Of a stretch of 37,718 nt of DNA, positions 1 to 37,718 are shown piece after piece (position 1 is the stretch's first letter; each line of letters starts with the position of its first letter). The position numbers were made by a program, and so were the translations under genes. The stretch covers positions 1-37,718 of the forward strand of contig NZ_VDFY01000099.1 of assembly GCF_006228125.1 (NCBI RefSeq), in the 5' to 3' direction. Source of the stretch: Micromonospora orduensis. Its GTDB lineage: Bacteria > Actinomycetota > Actinomycetes > Mycobacteriales > Micromonosporaceae. Under the pieces are notes generated by a model that was given only the letters and a program-made list of their open reading frames with translations, was not told the origin of the DNA and searched no databases.

Positions 1-2
1 CC

Positions 3-95
3 TACCACCGCCGTCGACGCCAACGATCCCTGTCCCGGTTGACCCCTATCGAGTACGAGACCATCATGACCCCACCGGCCAGTCAGGCCGCGTGA
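3..95 (+). pseudogene. C-terminal fragment of an IS3-family transposase (OrfB)
   Basis: The frame running off the left edge reads a basic stretch (YHRRRRQRSLSRL) followed by TPIEYETIM and ends at TGA 93-95. A Y-(N/H)-R-x-R-x-H/R-S-L-x-x-L-TP-x-EYE ending is what I know from the tail of the DDE domain of IS3-family OrfB transposases. Only about 30 residues lie inside the window, so whether the element is intact to the left cannot be judged. The bases just after the stop (about 98-128, ending in GCAGCAGACCCC) could be the right terminal inverted repeat, but the left end is outside the window, so this is inference. The neighbouring integrase remnant supports a mobile-element scar. Confidence 0.55.
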
Positions 96-215
96 CTGAA
101 ACTGTCACCTATCGGTGCAGCAGACCCCAGCGCCTCTGAGCTGCGACAACTCCGACCGAAGATCATCGGGCACAGCCAGGGCACAACTCAGGCATGATCT
201 TGGCTCGCGGTACGT

Positions 216-440
216 TCAGACGATTGCCGTCTGCCTGCCGCAGGAGGCTGCCGACCAGGCCGCGCGGCGGTCCTTCTTCGGCAGCCAGTGCACGTAGGTT
301 TCCAGGGTGATCCGCAGGTTGGCGTGCCTCAGCGCCTTCTGCACCTTCTGGGGCTCGGCACCGTTGCTCATGAGCGTGGTGGCGAAGAAGTGCCGCAGGG
401 AGTGGAATGTTCCTTCCTTCGGCCACCCGGGGCCTGACGC
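216..440 (-). pseudogene. Tyrosine recombinase (integrase) C-terminal remnant
   Basis: This minus-strand frame encodes the catalytic end of a phage-type tyrosine recombinase. It has the box HSLRHFFATTLMSNG (H-x-L-R-H), then KALRHANLRITLETY with the second His/Arg box and the nucleophilic Tyr, then a short basic tail to the stop at 216. The open frame begins at an ATG at 548, but the first 40 or so residues do not look like an integrase. The N-terminal SAM-like DNA-binding domain and the first catalytic Arg are absent. It is therefore a truncated, presumably inactive copy. It lies next to an IS3 fragment and no tRNA target is visible, so it is probably a relic of an excised or degraded integrative element. 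Confidence 0.6.
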
Positions 441-544
441 CAGTCCGCCCACAACTCCGACCGATCGAGTTACCGGGCCGCTTTTGTTGTGCTCCGGGCA
501 GGTCGGCAAGGCTTTCCGAAGCTCGATCGCCGGTTGCCGGAGAG

Positions 545-1108
545 TCATACTCGGCGCGGTACGGCTTCCTCCTGCCAGCGGTAGAGGTCGCGCAGCAGGG
601 AGATCTCGGCGCCGTGATGGATCAGCTCCCTGTTGACGTGCAGGATCCTGTTCTCCATGGGAAACCGCTCGGGGCCAACCGATGGCGGATTCTCCAGGTC
701 AGCGTCCGAGAGGTCGCGAACCCCCGTGTTCCATCTCGCATACATCTCATCGAGCTGTTTCAGCGCCTCGTCAGCGGTCCCCGCGTAGGCGAATGTCTCG
801 GAGTCCACGTCCTGGCCGCCGAAGTACCATCCGACCCGATAGCCCAGGCACGAGACGATAATGTGCGCCAGCCGCCAGGCGATCGTGGTCACTGGCGCCG
901 GCACCGGGCCAGGGAACACGTAGTCCATCGTCCATTCCCCCGAACCTTCCGACATCGGTGCGGCCGACGTACCCCGTGGGCGGATACTCCAGCAGCCGCG
1001 CACCGGCTCCCAGAAGTACTCCTCGTCGGTAAGACCCTCCAGCCGTGGCCGCAGGTTCTTGCACCAGTACCAGTCCAACTGCTCCGAGAGCTGCTCGCTT
1101 CTTGCCAC
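545..1108 (-). CDS. DinB-family protein (putative metal-dependent four-helix-bundle enzyme)
   Basis: A 187-residue protein with the features of the DinB/YfiT-like superfamily: a helical N-terminus (EQLDWYWCKNLRPRLEGL), a mid-protein histidine in the helix RLAHIIV, and a C-terminal HVNRELIHHGAEI helix near residues 157-169. The histidines in these helices are the usual metal ligands. Family members include thiol-dependent S-transferases and proteins of unknown role, so no substrate can be assigned. The start is GTG at 1108, with only a weak ribosome site upstream (GGGTGCGGAA). The stop overlaps the ATG of the downstream integrase remnant frame (ATGA), which is probably fortuitous. A soluble cytoplasmic location is expected because no signal peptide is visible. 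Confidence 0.75.
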   Translation of the reverse strand: MARSEQLSEQLDWYWCKNLRPRLEGLTDEEYFWEPVRGCWSIRPRGTSAAPMSEGSGEWTMDYVFPGPVPAPVTTIAWRLAHIIVSCLGYRVGWYFGGQDVDSETFAYAGTADEALKQLDEMYARWNTGVRDLSDADLENPPSVGPERFPMENRILHVNRELIHHGAEISLLRDLYRWQEEAVPRRV

Positions 1109-1380
1109 TTCCGCACCCTACGTACAACGGAGAGCTGGCTGCGACCCTCGCGGACGGCGGGCCATTGTCTGCCGCGTGCCCGGTCCGTGCCCATTGTGGG
1201 CGCGGTTCGGCTTCGCCGATGGGCGTTCGGGATCAAGCCGATCGTTGGGACGCTGTGCGGCAGCGGTTAGGTACCGCTAGTCGGATATTGGCCGGGTGAC
1301 ATGCCGGTCAACGGCGTGCGGCGACTGAAGTCACGCCGCGCTGGTAGCTTGACGCGTCCCGCGAGAAGTGGAGTCTGTCC

Positions 1381-2121
1381 GTGCCGAGGATGGTGCTGCG
1401 TAGGTTGGTCGCGGTGGTGACCGTCTCCATGGTGGCGGCGTGCGCTTCTTCGACGGCTCATCCGGTGGATCAGTCGGCGAGCGGGACGAGGCCGGCGACG
1501 ACGCCACCGTCCCCAGCAGTTCCGGCGACGGGCGGATCCGGGTATTCGGCGGCGCTGTCCGCACGCTTGGTGACTCCGGACTCGCTGCCGCCCGCGTTCA
1601 CTGTGGACATCGCGACTGTCATGGCGCGGGATGCTGGGGACAACCCTTCCGGTGGCGACTCATCCTGTACGCCCGAGATGATCCCGCTGCTGTCGGCCCG
1701 TCGGCTGACCGGCACTCCGTCGGCGATCGCCGCAGCCACCCTCAGCTACGACGTGGGTCCCGATGACCTCTGGGTGGGCACCGAAGTCCTCAGGACCTAC
1801 GCCGATGACGGTGCCCGACGAGCGATGGCCGACCTGCGAGCCTTCATCGACCGTTGTCCCACCGCTTCGCCGTCCGCCCAGCTCGGCGGCGGTAGCTACC
1901 GCTACGCATCGGCGCCAGGGCCTCAGTTGGGCGATGAGAGTGTCCACGTCAGCTGTACCGCGACGTCGGGTGCTGACGCGCTGAAGTGGGACGTCCTGCT
2001 CGTCCGGATCGGGACCACTCTGGTGGTGATCCAGGAGGAGGGCAACAAACCCGGCAACGACGAGCTGCTCACCCAGGTCGCCGAGGCTGCGCTCCACAGA
2101 TACCAGTCGACCGGATCCTGA
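1381..2121 (+). CDS. Secreted lipoprotein, possibly PknH-type sensor domain
   Basis: A 246-residue protein with a short basic N-terminus, a hydrophobic stretch and a lipobox ending in VAAC at Cys21, so it should be a lipid-anchored extracytoplasmic protein. A Ser/Thr/Pro-rich linker (about residues 22-55) leads into a globular domain starting near LVTPDSLPPAF, with two likely disulfide cysteines. The layout resembles actinobacterial PknH-like extracellular sensor-domain lipoproteins, but this is a weak family guess. GTG 1381 is chosen because GGAG lies just upstream; ATG 1390 is an alternative. It converges on the ABC-operon membrane gene, with 8 bp between the stop codons. Confidence 0.7.
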   Translation: MPRMVLRRLVAVVTVSMVAACASSTAHPVDQSASGTRPATTPPSPAVPATGGSGYSAALSARLVTPDSLPPAFTVDIATVMARDAGDNPSGGDSSCTPEMIPLLSARRLTGTPSAIAAATLSYDVGPDDLWVGTEVLRTYADDGARRAMADLRAFIDRCPTASPSAQLGGGSYRYASAPGPQLGDESVHVSCTATSGADALKWDVLLVRIGTTLVVIQEEGNKPGNDELLTQVAEAALHRYQSTGS

Positions 2122-2129
2122 GCCCGCCG

Positions 2130-2702
2130 TCACTCGCGCCGCGCGGCTCCGCGCATCGCGTACACCACAAGGCCCGTGACCGCCAGGACGGCCGCGACCG
2201 CCGCCGCCGGCCGGCTGTTGTGGGGTTGGCCCTGCCAGGTGGCGAGGGCACCCCACGTGCTCGGCTGGGGGAACAGGGCGGCGACGACAGCCCAGCCCAT
2301 GGGGAGGAACCAGGCGCGGGCCGCGCCCACGACCGCCGCGCAGAGGGCGGTCAGGCCCAGCAGGCCGGCGGAGTCGCGGACCACAAGCGCGGCGGGGCCG
2401 AAACGGGCGCCGGTGGGTTGGGTGGCGAGCAGCACGACGAGTACGACCGCCAGCGCGGCCAGCAGATGGACGGCTCGGCGCCACGGCCAGTGCAGTGCGG
2501 CCGCGCGTTCCAGGTCTTCGTCGGGGGCGGCAAGCGTGGTCGACAGGACGGCCACCATCAGCATGACGGTCAGTACGACGAGCAGGAGGATGGCGTCGCG
2601 CTCCTTGGCGAGGGTCAGCCAGAGCACCCAGATGAGGGCTGCGGCGCCGACCGACGCGGCCAGTGCCAGGGGTACGCGCCGTGCGCGTAGGTAGAGGGTC
2701 AT
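2130..2702 (-). CDS. Small integral membrane protein, last gene of ECF-sigma/ABC operon
   Basis: A 190-residue, strongly hydrophobic protein with roughly five or six predicted membrane helices (for example ALIWVLWLTL, ILLLVVLTVMLMV, AVHLLAALAVVLVV). The ATG overlaps the stop codon of the upstream ABC membrane gene (ATGA at 2699-2702), so translation is probably coupled. No catalytic motif is visible. Position and topology suggest an additional membrane subunit or accessory factor of the ABC transporter encoded by the two genes above it. The family was not recognised. Confidence 0.75.
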   Translation of the reverse strand: MTLYLRARRVPLALAASVGAAALIWVLWLTLAKERDAILLLVVLTVMLMVAVLSTTLAAPDEDLERAAALHWPWRRAVHLLAALAVVLVVLLATQPTGARFGPAALVVRDSAGLLGLTALCAAVVGAARAWFLPMGWAVVAALFPQPSTWGALATWQGQPHNSRPAAAVAAVLAVTGLVVYAMRGAARRE

Positions 2703-4021
2703 CGGGACAGTAGTCCGGTGGGGTCCTGGCAGGTCAGGAGCGCGTCGCGTACCGCCGTCACACGGGAGAGCGCCTCCGGTGCCGGCAGCTTCCGCAGGCC
2801 CCGCCACAGCGCGATCGCCACGGCGTTGAGCTGCGGATCCTCCTCGATCATCCCGGGGATGACGCCGACGTCGGAGACCGGCTCGCGGCCGAGCAGGTGG
2901 TACGCGGCTGCCCGTTCGACGGCAGCGTTGCGCTCGCATTCCGGGTCGCCGTAGCCGGCGCCCAGGCCGAAAACCATCTCGGGGACCACGGCGTCGGGAT
3001 GGGCCAGGCCGCCGTGGTCGTCGATCCGGACGGCGATCGTGACGATGTCGGCGTCGCGAGCGGGTGCGTCCTCGATGAGGTAGGCCCGCCTGTCCTCGTG
3101 CACCTGCGTGGGGGCGTCCGGCAGTTTCGCGAGGGCGGCCAGGCCCTGGCGGGCGAGTGGGGTGAGCGCGTCCAGCACGTTCGCGTTGACCCGGGTGACG
3201 CAGACCTTCGGCGCGTCGTCGGTGCAGACGAGTTCGCGGGCCACGGGGTCGATCGGTGCGATGAGGGCGGCGTCGTCGCGGGGGACGATCGCCGCCGCGA
3301 CGCCGAAGCCGAGCAGCACCGGCAGTGCGGCGGCCACCGACGTCCGCGGGCCTCGGGCGACCAGCAGCAGTACGCCGGTCAGCGCGAGCCCGCCCATGAA
3401 GAGGGCGAGCACGGCGGTGACCCGCGCGTCGATGGTCTGGAACGGGTAGAACGGGTTGCTGCCGTAGGCGGGTGACAGGATCGCGCCCATCCAGTCCGGC
3501 CGCATGATCGCGGTGAAGAAGACCAGCAGCACACCGGCCACGGCGAGCACGGGCGCGGTCACCAGAGCCGGCAGCAGTCGCCCGATGCCGAGGCCGAGCC
3601 AGGCCGCCGCGACCAGGGAGAGCGCGCCGACAAGCGTGATGGCGACGACGTCCGGCGGGAAGTAGGCGGCGGTCGAGGCGATCCGCACGCCCCCCGCGCC
3701 GACCACGAGCAGGAAGGCGAGCCCGACCGAGGCTCCCATCGCGACGAGGACCGGCAACATCCGGCGGGCGCGGGACCGGGGCGTGGTGGCGAACAGTTCG
3801 CCGACCTTGGCCCGGTGCTCACGGCGGCCCTGCCATGCTCCGGCGGCCAGGGCGATCGGCCACAGCAGGATCATGTACTCCTTTGTGGTCAGCGCGAGGG
3901 ACATCCAGCCCGCCGACCAGCGTCCCGGGGCGGTGAAGAGGGCGGCGACGCCGACCGTCAACACGATCAGGGCGGCGCCGGCCGCGGCGGAGCGCCGCAG
4001 CTCGATCCCGAGGACGCTCAT
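2699..4021 (-). CDS. ABC-2-type membrane protein with large C-terminal soluble domain
   Basis: A 440-residue protein. The first 250 or so residues contain about six hydrophobic helices with the spacing of ABC-2-type exporter permeases, including the cytoplasmic loop RREHRAKVGELFATTPRSR. After the last helix a soluble region of about 180 residues follows, with four cysteines (in VCTDD, VCVTR, ECERN and TCQDP contexts), which may be an extracytoplasmic disulfide-bonded domain. No HExxH peptidase motif is present, so it is not one of the M1-peptidase/permease fusions. ATG 4021 overlaps the stop of the ATPase gene (ATGA), which sets the start. It probably pairs with that ATPase. The substrate is unknown; related cassettes often act in peptide-antibiotic or lipid stress. 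Confidence 0.8.
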   Translation of the reverse strand: MSVLGIELRRSAAAGAALIVLTVGVAALFTAPGRWSAGWMSLALTTKEYMILLWPIALAAGAWQGRREHRAKVGELFATTPRSRARRMLPVLVAMGASVGLAFLLVVGAGGVRIASTAAYFPPDVVAITLVGALSLVAAAWLGLGIGRLLPALVTAPVLAVAGVLLVFFTAIMRPDWMGAILSPAYGSNPFYPFQTIDARVTAVLALFMGGLALTGVLLLVARGPRTSVAAALPVLLGFGVAAAIVPRDDAALIAPIDPVARELVCTDDAPKVCVTRVNANVLDALTPLARQGLAALAKLPDAPTQVHEDRRAYLIEDAPARDADIVTIAVRIDDHGGLAHPDAVVPEMVFGLGAGYGDPECERNAAVERAAAYHLLGREPVSDVGVIPGMIEEDPQLNAVAIALWRGLRKLPAPEALSRVTAVRDALLTCQDPTGLLSR

Positions 4022-4818
4022 CGGGCGGCCTCCGCGAGGTGGCGGCGGAGCAGGGCCGAGTAGCCGCGTTCGGCGGCGCTGTCCCCCGGGTGGCGATCGT
4101 CGCCCTGCTCGGCCAGCGCGGCGGGTGTGCCCTGCCACACCAGCCGACCCTCGTTGATCAGCACGACCTCGGTGCAGGCGGCGACCACGTCCTCGACGAG
4201 GTGGGTGGAGACCAGTACGCAGGCGTCAGTACCCAGGTCGCGCAGCAGCTCGCGCAGGTCGAGGCGCTGCTCGGGGTCGAGGCCCACGGTCGGCTCGTCC
4301 AGCAGCAGCACCTGCGGGTCGTTGACGATGGCCTGGGCGACTCCGGCCCGGCGCAGCATCCCGCCGGAGAGAGTCCTGAGCTTGGCGTCGGCCTTGGCGC
4401 TGAGCCCCACCCGGTCGATCGCGCGCTGCGTGGCCGCCGGGATGTCGGGCTTCGGCATCTCCTTCAACCAGGCCAGGTACGACACGAACTCGCGCACCGT
4501 GAACCGCGGGTAGTAGCCGAAGTGCTGCGGCAGGTAGCCCAACGCGCGCCGGGCGTGGCGCAGGTCGGCGCGGCCGTCGACCGAACTGCCCAGCAGGGTG
4601 AGTCGACCTCCGGCCGGCTTGAGCACCGTGGCGAGGGCACGCATCAACGTCGTCTTGCCGGCGCCGTTGCGCCCCAGCAGGCCGTGCACGCCGGTGCCCA
4701 GGCTCAGGTCGAGCCCGTCGACGGCCAGGTGGCGGCCGGCCCGTACCTTCAGCGCCTCGGCGTGGATGGCCCAGGGGTGGATGGTGGCGGCCGTCTCGGC
4801 CGTACTCACCGCTCGCAT
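4018..4818 (-). CDS. ABC transporter ATP-binding protein (drug/antibiotic-export type)
   Basis: A 266-residue nucleotide-binding subunit. It has Walker A GRNGAGKTT, a Q-loop (YLPQHFGYYP), the ABC signature LSGGM, Walker B LLLDEP followed by TVGLDPEQ, and the H-loop STHLVED. The short form and the SGGMLRR variant match the CcmA/BcrA/NatA-like exporters. It carries a short N-terminal extension of about 20 residues before the first beta strand. ATG 4818 is preceded by AAGGGA at good spacing. Its stop overlaps the start of the membrane subunit, so the two are translationally coupled and presumably form one exporter. The gene is the third of the ECF-sigma operon, which suggests stress-induced production. 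Confidence 0.93.
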   Translation of the reverse strand: MRAVSTAETAATIHPWAIHAEALKVRAGRHLAVDGLDLSLGTGVHGLLGRNGAGKTTLMRALATVLKPAGGRLTLLGSSVDGRADLRHARRALGYLPQHFGYYPRFTVREFVSYLAWLKEMPKPDIPAATQRAIDRVGLSAKADAKLRTLSGGMLRRAGVAQAIVNDPQVLLLDEPTVGLDPEQRLDLRELLRDLGTDACVLVSTHLVEDVVAACTEVVLINEGRLVWQGTPAALAEQGDDRHPGDSAAERGYSALLRRHLAEAAR

Positions 4819-4829
4819 GGTTGTTCCCT

Positions 4830-5636
4830 TCAGAACGAGGTGACGCGCCGGAAGCTGTTGGCGCGCAGGAGGGTCAGGGTGGCCAGCACGACCGTGACGA
4901 CGGCCCAACCGCCGGTGGCCGCCGGCTGGAGGAGCACCGGAAGTTCGGCGGTGGCGAGGCTGGGCGCGACCACGGCCGCGGCCCAGGCCGCCATCAGGCC
5001 GACCGCGGCGCGGTGGACGCCGACGAGGGAGCCGAGCAGCAGCGTCGCGGCGGTGAAGGCCAGGCACGGCAGCAGCATCAGCGCCAGGTCCGCCCGGCTG
5101 TCCCCGAGGACGGCGAACGCGGCGAGCACCGGGATGACGAGGACGAGCACCACGGCGGTGCGGCGCAGCAGCATCGTCAGGCCCGCCGAGGGGGTGCCGA
5201 CGATCAGCTCCCAGGCCGGGTCGCCGCGTCTGCTCCAGGCAGCCGCGACCCCGGGCAGCGGCGCCAGGGGCGCGAGCAGCAACACGATCGACGGCAACTC
5301 GGACAGGAAGTACGTGAGCACTGCCGCGGTGCCGAGCACGCCGGCGGTCATGGCGACCCACGGCAGCAGCGCCGCCACGAACCAGCGCTGCCGCACCGGC
5401 GTACGGAAGAAGCTCCTGGATCGTGGGGCGGGGCCGGCGGCGATCCCACGGTCGACGGCTGCCGCGACCTCGGCGACCAGGGCGCGCGACTCGGCGGTGG
5501 TGCTGCCGGCCAGGCGCGCGCGGCAGTCCGCGCAGGTCTCCAGGTGCACCTCGATCGACCAGACGGTCGCCTCGTCGAGGCCGGGATCGCCGTCGGCGTA
5601 GCGGTCGATCTCGTTCAGGGTGGGATGCGTGGTCAT
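4830..5636 (-). CDS. Anti-sigma factor with zf-HC2 domain and multi-helix membrane domain
   Basis: A 268-residue protein. Residues 1-45 form a zinc-finger anti-sigma domain with the H-x3-C-x2-C signature (EVHLETCADCRA) that binds and silences ECF sigma factors in the cytoplasm. From about residue 85 the protein has roughly six hydrophobic helices, far more than the single helix of most ZAS proteins, and an internal loop (WSRRGDPAWELIVGTP). Its start overlaps the sigma gene stop (ATGA at 5633-5636), giving equimolar coupled synthesis. The membrane part could sense envelope damage or contact the ABC exporter encoded 12 bp downstream; that link is inference from gene order. Confidence 0.85.
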   Translation of the reverse strand: MTTHPTLNEIDRYADGDPGLDEATVWSIEVHLETCADCRARLAGSTTAESRALVAEVAAAVDRGIAAGPAPRSRSFFRTPVRQRWFVAALLPWVAMTAGVLGTAAVLTYFLSELPSIVLLLAPLAPLPGVAAAWSRRGDPAWELIVGTPSAGLTMLLRRTAVVLVLVIPVLAAFAVLGDSRADLALMLLPCLAFTAATLLLGSLVGVHRAAVGLMAAWAAAVVAPSLATAELPVLLQPAATGGWAVVTVVLATLTLLRANSFRRVTSF

Positions 5637-6184
5637 GACAGTGCCTCCCGCAGGACGATCCGGGCGCGGCGGATCCGGGACTTGACGGTGTTCTCGGGTA
5701 CGCCCAGCAGCACGGACGTCTCGCGCACGGTGAAGCCGTCGAGGACTGTGGCGCGCAGCACCGCCCGGACCTCGGGAGGCAGCACGGCGAGCGCCTGTTC
5801 GAGTTCCTGCCCGACGCGGCCGGCCAGCACCTCGTCCTCGGCGGCGGGTACGACCGTCTCGACCTGGTGCACCTGCGGCGTCCGGGCCTGCCGGGAGCGA
5901 CGCCGGAACGCGTCGACCAGGCGGTGCGCGGCGATGGTCCACAACCAGCCGACGGCGCTGCCGCTGACCTGGTCGCCGGCGAAGCTGCCGGCCGCCCGCC
6001 AGAGGGTCAGGTAGGTCTCCTGGAGGACGTCGGCGACCACGTCCGCATCGGCGCACCGACGCCGCAGCCGCACCTCCAGCCAGGGCGCGGTACGCCGGTA
6101 CAGCTCGTCGAAGGCCCGCCGGTCACCGTGGGCCACGCGACGTACGAGTTCCTGCTCGTCGGCCGCGTCCAGACTTCGTCTCAC
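5633..6184 (-). CDS. ECF-type RNA polymerase sigma factor
   Basis: A 183-residue group IV sigma factor. Region sigma-2 spans about residues 25-90, with ADVLQETYLTLWR (core binding) and WLWTIAAHRLVDAFRRR (minus-10 recognition). Region sigma-4 spans about 125-180, with the helix-turn-helix FTVRETSVLLGVPENTVKSR. The GTG at 6184 is used because the adjacent ATG at 6186 is immediately followed by TGA in its frame. No strong ribosome site precedes it, so a leaderless transcript is possible. It heads an operon with its anti-sigma factor and an ABC exporter. Autoregulation is expected for the class but was not shown here. Confidence 0.93.
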   Translation of the reverse strand: MRRSLDAADEQELVRRVAHGDRRAFDELYRRTAPWLEVRLRRRCADADVVADVLQETYLTLWRAAGSFAGDQVSGSAVGWLWTIAAHRLVDAFRRRSRQARTPQVHQVETVVPAAEDEVLAGRVGQELEQALAVLPPEVRAVLRATVLDGFTVRETSVLLGVPENTVKSRIRRARIVLREALS

Positions 6185-6215
6185 ATCAGGTAAGACGACG
6201 GCCCCCTCGCGATCG

Positions 6216-6244
6216 GGTCACGCCTCGGTGTGACCGCCGTCACC
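6216..6244. promoter_or_regulatory. Cluster of GTGAC/GTCAC inverted half-sites upstream of sigma operon and argS leader
   Basis: GGTCAC (6216-6221) and GTGACC (6230-6235) form an inverted repeat with an 8-bp spacer. The second arm forms another inverted pair with GTCAC at 6239-6243. The cluster sits in the divergent gap between the ECF operon and the argS leader, 32 bp or more from the sigma start. It could bind a dimeric regulator of either side, but chance in GC-rich DNA cannot be excluded. Confidence 0.35.
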
Positions 6245-6273
6245 ATCGCTGACGCGGTCGGGCGTCAAAGGCG

Positions 6274-6303
6274 TTGCACGCCCCCCGGGTCGGCTGGTTA
6301 GGT
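6274..6303 (+). promoter_or_regulatory. Candidate sigma-70-type promoter for the argS leader
   Basis: TTGCAC (6274-6279) and TTAGGT (6298-6303) are separated by 18 bp, a fair match to housekeeping -35 and -10 boxes. The predicted start would fall at about 6309-6311, on or next to the ATG of the Arg-rich leader ORF. That would make the leader transcript leaderless, a common actinobacterial arrangement that allows immediate ribosome loading. Prediction only. Confidence 0.45.
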
Positions 6304-6310
6304 TGACGCC

Positions 6311-6400
6311 ATGTCCAGCTCGTACGCGTTCCCGACGGCGTCCACTGACGTCCTGTTCGGCGCGCTGCGACGCCGGCGGTCCTGCGACCGCCCGCGCTGA
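6311..6400 (+). CDS. Candidate Arg-rich leader peptide of the argS attenuator
   Basis: A 29-codon ORF (ATG 6311, TGA 6398-6400) whose last ten residues contain six arginines, including four in a row (codons CGA CGC CGG CGG at 6368-6379), ending R-P-R. It lies directly upstream of the arginyl-tRNA synthetase gene and just after a plausible promoter. Slow decoding of these codons when charged Arg-tRNA is scarce would fit the logic of ribosome-mediated attenuation. Caution: out-of-frame GC-rich DNA often encodes Arg runs, so translation needs evidence. A weak AGG sits 8 nt before the ATG; a leaderless start is equally possible. Confidence 0.5.
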   Translation: MSSSYAFPTASTDVLFGALRRRRSCDRPR

Positions 6401-6440
6401 GCATTCCTCACCTGCGACCGGCGGATCGAGCCGCCGGTCG
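6375..6440 (+). promoter_or_regulatory. Candidate attenuator: competing hairpins after the Arg-rich leader
   Basis: Four segments can pair in the classic order. Strand 1 (GGCGGTC, 6375-6381, inside the Arg codons) pairs with strand 2 (GACCGCC, 6386-6392) over a CTGC loop. Strand 2 can instead pair with strand 3 (GGCGG-A-TC, 6420-6427) with one bulge. Strand 3 with its flank (6415-6424) pairs perfectly over 10 bp with strand 4 (6431-6440) around an ATCGAG loop. The 3:4 helix would be the terminator or blocking form, but no U-run follows. A further 7-bp hairpin (GATCCGC/GCGGATC, 6480-6498) lies 20 nt before the argS start. All pairings were found by eye. Confidence 0.45.
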
Positions 6441-6518
6441 TCACCGATCGTCCTCGGTCCGCCCGCATCCCCTTCCGGTGATCCGCGAGCGGCGGATCCG
6501 AGCGAGATCGGCGTACCC

Positions 6519-8237
6519 ATGGATCTGGAAAAGCTGCTGACCGACCGGCTGGCGCCGGCGTTCGCGACGGTGGCCGGCGTACCGGTGAACCCGGTCGTGC
6601 GGCGGTCTCCGCGCGCGGACTTCCAGTCCGACGCGGCGCTCGCGCTGGCCCGGCGGCTCGGCCGGCCGCCGCGCGACATCGCGGCCGAGGTGCTGGGGTA
6701 CGCGGACCTGGCCGACGTGTGCAGCGTCGCGGAGGTGTCCGGGCCGGGCTTTCTCAACCTGACAGTCGCCGACGCGGCCCTGGCCGCGCTGGTGTCCGCG
6801 CTCGCCACCGACCCCCGGCTGGGTGTGCCGGTGACCGCCGAACCGGAGACCGTGGTCATCGACTACTCGGCGCCGAACGTGGCGAAGGAGATGCACGTCG
6901 GCCACCTGCGCTCGACGGTCATCGGCGACGCGGCGGCCCGGCTGCTGGAGTGGCTGGGGCACCGGGTGCTGCGGGCCAATCACCTGGGCGACTGGGGCAC
7001 GCCCTTCGGCATGCTGATCGAGCATCTGGCCGATCTGGGCGAGGCCGAGGCCGCTCACGAGCTGTCCATGGGGGACCTGGACTCGTTCTACAAGGCGGCT
7101 CGGGCGAAGTTCGACGCCGACGGGGCGTTCGCCGAGCGGTCCCGGCTGCGGGTGGTGGCCCTGCAGGGCGGCGATCCGGTGACCCTGCGGCTGTGGCGGC
7201 TGCTGGTGGAGCAGTCCGAGCGGTACTTCATGACCGTGTACGACAGGCTCGACGTCACCCTCACCGAGCGGGACTTCCACGGCGAGAGCAGCTACAACGA
7301 CCTGCTCGCGCCGGTGGTCGACGACCTGGGTCGGCTCGGGCTGCTGCGCGAGAGCGACGGCGCGGCCTGTGTGTTCCCGCCCGGTTCGGTGGGCCGGGAC
7401 GGCGAGCCACTGCCGCTGATCGTGCGCAAGTCCGACGGCGGGTACGGCTACCCGGCCACCGACCTGGCGGCGATCCGGCAGCGGACCGGCGCGCTGGGCG
7501 CGACCCGCCTGCTCTACGTGGTTGGGCTGCCGCAACGGCGGCACTTCGAGATGGTGTACGCCGTCGCCGCGCAGGCCGGCTGGCTGTCCCCGCCGGCCCG
7601 GGCCGAGCATGTCGGGTTCGGCTCGATCCTCGGAGCGGACGGGCGGATGCTGCGCAGCCGGGCCGGCGGGTCGGTGAAGCTGGTCGGCCTGCTGGATGAG
7701 GCGATCTCCCGGGCGACCGCCCTGGCCCGGGAGCGGAACCCGGAGCTGGGCGAGGCGGAGGCGGCCGAGGTGGGCCGGGCCGTCGGCATCGGCGCGATCA
7801 AGTACGCCGACCTGTCCAACGACCGGCACCGGGACTACGTGCTCGACTGGGAGCGGATGCTGTCCCTGGACGGCAACACCGCGCCCTACCTCCAGTACGC
7901 GTACTCCCGGATCCGGTCCATCTTCCGGCGGGCCGGGATGGCTGCCCGGCCGGACGCGGCCGTCTCGCTGGCCGAGCCGGCGGAGCGGGCGCTCGCCTTC
8001 GAGCTGGTCGGCTTCGGCCGGGTGGTCGGCGAGGTGGCGGAGAACCTGGAGTTCCATCACCTCGCCGGCTACCTGTACCGGCTGGCCGCGGCCTTCAGCG
8101 CGTTCTACGAACGGTGTCCGGTGCTGCGGGCCGACGAGCCGGTCCGGGACAGCCGGCTGGTGCTCTGCGACCTGACCGCCCAGGTGCTCCGGCAGGGGCT
8201 GCACCTGCTCGGCATCCGAACCCCCGAACGGATGTGA
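6519..8237 (+). CDS. argS: Arginyl-tRNA synthetase, likely auxiliary copy
   Basis: A 572-residue class I aminoacyl-tRNA synthetase that charges tRNA-Arg with arginine in the cytoplasm. The N-terminal Add-1-like domain precedes the HIGH-type signature MHVGHLRSTVIGDA (His126-His129), then NHLGDWGTPFGM. The KMSKS-equivalent loop is DGRMLRSRAG (near Met377), which lacks a canonical second lysine, as is usual for ArgRS. An all-helical DALR anticodon-binding domain ends the protein. The MHVGHLRST subtype differs from the form I associate with the main actinobacterial argS, and the usual lysA/hom neighbours are missing, so a second copy elsewhere in the genome is likely (inference). ATG 6519 is favoured by domain start; its ribosome site is weak. 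Confidence 0.92.
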   Translation: MDLEKLLTDRLAPAFATVAGVPVNPVVRRSPRADFQSDAALALARRLGRPPRDIAAEVLGYADLADVCSVAEVSGPGFLNLTVADAALAALVSALATDPRLGVPVTAEPETVVIDYSAPNVAKEMHVGHLRSTVIGDAAARLLEWLGHRVLRANHLGDWGTPFGMLIEHLADLGEAEAAHELSMGDLDSFYKAARAKFDADGAFAERSRLRVVALQGGDPVTLRLWRLLVEQSERYFMTVYDRLDVTLTERDFHGESSYNDLLAPVVDDLGRLGLLRESDGAACVFPPGSVGRDGEPLPLIVRKSDGGYGYPATDLAAIRQRTGALGATRLLYVVGLPQRRHFEMVYAVAAQAGWLSPPARAEHVGFGSILGADGRMLRSRAGGSVKLVGLLDEAISRATALARERNPELGEAEAAEVGRAVGIGAIKYADLSNDRHRDYVLDWERMLSLDGNTAPYLQYAYSRIRSIFRRAGMAARPDAAVSLAEPAERALAFELVGFGRVVGEVAENLEFHHLAGYLYRLAAAFSAFYERCPVLRADEPVRDSRLVLCDLTAQVLRQGLHLLGIRTPERM

Positions 8238-8345
8238 GCGGAGGTCCGCAGCCTGGCGCCGACGGCCGACGTAGCTATCCTCTTCAGGTGCTGGTCCGTG
8301 TGGAGATCGTTGACACGGGTCCGGCACTGCGAAGGGACTTTCGAC

Positions 8346-9116
8346 ATGCCCCGTGTGGTACCGGCGGTCATCCGCGCGCTCGACGTCCTCGAACTGTTCC
8401 TGGACCACCCACAACTGTCGGCCCGCCAGGTGATGGAGCGGCTCGATCTGCCCCGCACCACCGTCCACGAACTGCTCGTCACGCTCGAAGCCCGCTCGTA
8501 CCTGATCTCCGTACCGGGTCAGCCGGTGCAGTATCGGCTCGGCATGCCGCTGTTCCAGCTGGGCGCGGCGTTCGCCGGCCGGCTTGACCTGGTACGCGAG
8601 GCGCAGGGCGTCGCGCGGGACGTGGCCGCCAAGTGCGACGAGGCGGTTCATGTGGCGGTGCTCGACGGCGCCGATGTCATCTACCTCGTCAAGTTCGACA
8701 GCACCCACCCGGTTCGGATGGTCTCCGGCGTCGGGTTGCGGCTGCCGGCCCACTGCACGGCGGTCGGCAAGATCCTGCTGTCGGGTCTCGGTAAGGCGGA
8801 CCTGGACGCCGTCCTGCTGAAGGACCCCCTGCCGGGCATGACGCCGGACAGCATCACCGACCCCGATCGTCTACGCGAACATCTCGAACGTGTCCGCGCG
8901 GAGGACGTCGCGGTGGACATCGGCGAGTCCGACAGTGCCATGCGCTGCGTCGCCGCAGCGGTCCGGGACCATTCCGGCGCCATCATCGCTGGGATGAGCC
9001 TTTCCGCGCCGATCATCCGCTGGACGCCGCAGGCGCAGGTGGAGTGGACCGGGCTGGTTCGTGAGGGCGCAGCCGCGCTCTCCACCCGCATGGGCTACCG
9101 GGCGCAGCCCCGATAA
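8346..9116 (+). CDS. IclR-family transcriptional regulator
   Basis: A 256-residue regulator. An N-terminal winged helix-turn-helix (about residues 5-65, with LSARQVMERLDLPRTTVHELLVTLE) is followed by the IclR effector-binding domain, containing HCTAVGKILLS and the C-terminal GIAAPI-like segment IAGMSLSAPIIRW. ATG 8346 is preceded by GAAGGGA at 8 nt. The gene sits just ahead of a sugar-type ABC importer whose promoter carries palindromic sites, so it most likely controls that importer in response to its substrate. A TTGACA lies upstream at 8310-8315 within a CCGTGT/ACACGG inverted repeat (8296-8318), which could be an autoregulatory site. Confidence 0.92.
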   Translation: MPRVVPAVIRALDVLELFLDHPQLSARQVMERLDLPRTTVHELLVTLEARSYLISVPGQPVQYRLGMPLFQLGAAFAGRLDLVREAQGVARDVAAKCDEAVHVAVLDGADVIYLVKFDSTHPVRMVSGVGLRLPAHCTAVGKILLSGLGKADLDAVLLKDPLPGMTPDSITDPDRLREHLERVRAEDVAVDIGESDSAMRCVAAAVRDHSGAIIAGMSLSAPIIRWTPQAQVEWTGLVREGAAALSTRMGYRAQPR

Positions 9117-9133
9117 CCAGCCTCCCGTTTTCG

Positions 9134-9231
9134 GTTCGAAATAACATCGAAACATTGACACCTGTCGTACGGGTGCTCTAGCGTCGCGTCCACTCGATCC
9201 GGTATATCGAACCTAGTTCGAAATTTCGAAC
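9134..9231 (+). promoter_or_regulatory. Importer promoter with flanking TTCGAA palindromes (candidate IclR operators)
   Basis: TTGACA (9155-9160) and TAGCGT (9179-9184), spaced 18 bp, make a strong-looking promoter. Downstream is a perfect 16-bp palindrome, GTTCGAAATTTCGAAC (9216-9231), and a partly shared second one, TCGAAC-CTA-GTTCGA (9207-9221). Upstream of the -35 lie related half-sites, GTTCGAAAT (9134-9142) and ATCGAAAC (9146-9153). Sites on both sides of the promoter suit repression by the adjacent IclR-family protein. The remaining 9232-9477 is a long untranslated leader in which I see no gene; GAAGGAGG at 9461-9468 is the ribosome site of the binding protein. Confidence 0.6.
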
Positions 9232-9477
9232 GGCGGTGGTCCCGTGACCCGACCGAACTGGAACGTCAGCGCCACTGTCTCGGCCCGGTCGCCGATCGCC
9301 CTGGCCTCGTCGCGCCACTCGGCGTGCGGCACCGGCAACCCACGAACGAGCTGATCCCGACGGATGGCCGTCCGTGGTCGCCACCAAGAACCCAACTGGA
9401 ACACAACCATCGCGGTGTTCGCCAGGTAGGCCTTCGGCGTGCAGCCGTGCGCGGGCAGATGAAGGAGGCGAGTGTCC

Positions 9478-10908
9478 ATGAAGGACAACCCGATGTGGTC
9501 TCGGCGCGGCTTTCTGGGGATGGGGGTGGGAGTGCTCGGCGCGGCCGGTCTGGGCGCGTGTGGAGGCGAATCCGAATCGCCGACCAGGGTGCAGCCGGAA
9601 GTCCCGCAGGAGCTCATCGACGCCGCCGCGGCGATGAAGGGCTCCTCGATGGGGATGCTGTCGCAGAAGCTGTACTCGACGGCGGCGAACGACGCCCTCG
9701 ACAGCTCGATCAAGAAGTTCGCCGACACCACCGGGACGAAGATCGAGAACAGTCTCGTCCAGGCCGACGCCGGTGACGTGGTGGCCAAGATCGACGCCGA
9801 GGTCAAGGGCGGGGTGGCCCGTGACCTGGCGTTCATGACCGACTCACGGTTCGTCGCGCAGTTCCAGGCGCTCGGCGACCTGGAGGACGTGACGGACGTC
9901 GTGCAGGCGCTGACCGCCAAGTACGGCGAGCCCTGCGCCGAGGCCAAGAACTTCTGCGTCTTCGACGGCAGGTGGTTCGCGATCCCGTACCACTTCATCG
10001 GTATCGGGTCGTTCCTGCGCAAGGACTGGATGAAGGACAAGGGCATCACCCCCAAGGACATCTACAGCTGGGAGGAGCTGCGCGACCTCTGCCTGGAGAT
10101 CTCCGATCCGGCCAAACGCCGGTTCGGCTGGGGCATGACGGTGAACCGGTCCGGTGACGGCAACGGCATGATCGAGGCCCTGATCAACGCGTACGGCGGG
10201 TCGATCGCCTCCAACGACGGTAGGAAGGTCACGTTCGACTCCCCCGAGACGGTGCAGGCGGTGGCCTTCCTGGGCGACATCTACACCAATTCCAGGTACA
10301 AGCGGATGCTGCCGCCGGGGGTCGCCAGCTGGACCGACACCAGCAACAACGAGAACTGGCTCGCCGGGATCCTCGGCTACACCCGCAACCAGTTCAGCGT
10401 CTACGCGGACTCCCGGACCAAGAAGAACCCGGTGTACGCGAACACCCACGTCTTCTCCGACTGCATCGGGCCGGCGACCAACAATCCCCTGCTGCTCGGC
10501 CAGTCGCAGGGTTTCGTCGTCTTCAAGGGCGCGAAGAACCCGGCGCTCGCCAAGCTCCTGGCGCAGTACCTAGTCAGCGCGCCCGCGCTGCTCGGGGTGG
10601 CGAAGGAGGCACCCGGCCTGGTGATGCCGGCCTGGGAGAAGGTCTGGGACGCCGACCCGTTCTTCACCAGTGGCGACCCGGCGTTCCCCATGCTGCGCAA
10701 GATCACCGAACTGAAGCTGCCGCTGAACACGAAGAACGGCCTGGCCTTCCCGCAGAAGGCCAGCGCGGGCCAGCAGGCCGTCGGCGCGGCCTACGTGCTC
10801 ACCGACATGATGCAGCAGGTCGTGCAGGGCACCGCGCCGGCGCAGGCCGTGAAGGCGGCCCACGCGAAGATGGTGCAGATCTTCAACCAGCAGGGGCTGC
10901 CGCAGTGA
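9478..10908 (+). CDS. ABC importer extracellular solute-binding lipoprotein
   Basis: A 476-residue type-1 solute-binding protein of the sugar-transport group. Its N-terminus has a twin-arginine motif (SRRGFLG) and a lipobox LGAC, so it is predicted to be exported by Tat and lipid-anchored outside the membrane. The mature part shows typical alternating alpha/beta segments, such as GGSIASNDGRKVTFDSP and the VKAAHAKMVQIFNQQ tail helix. ATG 9478 is chosen over GTG 9472 because the GAAGGAGG ribosome site is then 9 nt away. Its TGA overlaps the GTG of the permease gene. The ligand cannot be read from sequence. Transcription probably starts at the promoter near 9155-9190. Confidence 0.9.
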   Translation: MKDNPMWSRRGFLGMGVGVLGAAGLGACGGESESPTRVQPEVPQELIDAAAAMKGSSMGMLSQKLYSTAANDALDSSIKKFADTTGTKIENSLVQADAGDVVAKIDAEVKGGVARDLAFMTDSRFVAQFQALGDLEDVTDVVQALTAKYGEPCAEAKNFCVFDGRWFAIPYHFIGIGSFLRKDWMKDKGITPKDIYSWEELRDLCLEISDPAKRRFGWGMTVNRSGDGNGMIEALINAYGGSIASNDGRKVTFDSPETVQAVAFLGDIYTNSRYKRMLPPGVASWTDTSNNENWLAGILGYTRNQFSVYADSRTKKNPVYANTHVFSDCIGPATNNPLLLGQSQGFVVFKGAKNPALAKLLAQYLVSAPALLGVAKEAPGLVMPAWEKVWDADPFFTSGDPAFPMLRKITELKLPLNTKNGLAFPQKASAGQQAVGAAYVLTDMMQQVVQGTAPAQAVKAAHAKMVQIFNQQGLPQ

Positions 10909-12941
10909 GGTCGGTCCGTCCCGCGCGGGTCCCGGCGGCGAGGAAGTCCCCGCCGCCGGGACCCGGCTCTCTCACGGCGACCCAGCGGCGGCTGGGTCGT
11001 GACTGGCGACTGGCCGCACTGTTCCTCGCACCCATGGCCGTACTGGTCGGCGGCCTCGTCCTCGTGCCGATCGCCCGGTCGATCATCACCAGCACCACGG
11101 AACGACACGGGCAGGACACCGTGTTCGTCGGCGCGGACAACTACCTCGCCCTCATCGGCGACGAGCAGTTCCACACGGGCGTGGTGAACTCGTTCGTCTT
11201 CACCGCGTACGCCGAGATCTTCAAGGTGGTGCTGGGGCTGGCCGCGGCCCTGCTGCTGCACCACCGGCGCCGTGGGCGGGCCGTGCTGGCCGGGCTGCTC
11301 CTGGTGCCGTGGGTGGTGCCGACGGTGGTGACGGCGTTCAGCTGGCGCGCGCTGCTCGACCCGATCTTCGGCAGCGTCAACACCCTGCTCACCGCCACCG
11401 GGATCGGGCCGCTGCTGGCCAGCGCGCACCTGGTCGACAGCTGGCCGGCGGGCTGGCTGTCCGACCCGTCGCTGGCCATGCCGTCGGTGATCCTCGTCAA
11501 CGTCTGGAAGGGCGTGCCCTTCTTCACCGTGTGTTTCCTCGCGGGGTTAAAGGCCATCCCGGCGGACCTCTACGAGGCGGCGACCATCGACGGCGCCTCC
11601 TCGTGGCAGCGGTTCGTCAACGTGACGCTGCCCGGCCTCCGCCACGTGATCACCGTGACGGTCACCCTGTCGTCGATCTGGACGTTCAACAACTTCGACC
11701 TCGTCTGGTTGCTGACCCAGGGCGGCCCGGGCGACGTGACCGCGCCGTACGTGCTGGTCGCGTACTCGAAGGCGATTCTGCAGTTGCAGTACGGCGCCGG
11801 CGCGGCGGTCACGCTCGTCATGCTGCCGATCATCGGCGGGCTGGTGTTCGTCCTGGTCCGGTTGCTGCGCCAGGACACCGGCATCAAACTGCCGAGGCGA
11901 CGCCGGTCGGCACTGTGGCTCGGGACGCGGCGGTGGGCCGGGACGGCGCGCAGGGCGCTGCCGTGGGTCGTCGCCGCGGTGGTCACCGGCCTGCTGGCCT
12001 GGGCATCGCCACAGATCTTCTGGAAGGCGGCGGTCGTCCTCGGGGTGATCCTGCTGATCGCGGCGGCGGTCGGCCGGGTGGTCTCGACCCTGAACGCCCG
12101 GGGCGGTCGCCGGTCGTCGTCAGTCGTGTCGGGCCTGGGGTCCTGGGTCGCGCTGGCCGGGTTGCTCTTCTTCGTGCTGGGCCCGCTGTACTGGATCGCC
12201 GTCACGGCCTTCAAGTCCGAGGGCCAGGTCGTCATGCGCACCGACGACCTGTGGCCGACGCCGTGGACCATGGAGCAGTTCAGCGCCCTGTTCGCCAACC
12301 AGCCGTTCGGTCGCTGGTACCTCAACACCCTGCTGGTGTCCGCGGCGTCCACGGCGGTGGCGCTGGTCTGCGCCGCCCTGGCGGGATACGCGCTGGCCCG
12401 GCTGCGGTTCCGCGGGGCGCAGGGCTTCACCGTCACGGTGCTGCTCACCTACGTGATGCCGGGCGCGCTGCTGTTCATCCCGCTGTACCAGATGCTCATC
12501 GGCGCGCGGCTCACCGACTCGTTGTGGTCGCTGGTGGTGACGTACCCGACCTTCACGCTGCCGTTCGCCACCTGGCTGCTGGTCGGCTACTTCTCGTCGA
12601 TCCCCGTCGAGCTGGAGGAGGCCGCGCTTGTCGACGGCTGCACCCGCATCCAGGCGTTCGGCCGGGTGGTGCTGCCGCTGGCCAAGCCGGGGCTGCTGGC
12701 CGTCGCCCTCTTCACCCTGACCAACGCCTGGAACGAATTCCTCTTCGCATTCGTGTTCATCACGAAGGACGAGTACAAGACGCTCCCCGTGGGGATGCAG
12801 TCGATGATCGCCGGAGACGTCGTACCGCAGGGACAACTCGCCGCGGCGTCGCTGCTCGTCAGCATCCCCGTGGTCATCATGTACGCCCTCGGGCAGCGCT
12901 TCCTCACCGATGGCCTCACCGCCGGCGCGGTGAAGGGCTGA
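10905..12941 (+). CDS. Fused MalF-MalG-like ABC sugar permease (single chain)
   Basis: A 678-residue protein that joins both permease halves of a carbohydrate ABC importer. The first half (about residues 35-325) has the EAA loop EAATIDGASSWQRFVNVTLP. The second half (about 415-678) has its own, EAALVDGCTRIQAFGRVVLP, and the MalG-like N-terminus PLYWIAVTAFKS. Between them are a basic linker and two extra hydrophobic helices (about 345-395). These two subunits are normally encoded separately. GTG 10905 overlaps the binding-protein stop (GTGA). No ATPase is encoded nearby, so a shared MsiK-like ATPase elsewhere is assumed. No stop or frameshift is visible at the junction. Confidence 0.9.
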   Translation: MRSVRPARVPAARKSPPPGPGSLTATQRRLGRDWRLAALFLAPMAVLVGGLVLVPIARSIITSTTERHGQDTVFVGADNYLALIGDEQFHTGVVNSFVFTAYAEIFKVVLGLAAALLLHHRRRGRAVLAGLLLVPWVVPTVVTAFSWRALLDPIFGSVNTLLTATGIGPLLASAHLVDSWPAGWLSDPSLAMPSVILVNVWKGVPFFTVCFLAGLKAIPADLYEAATIDGASSWQRFVNVTLPGLRHVITVTVTLSSIWTFNNFDLVWLLTQGGPGDVTAPYVLVAYSKAILQLQYGAGAAVTLVMLPIIGGLVFVLVRLLRQDTGIKLPRRRRSALWLGTRRWAGTARRALPWVVAAVVTGLLAWASPQIFWKAAVVLGVILLIAAAVGRVVSTLNARGGRRSSSVVSGLGSWVALAGLLFFVLGPLYWIAVTAFKSEGQVVMRTDDLWPTPWTMEQFSALFANQPFGRWYLNTLLVSAASTAVALVCAALAGYALARLRFRGAQGFTVTVLLTYVMPGALLFIPLYQMLIGARLTDSLWSLVVTYPTFTLPFATWLLVGYFSSIPVELEEAALVDGCTRIQAFGRVVLPLAKPGLLAVALFTLTNAWNEFLFAFVFITKDEYKTLPVGMQSMIAGDVVPQGQLAAASLLVSIPVVIMYALGQRFLTDGLTAGAVKG

Positions 12942-13000
12942 TCGGGTGCCACTCCGGACAGGAATCGTCCGCAATTCAACCTGCGTGCCAGCGGTCAGGG

Positions 13001-13894
13001 TCAGGCGTACGCGAGCAGGAAGTCCACGGTGCCCGTACCGCCCGGCTGGCCGGGCGGGGTCGGGAGGCCGGGTTCGCTGTTCAGGACGTAGAACCCGCCG
13101 TTGCCGACCAGTCGCGGGGTGACCGCCAGCGCCTGGTCGGCCATGTTCGCCCCGGTCGGTCGCACCACGCTGTCGCGCAGCAGCGTGAACAGGTTGGTGT
13201 TCAGGTTCGAGACGTGCAGCACGCGGTAGGAGCGGGGCGCGGGCATCCCCGTGCTCGTGAGGCCCCAGATCGGGACGATCTGGGTTCGCCAGTTCACCGG
13301 GTTGTTGGTGATCGCGGTGTCGTAGTTGTTGAGTTGGGTCTGGATTCCACTGTGGATGCCCGCCAGGTGGATGTGCAACTGGTCCTGCTGCCGGGTGGTG
13401 GCCGAGTTGATCCCGAGCCCGATGTTTGGGTAGACGACGTGCGACGGTTGCCCGGGTTGGGCGTTGATCCACGCGTCGAGCCAGTAGTTCGGCGCTGCGG
13501 CGGTCGCGATGAACGGGCACTCGATGCCACTGATCCGGCAGGTCGGCACCAGCAGGAAGTTGTGGTTGTTCTGCGGCGCGCCGTTGAGCACCACGTAGTC
13601 GGACGTCGTGCGCAGGCAGGTGGTCGGCGGCGTGGTCCTCGTACCCAGGCAGACCTGGACCCGGTCCCAGAGGTCGTACCTGCCGCCGGTGTCGGTGGGG
13701 AAACCGCACAGGGTCGACGGTGTCGGGCAGGTGGCACCGCCCGGGGCGGGTGGCGACGGTTCGGGTGACCGGCCACCGTCGGCCATGCCGCCGTCCGCGC
13801 CGGCCAGCGCCAGGAGTCCGCCGGCCCCGGCGACCCCGGACAGCTTGACGAACTGGCGTCGGTACATCAGATTGGTCCGCTTTTCGCCGCTCAC
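13001..13894 (-). CDS. Secreted CDP-diacylglycerol pyrophosphatase (CDH family)
   Basis: A 297-residue protein. The N-terminus carries a Tat-type signal (MYRRQFVKLSG) and an Ala/Gly hydrophobic stretch. The mature domain matches the CDH family of the HIT superfamily: DYVVLNGAPQNNHNFLLVPT, RISGIECPF, and the histidine motif QLHIHLAGI (His174, His176) that supplies the catalytic His. Enterobacterial Cdh hydrolyses CDP-diacylglycerol to phosphatidate and CMP. An exported enzyme would act outside the membrane on lipid or nucleotide diphosphates. GTG 13894 is preferred because GGAGG lies 6 nt upstream; the ATG at 13867, directly before the twin arginines, is the alternative. It converges on the permease gene. 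Confidence 0.82.
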   Translation of the reverse strand: MSGEKRTNLMYRRQFVKLSGVAGAGGLLALAGADGGMADGGRSPEPSPPAPGGATCPTPSTLCGFPTDTGGRYDLWDRVQVCLGTRTTPPTTCLRTTSDYVVLNGAPQNNHNFLLVPTCRISGIECPFIATAAAPNYWLDAWINAQPGQPSHVVYPNIGLGINSATTRQQDQLHIHLAGIHSGIQTQLNNYDTAITNNPVNWRTQIVPIWGLTSTGMPAPRSYRVLHVSNLNTNLFTLLRDSVVRPTGANMADQALAVTPRLVGNGGFYVLNSEPGLPTPPGQPGGTGTVDFLLAYA

Positions 13895-14047
13895 TGTCAC
13901 CCTCCGCACCCCTCCCTCTCGCCGATTCACATTCGGATGCGAAGGCTGGAACGGACTCACGTTAGGACGAATCACCGTCGCGCGAACGGTCACCGCAAGC
14001 GAGTCGCCTGATCGTGTCGCCGGCGTGGCGGGCACAACGAGCACGCC

Positions 14048-14944
14048 TCACGGTACGAGGTGCTTCTCGAACCAGTGGTGGGCGTAGCGCTCGGTGTTGT
14101 ACGCCTCGATCTCGCGGTAACCGGTCGCCCGGTACAGGGCGATCGCCTCGGTGAGGTTGCGGTTGGTGTCCAGCCGCACAGCGGTGGCGCCGCGCTCGGC
14201 GGCGTACCGCTCCAGCTCCCCGAGCAGCCGGCGTCCCACGCCGAGCCCGCGTACGGTGTCCGCGACCCAGACGCGCTTGATCTCGGCGGGCTCGTCGCGG
14301 TGGAGTTTGACGGCGCCGCAGCCGATCGGTTCGGCGTTGAGGGTGGCGAGCAGGAGCGCCCCGGCGGGCGGGACGAGTTCGTCGTCGTGGACCGGATTGC
14401 TCAGCGCGGGGTCGAACCCGTCGTCGAATCGCCGGGCGACGTCCCGGGCGTACGCGCGCAGGCAGGCGCGGGCCCGTGGGTCGCCCGGGGGGCACGGCTC
14501 GATGACGACCATCGAGCCGATGAGCAGCCGCTCGACCTCGGCCATGGCGGTGACGAGTCGTTCACGGCGGTGCTCGCTGAGGGGTTCGAGGATCGAGGCG
14601 GCGAGATCGTCGGACCGCTTGTCGAGCTGGGTCCATTCGGCCCGACCGGCACCGGTGAGCCGGGCTGCGCGTACCCGGGCGTCGCCGCCGGCCTGGTCGG
14701 CCGGCCCCACCGTGACCAGCCCGTCGTTCTCCAGGGTGCGCAGGAGCCGGCTGAGGTATCCCGAGTCGAGGCCGAGCCGCGCCCGCAGCGCGGCGACCTC
14801 GGCGCCGGCGGGGCCGATCTCCCAGAGCAGGCGGGCCTGCCCGAGGGGACGACCCTGGGCCATGTACTCGTCGTCGAGGGCACCCACCCGCTGAGTGACC
14901 GTCCGGTTGAAGCGCCGCACGGCGGCGACGAGCGCGGAGTCCAT
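14048..14944 (-). CDS. MarR-type regulator fused to GNAT acetyltransferase
   Basis: A 298-residue two-domain protein. Residues 1-140 form a MarR winged helix-turn-helix (ALRARLGLDSGYLSRLLRTLENDGLV). Residues 150-298 form a GNAT N-acetyltransferase with the acetyl-CoA loop VRGLGVGRRLLGELE and the terminal ALYRATGYREI strand. Such fusions are common in actinobacteria; the acetylated substrate is unknown. ATG 14944 is preceded, only 3 bp away, by a perfect palindrome, so the gene is probably autoregulated and perhaps leaderless. It is a single gene, with an unrelated reading frame ending 29 bp upstream. Confidence 0.92.
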   Translation of the reverse strand: MDSALVAAVRRFNRTVTQRVGALDDEYMAQGRPLGQARLLWEIGPAGAEVAALRARLGLDSGYLSRLLRTLENDGLVTVGPADQAGGDARVRAARLTGAGRAEWTQLDKRSDDLAASILEPLSEHRRERLVTAMAEVERLLIGSMVVIEPCPPGDPRARACLRAYARDVARRFDDGFDPALSNPVHDDELVPPAGALLLATLNAEPIGCGAVKLHRDEPAEIKRVWVADTVRGLGVGRRLLGELERYAAERGATAVRLDTNRNLTEAIALYRATGYREIEAYNTERYAHHWFEKHLVP

Positions 14945-14947
14945 ATA

Positions 14948-14963
14948 CCTGACTTTAGTCAGG
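14948..14963. promoter_or_regulatory. Palindromic operator of the MarR-GNAT gene
   Basis: CCTGACT-TT-AGTCAGG is a perfect 7-bp inverted repeat with a 2-bp centre, 3 bp before the ATG of the MarR-GNAT gene. On the minus strand it contains TAAAGT, a possible -10 box whose start point would fall at the ATG. MarR proteins commonly bind such short palindromes over their own promoters, so autorepression is the likely role. Confidence 0.6.
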
Positions 14964-14973
14964 GAAAGGTGTT

Positions 14974-15528
14974 TCAGTGAACCCCGTGCTCGCCGGCGCG
15001 GGGCGCGGGTGCCGCAACGACAGCCGATTCGGTCGCGGCTCGGGCCTGCTCGAAATCCAGGAGGTCGTTCACGGCGTCGATGAAGGACCTGTCGAAGTCG
15101 CCGTAGTACAGCTCCTGGGCGACGCGCCAACGGTCACGGTTGGCCGGGACCGCGAGGACCTTGTTCAGGAACGTCGACGCGCCCTTCATCTCCGTCGCCA
15201 TCCGCGCGAAGTCCCCGTCGTACAGGTCGTCGTAGAAGCCCTGGAAAGCGTCGAGGAGAACACTCAGATAGGCGATGCTCCGGGCCTCGTCAAGGCTCAC
15301 CGAGCGATCCAGGCCGTGCACCTCGTACAGGAGTTCTGGATGCTCCAGGGTCGCTTCGTTTGCCACCGCGAACCCCTGGAACAGGTGGGCCACATTCTGC
15401 CGCTGTAGACCCTTTCCGGCGATCTCGGCGCTGCGGAGAGCGCCCTTGGCGTTCTGTAGTGCGAACCGGGCGGCAATGAGTGCCACCACGGCGGAGAGGG
15501 CCGACGCCACTACCGCGATAACGTCCAT
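14974..15528 (-). CDS. Membrane-anchored protein of unknown function
   Basis: A 184-residue protein. An N-terminal hydrophobic helix (VIAVVASALSAVVALIAARFAL) is followed by a helical region, probably cytoplasmic, with AKGALRSAEIAGKG and an acidic, aromatic-rich body (FQGFYDDLYDGDFARMATEM). I do not recognise the family. Similar one-helix proteins in actinobacteria are annotated as hypothetical and are sometimes linked to phage or defence regions, but nothing here supports such a role. The ATG at 15528 is chosen because the hydrophobic helix begins right after it; an upstream start at 15579 would add 17 residues. Its 5' end overlaps the tail of the decayed LtrA frame. Confidence 0.6.
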   Translation of the reverse strand: MDVIAVVASALSAVVALIAARFALQNAKGALRSAEIAGKGLQRQNVAHLFQGFAVANEATLEHPELLYEVHGLDRSVSLDEARSIAYLSVLLDAFQGFYDDLYDGDFARMATEMKGASTFLNKVLAVPANRDRWRVAQELYYGDFDRSFIDAVNDLLDFEQARAATESAVVAAPAPRAGEHGVH

Positions 15529-16397
15529 CGGGAAAGTCGCGCTCCTACCTTTTGTGGGGTGAACCACCCAAGGTAGCACTCCAGGCGAAACACGGTCCGA
15601 ACAGCGATTTCGGCCCCTGGCCGTCTGATTCTGCCCACCTCACCCCGATCGGCGCCGGCGGTAGCGCATGACAGCGACCCGGTCCAGGCGACCGCCGCAC
15701 CGGACAGCACGACCAGGGCGGCCACCCGGGGCCACGAGATCCGCCGATGGATCGCCAACGAGAACAGGATCCGCCCGACGAGGAACAGCGTCGGTCCACC
15801 CAGGATGGCCAGGACAGCGTTCGTGTCGCCGGCCACGGTGGGGTGGGCGATGCTCAGTTCCGCCCCGACCGCCGTGACCACCAGCCCGGCGACCATCACC
15901 AGGTGCAGATAGCCGGTGATGACGCCGAGCCGAGCCGGGTCGGCGTGCTCGATGGCCGGGGCCAGACGCACCCCGGCGGGCGTCACGTAGAGCAGCCCGA
16001 TCAGCACGGCGGTGGCGAAGAACAGCAGGAACGCGGCGGTCTCCGGCAGGTCCAGGCGGGTGTCGGCGTACGAGAGGCCGGCGACCAGGACGAGCTCACC
16101 GAGCGCGATGATCATGATCTGCTGGTACCGCTCCGCGAAGTGCTCGCCGGCGAGGTGCAGTTCCTCCGGCGCGGCGCGACCCAGGCGGGGCGTCGGCCAA
16201 CCGAGTCGTGGGCCGATCACATCGATCGCGAGTGCGAGCACCCACAGCGGCACCCGCCAGTCCGGCAGGAACGCGCCGGCCAGCCACGGCACCCCGGAGA
16301 GGCTGTACCAGGTCATGATCCGCAGCGCTCGACGTTGCCGTGGGTGTCCGCGCAGCGTGACGGCGGTGATGATGCTGCGGCTCCTCCCGGGTGGCAC
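15510..16397 (-). pseudogene. Truncated LtrA (low temperature requirement A) family membrane protein
   Basis: The frame encodes the second half of an LtrA-family polytopic membrane protein. The conserved core HLAGEHFAERYQQIMIIALGELVL is recognisable (split here as HLAGEHFAERYQ and QIMIIALGELVL), followed by helices AAFLLFFATAVLIGLLYV and FLVGRILFSLAI. Family members run about 370-400 residues and begin with a conserved LFFDLVFV-like segment. That N-terminal third is missing, and the stop of the methyltransferase gene lies only 54 bp upstream. After TGSLS the sequence stops resembling a membrane protein and reads Arg-rich out-of-family text to the stop at 15510. Both ends therefore look damaged, which points to a gene remnant. 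Confidence 0.6.
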
Positions 16398-16451
16398 GCA
16401 CGCCCTGCGTCCGTCGTACCACCCGGAAAGGCCACCCGAGGCGAAAGCGGG

Positions 16452-17246
16452 TCAGCGGCGGACGCCGACCCCGGCGTAGCCGTGCGAGTCCACGAGTTCC
16501 GGCTCCCCGTCCGGCCGCCACCGGGTGGTCTCCACCAGGCCGGGTTCCACCAGGTCGTACCCGGTGAAGAAGCGCAGCGTCTCGGCGTGCGTACGCGGCA
16601 CCAACGGCGCGCTGCTGTTGCGGTAGATGGCCTGCCCGCGCTCGGCCAGCTCCGGCGCGATGCCATCCAACGTCAGGTGGGACAGCACCAGGTGACTGCC
16701 GGGCACCGTGGAGTCACGCAGCCGGGCGACCGCCGCCCACGGGTCGTCGGCGTCCGACACGAAATGCAGCACCGCGAGGAGCAGCACCGCCACCGGCCGG
16801 TCCAGGTCGAGCGTGCCCCGCACGTCCGGGTGCGCCAGCAGGTCGTCGGGCCGCCGCAGGTCGCCCTGCACGACGGCCGTGCCGGGCACGTCCGGCAACA
16901 ACTCCCGGGCGTACGCGACGGCCACCTCGTCGTAGTCGACGTAGACCACCCGCGCGTCCGGCGCCACCGTGCGCACCACCTCGTGCACGGTGCCCTGGGT
17001 GGGCAGGCCGGCGCCGATGTCCAGGAACTGGCGTACGCCCTGCGCGGCGGCGTACCGCACGGCCCGGCGCAGGAAGTGCCGGTTGGTCTGGGCGGCCACC
17101 CCGGTCTCCGGGAAGAGGAAGATCTCCAACACCCGGTCGGCGGCGGCCCGGTCGGCGGCGAAGTTGTGGCTGCCGCCGAGGAAGTAGTCGTACATCCGGG
17201 CGACGTTGGGTCGGGCGGTGGCGTCGGCTGCCGGCTGGTCGGTCAC
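16452..17246 (-). CDS. DUF574-family SAM-dependent methyltransferase
   Basis: A 264-residue protein of the actinobacterial Methyltransf_19 (DUF574) family. The hallmark N-terminus ARMYDYFLGGSHNFAADR is followed by Rossmann motif I (FLDIGAGLPTQG), an acidic residue ending the next strand (VVYVDYDEVAV), and VAVLLLAVLHFVSD. The substrate is unknown; the family is abundant in Micromonospora and Streptomyces. GTG 17246 is chosen because AAGGGA lies 6 nt upstream and homologues begin at this point. It is transcribed divergently from the CxxC protein gene across a 145-bp gap containing an inverted repeat. The LtrA remnant follows closely downstream. Confidence 0.9.
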   Translation of the reverse strand: MTDQPAADATARPNVARMYDYFLGGSHNFAADRAAADRVLEIFLFPETGVAAQTNRHFLRRAVRYAAAQGVRQFLDIGAGLPTQGTVHEVVRTVAPDARVVYVDYDEVAVAYARELLPDVPGTAVVQGDLRRPDDLLAHPDVRGTLDLDRPVAVLLLAVLHFVSDADDPWAAVARLRDSTVPGSHLVLSHLTLDGIAPELAERGQAIYRNSSAPLVPRTHAETLRFFTGYDLVEPGLVETTRWRPDGEPELVDSHGYAGVGVRR

Positions 17247-17337
17247 GAGGGGTCCCTTCGACGGCGCGGTCGGATCTCGATGTCTAGCACCCGGGGCGAC
17301 GACCCGCCGCCCCCTCGTGTCGTTGATCCGGCTGCGC

Positions 17338-17359
17338 CCATGGTCATCCCAGACCACGG
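17338..17359. promoter_or_regulatory. Inverted repeat in methyltransferase/CxxC-protein divergent gap
   Basis: CCATGGTC (17338-17345) and GACCACGG (17352-17359) form an 8-bp inverted repeat with one mismatch and a 6-bp spacer. It is located 33 bp before the CxxC gene start, so it would overlap or abut that promoter. It is a candidate operator, but could be fortuitous. Confidence 0.3.
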
Positions 17360-17391
17360 TGGGGGCACCGACTCAACGAGGAGGGACGCCG

Positions 17392-17856
17392 ATGACCGCT
17401 CAACGGGAGACCGTGCAGGTCGACAACGACCTGTTCCGTGCCGTGTACGACTCGCCCGGCTCGCTGCCCGGCCGGCACCGGTGGACCACCCCCGAGTCGG
17501 ACGTCCGGCGGTTGGAGAAGCTGCTCGGCATGCCGCCGCGCAGCATCGGCGCCCCGCTCTGGGTCAGCGGCGACGAACCGGACTGCCCCAAGTGCGGTCG
17601 GCGGATCACCTGGTACGACATCGTCTCGTCGGCGCTCTCCGGCCTGCACGACAAAGCCATGATCGCGACCGTCATCCTGGGCGAGCGCAAGTACGTCAAC
17701 ACCGAGGTCCCCGACGCCATCGCCGGTGTACGGTGCTCCGACTGCCACATCGCCATCGACGGTCTGCGCAGCTTCAAGTGCCACAACTGGGCGTACGCCT
17801 TCGAGGCGCTGGAGGCCGTCCGCGAGCGGATGGCGGGCGGCCCGGCACCCGCCTGA
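17392..17856 (+). CDS. CxxC-CxxC protein of unknown function
   Basis: A 154-residue soluble protein. ATG 17392 has a strong GAGGAGGGA ribosome site. Two cysteine pairs, CPKC (Cys65, Cys68) and CSDC (Cys115, Cys118), plus C-H at 130-131, could bind zinc as a zinc ribbon with a long insertion. Between them is a hydrophobic helix-strand segment (MIATVILGERKYVNTEV). The family was not recognised and no enzyme motif is visible. The gene is divergent from a DUF574 methyltransferase, and its stop codon lies inside a perfect 12-bp terminator hairpin shared with the GH65 gene. Confidence 0.7.
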   Translation: MTAQRETVQVDNDLFRAVYDSPGSLPGRHRWTTPESDVRRLEKLLGMPPRSIGAPLWVSGDEPDCPKCGRRITWYDIVSSALSGLHDKAMIATVILGERKYVNTEVPDAIAGVRCSDCHIAIDGLRSFKCHNWAYAFEALEAVRERMAGGPAPA

Positions 17857-17868
17857 GCGGGTGCCGGG
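17841..17868. terminator. Bidirectional terminator hairpin between CxxC gene and GH65 gene
   Basis: CCCGGCACCCGC (17841-17852) and GCGGGTGCCGGG (17857-17868) form a perfect 12-bp stem with a CTGA loop that contains the TGA of the plus-strand gene. The convergent GH65 gene ends at 17875, so the hairpin can serve both transcripts. No U-tract follows, as is common in actinobacteria. Confidence 0.7.
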
Positions 17869-17874
17869 GTGAGG

Positions 17875-20253
17875 TCAGTCGGCGGAACGGCGGGTCGGGC
17901 GGCGACCGGGCGGGGAGGGCGGCTCCGGGCCGGGGTCCGGCACCTGCGGCATCGGGCGGGTGACCGGCGCCTCGCCGTGGTGCCACAGCTCGACCTCGAC
18001 GTCTGCGCTGGCGTCGGGCAGTTCGTAGCGGGCCTCGGTCGGACTCAACGTGACCCGCAGCCGGTCGCCGCGCCAGCGCAGGTTGAACGCCAACCGGTCG
18101 AGCCGCCCGGGTAGCCGGGGGTCGAAGGAGAGCACCCCACGGTCGTCGCGCATCCCACCGAAGCCCTGCACCAGCGCCAGCCAGGCACCGGCCAGCGACG
18201 CCAGATGCAGCCCGTCGGCGGTCTTGTCGCCCAGGTCCTCCAGGTCCTGGAAAACCGACTCGGCGAACAGGTCGTACGCCAGGTCGAGGTGCCCGACCTC
18301 GGCGGCCAGCACCGCCTGCGGTGCGGCCGACAGGGACGAGTCGCGGACCGTGCGGGCCTCGTAGTAGGCCAGGTTGCGGGCCTTCTCGTCGGCCGTGAAC
18401 TCGCCCGGGTCGAGCTGCATGGCGAGCACCAGGTCGGCCTGCTTGACCACCTGCTTGCGGTACAGCTCCAGGTACGGGTAGTGCAGCAGGAGCGGGTAGT
18501 CGTCCTCGTCGGTGGCCGCGAAGTCCCACTCCGGCTGCTCGGTGAACCCGGCGGCCTGCTGGTGCACCCCGCGCCCACTGTCGTACGGGATGAACATCGC
18601 GTCGGCGGCGGCCCGCCAACCGACCACCTCGGCGGAGTCGACGCCGAGCCGGCCGGCCAGCTCGGAAAGACGCTCGGCGGCGTCCGCCGCGCCACGCAGA
18701 TTACGCCGCGCCATCAGGTTGGTGAACAGGTTGTCGTCCACCAGGGCGGCGTACTCGTCCGGGCCGGTCACCCCGTGCAGGTGAAAGGCGCCCGAGTCGG
18801 ACCAGTGGCCGAAGCCGTGCCACAGCCGGGCGGTCTCCACGAGCAGTTCCAGCCCGGCCTCGGCGAGGAACCGCTGGTCGTCGGTGGCCGCCAGGTAGCG
18901 CAGCACCGCGTCGGCGATGTCGGCGTTGACGTGCAGCGCGGCGGTGCCCGCCGGCCAGTAGCCCGAGCACTCCCGACCGCCGATGGTCCGCCACGGGAAC
19001 GTCGCGCCGGTCAGCCGCAGCTCCGCGGCCCGCTCCCTGGCCTGCGGCAGGTGGGCGTGCCGCCAGCTCAGCGCCGAGCGGGCCACCGCCGGGGCCAGAT
19101 AGGTCAGCACCGGTAGGACGTACGTCTCGGTGTCCCAGAGCACGTGCCCGTCGTAGCCGTTGCCGGTCAACCCCTTGGCCGAGATGGTCCGGTCCCCGTC
19201 CGGGCGGCCCGCCTGGATCAGGTGGAACATCGCGAACCGGACCGCCTGCTGGAGTTCCGGATCGCCGTCGAGCTGCACGTCGGCGACCTGCCAGGCCGCG
19301 TCCAGGGCGGCCCGCTGGTCGACGAGCAGAGCGTCGAAGCCGTCCGCGCGGGCCGCGTCCGCCTCGGCCATGACCAGGTCGGCCAGCTCGTCGACGGGCG
19401 TCCCGTCAACTGTCGTGCACTCGTACGCGGCGAACTTCGTCAACCGCAGCCGCTGCCCCGGGTGCAGCCGGCCCGCCACCGTCACCCGTACCCGGTCCGG
19501 GGTGCCGTCGCCGGTGACCGCCACCGTGTCCGGTGCCTCCACCAGGTGGCTGACCGCCACCGCGACCCGCTGGCCGCTGCGCTCGGTGCGGTGCACCAGC
19601 ACCCCGTCGAGACCGTCCGCGCGGTACGCCTCACCGGTAAGCGGATCGGTGAGCACCGACGCGGCCCGCGGGTCGTCGGAGCTCTCCGGCACCGTCTCGT
19701 TCGCCAGCAGGTCCGAGCAGACCCGCAACTCGACGGGCGCGTCCAGCGGCTCGACCTCGTACCGGACGGCGGCCACCGGACGGCGGGGCAGGGACACCAG
19801 CCGGGTGCTGCGGACGAGCACCCGCCGCCCGGCCGGTGAGATCCACTCGGTTTCCCGGCGCAGCACACCCGCCCGCAGGTCGAGGACCCGTTCGTGGTCG
19901 CGCACCGTCCCGGTCCGCAGGTCCAACGGCTCGTCGTCGACCCAGAGCCGGATCAGCGCGGCGTTCGGCGCGCTGACGACGGTGTCGCTTGCCTGGGGAA
20001 ACGCGTACCCCTCCTCGGGGTAGCTCAGCTCGCGCCGCTCGTGGAAGCCGTTGACGTAGCTGCCCGGCATCCCACACGGCGCGCCCTCGTCGAGGACACC
20101 ACGCCAGCCGACCCACCCGTTGCCCAACGCGAAGATCGACTCGGTCTCGCCGAGCCGGTCCAGGTCCGCCACCGTACGCCGGATCCGCCAGGTCTCGTCC
20201 CCCACCATCCCGGCAGCGGGCGGCGGTGGGCCGGTGGTCGAACTGGTGTGCAC
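17875..20253 (-). CDS. Glycoside hydrolase family 65 (disaccharide phosphorylase or hydrolase)
   Basis: A 792-residue cytosolic enzyme with the GH65 layout: N-terminal beta-sandwich (about 1-270), linker helices, an (alpha/alpha)6 catalytic barrel (about 330-690) and a small C-terminal beta domain. Visible signatures are GNGWVGWRGVLDEG, WDTETYVLPVLTY, the catalytic acid motif GVTGPDEYAALVDDN with Glu500, and KQADLVLAMQ. GH65 phosphorylases use phosphate to split alpha-linked disaccharides such as maltose, trehalose or kojibiose; which one cannot be read here. GTG 20253 follows AGGAGG at about 4 nt. No beta-phosphoglucomutase gene is adjacent, although one often accompanies these enzymes. A hydrophilic Pro/Arg-rich tail ends the protein. 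Confidence 0.9.
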   Translation of the reverse strand: MHTSSTTGPPPPAAGMVGDETWRIRRTVADLDRLGETESIFALGNGWVGWRGVLDEGAPCGMPGSYVNGFHERRELSYPEEGYAFPQASDTVVSAPNAALIRLWVDDEPLDLRTGTVRDHERVLDLRAGVLRRETEWISPAGRRVLVRSTRLVSLPRRPVAAVRYEVEPLDAPVELRVCSDLLANETVPESSDDPRAASVLTDPLTGEAYRADGLDGVLVHRTERSGQRVAVAVSHLVEAPDTVAVTGDGTPDRVRVTVAGRLHPGQRLRLTKFAAYECTTVDGTPVDELADLVMAEADAARADGFDALLVDQRAALDAAWQVADVQLDGDPELQQAVRFAMFHLIQAGRPDGDRTISAKGLTGNGYDGHVLWDTETYVLPVLTYLAPAVARSALSWRHAHLPQARERAAELRLTGATFPWRTIGGRECSGYWPAGTAALHVNADIADAVLRYLAATDDQRFLAEAGLELLVETARLWHGFGHWSDSGAFHLHGVTGPDEYAALVDDNLFTNLMARRNLRGAADAAERLSELAGRLGVDSAEVVGWRAAADAMFIPYDSGRGVHQQAAGFTEQPEWDFAATDEDDYPLLLHYPYLELYRKQVVKQADLVLAMQLDPGEFTADEKARNLAYYEARTVRDSSLSAAPQAVLAAEVGHLDLAYDLFAESVFQDLEDLGDKTADGLHLASLAGAWLALVQGFGGMRDDRGVLSFDPRLPGRLDRLAFNLRWRGDRLRVTLSPTEARYELPDASADVEVELWHHGEAPVTRPMPQVPDPGPEPPSPPGRRPTRRSAD

Positions 20254-20314
20254 GAAGCCTCCTGGTGATGCCGACGTCCCCGACCAGCCAAGCAGAAACG
20301 CCTGAGTGGTTGCT

Positions 20315-20349
20315 GGACGAAGGTCGTGGGGCCGACCTGACCTTCGTCC
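20315..20349. promoter_or_regulatory. Perfect 11-bp inverted repeat between GH65 and PAP2 genes
   Basis: GGACGAAGGTC (20315-20325) and GACCTTCGTCC (20339-20349) are perfect inverted arms with a 13-bp spacer, in the 170-bp divergent gap. The spacer repeats GACCT, so AGGTC can pair with either copy. Arm centres are about 24 bp apart, near two helical turns, which suits a dimeric regulator. As RNA from either strand it would also fold into a stable hairpin. Confidence 0.5.
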
Positions 20350-20423
20350 GCAGCGGTGCCCCCTGCCGCGTTCCTACGATGTCTCCCGGGTGAACGGGGT
20401 ATGAACATTGAGTGAGGTGATGC

Positions 20424-21053
20424 ATGGTCGACAACGGCAGCATTGACGTTCCGGAGATCAGCGCCGAGTGGTACCGCGACGTCGTCGACGCCGCCGCCGG
20501 CAGCCCCGATCCGTTGCGGTGGTTCGTGGGGCACGCCACCGAAGGGGTGATCCTGCTCCTCGGCGCGCTGCTTGTCGTGGCCGCGCTGAGCCGCCTGTCC
20601 GGCGGCCCCCGCGACCGCGCGCTCGCCCTGGTCTCGCCGCTGCCGACCCTCCTGGCGTACGCGGGCAGCGAGTGGCTCAAGACCGTGGTGGACGAGGACC
20701 GGCCGTGCCGGACGGTCGGCCGGGCGATCATCGCGGGCGCCTGCCCACCACCGGGAGACTGGTCGTTCCCCAGCAACCACGCCACGATCGCCGGCGCCCT
20801 GGCGGTCACCACGCTGCTGCTCTCCCGCCGGCTCGGCCTGGTCGCGCTGCCACTGGCCGCGCTGGCCGCGTTCTCCCGGGTCTTCGTGGGCGTGCACTAC
20901 CCCCACGACGTCGCCGCAGGCGTGCTGCTCGGCGGCCTGGTCGCCGCACTGCTGACCCCACTGCTGGCCCGCGCGACGGCCGAGGCGCTCCGCCGCCGCG
21001 CCGACCGCGCCACCCGCACGACCTCCAAGCTGGCGAGCCGCTCCCGCCCCTGA
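20424..21053 (+). CDS. PAP2-family membrane phosphatase
   Basis: A 209-residue protein with several membrane helices and all three motifs of the PAP2/phosphatidic acid phosphatase superfamily. These are K-x6-R-P (KTVVDEDRP, Lys86-Pro94), P-S-x-H (PSNH, ending His119) and SR-x5-H-x3-D (SRVFVGVHYPHD). The active site faces outward in this family. Likely substrates are lipid phosphates or undecaprenyl diphosphate (possible bacitracin tolerance), not resolved by sequence. The start at ATG 20424 has a weak GTGAGG ribosome site. The gene converges with the prepilin peptidase gene; CCTGACC/GGTCAGG (21049-21083) may act as a weak shared terminator. Confidence 0.9.
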   Translation: MVDNGSIDVPEISAEWYRDVVDAAAGSPDPLRWFVGHATEGVILLLGALLVVAALSRLSGGPRDRALALVSPLPTLLAYAGSEWLKTVVDEDRPCRTVGRAIIAGACPPPGDWSFPSNHATIAGALAVTTLLLSRRLGLVALPLAALAAFSRVFVGVHYPHDVAAGVLLGGLVAALLTPLLARATAEALRRRADRATRTTSKLASRSRP

Positions 21054-21078
21054 CCGCCGGAGATCGCGGGGCTGGGGG

Positions 21079-21903
21079 TCAGGTTGTCAGGAGGAGGGCT
21101 GCCGTCGTGCCCAGCAGCAGGAACGGGCCGAACGGGAGGTGGGTGCTCCAGCGGGCCCGTCGGGCGGCCAGCAGTCCCACGCTTACCAGCGCGGACAGGG
21201 CGAACGCGAGCAGCATCCCGAGCAGCAGCACCGGCCAGCCGTACCAGCCGAGCAGCGCCCCCACGCTGAGCGCCAGCTTGGCGTCGCCCAGCCCGAAGCC
21301 GCGGCGGCCGAGCAGCAGCGTGCTGGTGGCGAAGAGCAGCGCCAGCACCGTACCGGCGGCGACGGCGCGCAGCCACGGACCCGGGGTGGCGTCGCCGAGT
21401 GCGGCCAGACCGAGCAGCAGCCAGGTCCCGGTGGCCGCCGGCAGGGTGAGCCGGTCCGGCAGACGGTGGACGGCCAGGTCGACGATGACCGCCGGGATCG
21501 TCCAGCCGAGCCACCAGGCCAGCGCCGACAGCGGTCCGACCGGCGGCCCGACCAGCACCAGCAGCACGACCGCGCCGAGCACCGTCAGCTCGACGGTGCC
21601 CGCCGGCGGGCCGACCCTCGCCCCGCAGCGGCCGCACCGGCCGGCCGGGCCCAGCGCCGGCCAGGGCCGGGGCAGGCCGATCGCCGCGCCGCAGGCGTCG
21701 CAGCCGGTCCGGTTGGCGGTGCCCGACGGTACGGCGTGCCGCAGGGCGGCCAACCGCAGCAACGGGCTGACCGCCACGATCGCGAGCCCGGCCGAGAGTC
21801 GGTCGGGACCGGGGCCGCGCCGCACCGATCGTGCCCGACTCTCGCGCCGGTCGGTCGGGTCCGGCTGGCCGGGAGCGGACGTCGGAGGGCCGGTCAGTGC
21901 CAT
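21079..21903 (-). CDS. Prepilin peptidase (A24 family, TadV/PilD-like)
   Basis: A 274-residue integral membrane aspartyl protease that cleaves pilin leaders. It has two CxxC pairs in a cytoplasmic zinc loop (CDACG and CGRCG), as in PilD-type enzymes. One active-site Asp lies in VDLAVHRLPDRLT and the second in the GxGD motif FGLGDAKLALSVGALLGW. About six or seven membrane helices follow the loop. A hydrophilic Arg/Pro-rich N-terminal extension of about 35 residues precedes the first helix. No methylase domain is obvious. It is divergent from the tad operon and is the expected processing enzyme for its pilin and TadE/F-like proteins. Confidence 0.9.
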   Translation of the reverse strand: MALTGPPTSAPGQPDPTDRRESRARSVRRGPGPDRLSAGLAIVAVSPLLRLAALRHAVPSGTANRTGCDACGAAIGLPRPWPALGPAGRCGRCGARVGPPAGTVELTVLGAVVLLVLVGPPVGPLSALAWWLGWTIPAVIVDLAVHRLPDRLTLPAATGTWLLLGLAALGDATPGPWLRAVAAGTVLALLFATSTLLLGRRGFGLGDAKLALSVGALLGWYGWPVLLLGMLLAFALSALVSVGLLAARRARWSTHLPFGPFLLLGTTAALLLTT

Positions 21904-22330
21904 GTCGGCCTCCCCGCTGGCACGAGTTCCCCGTCAACGTGAACACGGATCGTGACTGAACGATCGCTTCGGTGTAGCGGATGGCGCAGAAAGCGACCTG
22001 CACGCCCAAGGCGTCGGAGGCCGTCGCGGGCGGCGCCGGGGCCGCTGGTCCGGTCGACCTGCCGGTCCGGTCCGCCGGCCGGGAGAGCCGGCGCGATGCC
22101 GGGATGACGCCGCGATGTCCCACTCCCGCCACCAGCGGGAGGGGCGGGGGGACTCCACCCGTCCCGGCGAAGCCCGATCATCGGTGGCCGCCCATTCGGC
22201 CATTGACCGGGATGTAGCACGGACACCCGCCACCACCACCTGCCATCACGGAGCGTGTTCGCATGAATTGCCTCTGTTGCATCGGCGATCGTCAGCTTAT
22301 GCTCGCCCCTTGAGTGTGACGCAAGCCTCA

Positions 22331-22440
22331 CTACAACAACTGGACGACACAGGACCTTGCATTTGTAGAAGATCCGTATCGGTGAATGCAGAAGCGCAAT
22401 GAACAGCTCCGGATGTGCTGATCCGGGCGCGCTTCCGCAT
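22331..22440 (+). promoter_or_regulatory. Structured AT-rich leader candidate upstream of tad operon
   Basis: The 590-bp gap 21904-22493 contains no convincing gene. Within it, about 22230-22440 is clearly lower in GC than its surroundings. Visible pairings are CTACAA (22331-22336) with TTGTAG (22363-22368), and a long stem ATGC-A-GAAGCGC (22386-22397) with GCGCTTC-C-GCAT (22429-22440), one mismatch. The long stem encloses a second hairpin, CCGGAT-GTGCTG-ATCCGG (22409-22426). TGCATT (22358-22363) can also pair with AATGCA (22385-22390), which would compete with the long stem. It ends 53 bp before the first tad gene, so it could be a regulatory RNA leader. No known riboswitch class was recognised. 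CTCCCGC/GCGGGAG (22123-22141) is another hairpin in the gap. Confidence 0.4.
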
Positions 22441-22493
22441 GCCCGGCACCGGTGATCCGTCACCGCGTCGGGCGACCACGAGGAGGCTCGACG

Positions 22494-23060
22494 GTGCGCG
22501 GACGGCAGCTCAGACGAGCGGCAATCTGCCTGCTGGCGGTCGTGGCGGCGGTACCGGTCACGGCCTGCGCCAGCGGACGGGAAGTCGCCGAAAAGCCGAT
22601 GGCGGCCCCCCAGGAAGGTCGACGGACCGATCCCGATGTCGAACGGCAGGCCGCCGAAAAGGCCGCGCTGGCCGCGTACTCCGGTTATCTCGCGGCTTCC
22701 CGCACGGCGAGCGTACGCAGTGATCCGCGCGCGCCGGAACTGTCCCGTTTCCTCGCTGATCCACTTCTCACCCGGGTCCGGTTGTCCATTCACGAGGCCA
22801 AGGAGCACGGCGCCATGCGTACCGGGACACTGAAGTCCGACCCGACCGTGACGGCGGTCAGCCTGGACGCGATCCCGGCCACCGTCGACATCCAGGACTG
22901 CCTGGACACGAGCGCCTACCGGCTGATCTACGCCAAGGACAAGCGGGTGGTCCCGGGCAGCGGCGGCGGCAGACACCTCTCCACCGCCACCGCCACCCGC
23001 TATCCGGACGGGCGCTGGCTCATCAACTCCGGCTCGACCCACCGGGACCAGCCGTGCTGA
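22494..23060 (+). CDS. Tad-operon lipoprotein of unknown function
   Basis: A 188-residue protein starting at GTG 22494, with GAGGAGG 7 nt upstream. A basic n-region and hydrophobic core end in a lipobox (VTAC), predicting a lipid-anchored extracytoplasmic protein. The mature part has a charged helical segment (QAAEKAALAAYSGYLAAS) and a beta-rich end (RYPDGRWLINSG), reminiscent of small solute-binding or NTF2-like folds. The family is not recognised. It overlaps the next gene by 7 nt and is the first plus-strand gene of the tad cluster, so it probably belongs to the pilus or its envelope anchor. Confidence 0.75.
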   Translation: MRGRQLRRAAICLLAVVAAVPVTACASGREVAEKPMAAPQEGRRTDPDVERQAAEKAALAAYSGYLAASRTASVRSDPRAPELSRFLADPLLTRVRLSIHEAKEHGAMRTGTLKSDPTVTAVSLDAIPATVDIQDCLDTSAYRLIYAKDKRVVPGSGGGRHLSTATATRYPDGRWLINSGSTHRDQPC

Positions 23061-23995
23061 CCCGGAGAGGAAGGGGCACGCCCGGCCGGGCCCTCGCCGG
23101 GATCGGCCTCGCGCTGCTGCTGGTGATCGGCGGCACCCTGCCGGCCGCCGCCGCCCGACGCGCCGACCCGGGGGGCAGCTGCCCGCCCGACCAGCCCGAC
23201 TGCAGCGTCTGGGACGACGAACCCGGCACCCCCGGCGGCGGTGGAGACAACGGTGGCGGCGGCGGGAACGACGGCGGTGGTGGAGGCGGCGGCGTCTGCC
23301 AGTGGGACGGAAAGACGATCCCCTGCTACCACCCCGTGCTGGGCTGGTTCAACAACGGCGACGGCTGCTACTACAAGCTGGAGGAGCCGCAGCCGGCCAA
23401 CACCCCCGAGGGCAAGCAGTGGTACCTGCTCACCTGCAACGGCGGTGACCAGGGCAGCCAGCGCGAGGAACTGCGGGACGGCCCGCCGCCCGGGTACGGC
23501 GCACCACCCGACCCGGAGGAGCTGGCCCGCCGCGCCCTGGCGTCGATCAAGCTGCTGCCGGCCCGACTGCGTGTCGCGCCCCGCAAGGACGTCGGCCCCG
23601 GCCTCGTCGGCCTGCCGGTGTGGATGTGGGCGACCCCGAGCGCCAGCTACTTCGGCCCGTTGCGCGCGTCCGCGTCCGACCGTGGCCTGACCGTCTCCAT
23701 CGAGGCGAAGGTCGACCGGATCGTCTGGGACATGGGCAACAAGAAGGACACGGTCACCTGCACCGGTCCCGGCACCCCGTACGACGCCAAGGGCAGTTAC
23801 GCCGGCAGACCCTCCCCGGACTGCGGCTTCGACGAGGGCTACCCGAAGGCCGCCACGTACCGCGTCGGCGCCACCACGCACTGGACGGTGCGCTGGTGGG
23901 CCGACGACGGAAGCGCCAGCGACGTGATCGAGGTGACCCGGACCAGCGGCACCGTTCCGATCCAGATCAACGAACTCCAGGTGGTCACCAGATGA
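23054..23995 (+). CDS. Secreted Gly-rich protein of the tad operon
   Basis: A 313-residue exported protein beginning at GTG 23054 inside the end of the preceding gene. A Sec-type signal (ALAGIGLALLLVIGGTLPAAA) is followed by a short Cys-containing segment, a glycine/asparagine-rich linker (about residues 58-80) and a beta-rich domain with several cysteines. Homologues in actinobacterial tad loci are often mislabelled as ATP/GTP-binding proteins; no nucleotide-binding motif is visible here. Its place in the operon and export signal suggest a structural or assembly role at the cell surface. It overlaps the CpaB-like gene by 4 nt (ATGA). Confidence 0.75.
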   Translation: MLTRRGRGTPGRALAGIGLALLLVIGGTLPAAAARRADPGGSCPPDQPDCSVWDDEPGTPGGGGDNGGGGGNDGGGGGGGVCQWDGKTIPCYHPVLGWFNNGDGCYYKLEEPQPANTPEGKQWYLLTCNGGDQGSQREELRDGPPPGYGAPPDPEELARRALASIKLLPARLRVAPRKDVGPGLVGLPVWMWATPSASYFGPLRASASDRGLTVSIEAKVDRIVWDMGNKKDTVTCTGPGTPYDAKGSYAGRPSPDCGFDEGYPKAATYRVGATTHWTVRWWADDGSASDVIEVTRTSGTVPIQINELQVVTR

Positions 23996-24651
23996 GCCTC
24001 GCGACGCGCAACGGGACCGGATCGGTCGACGCGCCGGTCACCCCGCCCAAGGTGGTCCGGCAGCGCCGGGTCCGCCCAGGGCTGCTGGGTCTGGCCGTAC
24101 TCCTGATCGCCCTTGGCGGGTTGGGCGCGGCGTTCGCGGTCACCTCGGTCCGCGCCACCGGCAGCTACCTGGCGGTGGCCCGGCCGGTGGAGGTGGGCCG
24201 CGAGATCGGCACCGCCGACCTGATCACCGTGCAGGTCGCCGGGGGGCAGGGGCTTCGGCCGGTACCCGCCAACCGGCTCGACGAGGTGATCGGCAAGCGC
24301 GCCGCCGTGGCGCTGGTGCCGGGCACCCTGCTCACGCTGGCGCAGATCACCGACGATCCGCTGCTCGGGCCCGGCCAGCAGCAGATCGCGCTGGGCCTGA
24401 AGACCGCACAGGTGCCGGCCCGCAGGCTCCACCCCGGGGACAAGGTCCTGCTGGTCAGCACCCCGGACAGCAACGCCAACGGAGAATCGGCCGCCGCCGG
24501 CACCCGCTTCTCGGCAACAGTGATCGACGTGGTCAACCAGGCAAACGACGACCAGGTCGTGTACCTGGCGCTCACCACCCGGGACGTGCCCGCGGTGGTG
24601 GCGCTCGCCGCGCAGAAGCGGCTCGCCGTCGTCCTGACCGAGGCGGCCTGA
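23992..24651 (+). CDS. SAF-domain pilus assembly protein (CpaB/RcpC-like)
   Basis: A 219-residue protein with one N-terminal membrane helix (LLGLAVLLIALGGLGAAF) and an extracytoplasmic SAF-like domain (YLAVARPVEVGREIGTADL and VIGKRAAVALVPGTLLT). This resembles CpaB/RcpC components of Flp/Tad pili, which in Gram-negatives work with the secretin. In an actinobacterium without an outer membrane its role is probably at the cell wall. ATG 23992 overlaps the preceding stop (ATGA). The next gene follows after 2 bp. Confidence 0.8.
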   Translation: MSLATRNGTGSVDAPVTPPKVVRQRRVRPGLLGLAVLLIALGGLGAAFAVTSVRATGSYLAVARPVEVGREIGTADLITVQVAGGQGLRPVPANRLDEVIGKRAAVALVPGTLLTLAQITDDPLLGPGQQQIALGLKTAQVPARRLHPGDKVLLVSTPDSNANGESAAAGTRFSATVIDVVNQANDDQVVYLALTTRDVPAVVALAAQKRLAVVLTEAA

Positions 24652-24653
24652 GC

Positions 24654-25454
24654 ATGGCGATCGTCGCGCTGGTGTCCGCGAAGGGTTCGCCGGGCGTCAC
24701 CACCTCGGCGCTTGCCTGCGCGCTGGCCTGGCACCGCCGGCTGGTGCTCGCCGAGTGCGACCCGTCCGGTGGTTCGATCCTCGCCGGCTACCTGGGTGGC
24801 CAGTTGGACGGGCCGCGCGGCATCGGTGAGCTGGCCGTCGGTGAGCTGCGCGACGGCAACCTGGAGACCGCGTTCTGGTCCCAACTCGTCGACCTGGACG
24901 CGCCGCGCCGCGAACGGCTGCTGCTGCCCGGGCTCGTCGACCCGACGCAGGCCGGCAGTGTCACCCCGCTCTGGCAGCGCTTCGCCGACTACTTCAACGC
25001 CCTGGACCGCGGCACCCCCGGCTACGACGTCCTCGTCGACTGCGGCCGGCTGCACGTCGCCGGCCCGCCGTGGCCGCTGCTGCGCGCCGCCTCGGTGGTG
25101 CTGCTGGTGACCCGCGCCGACCTGCCCGACCTCTCCGGAACGCGGGCCGCCGTCACCGCGATCGAACGGGACTTCGCGGAGCATCGGGTGCCGCCGGGCA
25201 CCCTGCGGCTCCTGCTGGTCGGAAACGGGCACGGTCGAGCGGAGATCAGCCGTACGTTGAAACTCCCGGTGATCGCCCGGCTGCCGCACGACCCGCGTAC
25301 CGCCGGGGTGCTCCGCCTCGGTGGGACCGTGCGGTCCGGACGGCCGCTGCTGCGCGCGGCGGCCTCGTTGGAGGTGCCGATCGGCGCCCTGCTCGAACGC
25401 CGGCAGGCACGACTTGCCTGGCTCGTGCAGCAGGGGGTGCCGGATGCGGTTTGA
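24654..25454 (+). CDS. tadZ: TadZ/CpaE-like P-loop ATPase
   Basis: A 266-residue MinD/ParA-like protein. The N-terminal loop SAKGSPGVTTSALA is a deviant Walker A (residues about 8-20). DCGRLHVAG occupies the Walker B position and VVLLVTRADLPDLSGT a switch-like strand. Proteins of this type localise Tad machinery to a cell pole or site. The classic lysine at the start of the deviant loop is present (AKG). The gene overlaps the CpaF ATPase gene by 11 nt, indicating coupled expression. The call rests on the fold plus position in the tad operon. Confidence 0.8.
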   Translation: MAIVALVSAKGSPGVTTSALACALAWHRRLVLAECDPSGGSILAGYLGGQLDGPRGIGELAVGELRDGNLETAFWSQLVDLDAPRRERLLLPGLVDPTQAGSVTPLWQRFADYFNALDRGTPGYDVLVDCGRLHVAGPPWPLLRAASVVLLVTRADLPDLSGTRAAVTAIERDFAEHRVPPGTLRLLLVGNGHGRAEISRTLKLPVIARLPHDPRTAGVLRLGGTVRSGRPLLRAAASLEVPIGALLERRQARLAWLVQQGVPDAV

Positions 25455-26991
25455 GCCGGTCTCCGCCGACCCCCGCCGGCAGCCGCCGGGCGCCACCTCC
25501 ACCGCGCCGCCGCTGCCCGCACCGAACGGCCGCCACCAGCATCAGCCCGTTCCGGTGCCACCACCGTCACCCACGGTCGGCACGCGGACGCCGGAGCAGC
25601 CGTTGCGCCCCCGGATGGACTTCCAGGTCGTCCGGGAGCTGCGCCGGGAACTCACCGAACGGCTCACCCTCTGGCAGCGCGGCCGGGAGTTCACAGTCGA
25701 CGAGGAGGACACCGAGCGGGCGCGGCTGGCCGTCACGGTCGTCTCCGAGTACGCCGACGCGGTCCGCCGGGCCGGCACCCCGATGGCCGCCGACGAGGAA
25801 CGACTGCTGCTCGACCAGGTGACCGCCGAGCTGGTCGGCCTCGGCCGGCTACAGACCCTGCTTGTCGACGACACGATCGAGGAGGTGCACATCCTCGGCT
25901 GCGACCAGGTGCGCATCACCCGGCACGGCGGCGGGGTGGACTGGGCCGAGCCGATCGCCGACAGCGACGCCGAGCTGGTGGAGATCCTCCAGGCGGCGGC
26001 CCGCCGGGCCGGCGCGACCGAGCGGTCCCTGTCGACCGTGAAGCCCACCCTCGACCTGCAACTGCCCGACGGCAGCCGGCTGGCCGCGGTGTTCCTGGTG
26101 AGCCACCGCCCGTACGCGGTCATCCGCAAGCACAACACGCTGGACGTGAGCCTGGACGACGTGGCCGGCGCCCGGGGTGACCTGGACGAGATGATCGACC
26201 CGCTGCTGCGTGACTTCCTGCGCGCGGCGATGCGCGCCGGGCTGAACATCATGGTCGCCGGGCTGGCCGGCGCCGGTAAGACCACGATCATCCGGGCGTT
26301 GATGAACGAGATCCCGCCCGACGAGCCGTACGTGCTGTTGGAGGAGAGCCGGGAACTGCTACCGGCCCGCCGCCGCGAGCGGCACCGGGCGGTGATGAGC
26401 TTCGAGGCGCGCGAGGGGCACGGCGAGCGCGGCTTCGACGGACGCCCGGCCGGTGAGGTGACCATCGCCGACCTGATTCCGCTCTCGCTGCGGATGGGCG
26501 TGCTGCGCATCATCGTGGGTGAGGTGCGGTCCCGGGAGATCGTGCCGATGCTCCAGGCGATGACCACGAGCCGGGGCTCGATGTGCACCATCCATGCCCG
26601 TACGGCCGCCGGTGTGGGTGAACGGATCGTGGAGCTGGCGTTGGCGCACGGCCGCGAGATGACAGTCGACCAGGCCCGCCGGATGGCCGGAAACGCCCTC
26701 GACCTGATCGTCTACGTCACCGTCGAGGACGAGACCGCGATCGGCGGACGCAAGCACCGGTTCGTGTCACATGTGGAGGAGGTGATCGGGGCTGGCGAAG
26801 GTGGCCGGATCACCACCACCACCGTCTTCGGGCCCGGCCCGGACGGTCGTGCGGTCCCCCGGCACCTGCCGGAACGCGTACGCGACCAGTTGCTGCGGGT
26901 GGGCTACGACGTCCGGCTGCTGACCCGGTGGATCGAAGCCGGCACGGGCGCCTGGCGTCGCGCCCGGCAGACCCGACTGGCCCGGCGGTGA
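25444..26991 (+). CDS. tadA: Tad secretion ATPase (CpaF/TadA)
   Basis: A 515-residue type II/IV secretion hexameric ATPase that powers pilus assembly at the cytoplasmic membrane. A Pro-rich unstructured N-terminus (1-55) is followed by the CpaF helical N-domain and the ATPase domain. The ATPase domain has Walker A GLAGAGKTT (Gly273-Lys279), the Asp box (VLLEESREL region), Walker B VLRIIVGEVR and the His box STIHARTAAG-like TIHARTAAGVGE. The ATG at 25444 lies inside the end of the tadZ gene. A basic C-terminal tail completes the protein. Followed after 4 bp by TadB. Confidence 0.95.
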   Translation: MRFEPVSADPRRQPPGATSTAPPLPAPNGRHQHQPVPVPPPSPTVGTRTPEQPLRPRMDFQVVRELRRELTERLTLWQRGREFTVDEEDTERARLAVTVVSEYADAVRRAGTPMAADEERLLLDQVTAELVGLGRLQTLLVDDTIEEVHILGCDQVRITRHGGGVDWAEPIADSDAELVEILQAAARRAGATERSLSTVKPTLDLQLPDGSRLAAVFLVSHRPYAVIRKHNTLDVSLDDVAGARGDLDEMIDPLLRDFLRAAMRAGLNIMVAGLAGAGKTTIIRALMNEIPPDEPYVLLEESRELLPARRRERHRAVMSFEAREGHGERGFDGRPAGEVTIADLIPLSLRMGVLRIIVGEVRSREIVPMLQAMTTSRGSMCTIHARTAAGVGERIVELALAHGREMTVDQARRMAGNALDLIVYVTVEDETAIGGRKHRFVSHVEEVIGAGEGGRITTTTVFGPGPDGRAVPRHLPERVRDQLLRVGYDVRLLTRWIEAGTGAWRRARQTRLARR

Positions 26992-26995
26992 CGTG

Positions 26996-27898
26996 ATGGG
27001 CAACAGCCTGGAGTTGATCGCGGTGGTGTCCGGTGCCGCGTGCGTGGCCGGGCTGATGCTGGCCGTTGTGGCGTTGGTCGGCACCCGCCGGCCCGCCGGC
27101 CCGGCCCCGGGCGCCGGGCCGGGTCTGAGCCGGCTGTGGCGTGGCCCCGGCACCACACCCGCCGAACGACGCGCCCACCAGGCACTCCTGGTCGCCGCGG
27201 TGATCGCCGGAGCGTTCGCCTTCCTGCTGACCGGGCTGCCGGTGGTGGGCCTGCTGGTGGCCGTGGCGGTGCCCGGCACCCCCTGGCTGTTCGGGGTCGG
27301 CAAGGCCGAGCAGCGGGCGATCGCCCGGATCGAGGCGGTCGGCGAGTGGACCCGCCGACTCAAGGACGTCTCCAGCACCGGGCAGGGACTCCAACAGTCG
27401 ATCATCGGAACGATCGGCAGCGTTCCGCCCGGCATCGAGGACGAGGTCCGCCTGCTCGCCGCCCGGCTCCAGGCCGGCTGGATGGCGCGTTCCGCGCTGC
27501 TGGCGTTCGCCGACGAGATCGGCGACCCGGTCTGCGACCAGGTGGTCGCGGCGCTGATCCTGCACCTCACCGACCGGGGCGAAAGGCTGGGCGACGTGCT
27601 CGGCTCGATCGCCGGCGCGGCCGCCGCCGAGGTGGCGACCCGTCGGGAGATCGAGGCCAAACGGACCCAGCCACGGTTCGCGGTCCGTTTCCTCACCGGG
27701 ATGACGCTGGCCACCCTGGCGTACGGGCTGATCAACACCGAGTACATCAAGCCGTACGGGACGCCTGTCGGCCAGCTGGTGATGGCCGCCCTCGGTGCCG
27801 CGTTCATCGCCCTGCTGGCCTGGGTGCGGTCGATGAGCCAGCCGCAGCGACCGGCCCGCTTCCTGCCGGCGCCCGACCCCGCCGAGGTGATCGCTTGA
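26996..27898 (+). CDS. tadB: Tad pilus inner-membrane platform protein TadB
   Basis: A 300-residue membrane protein with an N-terminal helix, a central pair (AFAFLLTGLPVVGLLVAVAVP), a cytoplasmic T2SSF domain (EAVGEWTRRLKDVSSTGQGL to GDVLGSIAGAAAAEVATRREIEAKR) and two C-terminal helices. This is the expected topology of TadB, which works with TadC as the platform on which the ATPase acts. Starts at GTG 26993 or ATG 26996 are both possible; the ATG is given. Its stop overlaps the TTG start of TadC. Confidence 0.92.
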   Translation: MGNSLELIAVVSGAACVAGLMLAVVALVGTRRPAGPAPGAGPGLSRLWRGPGTTPAERRAHQALLVAAVIAGAFAFLLTGLPVVGLLVAVAVPGTPWLFGVGKAEQRAIARIEAVGEWTRRLKDVSSTGQGLQQSIIGTIGSVPPGIEDEVRLLAARLQAGWMARSALLAFADEIGDPVCDQVVAALILHLTDRGERLGDVLGSIAGAAAAEVATRREIEAKRTQPRFAVRFLTGMTLATLAYGLINTEYIKPYGTPVGQLVMAALGAAFIALLAWVRSMSQPQRPARFLPAPDPAEVIA

Positions 27899-28767
27899 TC
27901 GTCAACTGGCAGTTGGCCGTCGCGGTGTGCGGCGGATCGGGGATCGGCCTCGGCCTGTTCCTGGTGGTCCGGGAGCTGCTGCCGGCGACGCCGGCGCTCG
28001 GGCCGGCGCTACGTCGACTGCACCAGCCTCCGGGCACCGGGCGGATCCCGACCCCCGCGTCCCGCCGGCTGGACTGGATGACCGGGCTGTCCCGGTGGTT
28101 GCGGCCGCCGCACCGGCAGCTCGCCCTGATCGGGCAGACCCCCGAGCAGTACGCGCTGTCGGTGCTGTTGTCGGCGCTGATCGGGCTCGCCCTGCCGACC
28201 CTGCTCGGGGTGGCGCTGCTGGCGTTCGGTGTCTCGTTCCCGCTGGCCGTACCGGTGCTGGGCAGTCTCGGCCTGGCGCTGATGGCCGGCCTGCTGGCAC
28301 ACCGGTCGGTACTCGCCAAGGCCGATGCCGCCCGCGACGAGTTCCGCCAGGCCGTGTGCACGTACCTGGATCTGGTGGCGTTGCAGTTGTCCGCCGCGCA
28401 TGGCCCTGTGCAGTCGCTGGAGAGGGCGGCGGCGGTCTGTGACGGCTGGGTGTTCGACCGGCTCCAGGAGTCGTTGCGGATCGCCCAGATGCAGATGCAC
28501 GCGCCCTGGGACGAGCTGCGCGACCTCGCCGACAAGATCGGAATCCCGGAGCTGGGCGACGTCGGCGCGATCATGCGCTCCTCCGGCAGCGAGGGCGCTC
28601 AGGTGCACGAGACCCTGCGCAGCCGGGCCGACTCGCTGCGCGACCAGATCCGCACCGACAACCTGGCCCGGGCCGAGGGGGTGACCAGTCGACTGGACAT
28701 TCCGGGGGCACTGCTCGTCTTCGTGCTGCTCGGCTTCGTCGTCTATCCGTTCATCGCCCGCATCTGA
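27895..28767 (+). CDS. tadC: Tad pilus inner-membrane platform protein TadC
   Basis: A 290-residue T2SSF-family protein: N-terminal helix, paired central helices (LIGLALPTLLGVALLAF, AVPVLGSLGLALMAGLL), the conserved cytoplasmic segment DEFRQAVCTYLDLVALQLSA and LGDVGAIMRSSGSEGAQVHETL, and a C-terminal helix. It starts at TTG 27895, overlapping the TadB stop (TTGA). GAGGTG 5 nt upstream and the lack of a nearby ATG or GTG in frame support this rare start. It partners with TadB in the platform. Confidence 0.92.
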   Translation: MIVNWQLAVAVCGGSGIGLGLFLVVRELLPATPALGPALRRLHQPPGTGRIPTPASRRLDWMTGLSRWLRPPHRQLALIGQTPEQYALSVLLSALIGLALPTLLGVALLAFGVSFPLAVPVLGSLGLALMAGLLAHRSVLAKADAARDEFRQAVCTYLDLVALQLSAAHGPVQSLERAAAVCDGWVFDRLQESLRIAQMQMHAPWDELRDLADKIGIPELGDVGAIMRSSGSEGAQVHETLRSRADSLRDQIRTDNLARAEGVTSRLDIPGALLVFVLLGFVVYPFIARI

Positions 28768-28790
28768 CCCCACCCTTGAAGGAGTACGAC

Positions 28791-29000
28791 ATGTCCATCC
28801 TCAGCTATCTGCACGTCGTGGTGACGGCGCGCCTGGCCGAGCTGAGCCGCGACGGCGAGCGCGGCGACAGTCCGGTGCCGACCGCCGTGATCATCTTCGG
28901 CCTGGTCTTCGTCGCAACGGTCGTCACCGGGCTGGCTCTGAGCAGGGCCAACAACTGGATGACCAACATCCCGACCTTCTCGAACCCCACGGCCCCGTAG
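28791..29000 (+). CDS. Short Flp-pilin-like peptide
   Basis: A 69-residue peptide with a good AAGGAG ribosome site. A charged leader of about 28 residues ends in GERG, followed by DSPVPTAV and a hydrophobic helix (IIFGLVFVATVVTGLAL), then a short polar tail. Its size, its position between TadC and TadE, and the Gly before the hydrophobic helix fit a class IVb pilin cleaved by the prepilin peptidase. The +5 position is Pro rather than the usual Glu that both downstream TadE/F proteins keep. It is separated from its neighbours (23 bp before, 9 bp after), unlike the overlapping genes, and has its own strong ribosome site, as expected for a highly made subunit. Confidence 0.75.
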   Translation: MSILSYLHVVVTARLAELSRDGERGDSPVPTAVIIFGLVFVATVVTGLALSRANNWMTNIPTFSNPTAP

Positions 29001-29009
29001 AGCCCTCGC

Positions 29010-29459
29010 ATGAACCACGCCGCGTTCCCGAGGTGGCGCCGGGCGGTGATCGCCGCCCGGCGTCGCTTCGCGGCCGGTGACCGGGAACGCGGAGCCAACC
29101 CGGTGGAGCTGGCCGTGATGATGCCGCTCATCCTGGTGCTGCTCTTCGGCTCGATCCAGGTGGCGGCCGTTTTCCTGGCCCGCTCCACCGCCTTGAACGC
29201 CGCGCAGAGCGGCGTCAACGCCCAGCGGGTGCAGCAGGCCGGGGACGGCGCCGGGGTGGCCCGCGCCACCCAGTTCCTGAAGAACGCCGGTGGCTGGCTC
29301 GTCGGCTGGGACACCCCCGGACCGGCCTGCGTGATCACCGCCGCGGACACCGAGGTGACCTGCACGGTCACCGGCCGGTCCCTGTCAGTCGTACCGGGCG
29401 TGGACTTCGCGGTGCAGCAGACCGCCCACGGAACCGTGGAGAGGGTGACCCAGCCGTGA
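29010..29459 (+). CDS. tadE: TadE-like minor pilin
   Basis: A 149-residue pseudopilin. A basic leader ends in RERG, followed by ANPVELAVMMPLILVLLFG with Glu at +5, the type IVb prepilin signature of TadE. The extracellular part has two cysteines (ACVIT, VTCTV) likely paired. ATG 29010 has no clear ribosome site, so translation may depend on the upstream pilin gene 9 bp away. Its stop overlaps the GTG of the next gene. Confidence 0.88.
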   Translation: MNHAAFPRWRRAVIAARRRFAAGDRERGANPVELAVMMPLILVLLFGSIQVAAVFLARSTALNAAQSGVNAQRVQQAGDGAGVARATQFLKNAGGWLVGWDTPGPACVITAADTEVTCTVTGRSLSVVPGVDFAVQQTAHGTVERVTQP

Positions 29460-29923
29460 CCCGTACCGCCGAGCGGGGCTCGGTCTCCATCGAGGTGGCG
29501 GTGCTCGCGCCCGCGTTCATCGCGCTGATGGTGCTGGCCGGTGTGGCCGGCCGCAGCGCGGTGGCGGCGGAGTCGATCGAGACCGCCGCACACGACGCGG
29601 CCCGCGCCGCCTCGATCTCCCGGGACGCCGACACCGCCCGGGACGCCGCGGTGGAGGCCGCACAGGAGCAGTTGGACTGGCACGGGCTGGCCTGTGCCAA
29701 CAACCTGAACCCGACGTTCTCCGGCTCGGTGGCCGGGACAGCGGCCAGCTTCGACGACGCGTTCAGCAGCCCGGTCGGTGTGGACGCCACCGTGACGGTG
29801 CAGATCAGTTGCCTGGTGTCCTTCAAGGACATCACCCTCGACGTCGTTCCCGGGATGCCGACCGGCAACCTCATCACGGCGAGCTTCACGTCGCCGCTGG
29901 ACCGCTACCGGAGCCGGCAGTGA
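29456..29923 (+). CDS. TadE/TadF-like minor pilin
   Basis: A 155-residue protein starting at GTG 29456 (GTGA overlap). Its leader is very short: MTRTAERG, then SVSIEVAVLAPAFIALMVL with Glu at +5, a TadE/F-type prepilin signature. A helical stretch rich in Ala and Asp (AAHDAARAASISRDADTARDA) and one cysteine pair follow. It is the second minor pilin in the row and probably works with the preceding TadE-like protein in pilus initiation. Confidence 0.85.
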   Translation: MTRTAERGSVSIEVAVLAPAFIALMVLAGVAGRSAVAAESIETAAHDAARAASISRDADTARDAAVEAAQEQLDWHGLACANNLNPTFSGSVAGTAASFDDAFSSPVGVDATVTVQISCLVSFKDITLDVVPGMPTGNLITASFTSPLDRYRSRQ

Positions 29924-30357
29924 CCGCGCACCGCCGTCCACCCGGCGGGGACCACGGCCGGGTGAGCATCTTCCTGGCGGTGGCGATGCTCGGCGTACTG
30001 GCCATCGTGGGCCTCTCCTTCGACGGCGCGGGGCAGCTGCGCACCCTGCAACGCGCCGACAACCTGGCCGCGGAGGCGGCCCGGGCCGGCGGTCAGGCCA
30101 TCGACCGGGCCACCGCGATCGAGGGCGGCCCGAAACGGATCGACCAGCCGGAGGCGACGGTGGCGGTCGCCACCTACCTCACCGCCGCCGGCACCACCGG
30201 CCACACCGTGAACTTTCCGCAGGTGGGCGGGGAAACCCTGATCCGGGTGACCGTCACGATCACCTACCAGCGCTCGATGCTCGGGCTGTTCGGCTTCCCC
30301 CAGACGGTCACCGTCACCGGTGAAGCGACCGCGCGGGCCGTCACCGCAGGATCGTAG
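29920..30357 (+). CDS. TadG-like pilus-associated membrane protein
   Basis: A 145-residue protein starting at GTG 29920, overlapping the previous stop (GTGA). A Gly/Arg leader (GGDHGR) precedes VSIFLAVAMLGVLAIVGLSFDGAG, a hydrophobic helix followed by an Asp, as in Flp pilus-assembly TadG proteins. TadG in other bacteria also carries a vWA domain, which is missing here. The ADNLAAEAARAGGQAID segment after the helix is typical. It lacks the Glu at +5. Probably a cell-surface assembly factor. Confidence 0.8.
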   Translation: MTAHRRPPGGDHGRVSIFLAVAMLGVLAIVGLSFDGAGQLRTLQRADNLAAEAARAGGQAIDRATAIEGGPKRIDQPEATVAVATYLTAAGTTGHTVNFPQVGGETLIRVTVTITYQRSMLGLFGFPQTVTVTGEATARAVTAGS

Positions 30358-30373
30358 GAAGGGAGAGGCAGCC

Positions 30374-31516
30374 ATGCCCGGACCGGTTGGTTCCGTCGTA
30401 CGGCGGACCGGACGCATCCTCACCGGCGTCGGTGCGCTTGTCGTACTCTGCGCGTTGCTGGCCGGCGCGCCGATCGCGCTTATCGCCTTCGCCGGCAATC
30501 CGCTGCCCGACCATCTGCCCACCATCAGCGAGGTGGGCACCGCGCTGACCAGCCGGGACGACGGTCAGCTCTTCCTGCGGGCACTTGCCCTGGCCGGCTG
30601 GTTCGGTTGGGCCACGTTCGCCTTCTCCGTCCTCGTCGAACTGGGCGCGCAGACCCTGCGCCGCCCCGCCCCGAAACTGCCCGGGATGAGTCGTCAGCAG
30701 AAGGCCGCCGCCGCGCTTGTCGGCTCGGTCGCGCTGATCCTCGCCGCCAGCCCGGCCGCCGCCAGCGCCGCCGCGGTCCACGCCGGCCCGGCGTACGCCC
30801 AGCCCGGTGCGCCGGCTGTCACCACGCTGGCCGCGCCGACCCGCGCGGCCGCCCCACCCGACACGGCTGCGCCGGTGTACCGGGTGGCGCGGGGCGACTA
30901 CCTGGGCGAGGTGGCCGAGCGTTACCTCGACGAGTTCGGCGACTATCGACAACTCGCCGAACTGAACCGGCTCGACGACCCGGACAAGATCCGTCCCGGC
31001 CAGCTGCTCCGACTCCCCGCCGAGGCCGCCGACCAGGGCAGACGACCGCACGCCACGGGTCGGGTGGTGAGCCGACCCACCCCGCCGAAGCCGCCGGCGC
31101 CCCGCCCGGCGCCCGAGCGGACCGCACCGCAGCGGGTGGTCTCGGCACCACCGGGCGGTACGGAGTCGGCGGGTCAACCGCCGGCGATGACCGTCGGCGC
31201 GGCACGGGCCGGAGCCACCGACCGGGTGAACCGACCGCTAGCGGTCTCCGCCGTGCTGGCCGTGGCGAGCATCGTCGGCGCCCAGATCGGCGCGGTGCTC
31301 GGGTTGCGCCGCCGCCCGGCAACCGCCGGTGCGACACCTCGACTGGCAGCCTCCTCCCGCGCCGCCGGAGGCCGCGCCGCCCCCAGCAGCGCCCGGACCA
31401 CCCGGATCGGCGACGAGAGCCGGAACGGCAACGACACACCCGGCGGGCTACTCGCCGGTGGGCATGGCCTGGAGTCGGTGCCGGACGGCCCGGAGGTCGG
31501 CCGCCACCGGCGCTGA
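30374..31516 (+). CDS. LysM-domain membrane protein at the end of the tad operon
   Basis: A 380-residue protein with two N-terminal membrane helices (ALVVLCALLAGAPIALIAF and LALAGWFGWATFAFSVLV), a third hydrophobic stretch near residue 120, and a LysM peptidoglycan-binding motif (YRVARGDYLGEVAERYL to LRLP, about residues 173-220). A Pro-rich linker and a final helix (AVLAVASIVGAQIGAVLGL) follow. Actinobacterial tad loci often end in a much larger protein joining this LysM part to a BTAD/SARP regulator domain; here the BTAD part is absent. A frame change near the C-terminus cannot be excluded because the last 60 residues are low-complexity. It may tether the pilus to the wall. Confidence 0.82.
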   Translation: MPGPVGSVVRRTGRILTGVGALVVLCALLAGAPIALIAFAGNPLPDHLPTISEVGTALTSRDDGQLFLRALALAGWFGWATFAFSVLVELGAQTLRRPAPKLPGMSRQQKAAAALVGSVALILAASPAAASAAAVHAGPAYAQPGAPAVTTLAAPTRAAAPPDTAAPVYRVARGDYLGEVAERYLDEFGDYRQLAELNRLDDPDKIRPGQLLRLPAEAADQGRRPHATGRVVSRPTPPKPPAPRPAPERTAPQRVVSAPPGGTESAGQPPAMTVGAARAGATDRVNRPLAVSAVLAVASIVGAQIGAVLGLRRRPATAGATPRLAASSRAAGGRAAPSSARTTRIGDESRNGNDTPGGLLAGGHGLESVPDGPEVGRHRR

Positions 31517-31568
31517 CCCGGCCGCACCTGTGGTGACACGCGGGCCCGGCGACGATGTGTCCGGAGAG

Positions 31569-31610
31569 CGATATACCTCTGAGTCATAAATATGACCTGG
31601 AGGTATATCG
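31569..31610. repeat. 42-bp nested palindrome between convergent genes
   Basis: Outer arms CGATATACCTC (31569-31579) and GAGGTATATCG (31600-31610) are perfect 11-bp inverted repeats. Inside them, GTCATA (31583-31588) and TATGAC (31591-31596) form a second perfect pair around AA. Only the 3-bp joints (TGA and CTG) do not match. It is sharply AT-rich in a GC-rich region and lies between the LysM gene and the convergent Rieske gene. It could be a bidirectional terminator, a protein-binding site or a recombination site. No U-run flanks it. Confidence 0.7.
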
Positions 31611-31655
31611 GTCCTTGGCAACACCGCCCCTCCCGAGGGCTCGGAGCCACGGTGG

Positions 31656-32507
31656 TCAGGGCAGGCGGGTCTGGAGCACGCCATTCTGGATCCGGGTGGG
31701 CAGGATCTGCTGGTCGTTGCCGGACGGACCCTGTACGACCTCGCCGCCGTTGAGCCGGAACGCGCTGCCGTGCCACGGGCAGACGACGCAGGCGTGACCG
31801 TCGATCTCCTGCACCTCGCCCTCACCGAGCGGCCCACTCTGGTGCGGGCAACGCTCCAGCATCACGGTGACCTCGTCGCCGTGGCGGTAGAGGATCACCG
31901 AGACGTCGTCCACCTCGCGGGTGATCAGCGCGCGTTGCGGCAGGCTGGCCATGTCCGCCAGCGAGTGCCAGCCGTCGCTGATCCGGTGCAGCTCGGACAC
32001 GCTCTGGTTGACCTGCGCGCCCTGCTTGTACGCCAGGTGACCGCCGATGTAGGCGCCGAGGCTCACCGCGGAGAGGCCGAGGAAGCCGAGGGTACGGCCG
32101 ACGCCGTGCCGCCCGGACAGCCGCGCGGCCAGCGAGCCCGCGTAGAGGCCGAGGCCTACCGTGTTCGCGGCGGCGTGCACCAGGCCGACCCGCCGCTGGT
32201 CGCGGGACAGGGCGGCCCAGTCGTTCAGCCCGGTGACGGCCGCCGGCACCGCGCTCGCGGTGCCGAGGCCGACAAGTACGGTGGCGGGTCGGCGCTGCCC
32301 GGGCATCAGGTCCAGCACCGCGGCGCTGATCCAGGCGCCCACCGGCACCTGCACCATGGCCGGGTGCAGCGGATGGCCCAGCGTCACCCCGTGCAGAAGG
32401 TCCCGCAGCCTGCGCGGACGCAGCGTGCTCAGGACCACCCGCTGCAACCGGTCACCGGCCCGGTCCATGCCGGATGCCTGCTCAACTTTCGTCAGAAGTG
32501 CTCGCAC
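31656..32507 (-). CDS. Rieske [2Fe-2S] protein fused to DUF2231 membrane domain
   Basis: A 283-residue protein. Residues 1-45 are a helical lead-in, about 45-165 a DUF2231 domain with roughly four membrane helices (HPLHPAMVQVPVGAWISAAVL), and about 180-283 a Rieske ferredoxin domain. Cluster ligands are C-x-H (Cys220, His222) and C-x2-H (Cys243, His246), in CPHQSGPL and CPWHG. The combination suggests a membrane-bound electron-transfer protein; partners are unknown. GTG 32507 is chosen because the lead-in (LLTKVEQASGMD) aligns with family N-termini. ATG 32468 is an alternative. It is divergent from the enoyl-CoA hydratase gene. Confidence 0.88.
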   Translation of the reverse strand: MRALLTKVEQASGMDRAGDRLQRVVLSTLRPRRLRDLLHGVTLGHPLHPAMVQVPVGAWISAAVLDLMPGQRRPATVLVGLGTASAVPAAVTGLNDWAALSRDQRRVGLVHAAANTVGLGLYAGSLAARLSGRHGVGRTLGFLGLSAVSLGAYIGGHLAYKQGAQVNQSVSELHRISDGWHSLADMASLPQRALITREVDDVSVILYRHGDEVTVMLERCPHQSGPLGEGEVQEIDGHACVVCPWHGSAFRLNGGEVVQGPSGNDQQILPTRIQNGVLQTRLP

Positions 32508-32585
32508 GAGTACCGACTTCCCGGCGAACGTGGTAGCAAACCGGTCGCCAACGACAAATCGTCGGTGGGCGGGCAGGATGGAGCG

Positions 32586-33401
32586 GTGAGCGTACGGGTG
32601 GAGCGGGTCGGGGCGGTCAGCACCATCGTTCTCGACCGGGCGGCGGCCCGGAACGCCGTCGACGGGCCGACCGCCCGTGCGCTGGCGGACGCCTTCCGGG
32701 CCTTCGACGCCGACCCGGACGCGGCGGTGGCCGTGCTCTGGGGAGCGGGCGGCACGTTCTGCGCCGGCGCCGACCTCAAGGCGATCGGCACGCCGAGCGG
32801 CAATCGCGTCGAGCCCGAGGGGGACGGGCCGATGGGTCCGACCCGGATGACGCTGAGCAAACCCGTGATCGCCGCGATCTCCGGGTACGCGGTGGCCGGC
32901 GGGCTGGAGCTGGCGCTCTGGTGTGACCTGCGGATCGCCGAGTCGGACGCGACGCTCGGAGTGTTCTGCCGCCGCTGGGGCGTACCCCTGATCGACGGTG
33001 GCACGGTCCGGCTGCCCCGGCTGATCGGCGAGAGCCGCGCGATGGACCTGATCCTCACCGGCCGTCCGGTGCCGGCGGACGAGGCGTACTCGATGGGGTT
33101 GGTCAACCGGTTGGTGCCGCCCGGCCAGGCGCGGGCCGCGGCCGAGGAGTTGGCGGCGGCGATCGCCCGGCATCCGCAGACCTGCCTGCGCAACGACCGG
33201 GCGGCGGTCCTGGCCGGCGCCGGCCGGCCCGAGCCGGAGGCCATGGCGGCCGAGCTGGCGTACGGGATGGACTCGCTGGCCACCGACGCGGCGGCCGGTG
33301 CGGCTCGCTTCGCCGCCGGCGAGGGCCGGCACGGAACGACGCCGCCGGGAGGGGTGAACCTCCCGACGGCGTCCGGTCCCGGCCAGATCAGTTGCGGTTG
33401 A
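32586..33401 (+). CDS. Enoyl-CoA hydratase/isomerase (crotonase) family protein
   Basis: A 271-residue crotonase-fold enzyme acting on acyl-CoA thioesters. Oxyanion-hole segments are GGTFCAGADLKAIG and ISGYAVAGGLELALWCDLRIA. The region normally holding the first catalytic Glu (QPE-type motif) reads VFCRRWGVPLIDGG, so hydration chemistry is not assured and an isomerase or other role is possible. GTG 32586 is chosen because family members start at the equivalent VRVER. The 3' end overlaps the convergent glucanase gene by 14 bp, and its last 21 codons contain a terminator-like hairpin. No beta-oxidation partners are adjacent. Confidence 0.88.
   Translation: MSVRVERVGAVSTIVLDRAAARNAVDGPTARALADAFRAFDADPDAAVAVLWGAGGTFCAGADLKAIGTPSGNRVEPEGDGPMGPTRMTLSKPVIAAISGYAVAGGLELALWCDLRIAESDATLGVFCRRWGVPLIDGGTVRLPRLIGESRAMDLILTGRPVPADEAYSMGLVNRLVPPGQARAAAEELAAAIARHPQTCLRNDRAAVLAGAGRPEPEAMAAELAYGMDSLATDAAAGAARFAAGEGRHGTTPPGGVNLPTASGPGQISCG
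33338..33373. terminator. Hairpin in the convergent overlap of crotonase and glucanase genes
   Basis: GACGCCGCCGGGAGG (33338-33352) and CCTCCCGACGGCGTC (33359-33373) form a 15-bp stem with one mismatch and a 6-nt GGTGAA loop. It lies 15-50 bp downstream of the glucanase stop on the minus strand and inside the last codons of the crotonase gene on the plus strand. It is best read as the glucanase terminator embedded in coding DNA. Confidence 0.6.
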
Positions 33402-36400
33402 TGGTGAAGGTCGACGTGGTGTTCTGGATGTCCACCGCGTTGTTGCTCAGCCGGAGGTTGTTGAAGGTGACCGACCCGACGGCCGGCCCCTGCCCGGCCT
33501 CCGGCATCGGGTTCGCCCAGATCGCGAAGCCGGATTTCGCGTCGTAGGCGTCACCGCTCTTGCGCGCCCCGCTGATGGAGATGTTGGTGAAGACCGTGTC
33601 GGTGATCGGGAACTGCGGCTGCCCACCGACGTAGTTGGTCTGGAACATGATGCCGCTGTACGTCGGGTCGATGATGTCGACGTCGCTGACCCGGATGCCC
33701 TGGAACACCTTCGAGGCGGAGAAGACCCAGATCGCCGGGAAGGTCTGCGCGCCCCAGAAGTGCCCACCGGCCCGCACGATCGAGATGTTCTCGAACCGCG
33801 TGGGCGGGCTCGCGCCGAAGCCGTTCATCGGGTAGCCGAAGTCGAGCGAGCTGATGGTGATGCCGGAGTAGACAAGCGTGTCCGCGATGTAGATGTTGCG
33901 GAACGTGTTGCCGTAGCCGCCGTAGACGGCCACACCGGCGGCCCGCCAGGTGAGGGTCGACGTCAGGTTCTCGTAGACGTTGTCCCTCATGTCGGCGCCG
34001 CCCGCGTCGATCGCCGAGAACAGCGCGAAGCTGTCGTCGCCGGTGGCCCGGGCGTCGTTGTTGCTGACCAGGTTGTTGGTGCTCCCGTTGGTCATGTTGA
34101 TGCCGTCGGCGAACATGTTGCGGATCCGGGAGTTCTTGATCGTCATGTAGTCGGTGTTCGCGCCCCAGTAGAGACACACCATGTGCTCGTTCCAGATGTT
34201 GTCGATCACGATGTTCGACACGTTCGCGAAGTCGAACACCTTGCCCGGACCGTCGATCCGCGAGGTGTAGTTACCGAAGTAGGCGAAGTTCTTGAAGGAC
34301 GAGTTGGCCGCCGAGTTCTCGGCCCGGAAGCCGATGTCGGTGTTGTCCTGGCCCGCCGGGGCGTTGAACCGGGTGTACCAGGGGCCGGCGCCGGTCACCT
34401 GGACCGCCTTGCCGTACACCTGGAACTTCGACGAGGTGGAGTAGTTGCCGGCCGGCAGGTACACCCCGATGAGGTTGCCGGTGGTGTCCATCCGCACCCG
34501 GTCCAGGGCGTTCTGCACGTCCTGGTGGGTGAAGCCGCTCGGCGTGGTGTAGCGCGCCGGGTCCGGGTTGGCGATCGGCGACGCCTGCTCGGTGTTGATG
34601 AAGTCGATGGCGTACGTGGTGGTGTTGGCCGGGTCCTTCTGGAGGCGGATCTTGCTGCCGGCCGGGACTGTGGAGTTGAGCATGACGTTGGCTTCGTCGT
34701 AGATGTGCCGAGGCCCGCCCGCGCTCGGCGAGTTGCCCGGGCTGGTCTCGTTGCCGTAGAGCCACGCGTACCGGGACGTCAGGTCGATGGCCTTGTGGAA
34801 CGTGCCGTTGACGTAGACGTTGAGCGTCGAGTTGATCCCGCCGCCGCCCGGGGCGTCCGGGATGGAGAAGCGGGTGACAAGCGTGTTGGTGCTGGCCCGG
34901 GTGGTGAACTCGACGTAGCTGCCGGTCGAGTTGAGGGTCACCGCCCGCCGACCGGACGCCTCGCCGGCCAGGTCGCCGACCTCCCGGTTCGGTCCGACGA
35001 CGCTCGCGCCGCCGCCGACCACGCCGTCCTCGGCCTCGTACATGTCGTACGGCATGTTGGCGCCGCGCCCGACGAAGAGCGGACGGTCGCTTGTGTTGTT
35101 TGCCTGCTTGACCGGCAGCTCGTTGGCGTCGGTGGCGAGCACCACCCGGACGGTGTACTTGCCGTTCGCGGCGGTCCAGGTGCCCAGGTTGATCGGGCCG
35201 ACCGTCGCACCGGCGTTGATCACACCGGAGTACGAGCCGGTCAGGGTACGGACCACGGTGCCGGACTCGTTGAGGACGGTGAGGGTGATGCCGTGCGCGC
35301 CGGACGCGGACGCCTGGTTACCGGCGTTGCGGATCGACACGGAGAAGGTGACCGTGTTGCCGGCCGACGGGTTGCCCGGCGACCAGCCGACCGCCGAGGC
35401 GACCAGGTCGGAGCTGGCGACCGCGCTGACCACCAGTGGGCTCGGATTCGTGTAGCTGTTGTTTGTGTCGTCCTGCTCGACGACTGTGTTCGACTCGTCG
35501 ACCTTCGCGCTGAGCGGGTAGCTGCCCGCGTCCCGGGTGCCGATGCTGGCGTTGACGGTGGTCGAGGCGCCGGCCGCGAGGCCACCGACGGACGCGGTGC
35601 CGACCCGGGTGGAGCCCAGGTAGAAGTTGACGGTTGTCGCGCCGGAGGCTGCCGAGCCGGCGTTGCGGACGGTCGCGGAGAGGGTGATGCTGCTGGTCTC
35701 CACCGGCGCGGACGGGCTGAACGACATGCCGGTCACGGTCAGGTCCGGGTTCGGTGCCGGGGTGCCGAAGACCTGGAGCTCGGCCACCTGCCCGGCCGGA
35801 GCGCCGGTGTTCGAGGCGATCGAGAGCCGTACGTCGGCCGCCGCGCCGGAGACCGGGATGGTCACCGTGTTGCCGCTGCCCGGGTTGAACGTGTAGTTCG
35901 CCGCGCCGACCAGTGTGGTGAAGGTCGACGAGACCTGGTCCCGGCCCTGGACTGTGATGTTCTGGGTACGCGTGCCCCAGGCCGAGTCCGGGTTGAGCTT
36001 CAGCACGATCTGGCTGAGGCTGGCGTTCGCGCCGAGCTGCACGGTCAGCGTGCTCGGATTGCCGTTGCCCTCCCAGTAGGTGGCCACGTTGTTGTCGTTG
36101 GCGTTGGTCGCCACGAACGTGTGCACGTACCCGGAGGCGGTGATCGGCTTGCCGACCGCCAGGTTGCTGCCGGTCGGCGGGTTGCCGGTGCCGGTCCGGG
36201 TCACGGTGTTGCTGTTCGCCGACTGGTTGCCGGCCGCGTCCCTGGCCCGCACGTAGTACGAGACCGTGGCGCTGTCCGGCTGGCTGTCGGTGTACGTCAC
36301 GGTCGAGCCGCTGACGCTGCCGCGCAGTGCGCCGTTGGCGTACACGTCGTAGCCGGTAACCCCGACGTTGTCGGTGGACGCCGACCAGGTGAGTCGGACC

Positions 36401-37059
36401 TGCCCGCTGGCGGGTTGGGTGTAGCCGAGGTTGCCGGGGACGCTTGGCGCCTGGGTGTCGGTGCTGCCGGTGGCGCCGTACACCTCGACCTCGGAGAACT
36501 GCGCGGCCGGCCAGCCGGTGTTGCCGGTGACCTGCACCCGTACGTAGCGGGTGCTGGCAGCGGTGAAGCTGACGGTGGCGGTGTTGCCGGTGGCCGGGTC
36601 GAAGGTGTAGCCGGCGGACGCCTTCAGGGTGGTGAACGACGAGCCGTTTGTCGAGCCGAGCACCGACAGCGTCTGGGTACGGGTCTGCCAGTCCGACGCG
36701 GGCGGCAGCTTGAGCACCACCCGGTCGACGCTGACCGTGGCGCCCAGGTCGGCCTGGATCCACTGTGGGAAGGCGTTGTTGGCGCTCTCCCAGTAGGTCG
36801 ACGCGTTGCCGTCGTTGGCGTTGCCCGCCACGTAGTTCTGGTTGTAGCTGCTGGCGGTCATGGTGGCGGAGAGCCCGGCGAGCAGGGCCATCCGGGCCGC
36901 GGACGCGGACGCGTCGACCGCGGGTGCGGCGCTGGCCGTGGGGGTGACGACCGGGGCGGCGGCGAGGAGCAGGCCGGCGAGCGCGCCGGCGAGCATCCGG
37001 CGGGTGGTTCGGGGCGCTCCGCTGGGCGGGGTCCCTCGTCTGGTGACGGTTCTGGACAT
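33388..37059 (-). CDS. Secreted multimodular GH87-type alpha-1,3-glucanase candidate
   Basis: A 1223-residue exported protein. In order: signal peptide (about 1-45), discoidin/CBM32 (63-197), fibronectin III (201-290), second CBM32 (298-433), two CARDB-like beta domains (436-545, 550-668), a CBM35/6-like domain (MYEAEDG at 673 to about 830) and a right-handed beta-helix (about 835-1223). In the helix, ADGIN (Asp985) and TGDDSF (Asp1008, Asp1009) have the 23/24-residue spacing I recall for the three catalytic aspartates of GH87 alpha-1,3-glucanase. The predicted role is breakdown of fungal or bacterial alpha-1,3-glucan (mutan, pseudonigeran). ATG 37059 follows AAAGAGG. GH55- or GH28-like helices are less likely alternatives. 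Confidence 0.85.
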   Translation of the reverse strand: MSRTVTRRGTPPSGAPRTTRRMLAGALAGLLLAAAPVVTPTASAAPAVDASASAARMALLAGLSATMTASSYNQNYVAGNANDGNASTYWESANNAFPQWIQADLGATVSVDRVVLKLPPASDWQTRTQTLSVLGSTNGSSFTTLKASAGYTFDPATGNTATVSFTAASTRYVRVQVTGNTGWPAAQFSEVEVYGATGSTDTQAPSVPGNLGYTQPASGQVRLTWSASTDNVGVTGYDVYANGALRGSVSGSTVTYTDSQPDSATVSYYVRARDAAGNQSANSNTVTRTGTGNPPTGSNLAVGKPITASGYVHTFVATNANDNNVATYWEGNGNPSTLTVQLGANASLSQIVLKLNPDSAWGTRTQNITVQGRDQVSSTFTTLVGAANYTFNPGSGNTVTIPVSGAAADVRLSIASNTGAPAGQVAELQVFGTPAPNPDLTVTGMSFSPSAPVETSSITLSATVRNAGSAASGATTVNFYLGSTRVGTASVGGLAAGASTTVNASIGTRDAGSYPLSAKVDESNTVVEQDDTNNSYTNPSPLVVSAVASSDLVASAVGWSPGNPSAGNTVTFSVSIRNAGNQASASGAHGITLTVLNESGTVVRTLTGSYSGVINAGATVGPINLGTWTAANGKYTVRVVLATDANELPVKQANNTSDRPLFVGRGANMPYDMYEAEDGVVGGGASVVGPNREVGDLAGEASGRRAVTLNSTGSYVEFTTRASTNTLVTRFSIPDAPGGGGINSTLNVYVNGTFHKAIDLTSRYAWLYGNETSPGNSPSAGGPRHIYDEANVMLNSTVPAGSKIRLQKDPANTTTYAIDFINTEQASPIANPDPARYTTPSGFTHQDVQNALDRVRMDTTGNLIGVYLPAGNYSTSSKFQVYGKAVQVTGAGPWYTRFNAPAGQDNTDIGFRAENSAANSSFKNFAYFGNYTSRIDGPGKVFDFANVSNIVIDNIWNEHMVCLYWGANTDYMTIKNSRIRNMFADGINMTNGSTNNLVSNNDARATGDDSFALFSAIDAGGADMRDNVYENLTSTLTWRAAGVAVYGGYGNTFRNIYIADTLVYSGITISSLDFGYPMNGFGASPPTRFENISIVRAGGHFWGAQTFPAIWVFSASKVFQGIRVSDVDIIDPTYSGIMFQTNYVGGQPQFPITDTVFTNISISGARKSGDAYDAKSGFAIWANPMPEAGQGPAVGSVTFNNLRLSNNAVDIQNTTSTFTINRN
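36469..36870 (-). repeat. CBM32-coding DNA repeat, copy A (glucanase)
   Basis: This stretch encodes the first CBM32 of the glucanase and is strongly similar at DNA level to 37256-37640 in the next gene. An uninterrupted identical block of 46 bp is at 36601-36646, matching 37385-37430, and other long identical runs surround it. Silent positions are conserved too, which indicates recent duplication or gene conversion rather than only shared ancestry of the domain. Confidence 0.8.
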
Positions 37060-37219
37060 GGGGTCGCTACACCTCTTTCGGGGGTGGGGTGTGGTGCGTT
37101 GCCCGGTGACGGGTGCACGGGTACGCCCGTCGTGCCGCGACAGGTGAGGACGGGTTGGGGGACGGGACTGTTGCTGGCTGGCCCGGCGCCGCGCTGCGCC
37201 CGGGTGGCCCGGACCGGTC

Positions 37220-37246
37220 GGCCCCCGCCCTGGCTGGGCGGGGGCC
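37220..37246 (-). terminator. Intrinsic-type terminator of the right-edge secreted protein gene
   Basis: GGCCCCCGCCC (37220-37230) and GGGCGGGGGCC (37236-37246) form a perfect 11-bp GC stem with a TGGCT loop. It begins 6 bp after the stop codon of the minus-strand gene ending at 37253. There is no clear U-tract. The rest of 37060-37252 is the promoter and leader region of the glucanase gene, in which I see no other feature. Confidence 0.75.
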
Positions 37247-37252
37247 GCCGGG

Positions 37253-37718
37253 CTAGCTGGAGTAGACCTCGAACTCGCTGAGCTGGCCGGCCGGCCAGCC
37301 GCTGTTGCCGGTGACGGTCAGCCGCAGGTACCGCTGGGTGGTCGCCGTGAAGGTCACCGCGACGGTGTTGCCGCTGGCCGGGTTGAAGGTGTAGCCGGCG
37401 GACGCCTTCAGGGTGGTGAACGACGAGCCGGTGGTGGAGCCGAGCACCGACAGCGTCTGGGTGCGCGCCTGCCAGGCCGATGACGGTGGGAGTTTCAGCA
37501 CGACGCGGGACACCGACCGGTCGGCCCCCAGGTCCACCGTCAACGACTGCGGGAACGCGTTGTTGGCGCTCTCCCAGTAGGTGTTCGCGTTGCCGTCCAC
37601 CGCGTTGGGGGCGGCGTACACGTCGGAGTGGCTGGTCTCGGTGACCGGCCGTCCGGCCGCCAGGTTGCCGCTGGGCGGCGGGGTTGTCGGCGGTGGTGTG
37701 GTGGGAGGCGGAGTCGTC
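37253..37718 (-). CDS. C-terminus of a secreted protein: Pro/Thr linker and discoidin (CBM32) domain, partial
   Basis: The frame enters from the right edge with a PPTTPPPTTP-type linker, then a complete discoidin/F5-8 type C domain of about 130 residues (NLAAGRPVTETSHSDVYAAP, NANTYWESANNAFPQ, QLSEFEVYSS) ending at TAG 37253-37255. Such a C-terminal carbohydrate-binding module behind a Pro/Thr linker is typical of secreted glycoside hydrolases. The catalytic part lies outside the window. The domain is very close to the first CBM32 of the neighbouring glucanase, so both enzymes may bind the same polysaccharide. Confidence 0.85.
   Translation of the reverse strand, partial: TTPPPTTPPPTTPPPSGNLAAGRPVTETSHSDVYAAPNAVDGNANTYWESANNAFPQSLTVDLGADRSVSRVVLKLPPSSAWQARTQTLSVLGSTTGSSFTTLKASAGYTFNPASGNTVAVTFTATTQRYLRLTVTGNSGWPAGQLSEFEVYSS
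37256..37640 (-). repeat. CBM32-coding DNA repeat, copy B (right-edge gene)
   Basis: Partner of the copy at 36469-36870, in direct orientation about 785 bp away. It shares a 46-bp identical block (37385-37430) and many shorter ones. Direct repeats of this size so close together could recombine and fuse the two genes. Confidence 0.8.

Follow-up and report, generated by a model that had tools for sequence, protein, structure and literature searches.

The short Arg-rich open reading frame (ORF) upstream of an auxiliary arginyl-tRNA synthetase gene (argS) of Micromonospora orduensis probably acts as a sensor of charged Arg-tRNA, in which a ribosome stalled on the Arg codons would refold the downstream RNA so that argS is expressed. 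This reading is built on the recurrence of the ORF across genera with its Arg run in frame, on a marked bias toward the codon CGA, and on a set of RNA helices which partly covary. The window, i.e., the whole stretch of DNA that was analyzed, comprises 37,718 nt (contig NZ_VDFY01000099.1), and the leader and argS both lie on its forward strand. From the sequence we would expect leaderless transcription and translation of the ORF, stalling of ribosomes on the CGA-led Arg run when charged Arg-tRNA is low, a change in the fold of the RNA downstream, and induction of argS through release of its ribosome-binding region.

Leader ORF and Auxiliary argS

The leader ORF runs from an ATG at 6311 to a TGA ending at 6400 (peptide MSSSYAFPTASTDVLFGALRRRRSCDRPR) and has the 29 codons that the original prediction had assigned to it, with six Arg among the final 10 residues, four of which are consecutive (CGA CGC CGG CGG, 6368-6379); its stop lies 118 nt from the argS ATG at 6519, again as had been claimed. 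The sequence itself, the codon counts and the frame test described below point to this Arg run, with CGA first, as the predicted stall site. Both halves of a proposed promoter-like pair are present (TTGCAC, 6274-6279, and TAGGTT, 6299-6304), although a scan of the window region with a strict sigma-70 consensus gave no promoter match at the leader. A TANNNT motif is also found 5-8 nt 5' of the leader start in relatives. As only 6 nt separate TAGGTT from the leader ATG, a leaderless transcript is predicted.

The argS gene (6519-8237) encodes a protein of 572 aa which matches the arginyl-tRNA synthetase profile TIGR00456 with 446.7 bits. It is one of two ArgRS genes in the genome, the second of which matches the window ArgRS in two segments of 27% and 40% identity. 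No short ORF was found within 320 nt upstream of this other argS by the same relaxed ORF search, and by eye the gene starts at a GTG right behind a -10-like box. An ArgRS match of some kind was present in each of 101 sampled genomes of the genus; among the matches listed, the auxiliary type (69-94% identity) occurred in many but not all of them, a third type (52-55% identity) in at least 10, and only distant ArgRS or fragments in the remainder. This patchy presence beside another ArgRS marks the window argS as an auxiliary gene. In a family-wide sample, 227 out of 300 genomes gave a match at E <= 1e-80.

The neighbors of the locus are a gene for an ECF sigma factor on the reverse strand (5633-6184), an IclR-type regulator (8298-9116), and a solute-binding protein with ABC permease domains (9472-12941), and no connection of these three genes to arginine was seen. 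The window gave no match to any Rfam family at the gathering score, the T-box covariance model included, nor did a tRNA search of the window. While there was no trpS match in the window, one was present near argS in 44 of the fetched loci; in all four of those with more than 180 nt upstream of trpS (L098, L100, L104, and L157) this gene is preceded by a candidate Trp leader, a leaderless ORF ending in RFRAG(G/A)RW (coordinates in L098: 3044-3211 and 3301-4359).

Distribution of the Leader

A strict definition of the leader was used for the survey of relatives, consisting of TANNNT, a gap of 5-8 nt, an ATG or GTG, and a short ORF in which six residues near the end hold three Arg or more. Among 249 loci whose upstream sequence spanned 250 nt or more, 140 had such a leader, a count in which some genomes were fetched twice. 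In distinct upstream regions grouped by ArgRS identity to the window, it was present in 76/84 at 76% or above, in 5/14 at 72-76%, in 49/77 at 60-72%, and in 0/59 below 60%, and the comparison of orthologous argS genes thus shows an Arg-rich leader recurring across genera of the Micromonosporaceae. The peptides differ by lineage between Micromonospora, Actinoplanes, and Catellatospora, as illustrated by MTSSHAFPTASPDVLFGALRRRRSRDRLR, MFCFSVRRRRPHGRR (Actinoplanes xinjiangensis), MHSINRERRRTTTLRLS, and MFPAVVCAGLCGRVVVRRPGRVVVIERRRIVAAR (Catellatospora coxensis).

The misses of the strict search are heterogeneous. One group consists of relatives outside the Micromonosporaceae, including many Acidimicrobiia and myxobacteria assembled from metagenomes, and a second is the lineage of 52-55% ArgRS identity (L074-L083; about 53%), where a leader is present but not of the strict leaderless type. 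This lineage has its own Arg-rich leader, which ends in CGA CGA CGA TAG in 10/10 loci and is followed by an inverted repeat, with GGAG close 5' of the likely start in nine out of 10 (by eye). A clade of about 65-71% identity is devoid of the leader (L068-L071, L107, L108, L190, L191, L193, and L195-L199); in the Micromonospora loci L068-L071, which were read individually, a -10-like TANNNT stands directly 5' of the argS ATG. Salinispora-type loci carry two adjacent and three total Arg (MSSIELRRTVLDRLS and variants), and the gltX-linked loci described below form a further group. Among single misses, the leader appears by eye to be deleted in L186, the -10 is altered and the leader intact in L025 and L101, and L084 is a broken locus with a truncated argS and a frameshifted leader.

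A covariance model of the leader matched 47 out of 61 genomes of the genus at E <= 0.01, with 46 strong matches (E < 1e-6) across 45 of them; some of the 61 genomes had supplied the model itself, and stricter filters were applied. All 46 strong matches are linked to the auxiliary gene, 43 ending at argS2 starts and three adjoining argS remnants (G001, G029, and G034). Of five weaker matches, three are the opposite strand of leaders and two (G004 and G012) apparently fall inside longer reading frames. The argS remnants L288, L289, and L290 retain the whole or part of the leader motif.

Reading Frame and Codon Choice

The spacing between leader start and Arg run is divisible by three in 82 out of 83 loci measured at >=76% identity, with six different in-frame lengths between 51 and 72 nt. 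The sole exception, at 55 nt, is the out-of-frame leader of L084. The 83 loci are those out of 93 with a recognizable Arg-run motif and start; 10 were left out (L025, L052, L055, L060, L085, L091, L101, and L231-L233), one of which, L091, does carry RRRR in frame but with bases that escape the search pattern. As in known attenuators, the leader is therefore a short ORF with a run of cognate codons to which the frame is kept in relatives. In 43 distinct 29-codon leaders Arg20, Arg21, Arg27, and Arg29 are invariant, Arg22 and Arg23 have one exception each, and codons 20 and 21 are always CGA then CGC. It should be noted that third codon positions vary least (0.045 vs. 0.124 and 0.104), a pattern unlike that expected of a typical coding sequence. 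RRR occurs in 114 and RRRR in 84 of 121 distinct selected leaders, figures that are inflated by selection since the leaders had been chosen as Arg-rich; of 19 leaderless-like ORFs found as controls elsewhere in 97 loci, five also pass the loose Arg filter and none contains RRR.

Codon choice sets the leader apart from the gene that it precedes. Across the 140 loci, Arg is encoded by CGA in 24% of cases in the leader vs. 1% in the first 100 or so argS codons, by CGC in 48% vs. 24%, and by CGG in 23% vs. 67%. Five loci, Catellatospora-type among them, have a CGA CGA CGA run, so that Arg is kept and the bases changed. By the wobble rules CGA, CGC, and CGT share one tRNA and CGG is read by another, and the leader thus likely reads mainly the CGA/CGC/CGT tRNA. 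The arginine-sensing half of the original prediction is supported by the in-frame Arg leader across genera, by the enrichment in the rare codon CGA, and by the strong model matches at auxiliary argS genes or their remnants.

RNA Secondary Structure

The 220-nt leader is more stable than each of 200 shuffled sequences (z -3.44), and the best perfect hairpin 3' of the leader stop outdoes all 20 shuffles in 83 out of 118 distinct loci. Four strands had been proposed for the window locus. Strand 1 (6375-6381) pairs as claimed with 6386-6392, with 76% of alignment cells paired and double changes at four of seven pairs. Strand 2 (6385-6392), at the end of the leader, can pair with strand 3 over 8 bp around the single bulge expected, and is compatible in 95-96% of cells with nearly no covariation. 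The perfect 3:4 stem exists but has 11 bp and not 10 (6414-6424 with 6431-6441, around the 6-nt loop AUCGAG at 6425-6430), and folding, alignments and the swap test agree on it. To these we add three strands which extend to the argS start region and were absent from the original prediction. Strand 5 (6444-6463) has, by the alignments and the swap test, two alternative predicted partners, namely strand 3 plus the hairpin loop (6420-6430 with 6453-6463) and strand 7 (6491-6511), which on the evidence of the alignments holds the predicted argS ribosome-binding region GAGCGAGAU. Strand 6 (6480-6486) would be an alternative partner for strand 7 (at 6492-6498) that leaves the predicted binding site open; its seven double-changed cells in 34 representative leaders fall at a single pair.

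In 88 distinct Micromonospora-type leaders 3:4 is paired in 92%, 2:3 in 96%, 3:5 in 98%, 5:7 in 90-95%, and 6:7 in 95% of cases, with 24 double-changed cells over four of the seven pairs of 6:7. In the 34 representatives the total for helices 3:5 and 6:7 is 10 double-changed cells vs. 2.3 in shuffles (reached by 0/500), these being confined to two pairs, a number which 120/500 shuffles reach. The set 1:2, 3:4, and 5:7 has six double-changed pairs (seven cells) vs. 1.7 in shuffles (0/500), but a control with the partners slid by -3 gave seven pairs and 13 cells, i.e., more than the real structure. In the same representatives 5:7 is paired in 91-96%, and 2:3 is compatible in 95% with one double-changed cell in 272. 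Single folds of 31 Actinoplanes-type leaders commonly contain a stem over the Arg run, formed between the stop region and the codons that follow the start, as well as a hairpin behind the stop and pairing beside the argS start.

Helices were further compared by a species-swap test, in which the pairing energy of each species is set against that with swapped partners; its statistics ignore relatedness. For the 31 Actinoplanes-type leaders z was -5.2 for the leader stem, -6.2 for 3:4, -2.2 for 3:5, -2.1 for loop:5, -2.0 for 5:7, and +1.3 for 2:3 (controls: 4:7 -0.2, 1:3 +1.1, 2:5 +1.8, and 2:7 +0.9), and for 24 Micromonospora-type leaders it was -6.0 for 3:4, -2.9 for 3:5, -2.6 for loop:5, -1.0 for 5/6:7, and -0.5 for 2:3 (control 4:7 +2.6). 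Pooling of the 55 gave -9.7 for 3:4, -6.4 for 3:5, -6.9 for loop:5, -5.1 for 5/6:7, and +0.4 for 2:3 (control 4:7 -1.2), values which partly reflect divergence at genus level, the signals of 3:5 and 5:7 within single groups being weak (z -1.0 to -2.9). A pseudoknot between strand 5 and the loop of 3:4 has support equal to that of the full 3:5 pairing, and the swap test does not separate the two. Comparison of pairing energies with dinucleotide shuffles, which is not decisive in GC-rich sequence, gave median z values over 103 loci of -0.75 for 2:3, -1.24 for 3:5, and -1.23 for 5:7, and Alifold on two alignments returned chiefly the 3:4 hairpin plus fragments. Helix covariation therefore extends to the leader stem, to 3:4 and, in the pooled data, to the strands linking 3:4 to the argS ribosome-binding region, but hardly at all to 2:3. 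Strands 2 and 3 barely vary, so this lack does not refute 2:3.

Termination or Translation as the Output

Those alternative strands that are backed by comparison of relatives lead to the argS start region, and for this reason we favor control at argS translation, acting through that region, rather than at termination. Two simpler forms of such a switch were considered and rejected. Minimum free energy (MFE) folding of the full leader gave 3:4 plus 5:7, the latter covering the argS start region, whether the ribosome was absent, stalled or at the stop codon; this identical final structure in every masked state argues against an equilibrium switch and means that the switch, if any, must be kinetic. 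Blocking of 3:4 by a ribosome at the stop codon was rejected as well, the hairpin beginning 8-17 nt past the stop in 123 out of the 127 loci which have one (13 of the 140 had none), about where the edge of a ribosome is generally placed. In folding of the growing transcript with a stalled ribosome 2:3 formed first, then 3:4, and then 3:5 and 2:7, while with the ribosome at the stop 3:5 was seen with 6:7 at one transcript length.

The main rival is termination at 3:4, whether Rho takes part in it or not. The original prediction was of classical transcription attenuation, in which a stalled ribosome masks strand 1, 2:3 forms, and the 3:4 terminator is avoided, an explanation that we consider rather unlikely. 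Its geometry is sound by commonly assumed footprint lengths, in that a stall at 6368 would free strand 2 and a ribosome at the stop would cover it, 2:3 is compatible in nearly all cells, and with a stalled ribosome and the transcript ending at 6428-6436 it appears in the MFE structure. Once strand 4 is made, however, 2:3 gives way to 3:4, and in the swap test 2:3 behaves as a null pairing. Moreover, 3:4 does not resemble an intrinsic terminator: between the leader stop and argS a run of at least five U occurs in 0/140 loci and UUUU in seven, the 8 nt after each of the 127 hairpins contain at most four U, and no terminator-like site was found in the window region. The 2:3 antiterminator is thus not supported by these data, although the leader trpL2 of S. 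lividans is described as likewise devoid of a U-rich tail (PMC8079986).

A variant in which access of Rho to the C-rich RNA that separates strands 5 and 6 would depend on the translation state of the leader accommodates this missing terminator, and Rho is active at the Arg-codon leader of Salmonella speF (PMC6386406). The C-rich stretch seen by eye at about 6452-6477 can also be accounted for by the pairing strands; the Rho site is putative and this variant improbable. Still less probable is re-initiation, in which a constitutive leader ORF would boost argS translation and sense nothing; leader genes have been proposed to work in this manner (PMC4833913), but the stop-to-start gaps are 40-131 nt and mostly contain strong hairpins, and the enrichment in Arg and CGA would be left unexplained. 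Finally, that the ORF is a product of chance in GC-rich DNA, the conserved part being merely RNA structure or promoter region, would suit the loosely Arg-rich controls and the low third-position variation but is hardly credible given the absence of RRR from all controls, the kept frame, and the retention of Arg across genera though other residues and codons change. The leader ORF is thus confirmed at the level of sequence, and frame and conservation argue against an accident of GC content.

gltX-Linked Loci

In seven loci (L052, L055, L060, L178, L180, L181, and L233) a frame of gltX, the glutamyl-tRNA synthetase gene, ends 124-129 nt 5' of argS with GRERT(L/V)ARLRAALDRLS and a stop, so that the C-terminal Arg codons of gltX sit at the leader position and are followed by the same hairpins. 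The gltX piece of L055 matches TIGR00464 with 235 bits. A second gltX is present in each of these genomes; the four copies that were fetched (L284-L287) end in LRAARxRL(P/F) and a stop. In L231 and L232, which belong to one genome, gltX is reduced to a remnant of 73 codons, and a gltX copy has thus decayed at the leader position. Short leaders with a recognizable GltX tail were detected at L065 (E 1.6e-7) and at the G001 remnant L288 (E 2.5e-6), both in small local search sets, with weaker resemblance at L020, L073, and L157 (2.5e-4). In a tree of 178 ArgRS sequences the gltX-linked loci are nested among short-leader lineages, which means either that the leader derived from gltX or that a gltX copy became joined to the leader. 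The clade is of interest as an instance of kinship between a leader peptide and the end of the gene beside it. As a tentative extension, which we hold to be possible though somewhat doubtful, a family-wide class of Arg-tRNA sensors may guard auxiliary ArgRS genes, with a leaderless peptide that reads the rare codon CGA and a ladder of repeated strands that ends at the argS ribosome-binding site and not at a terminator, the leader of one lineage being the tail of a decayed second gltX.

Comparison with Known Systems

T-box riboswitches sense uncharged tRNA upstream of aminoacyl-tRNA synthetase genes, whereas the sensor of the argS leader would be an ORF. Another parallel is the auxiliary, indolmycin-resistant trpS of S. 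coelicolor, also an auxiliary synthetase gene under leader control, though for a different synthetase. If the sensor reading is true, the window argS, being a spare copy, is likely a back-up against shortage or inhibition of ArgRS; we know of no inhibitor in this case.

The attenuators described for trpS, leuS, alaS, and thrS of Streptomyces likewise consist of a short ORF with cognate codons before the synthetase gene; several of these ORFs are leaderless, and a U-tract is missing from some of the attenuators (PMC8079986; PMC1262725). The argS leader fits this class, as originally suggested, and differs, as far as these accounts go, in its amino acid, and also in strands which extend to the start region of the gene. 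T-boxes at arginine genes of other bacteria are mentioned in PMC1262725, which describes the arginine operons of the actinobacteria covered there as having no conserved upstream RNA structure. The original prediction cited no described example for argS, and a literature search of titles and abstract beginnings among the matches listed, with most subscription papers outside its scope, likewise returned no Arg leader before argS. If the sensor is real, the leader peptides upstream of actinobacterial synthetase genes include one for arginine, in addition to the amino acids already described. The enrichment of CGA in more than 100 leaders makes it possible to put the selective-charging theory of regulatory codon choice (PMC1183508) directly to the test.

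A mechanistic counterpart is the Salmonella speF leader orf34, which has consecutive Arg codons at which ribosomes pause when arginine is low, a hairpin immediately 3' of its stop codon, and a downstream ribosome-binding site that is either masked or open (PMC6386406). It controls an ornithine decarboxylase in a gamma-proteobacterium through a different peptide, and the rarity of its Arg codons is reported to be without effect (PMC6386406). Corresponding steps are predicted from sequence for the argS leader and supported by experiment for speF (PMC6386406).
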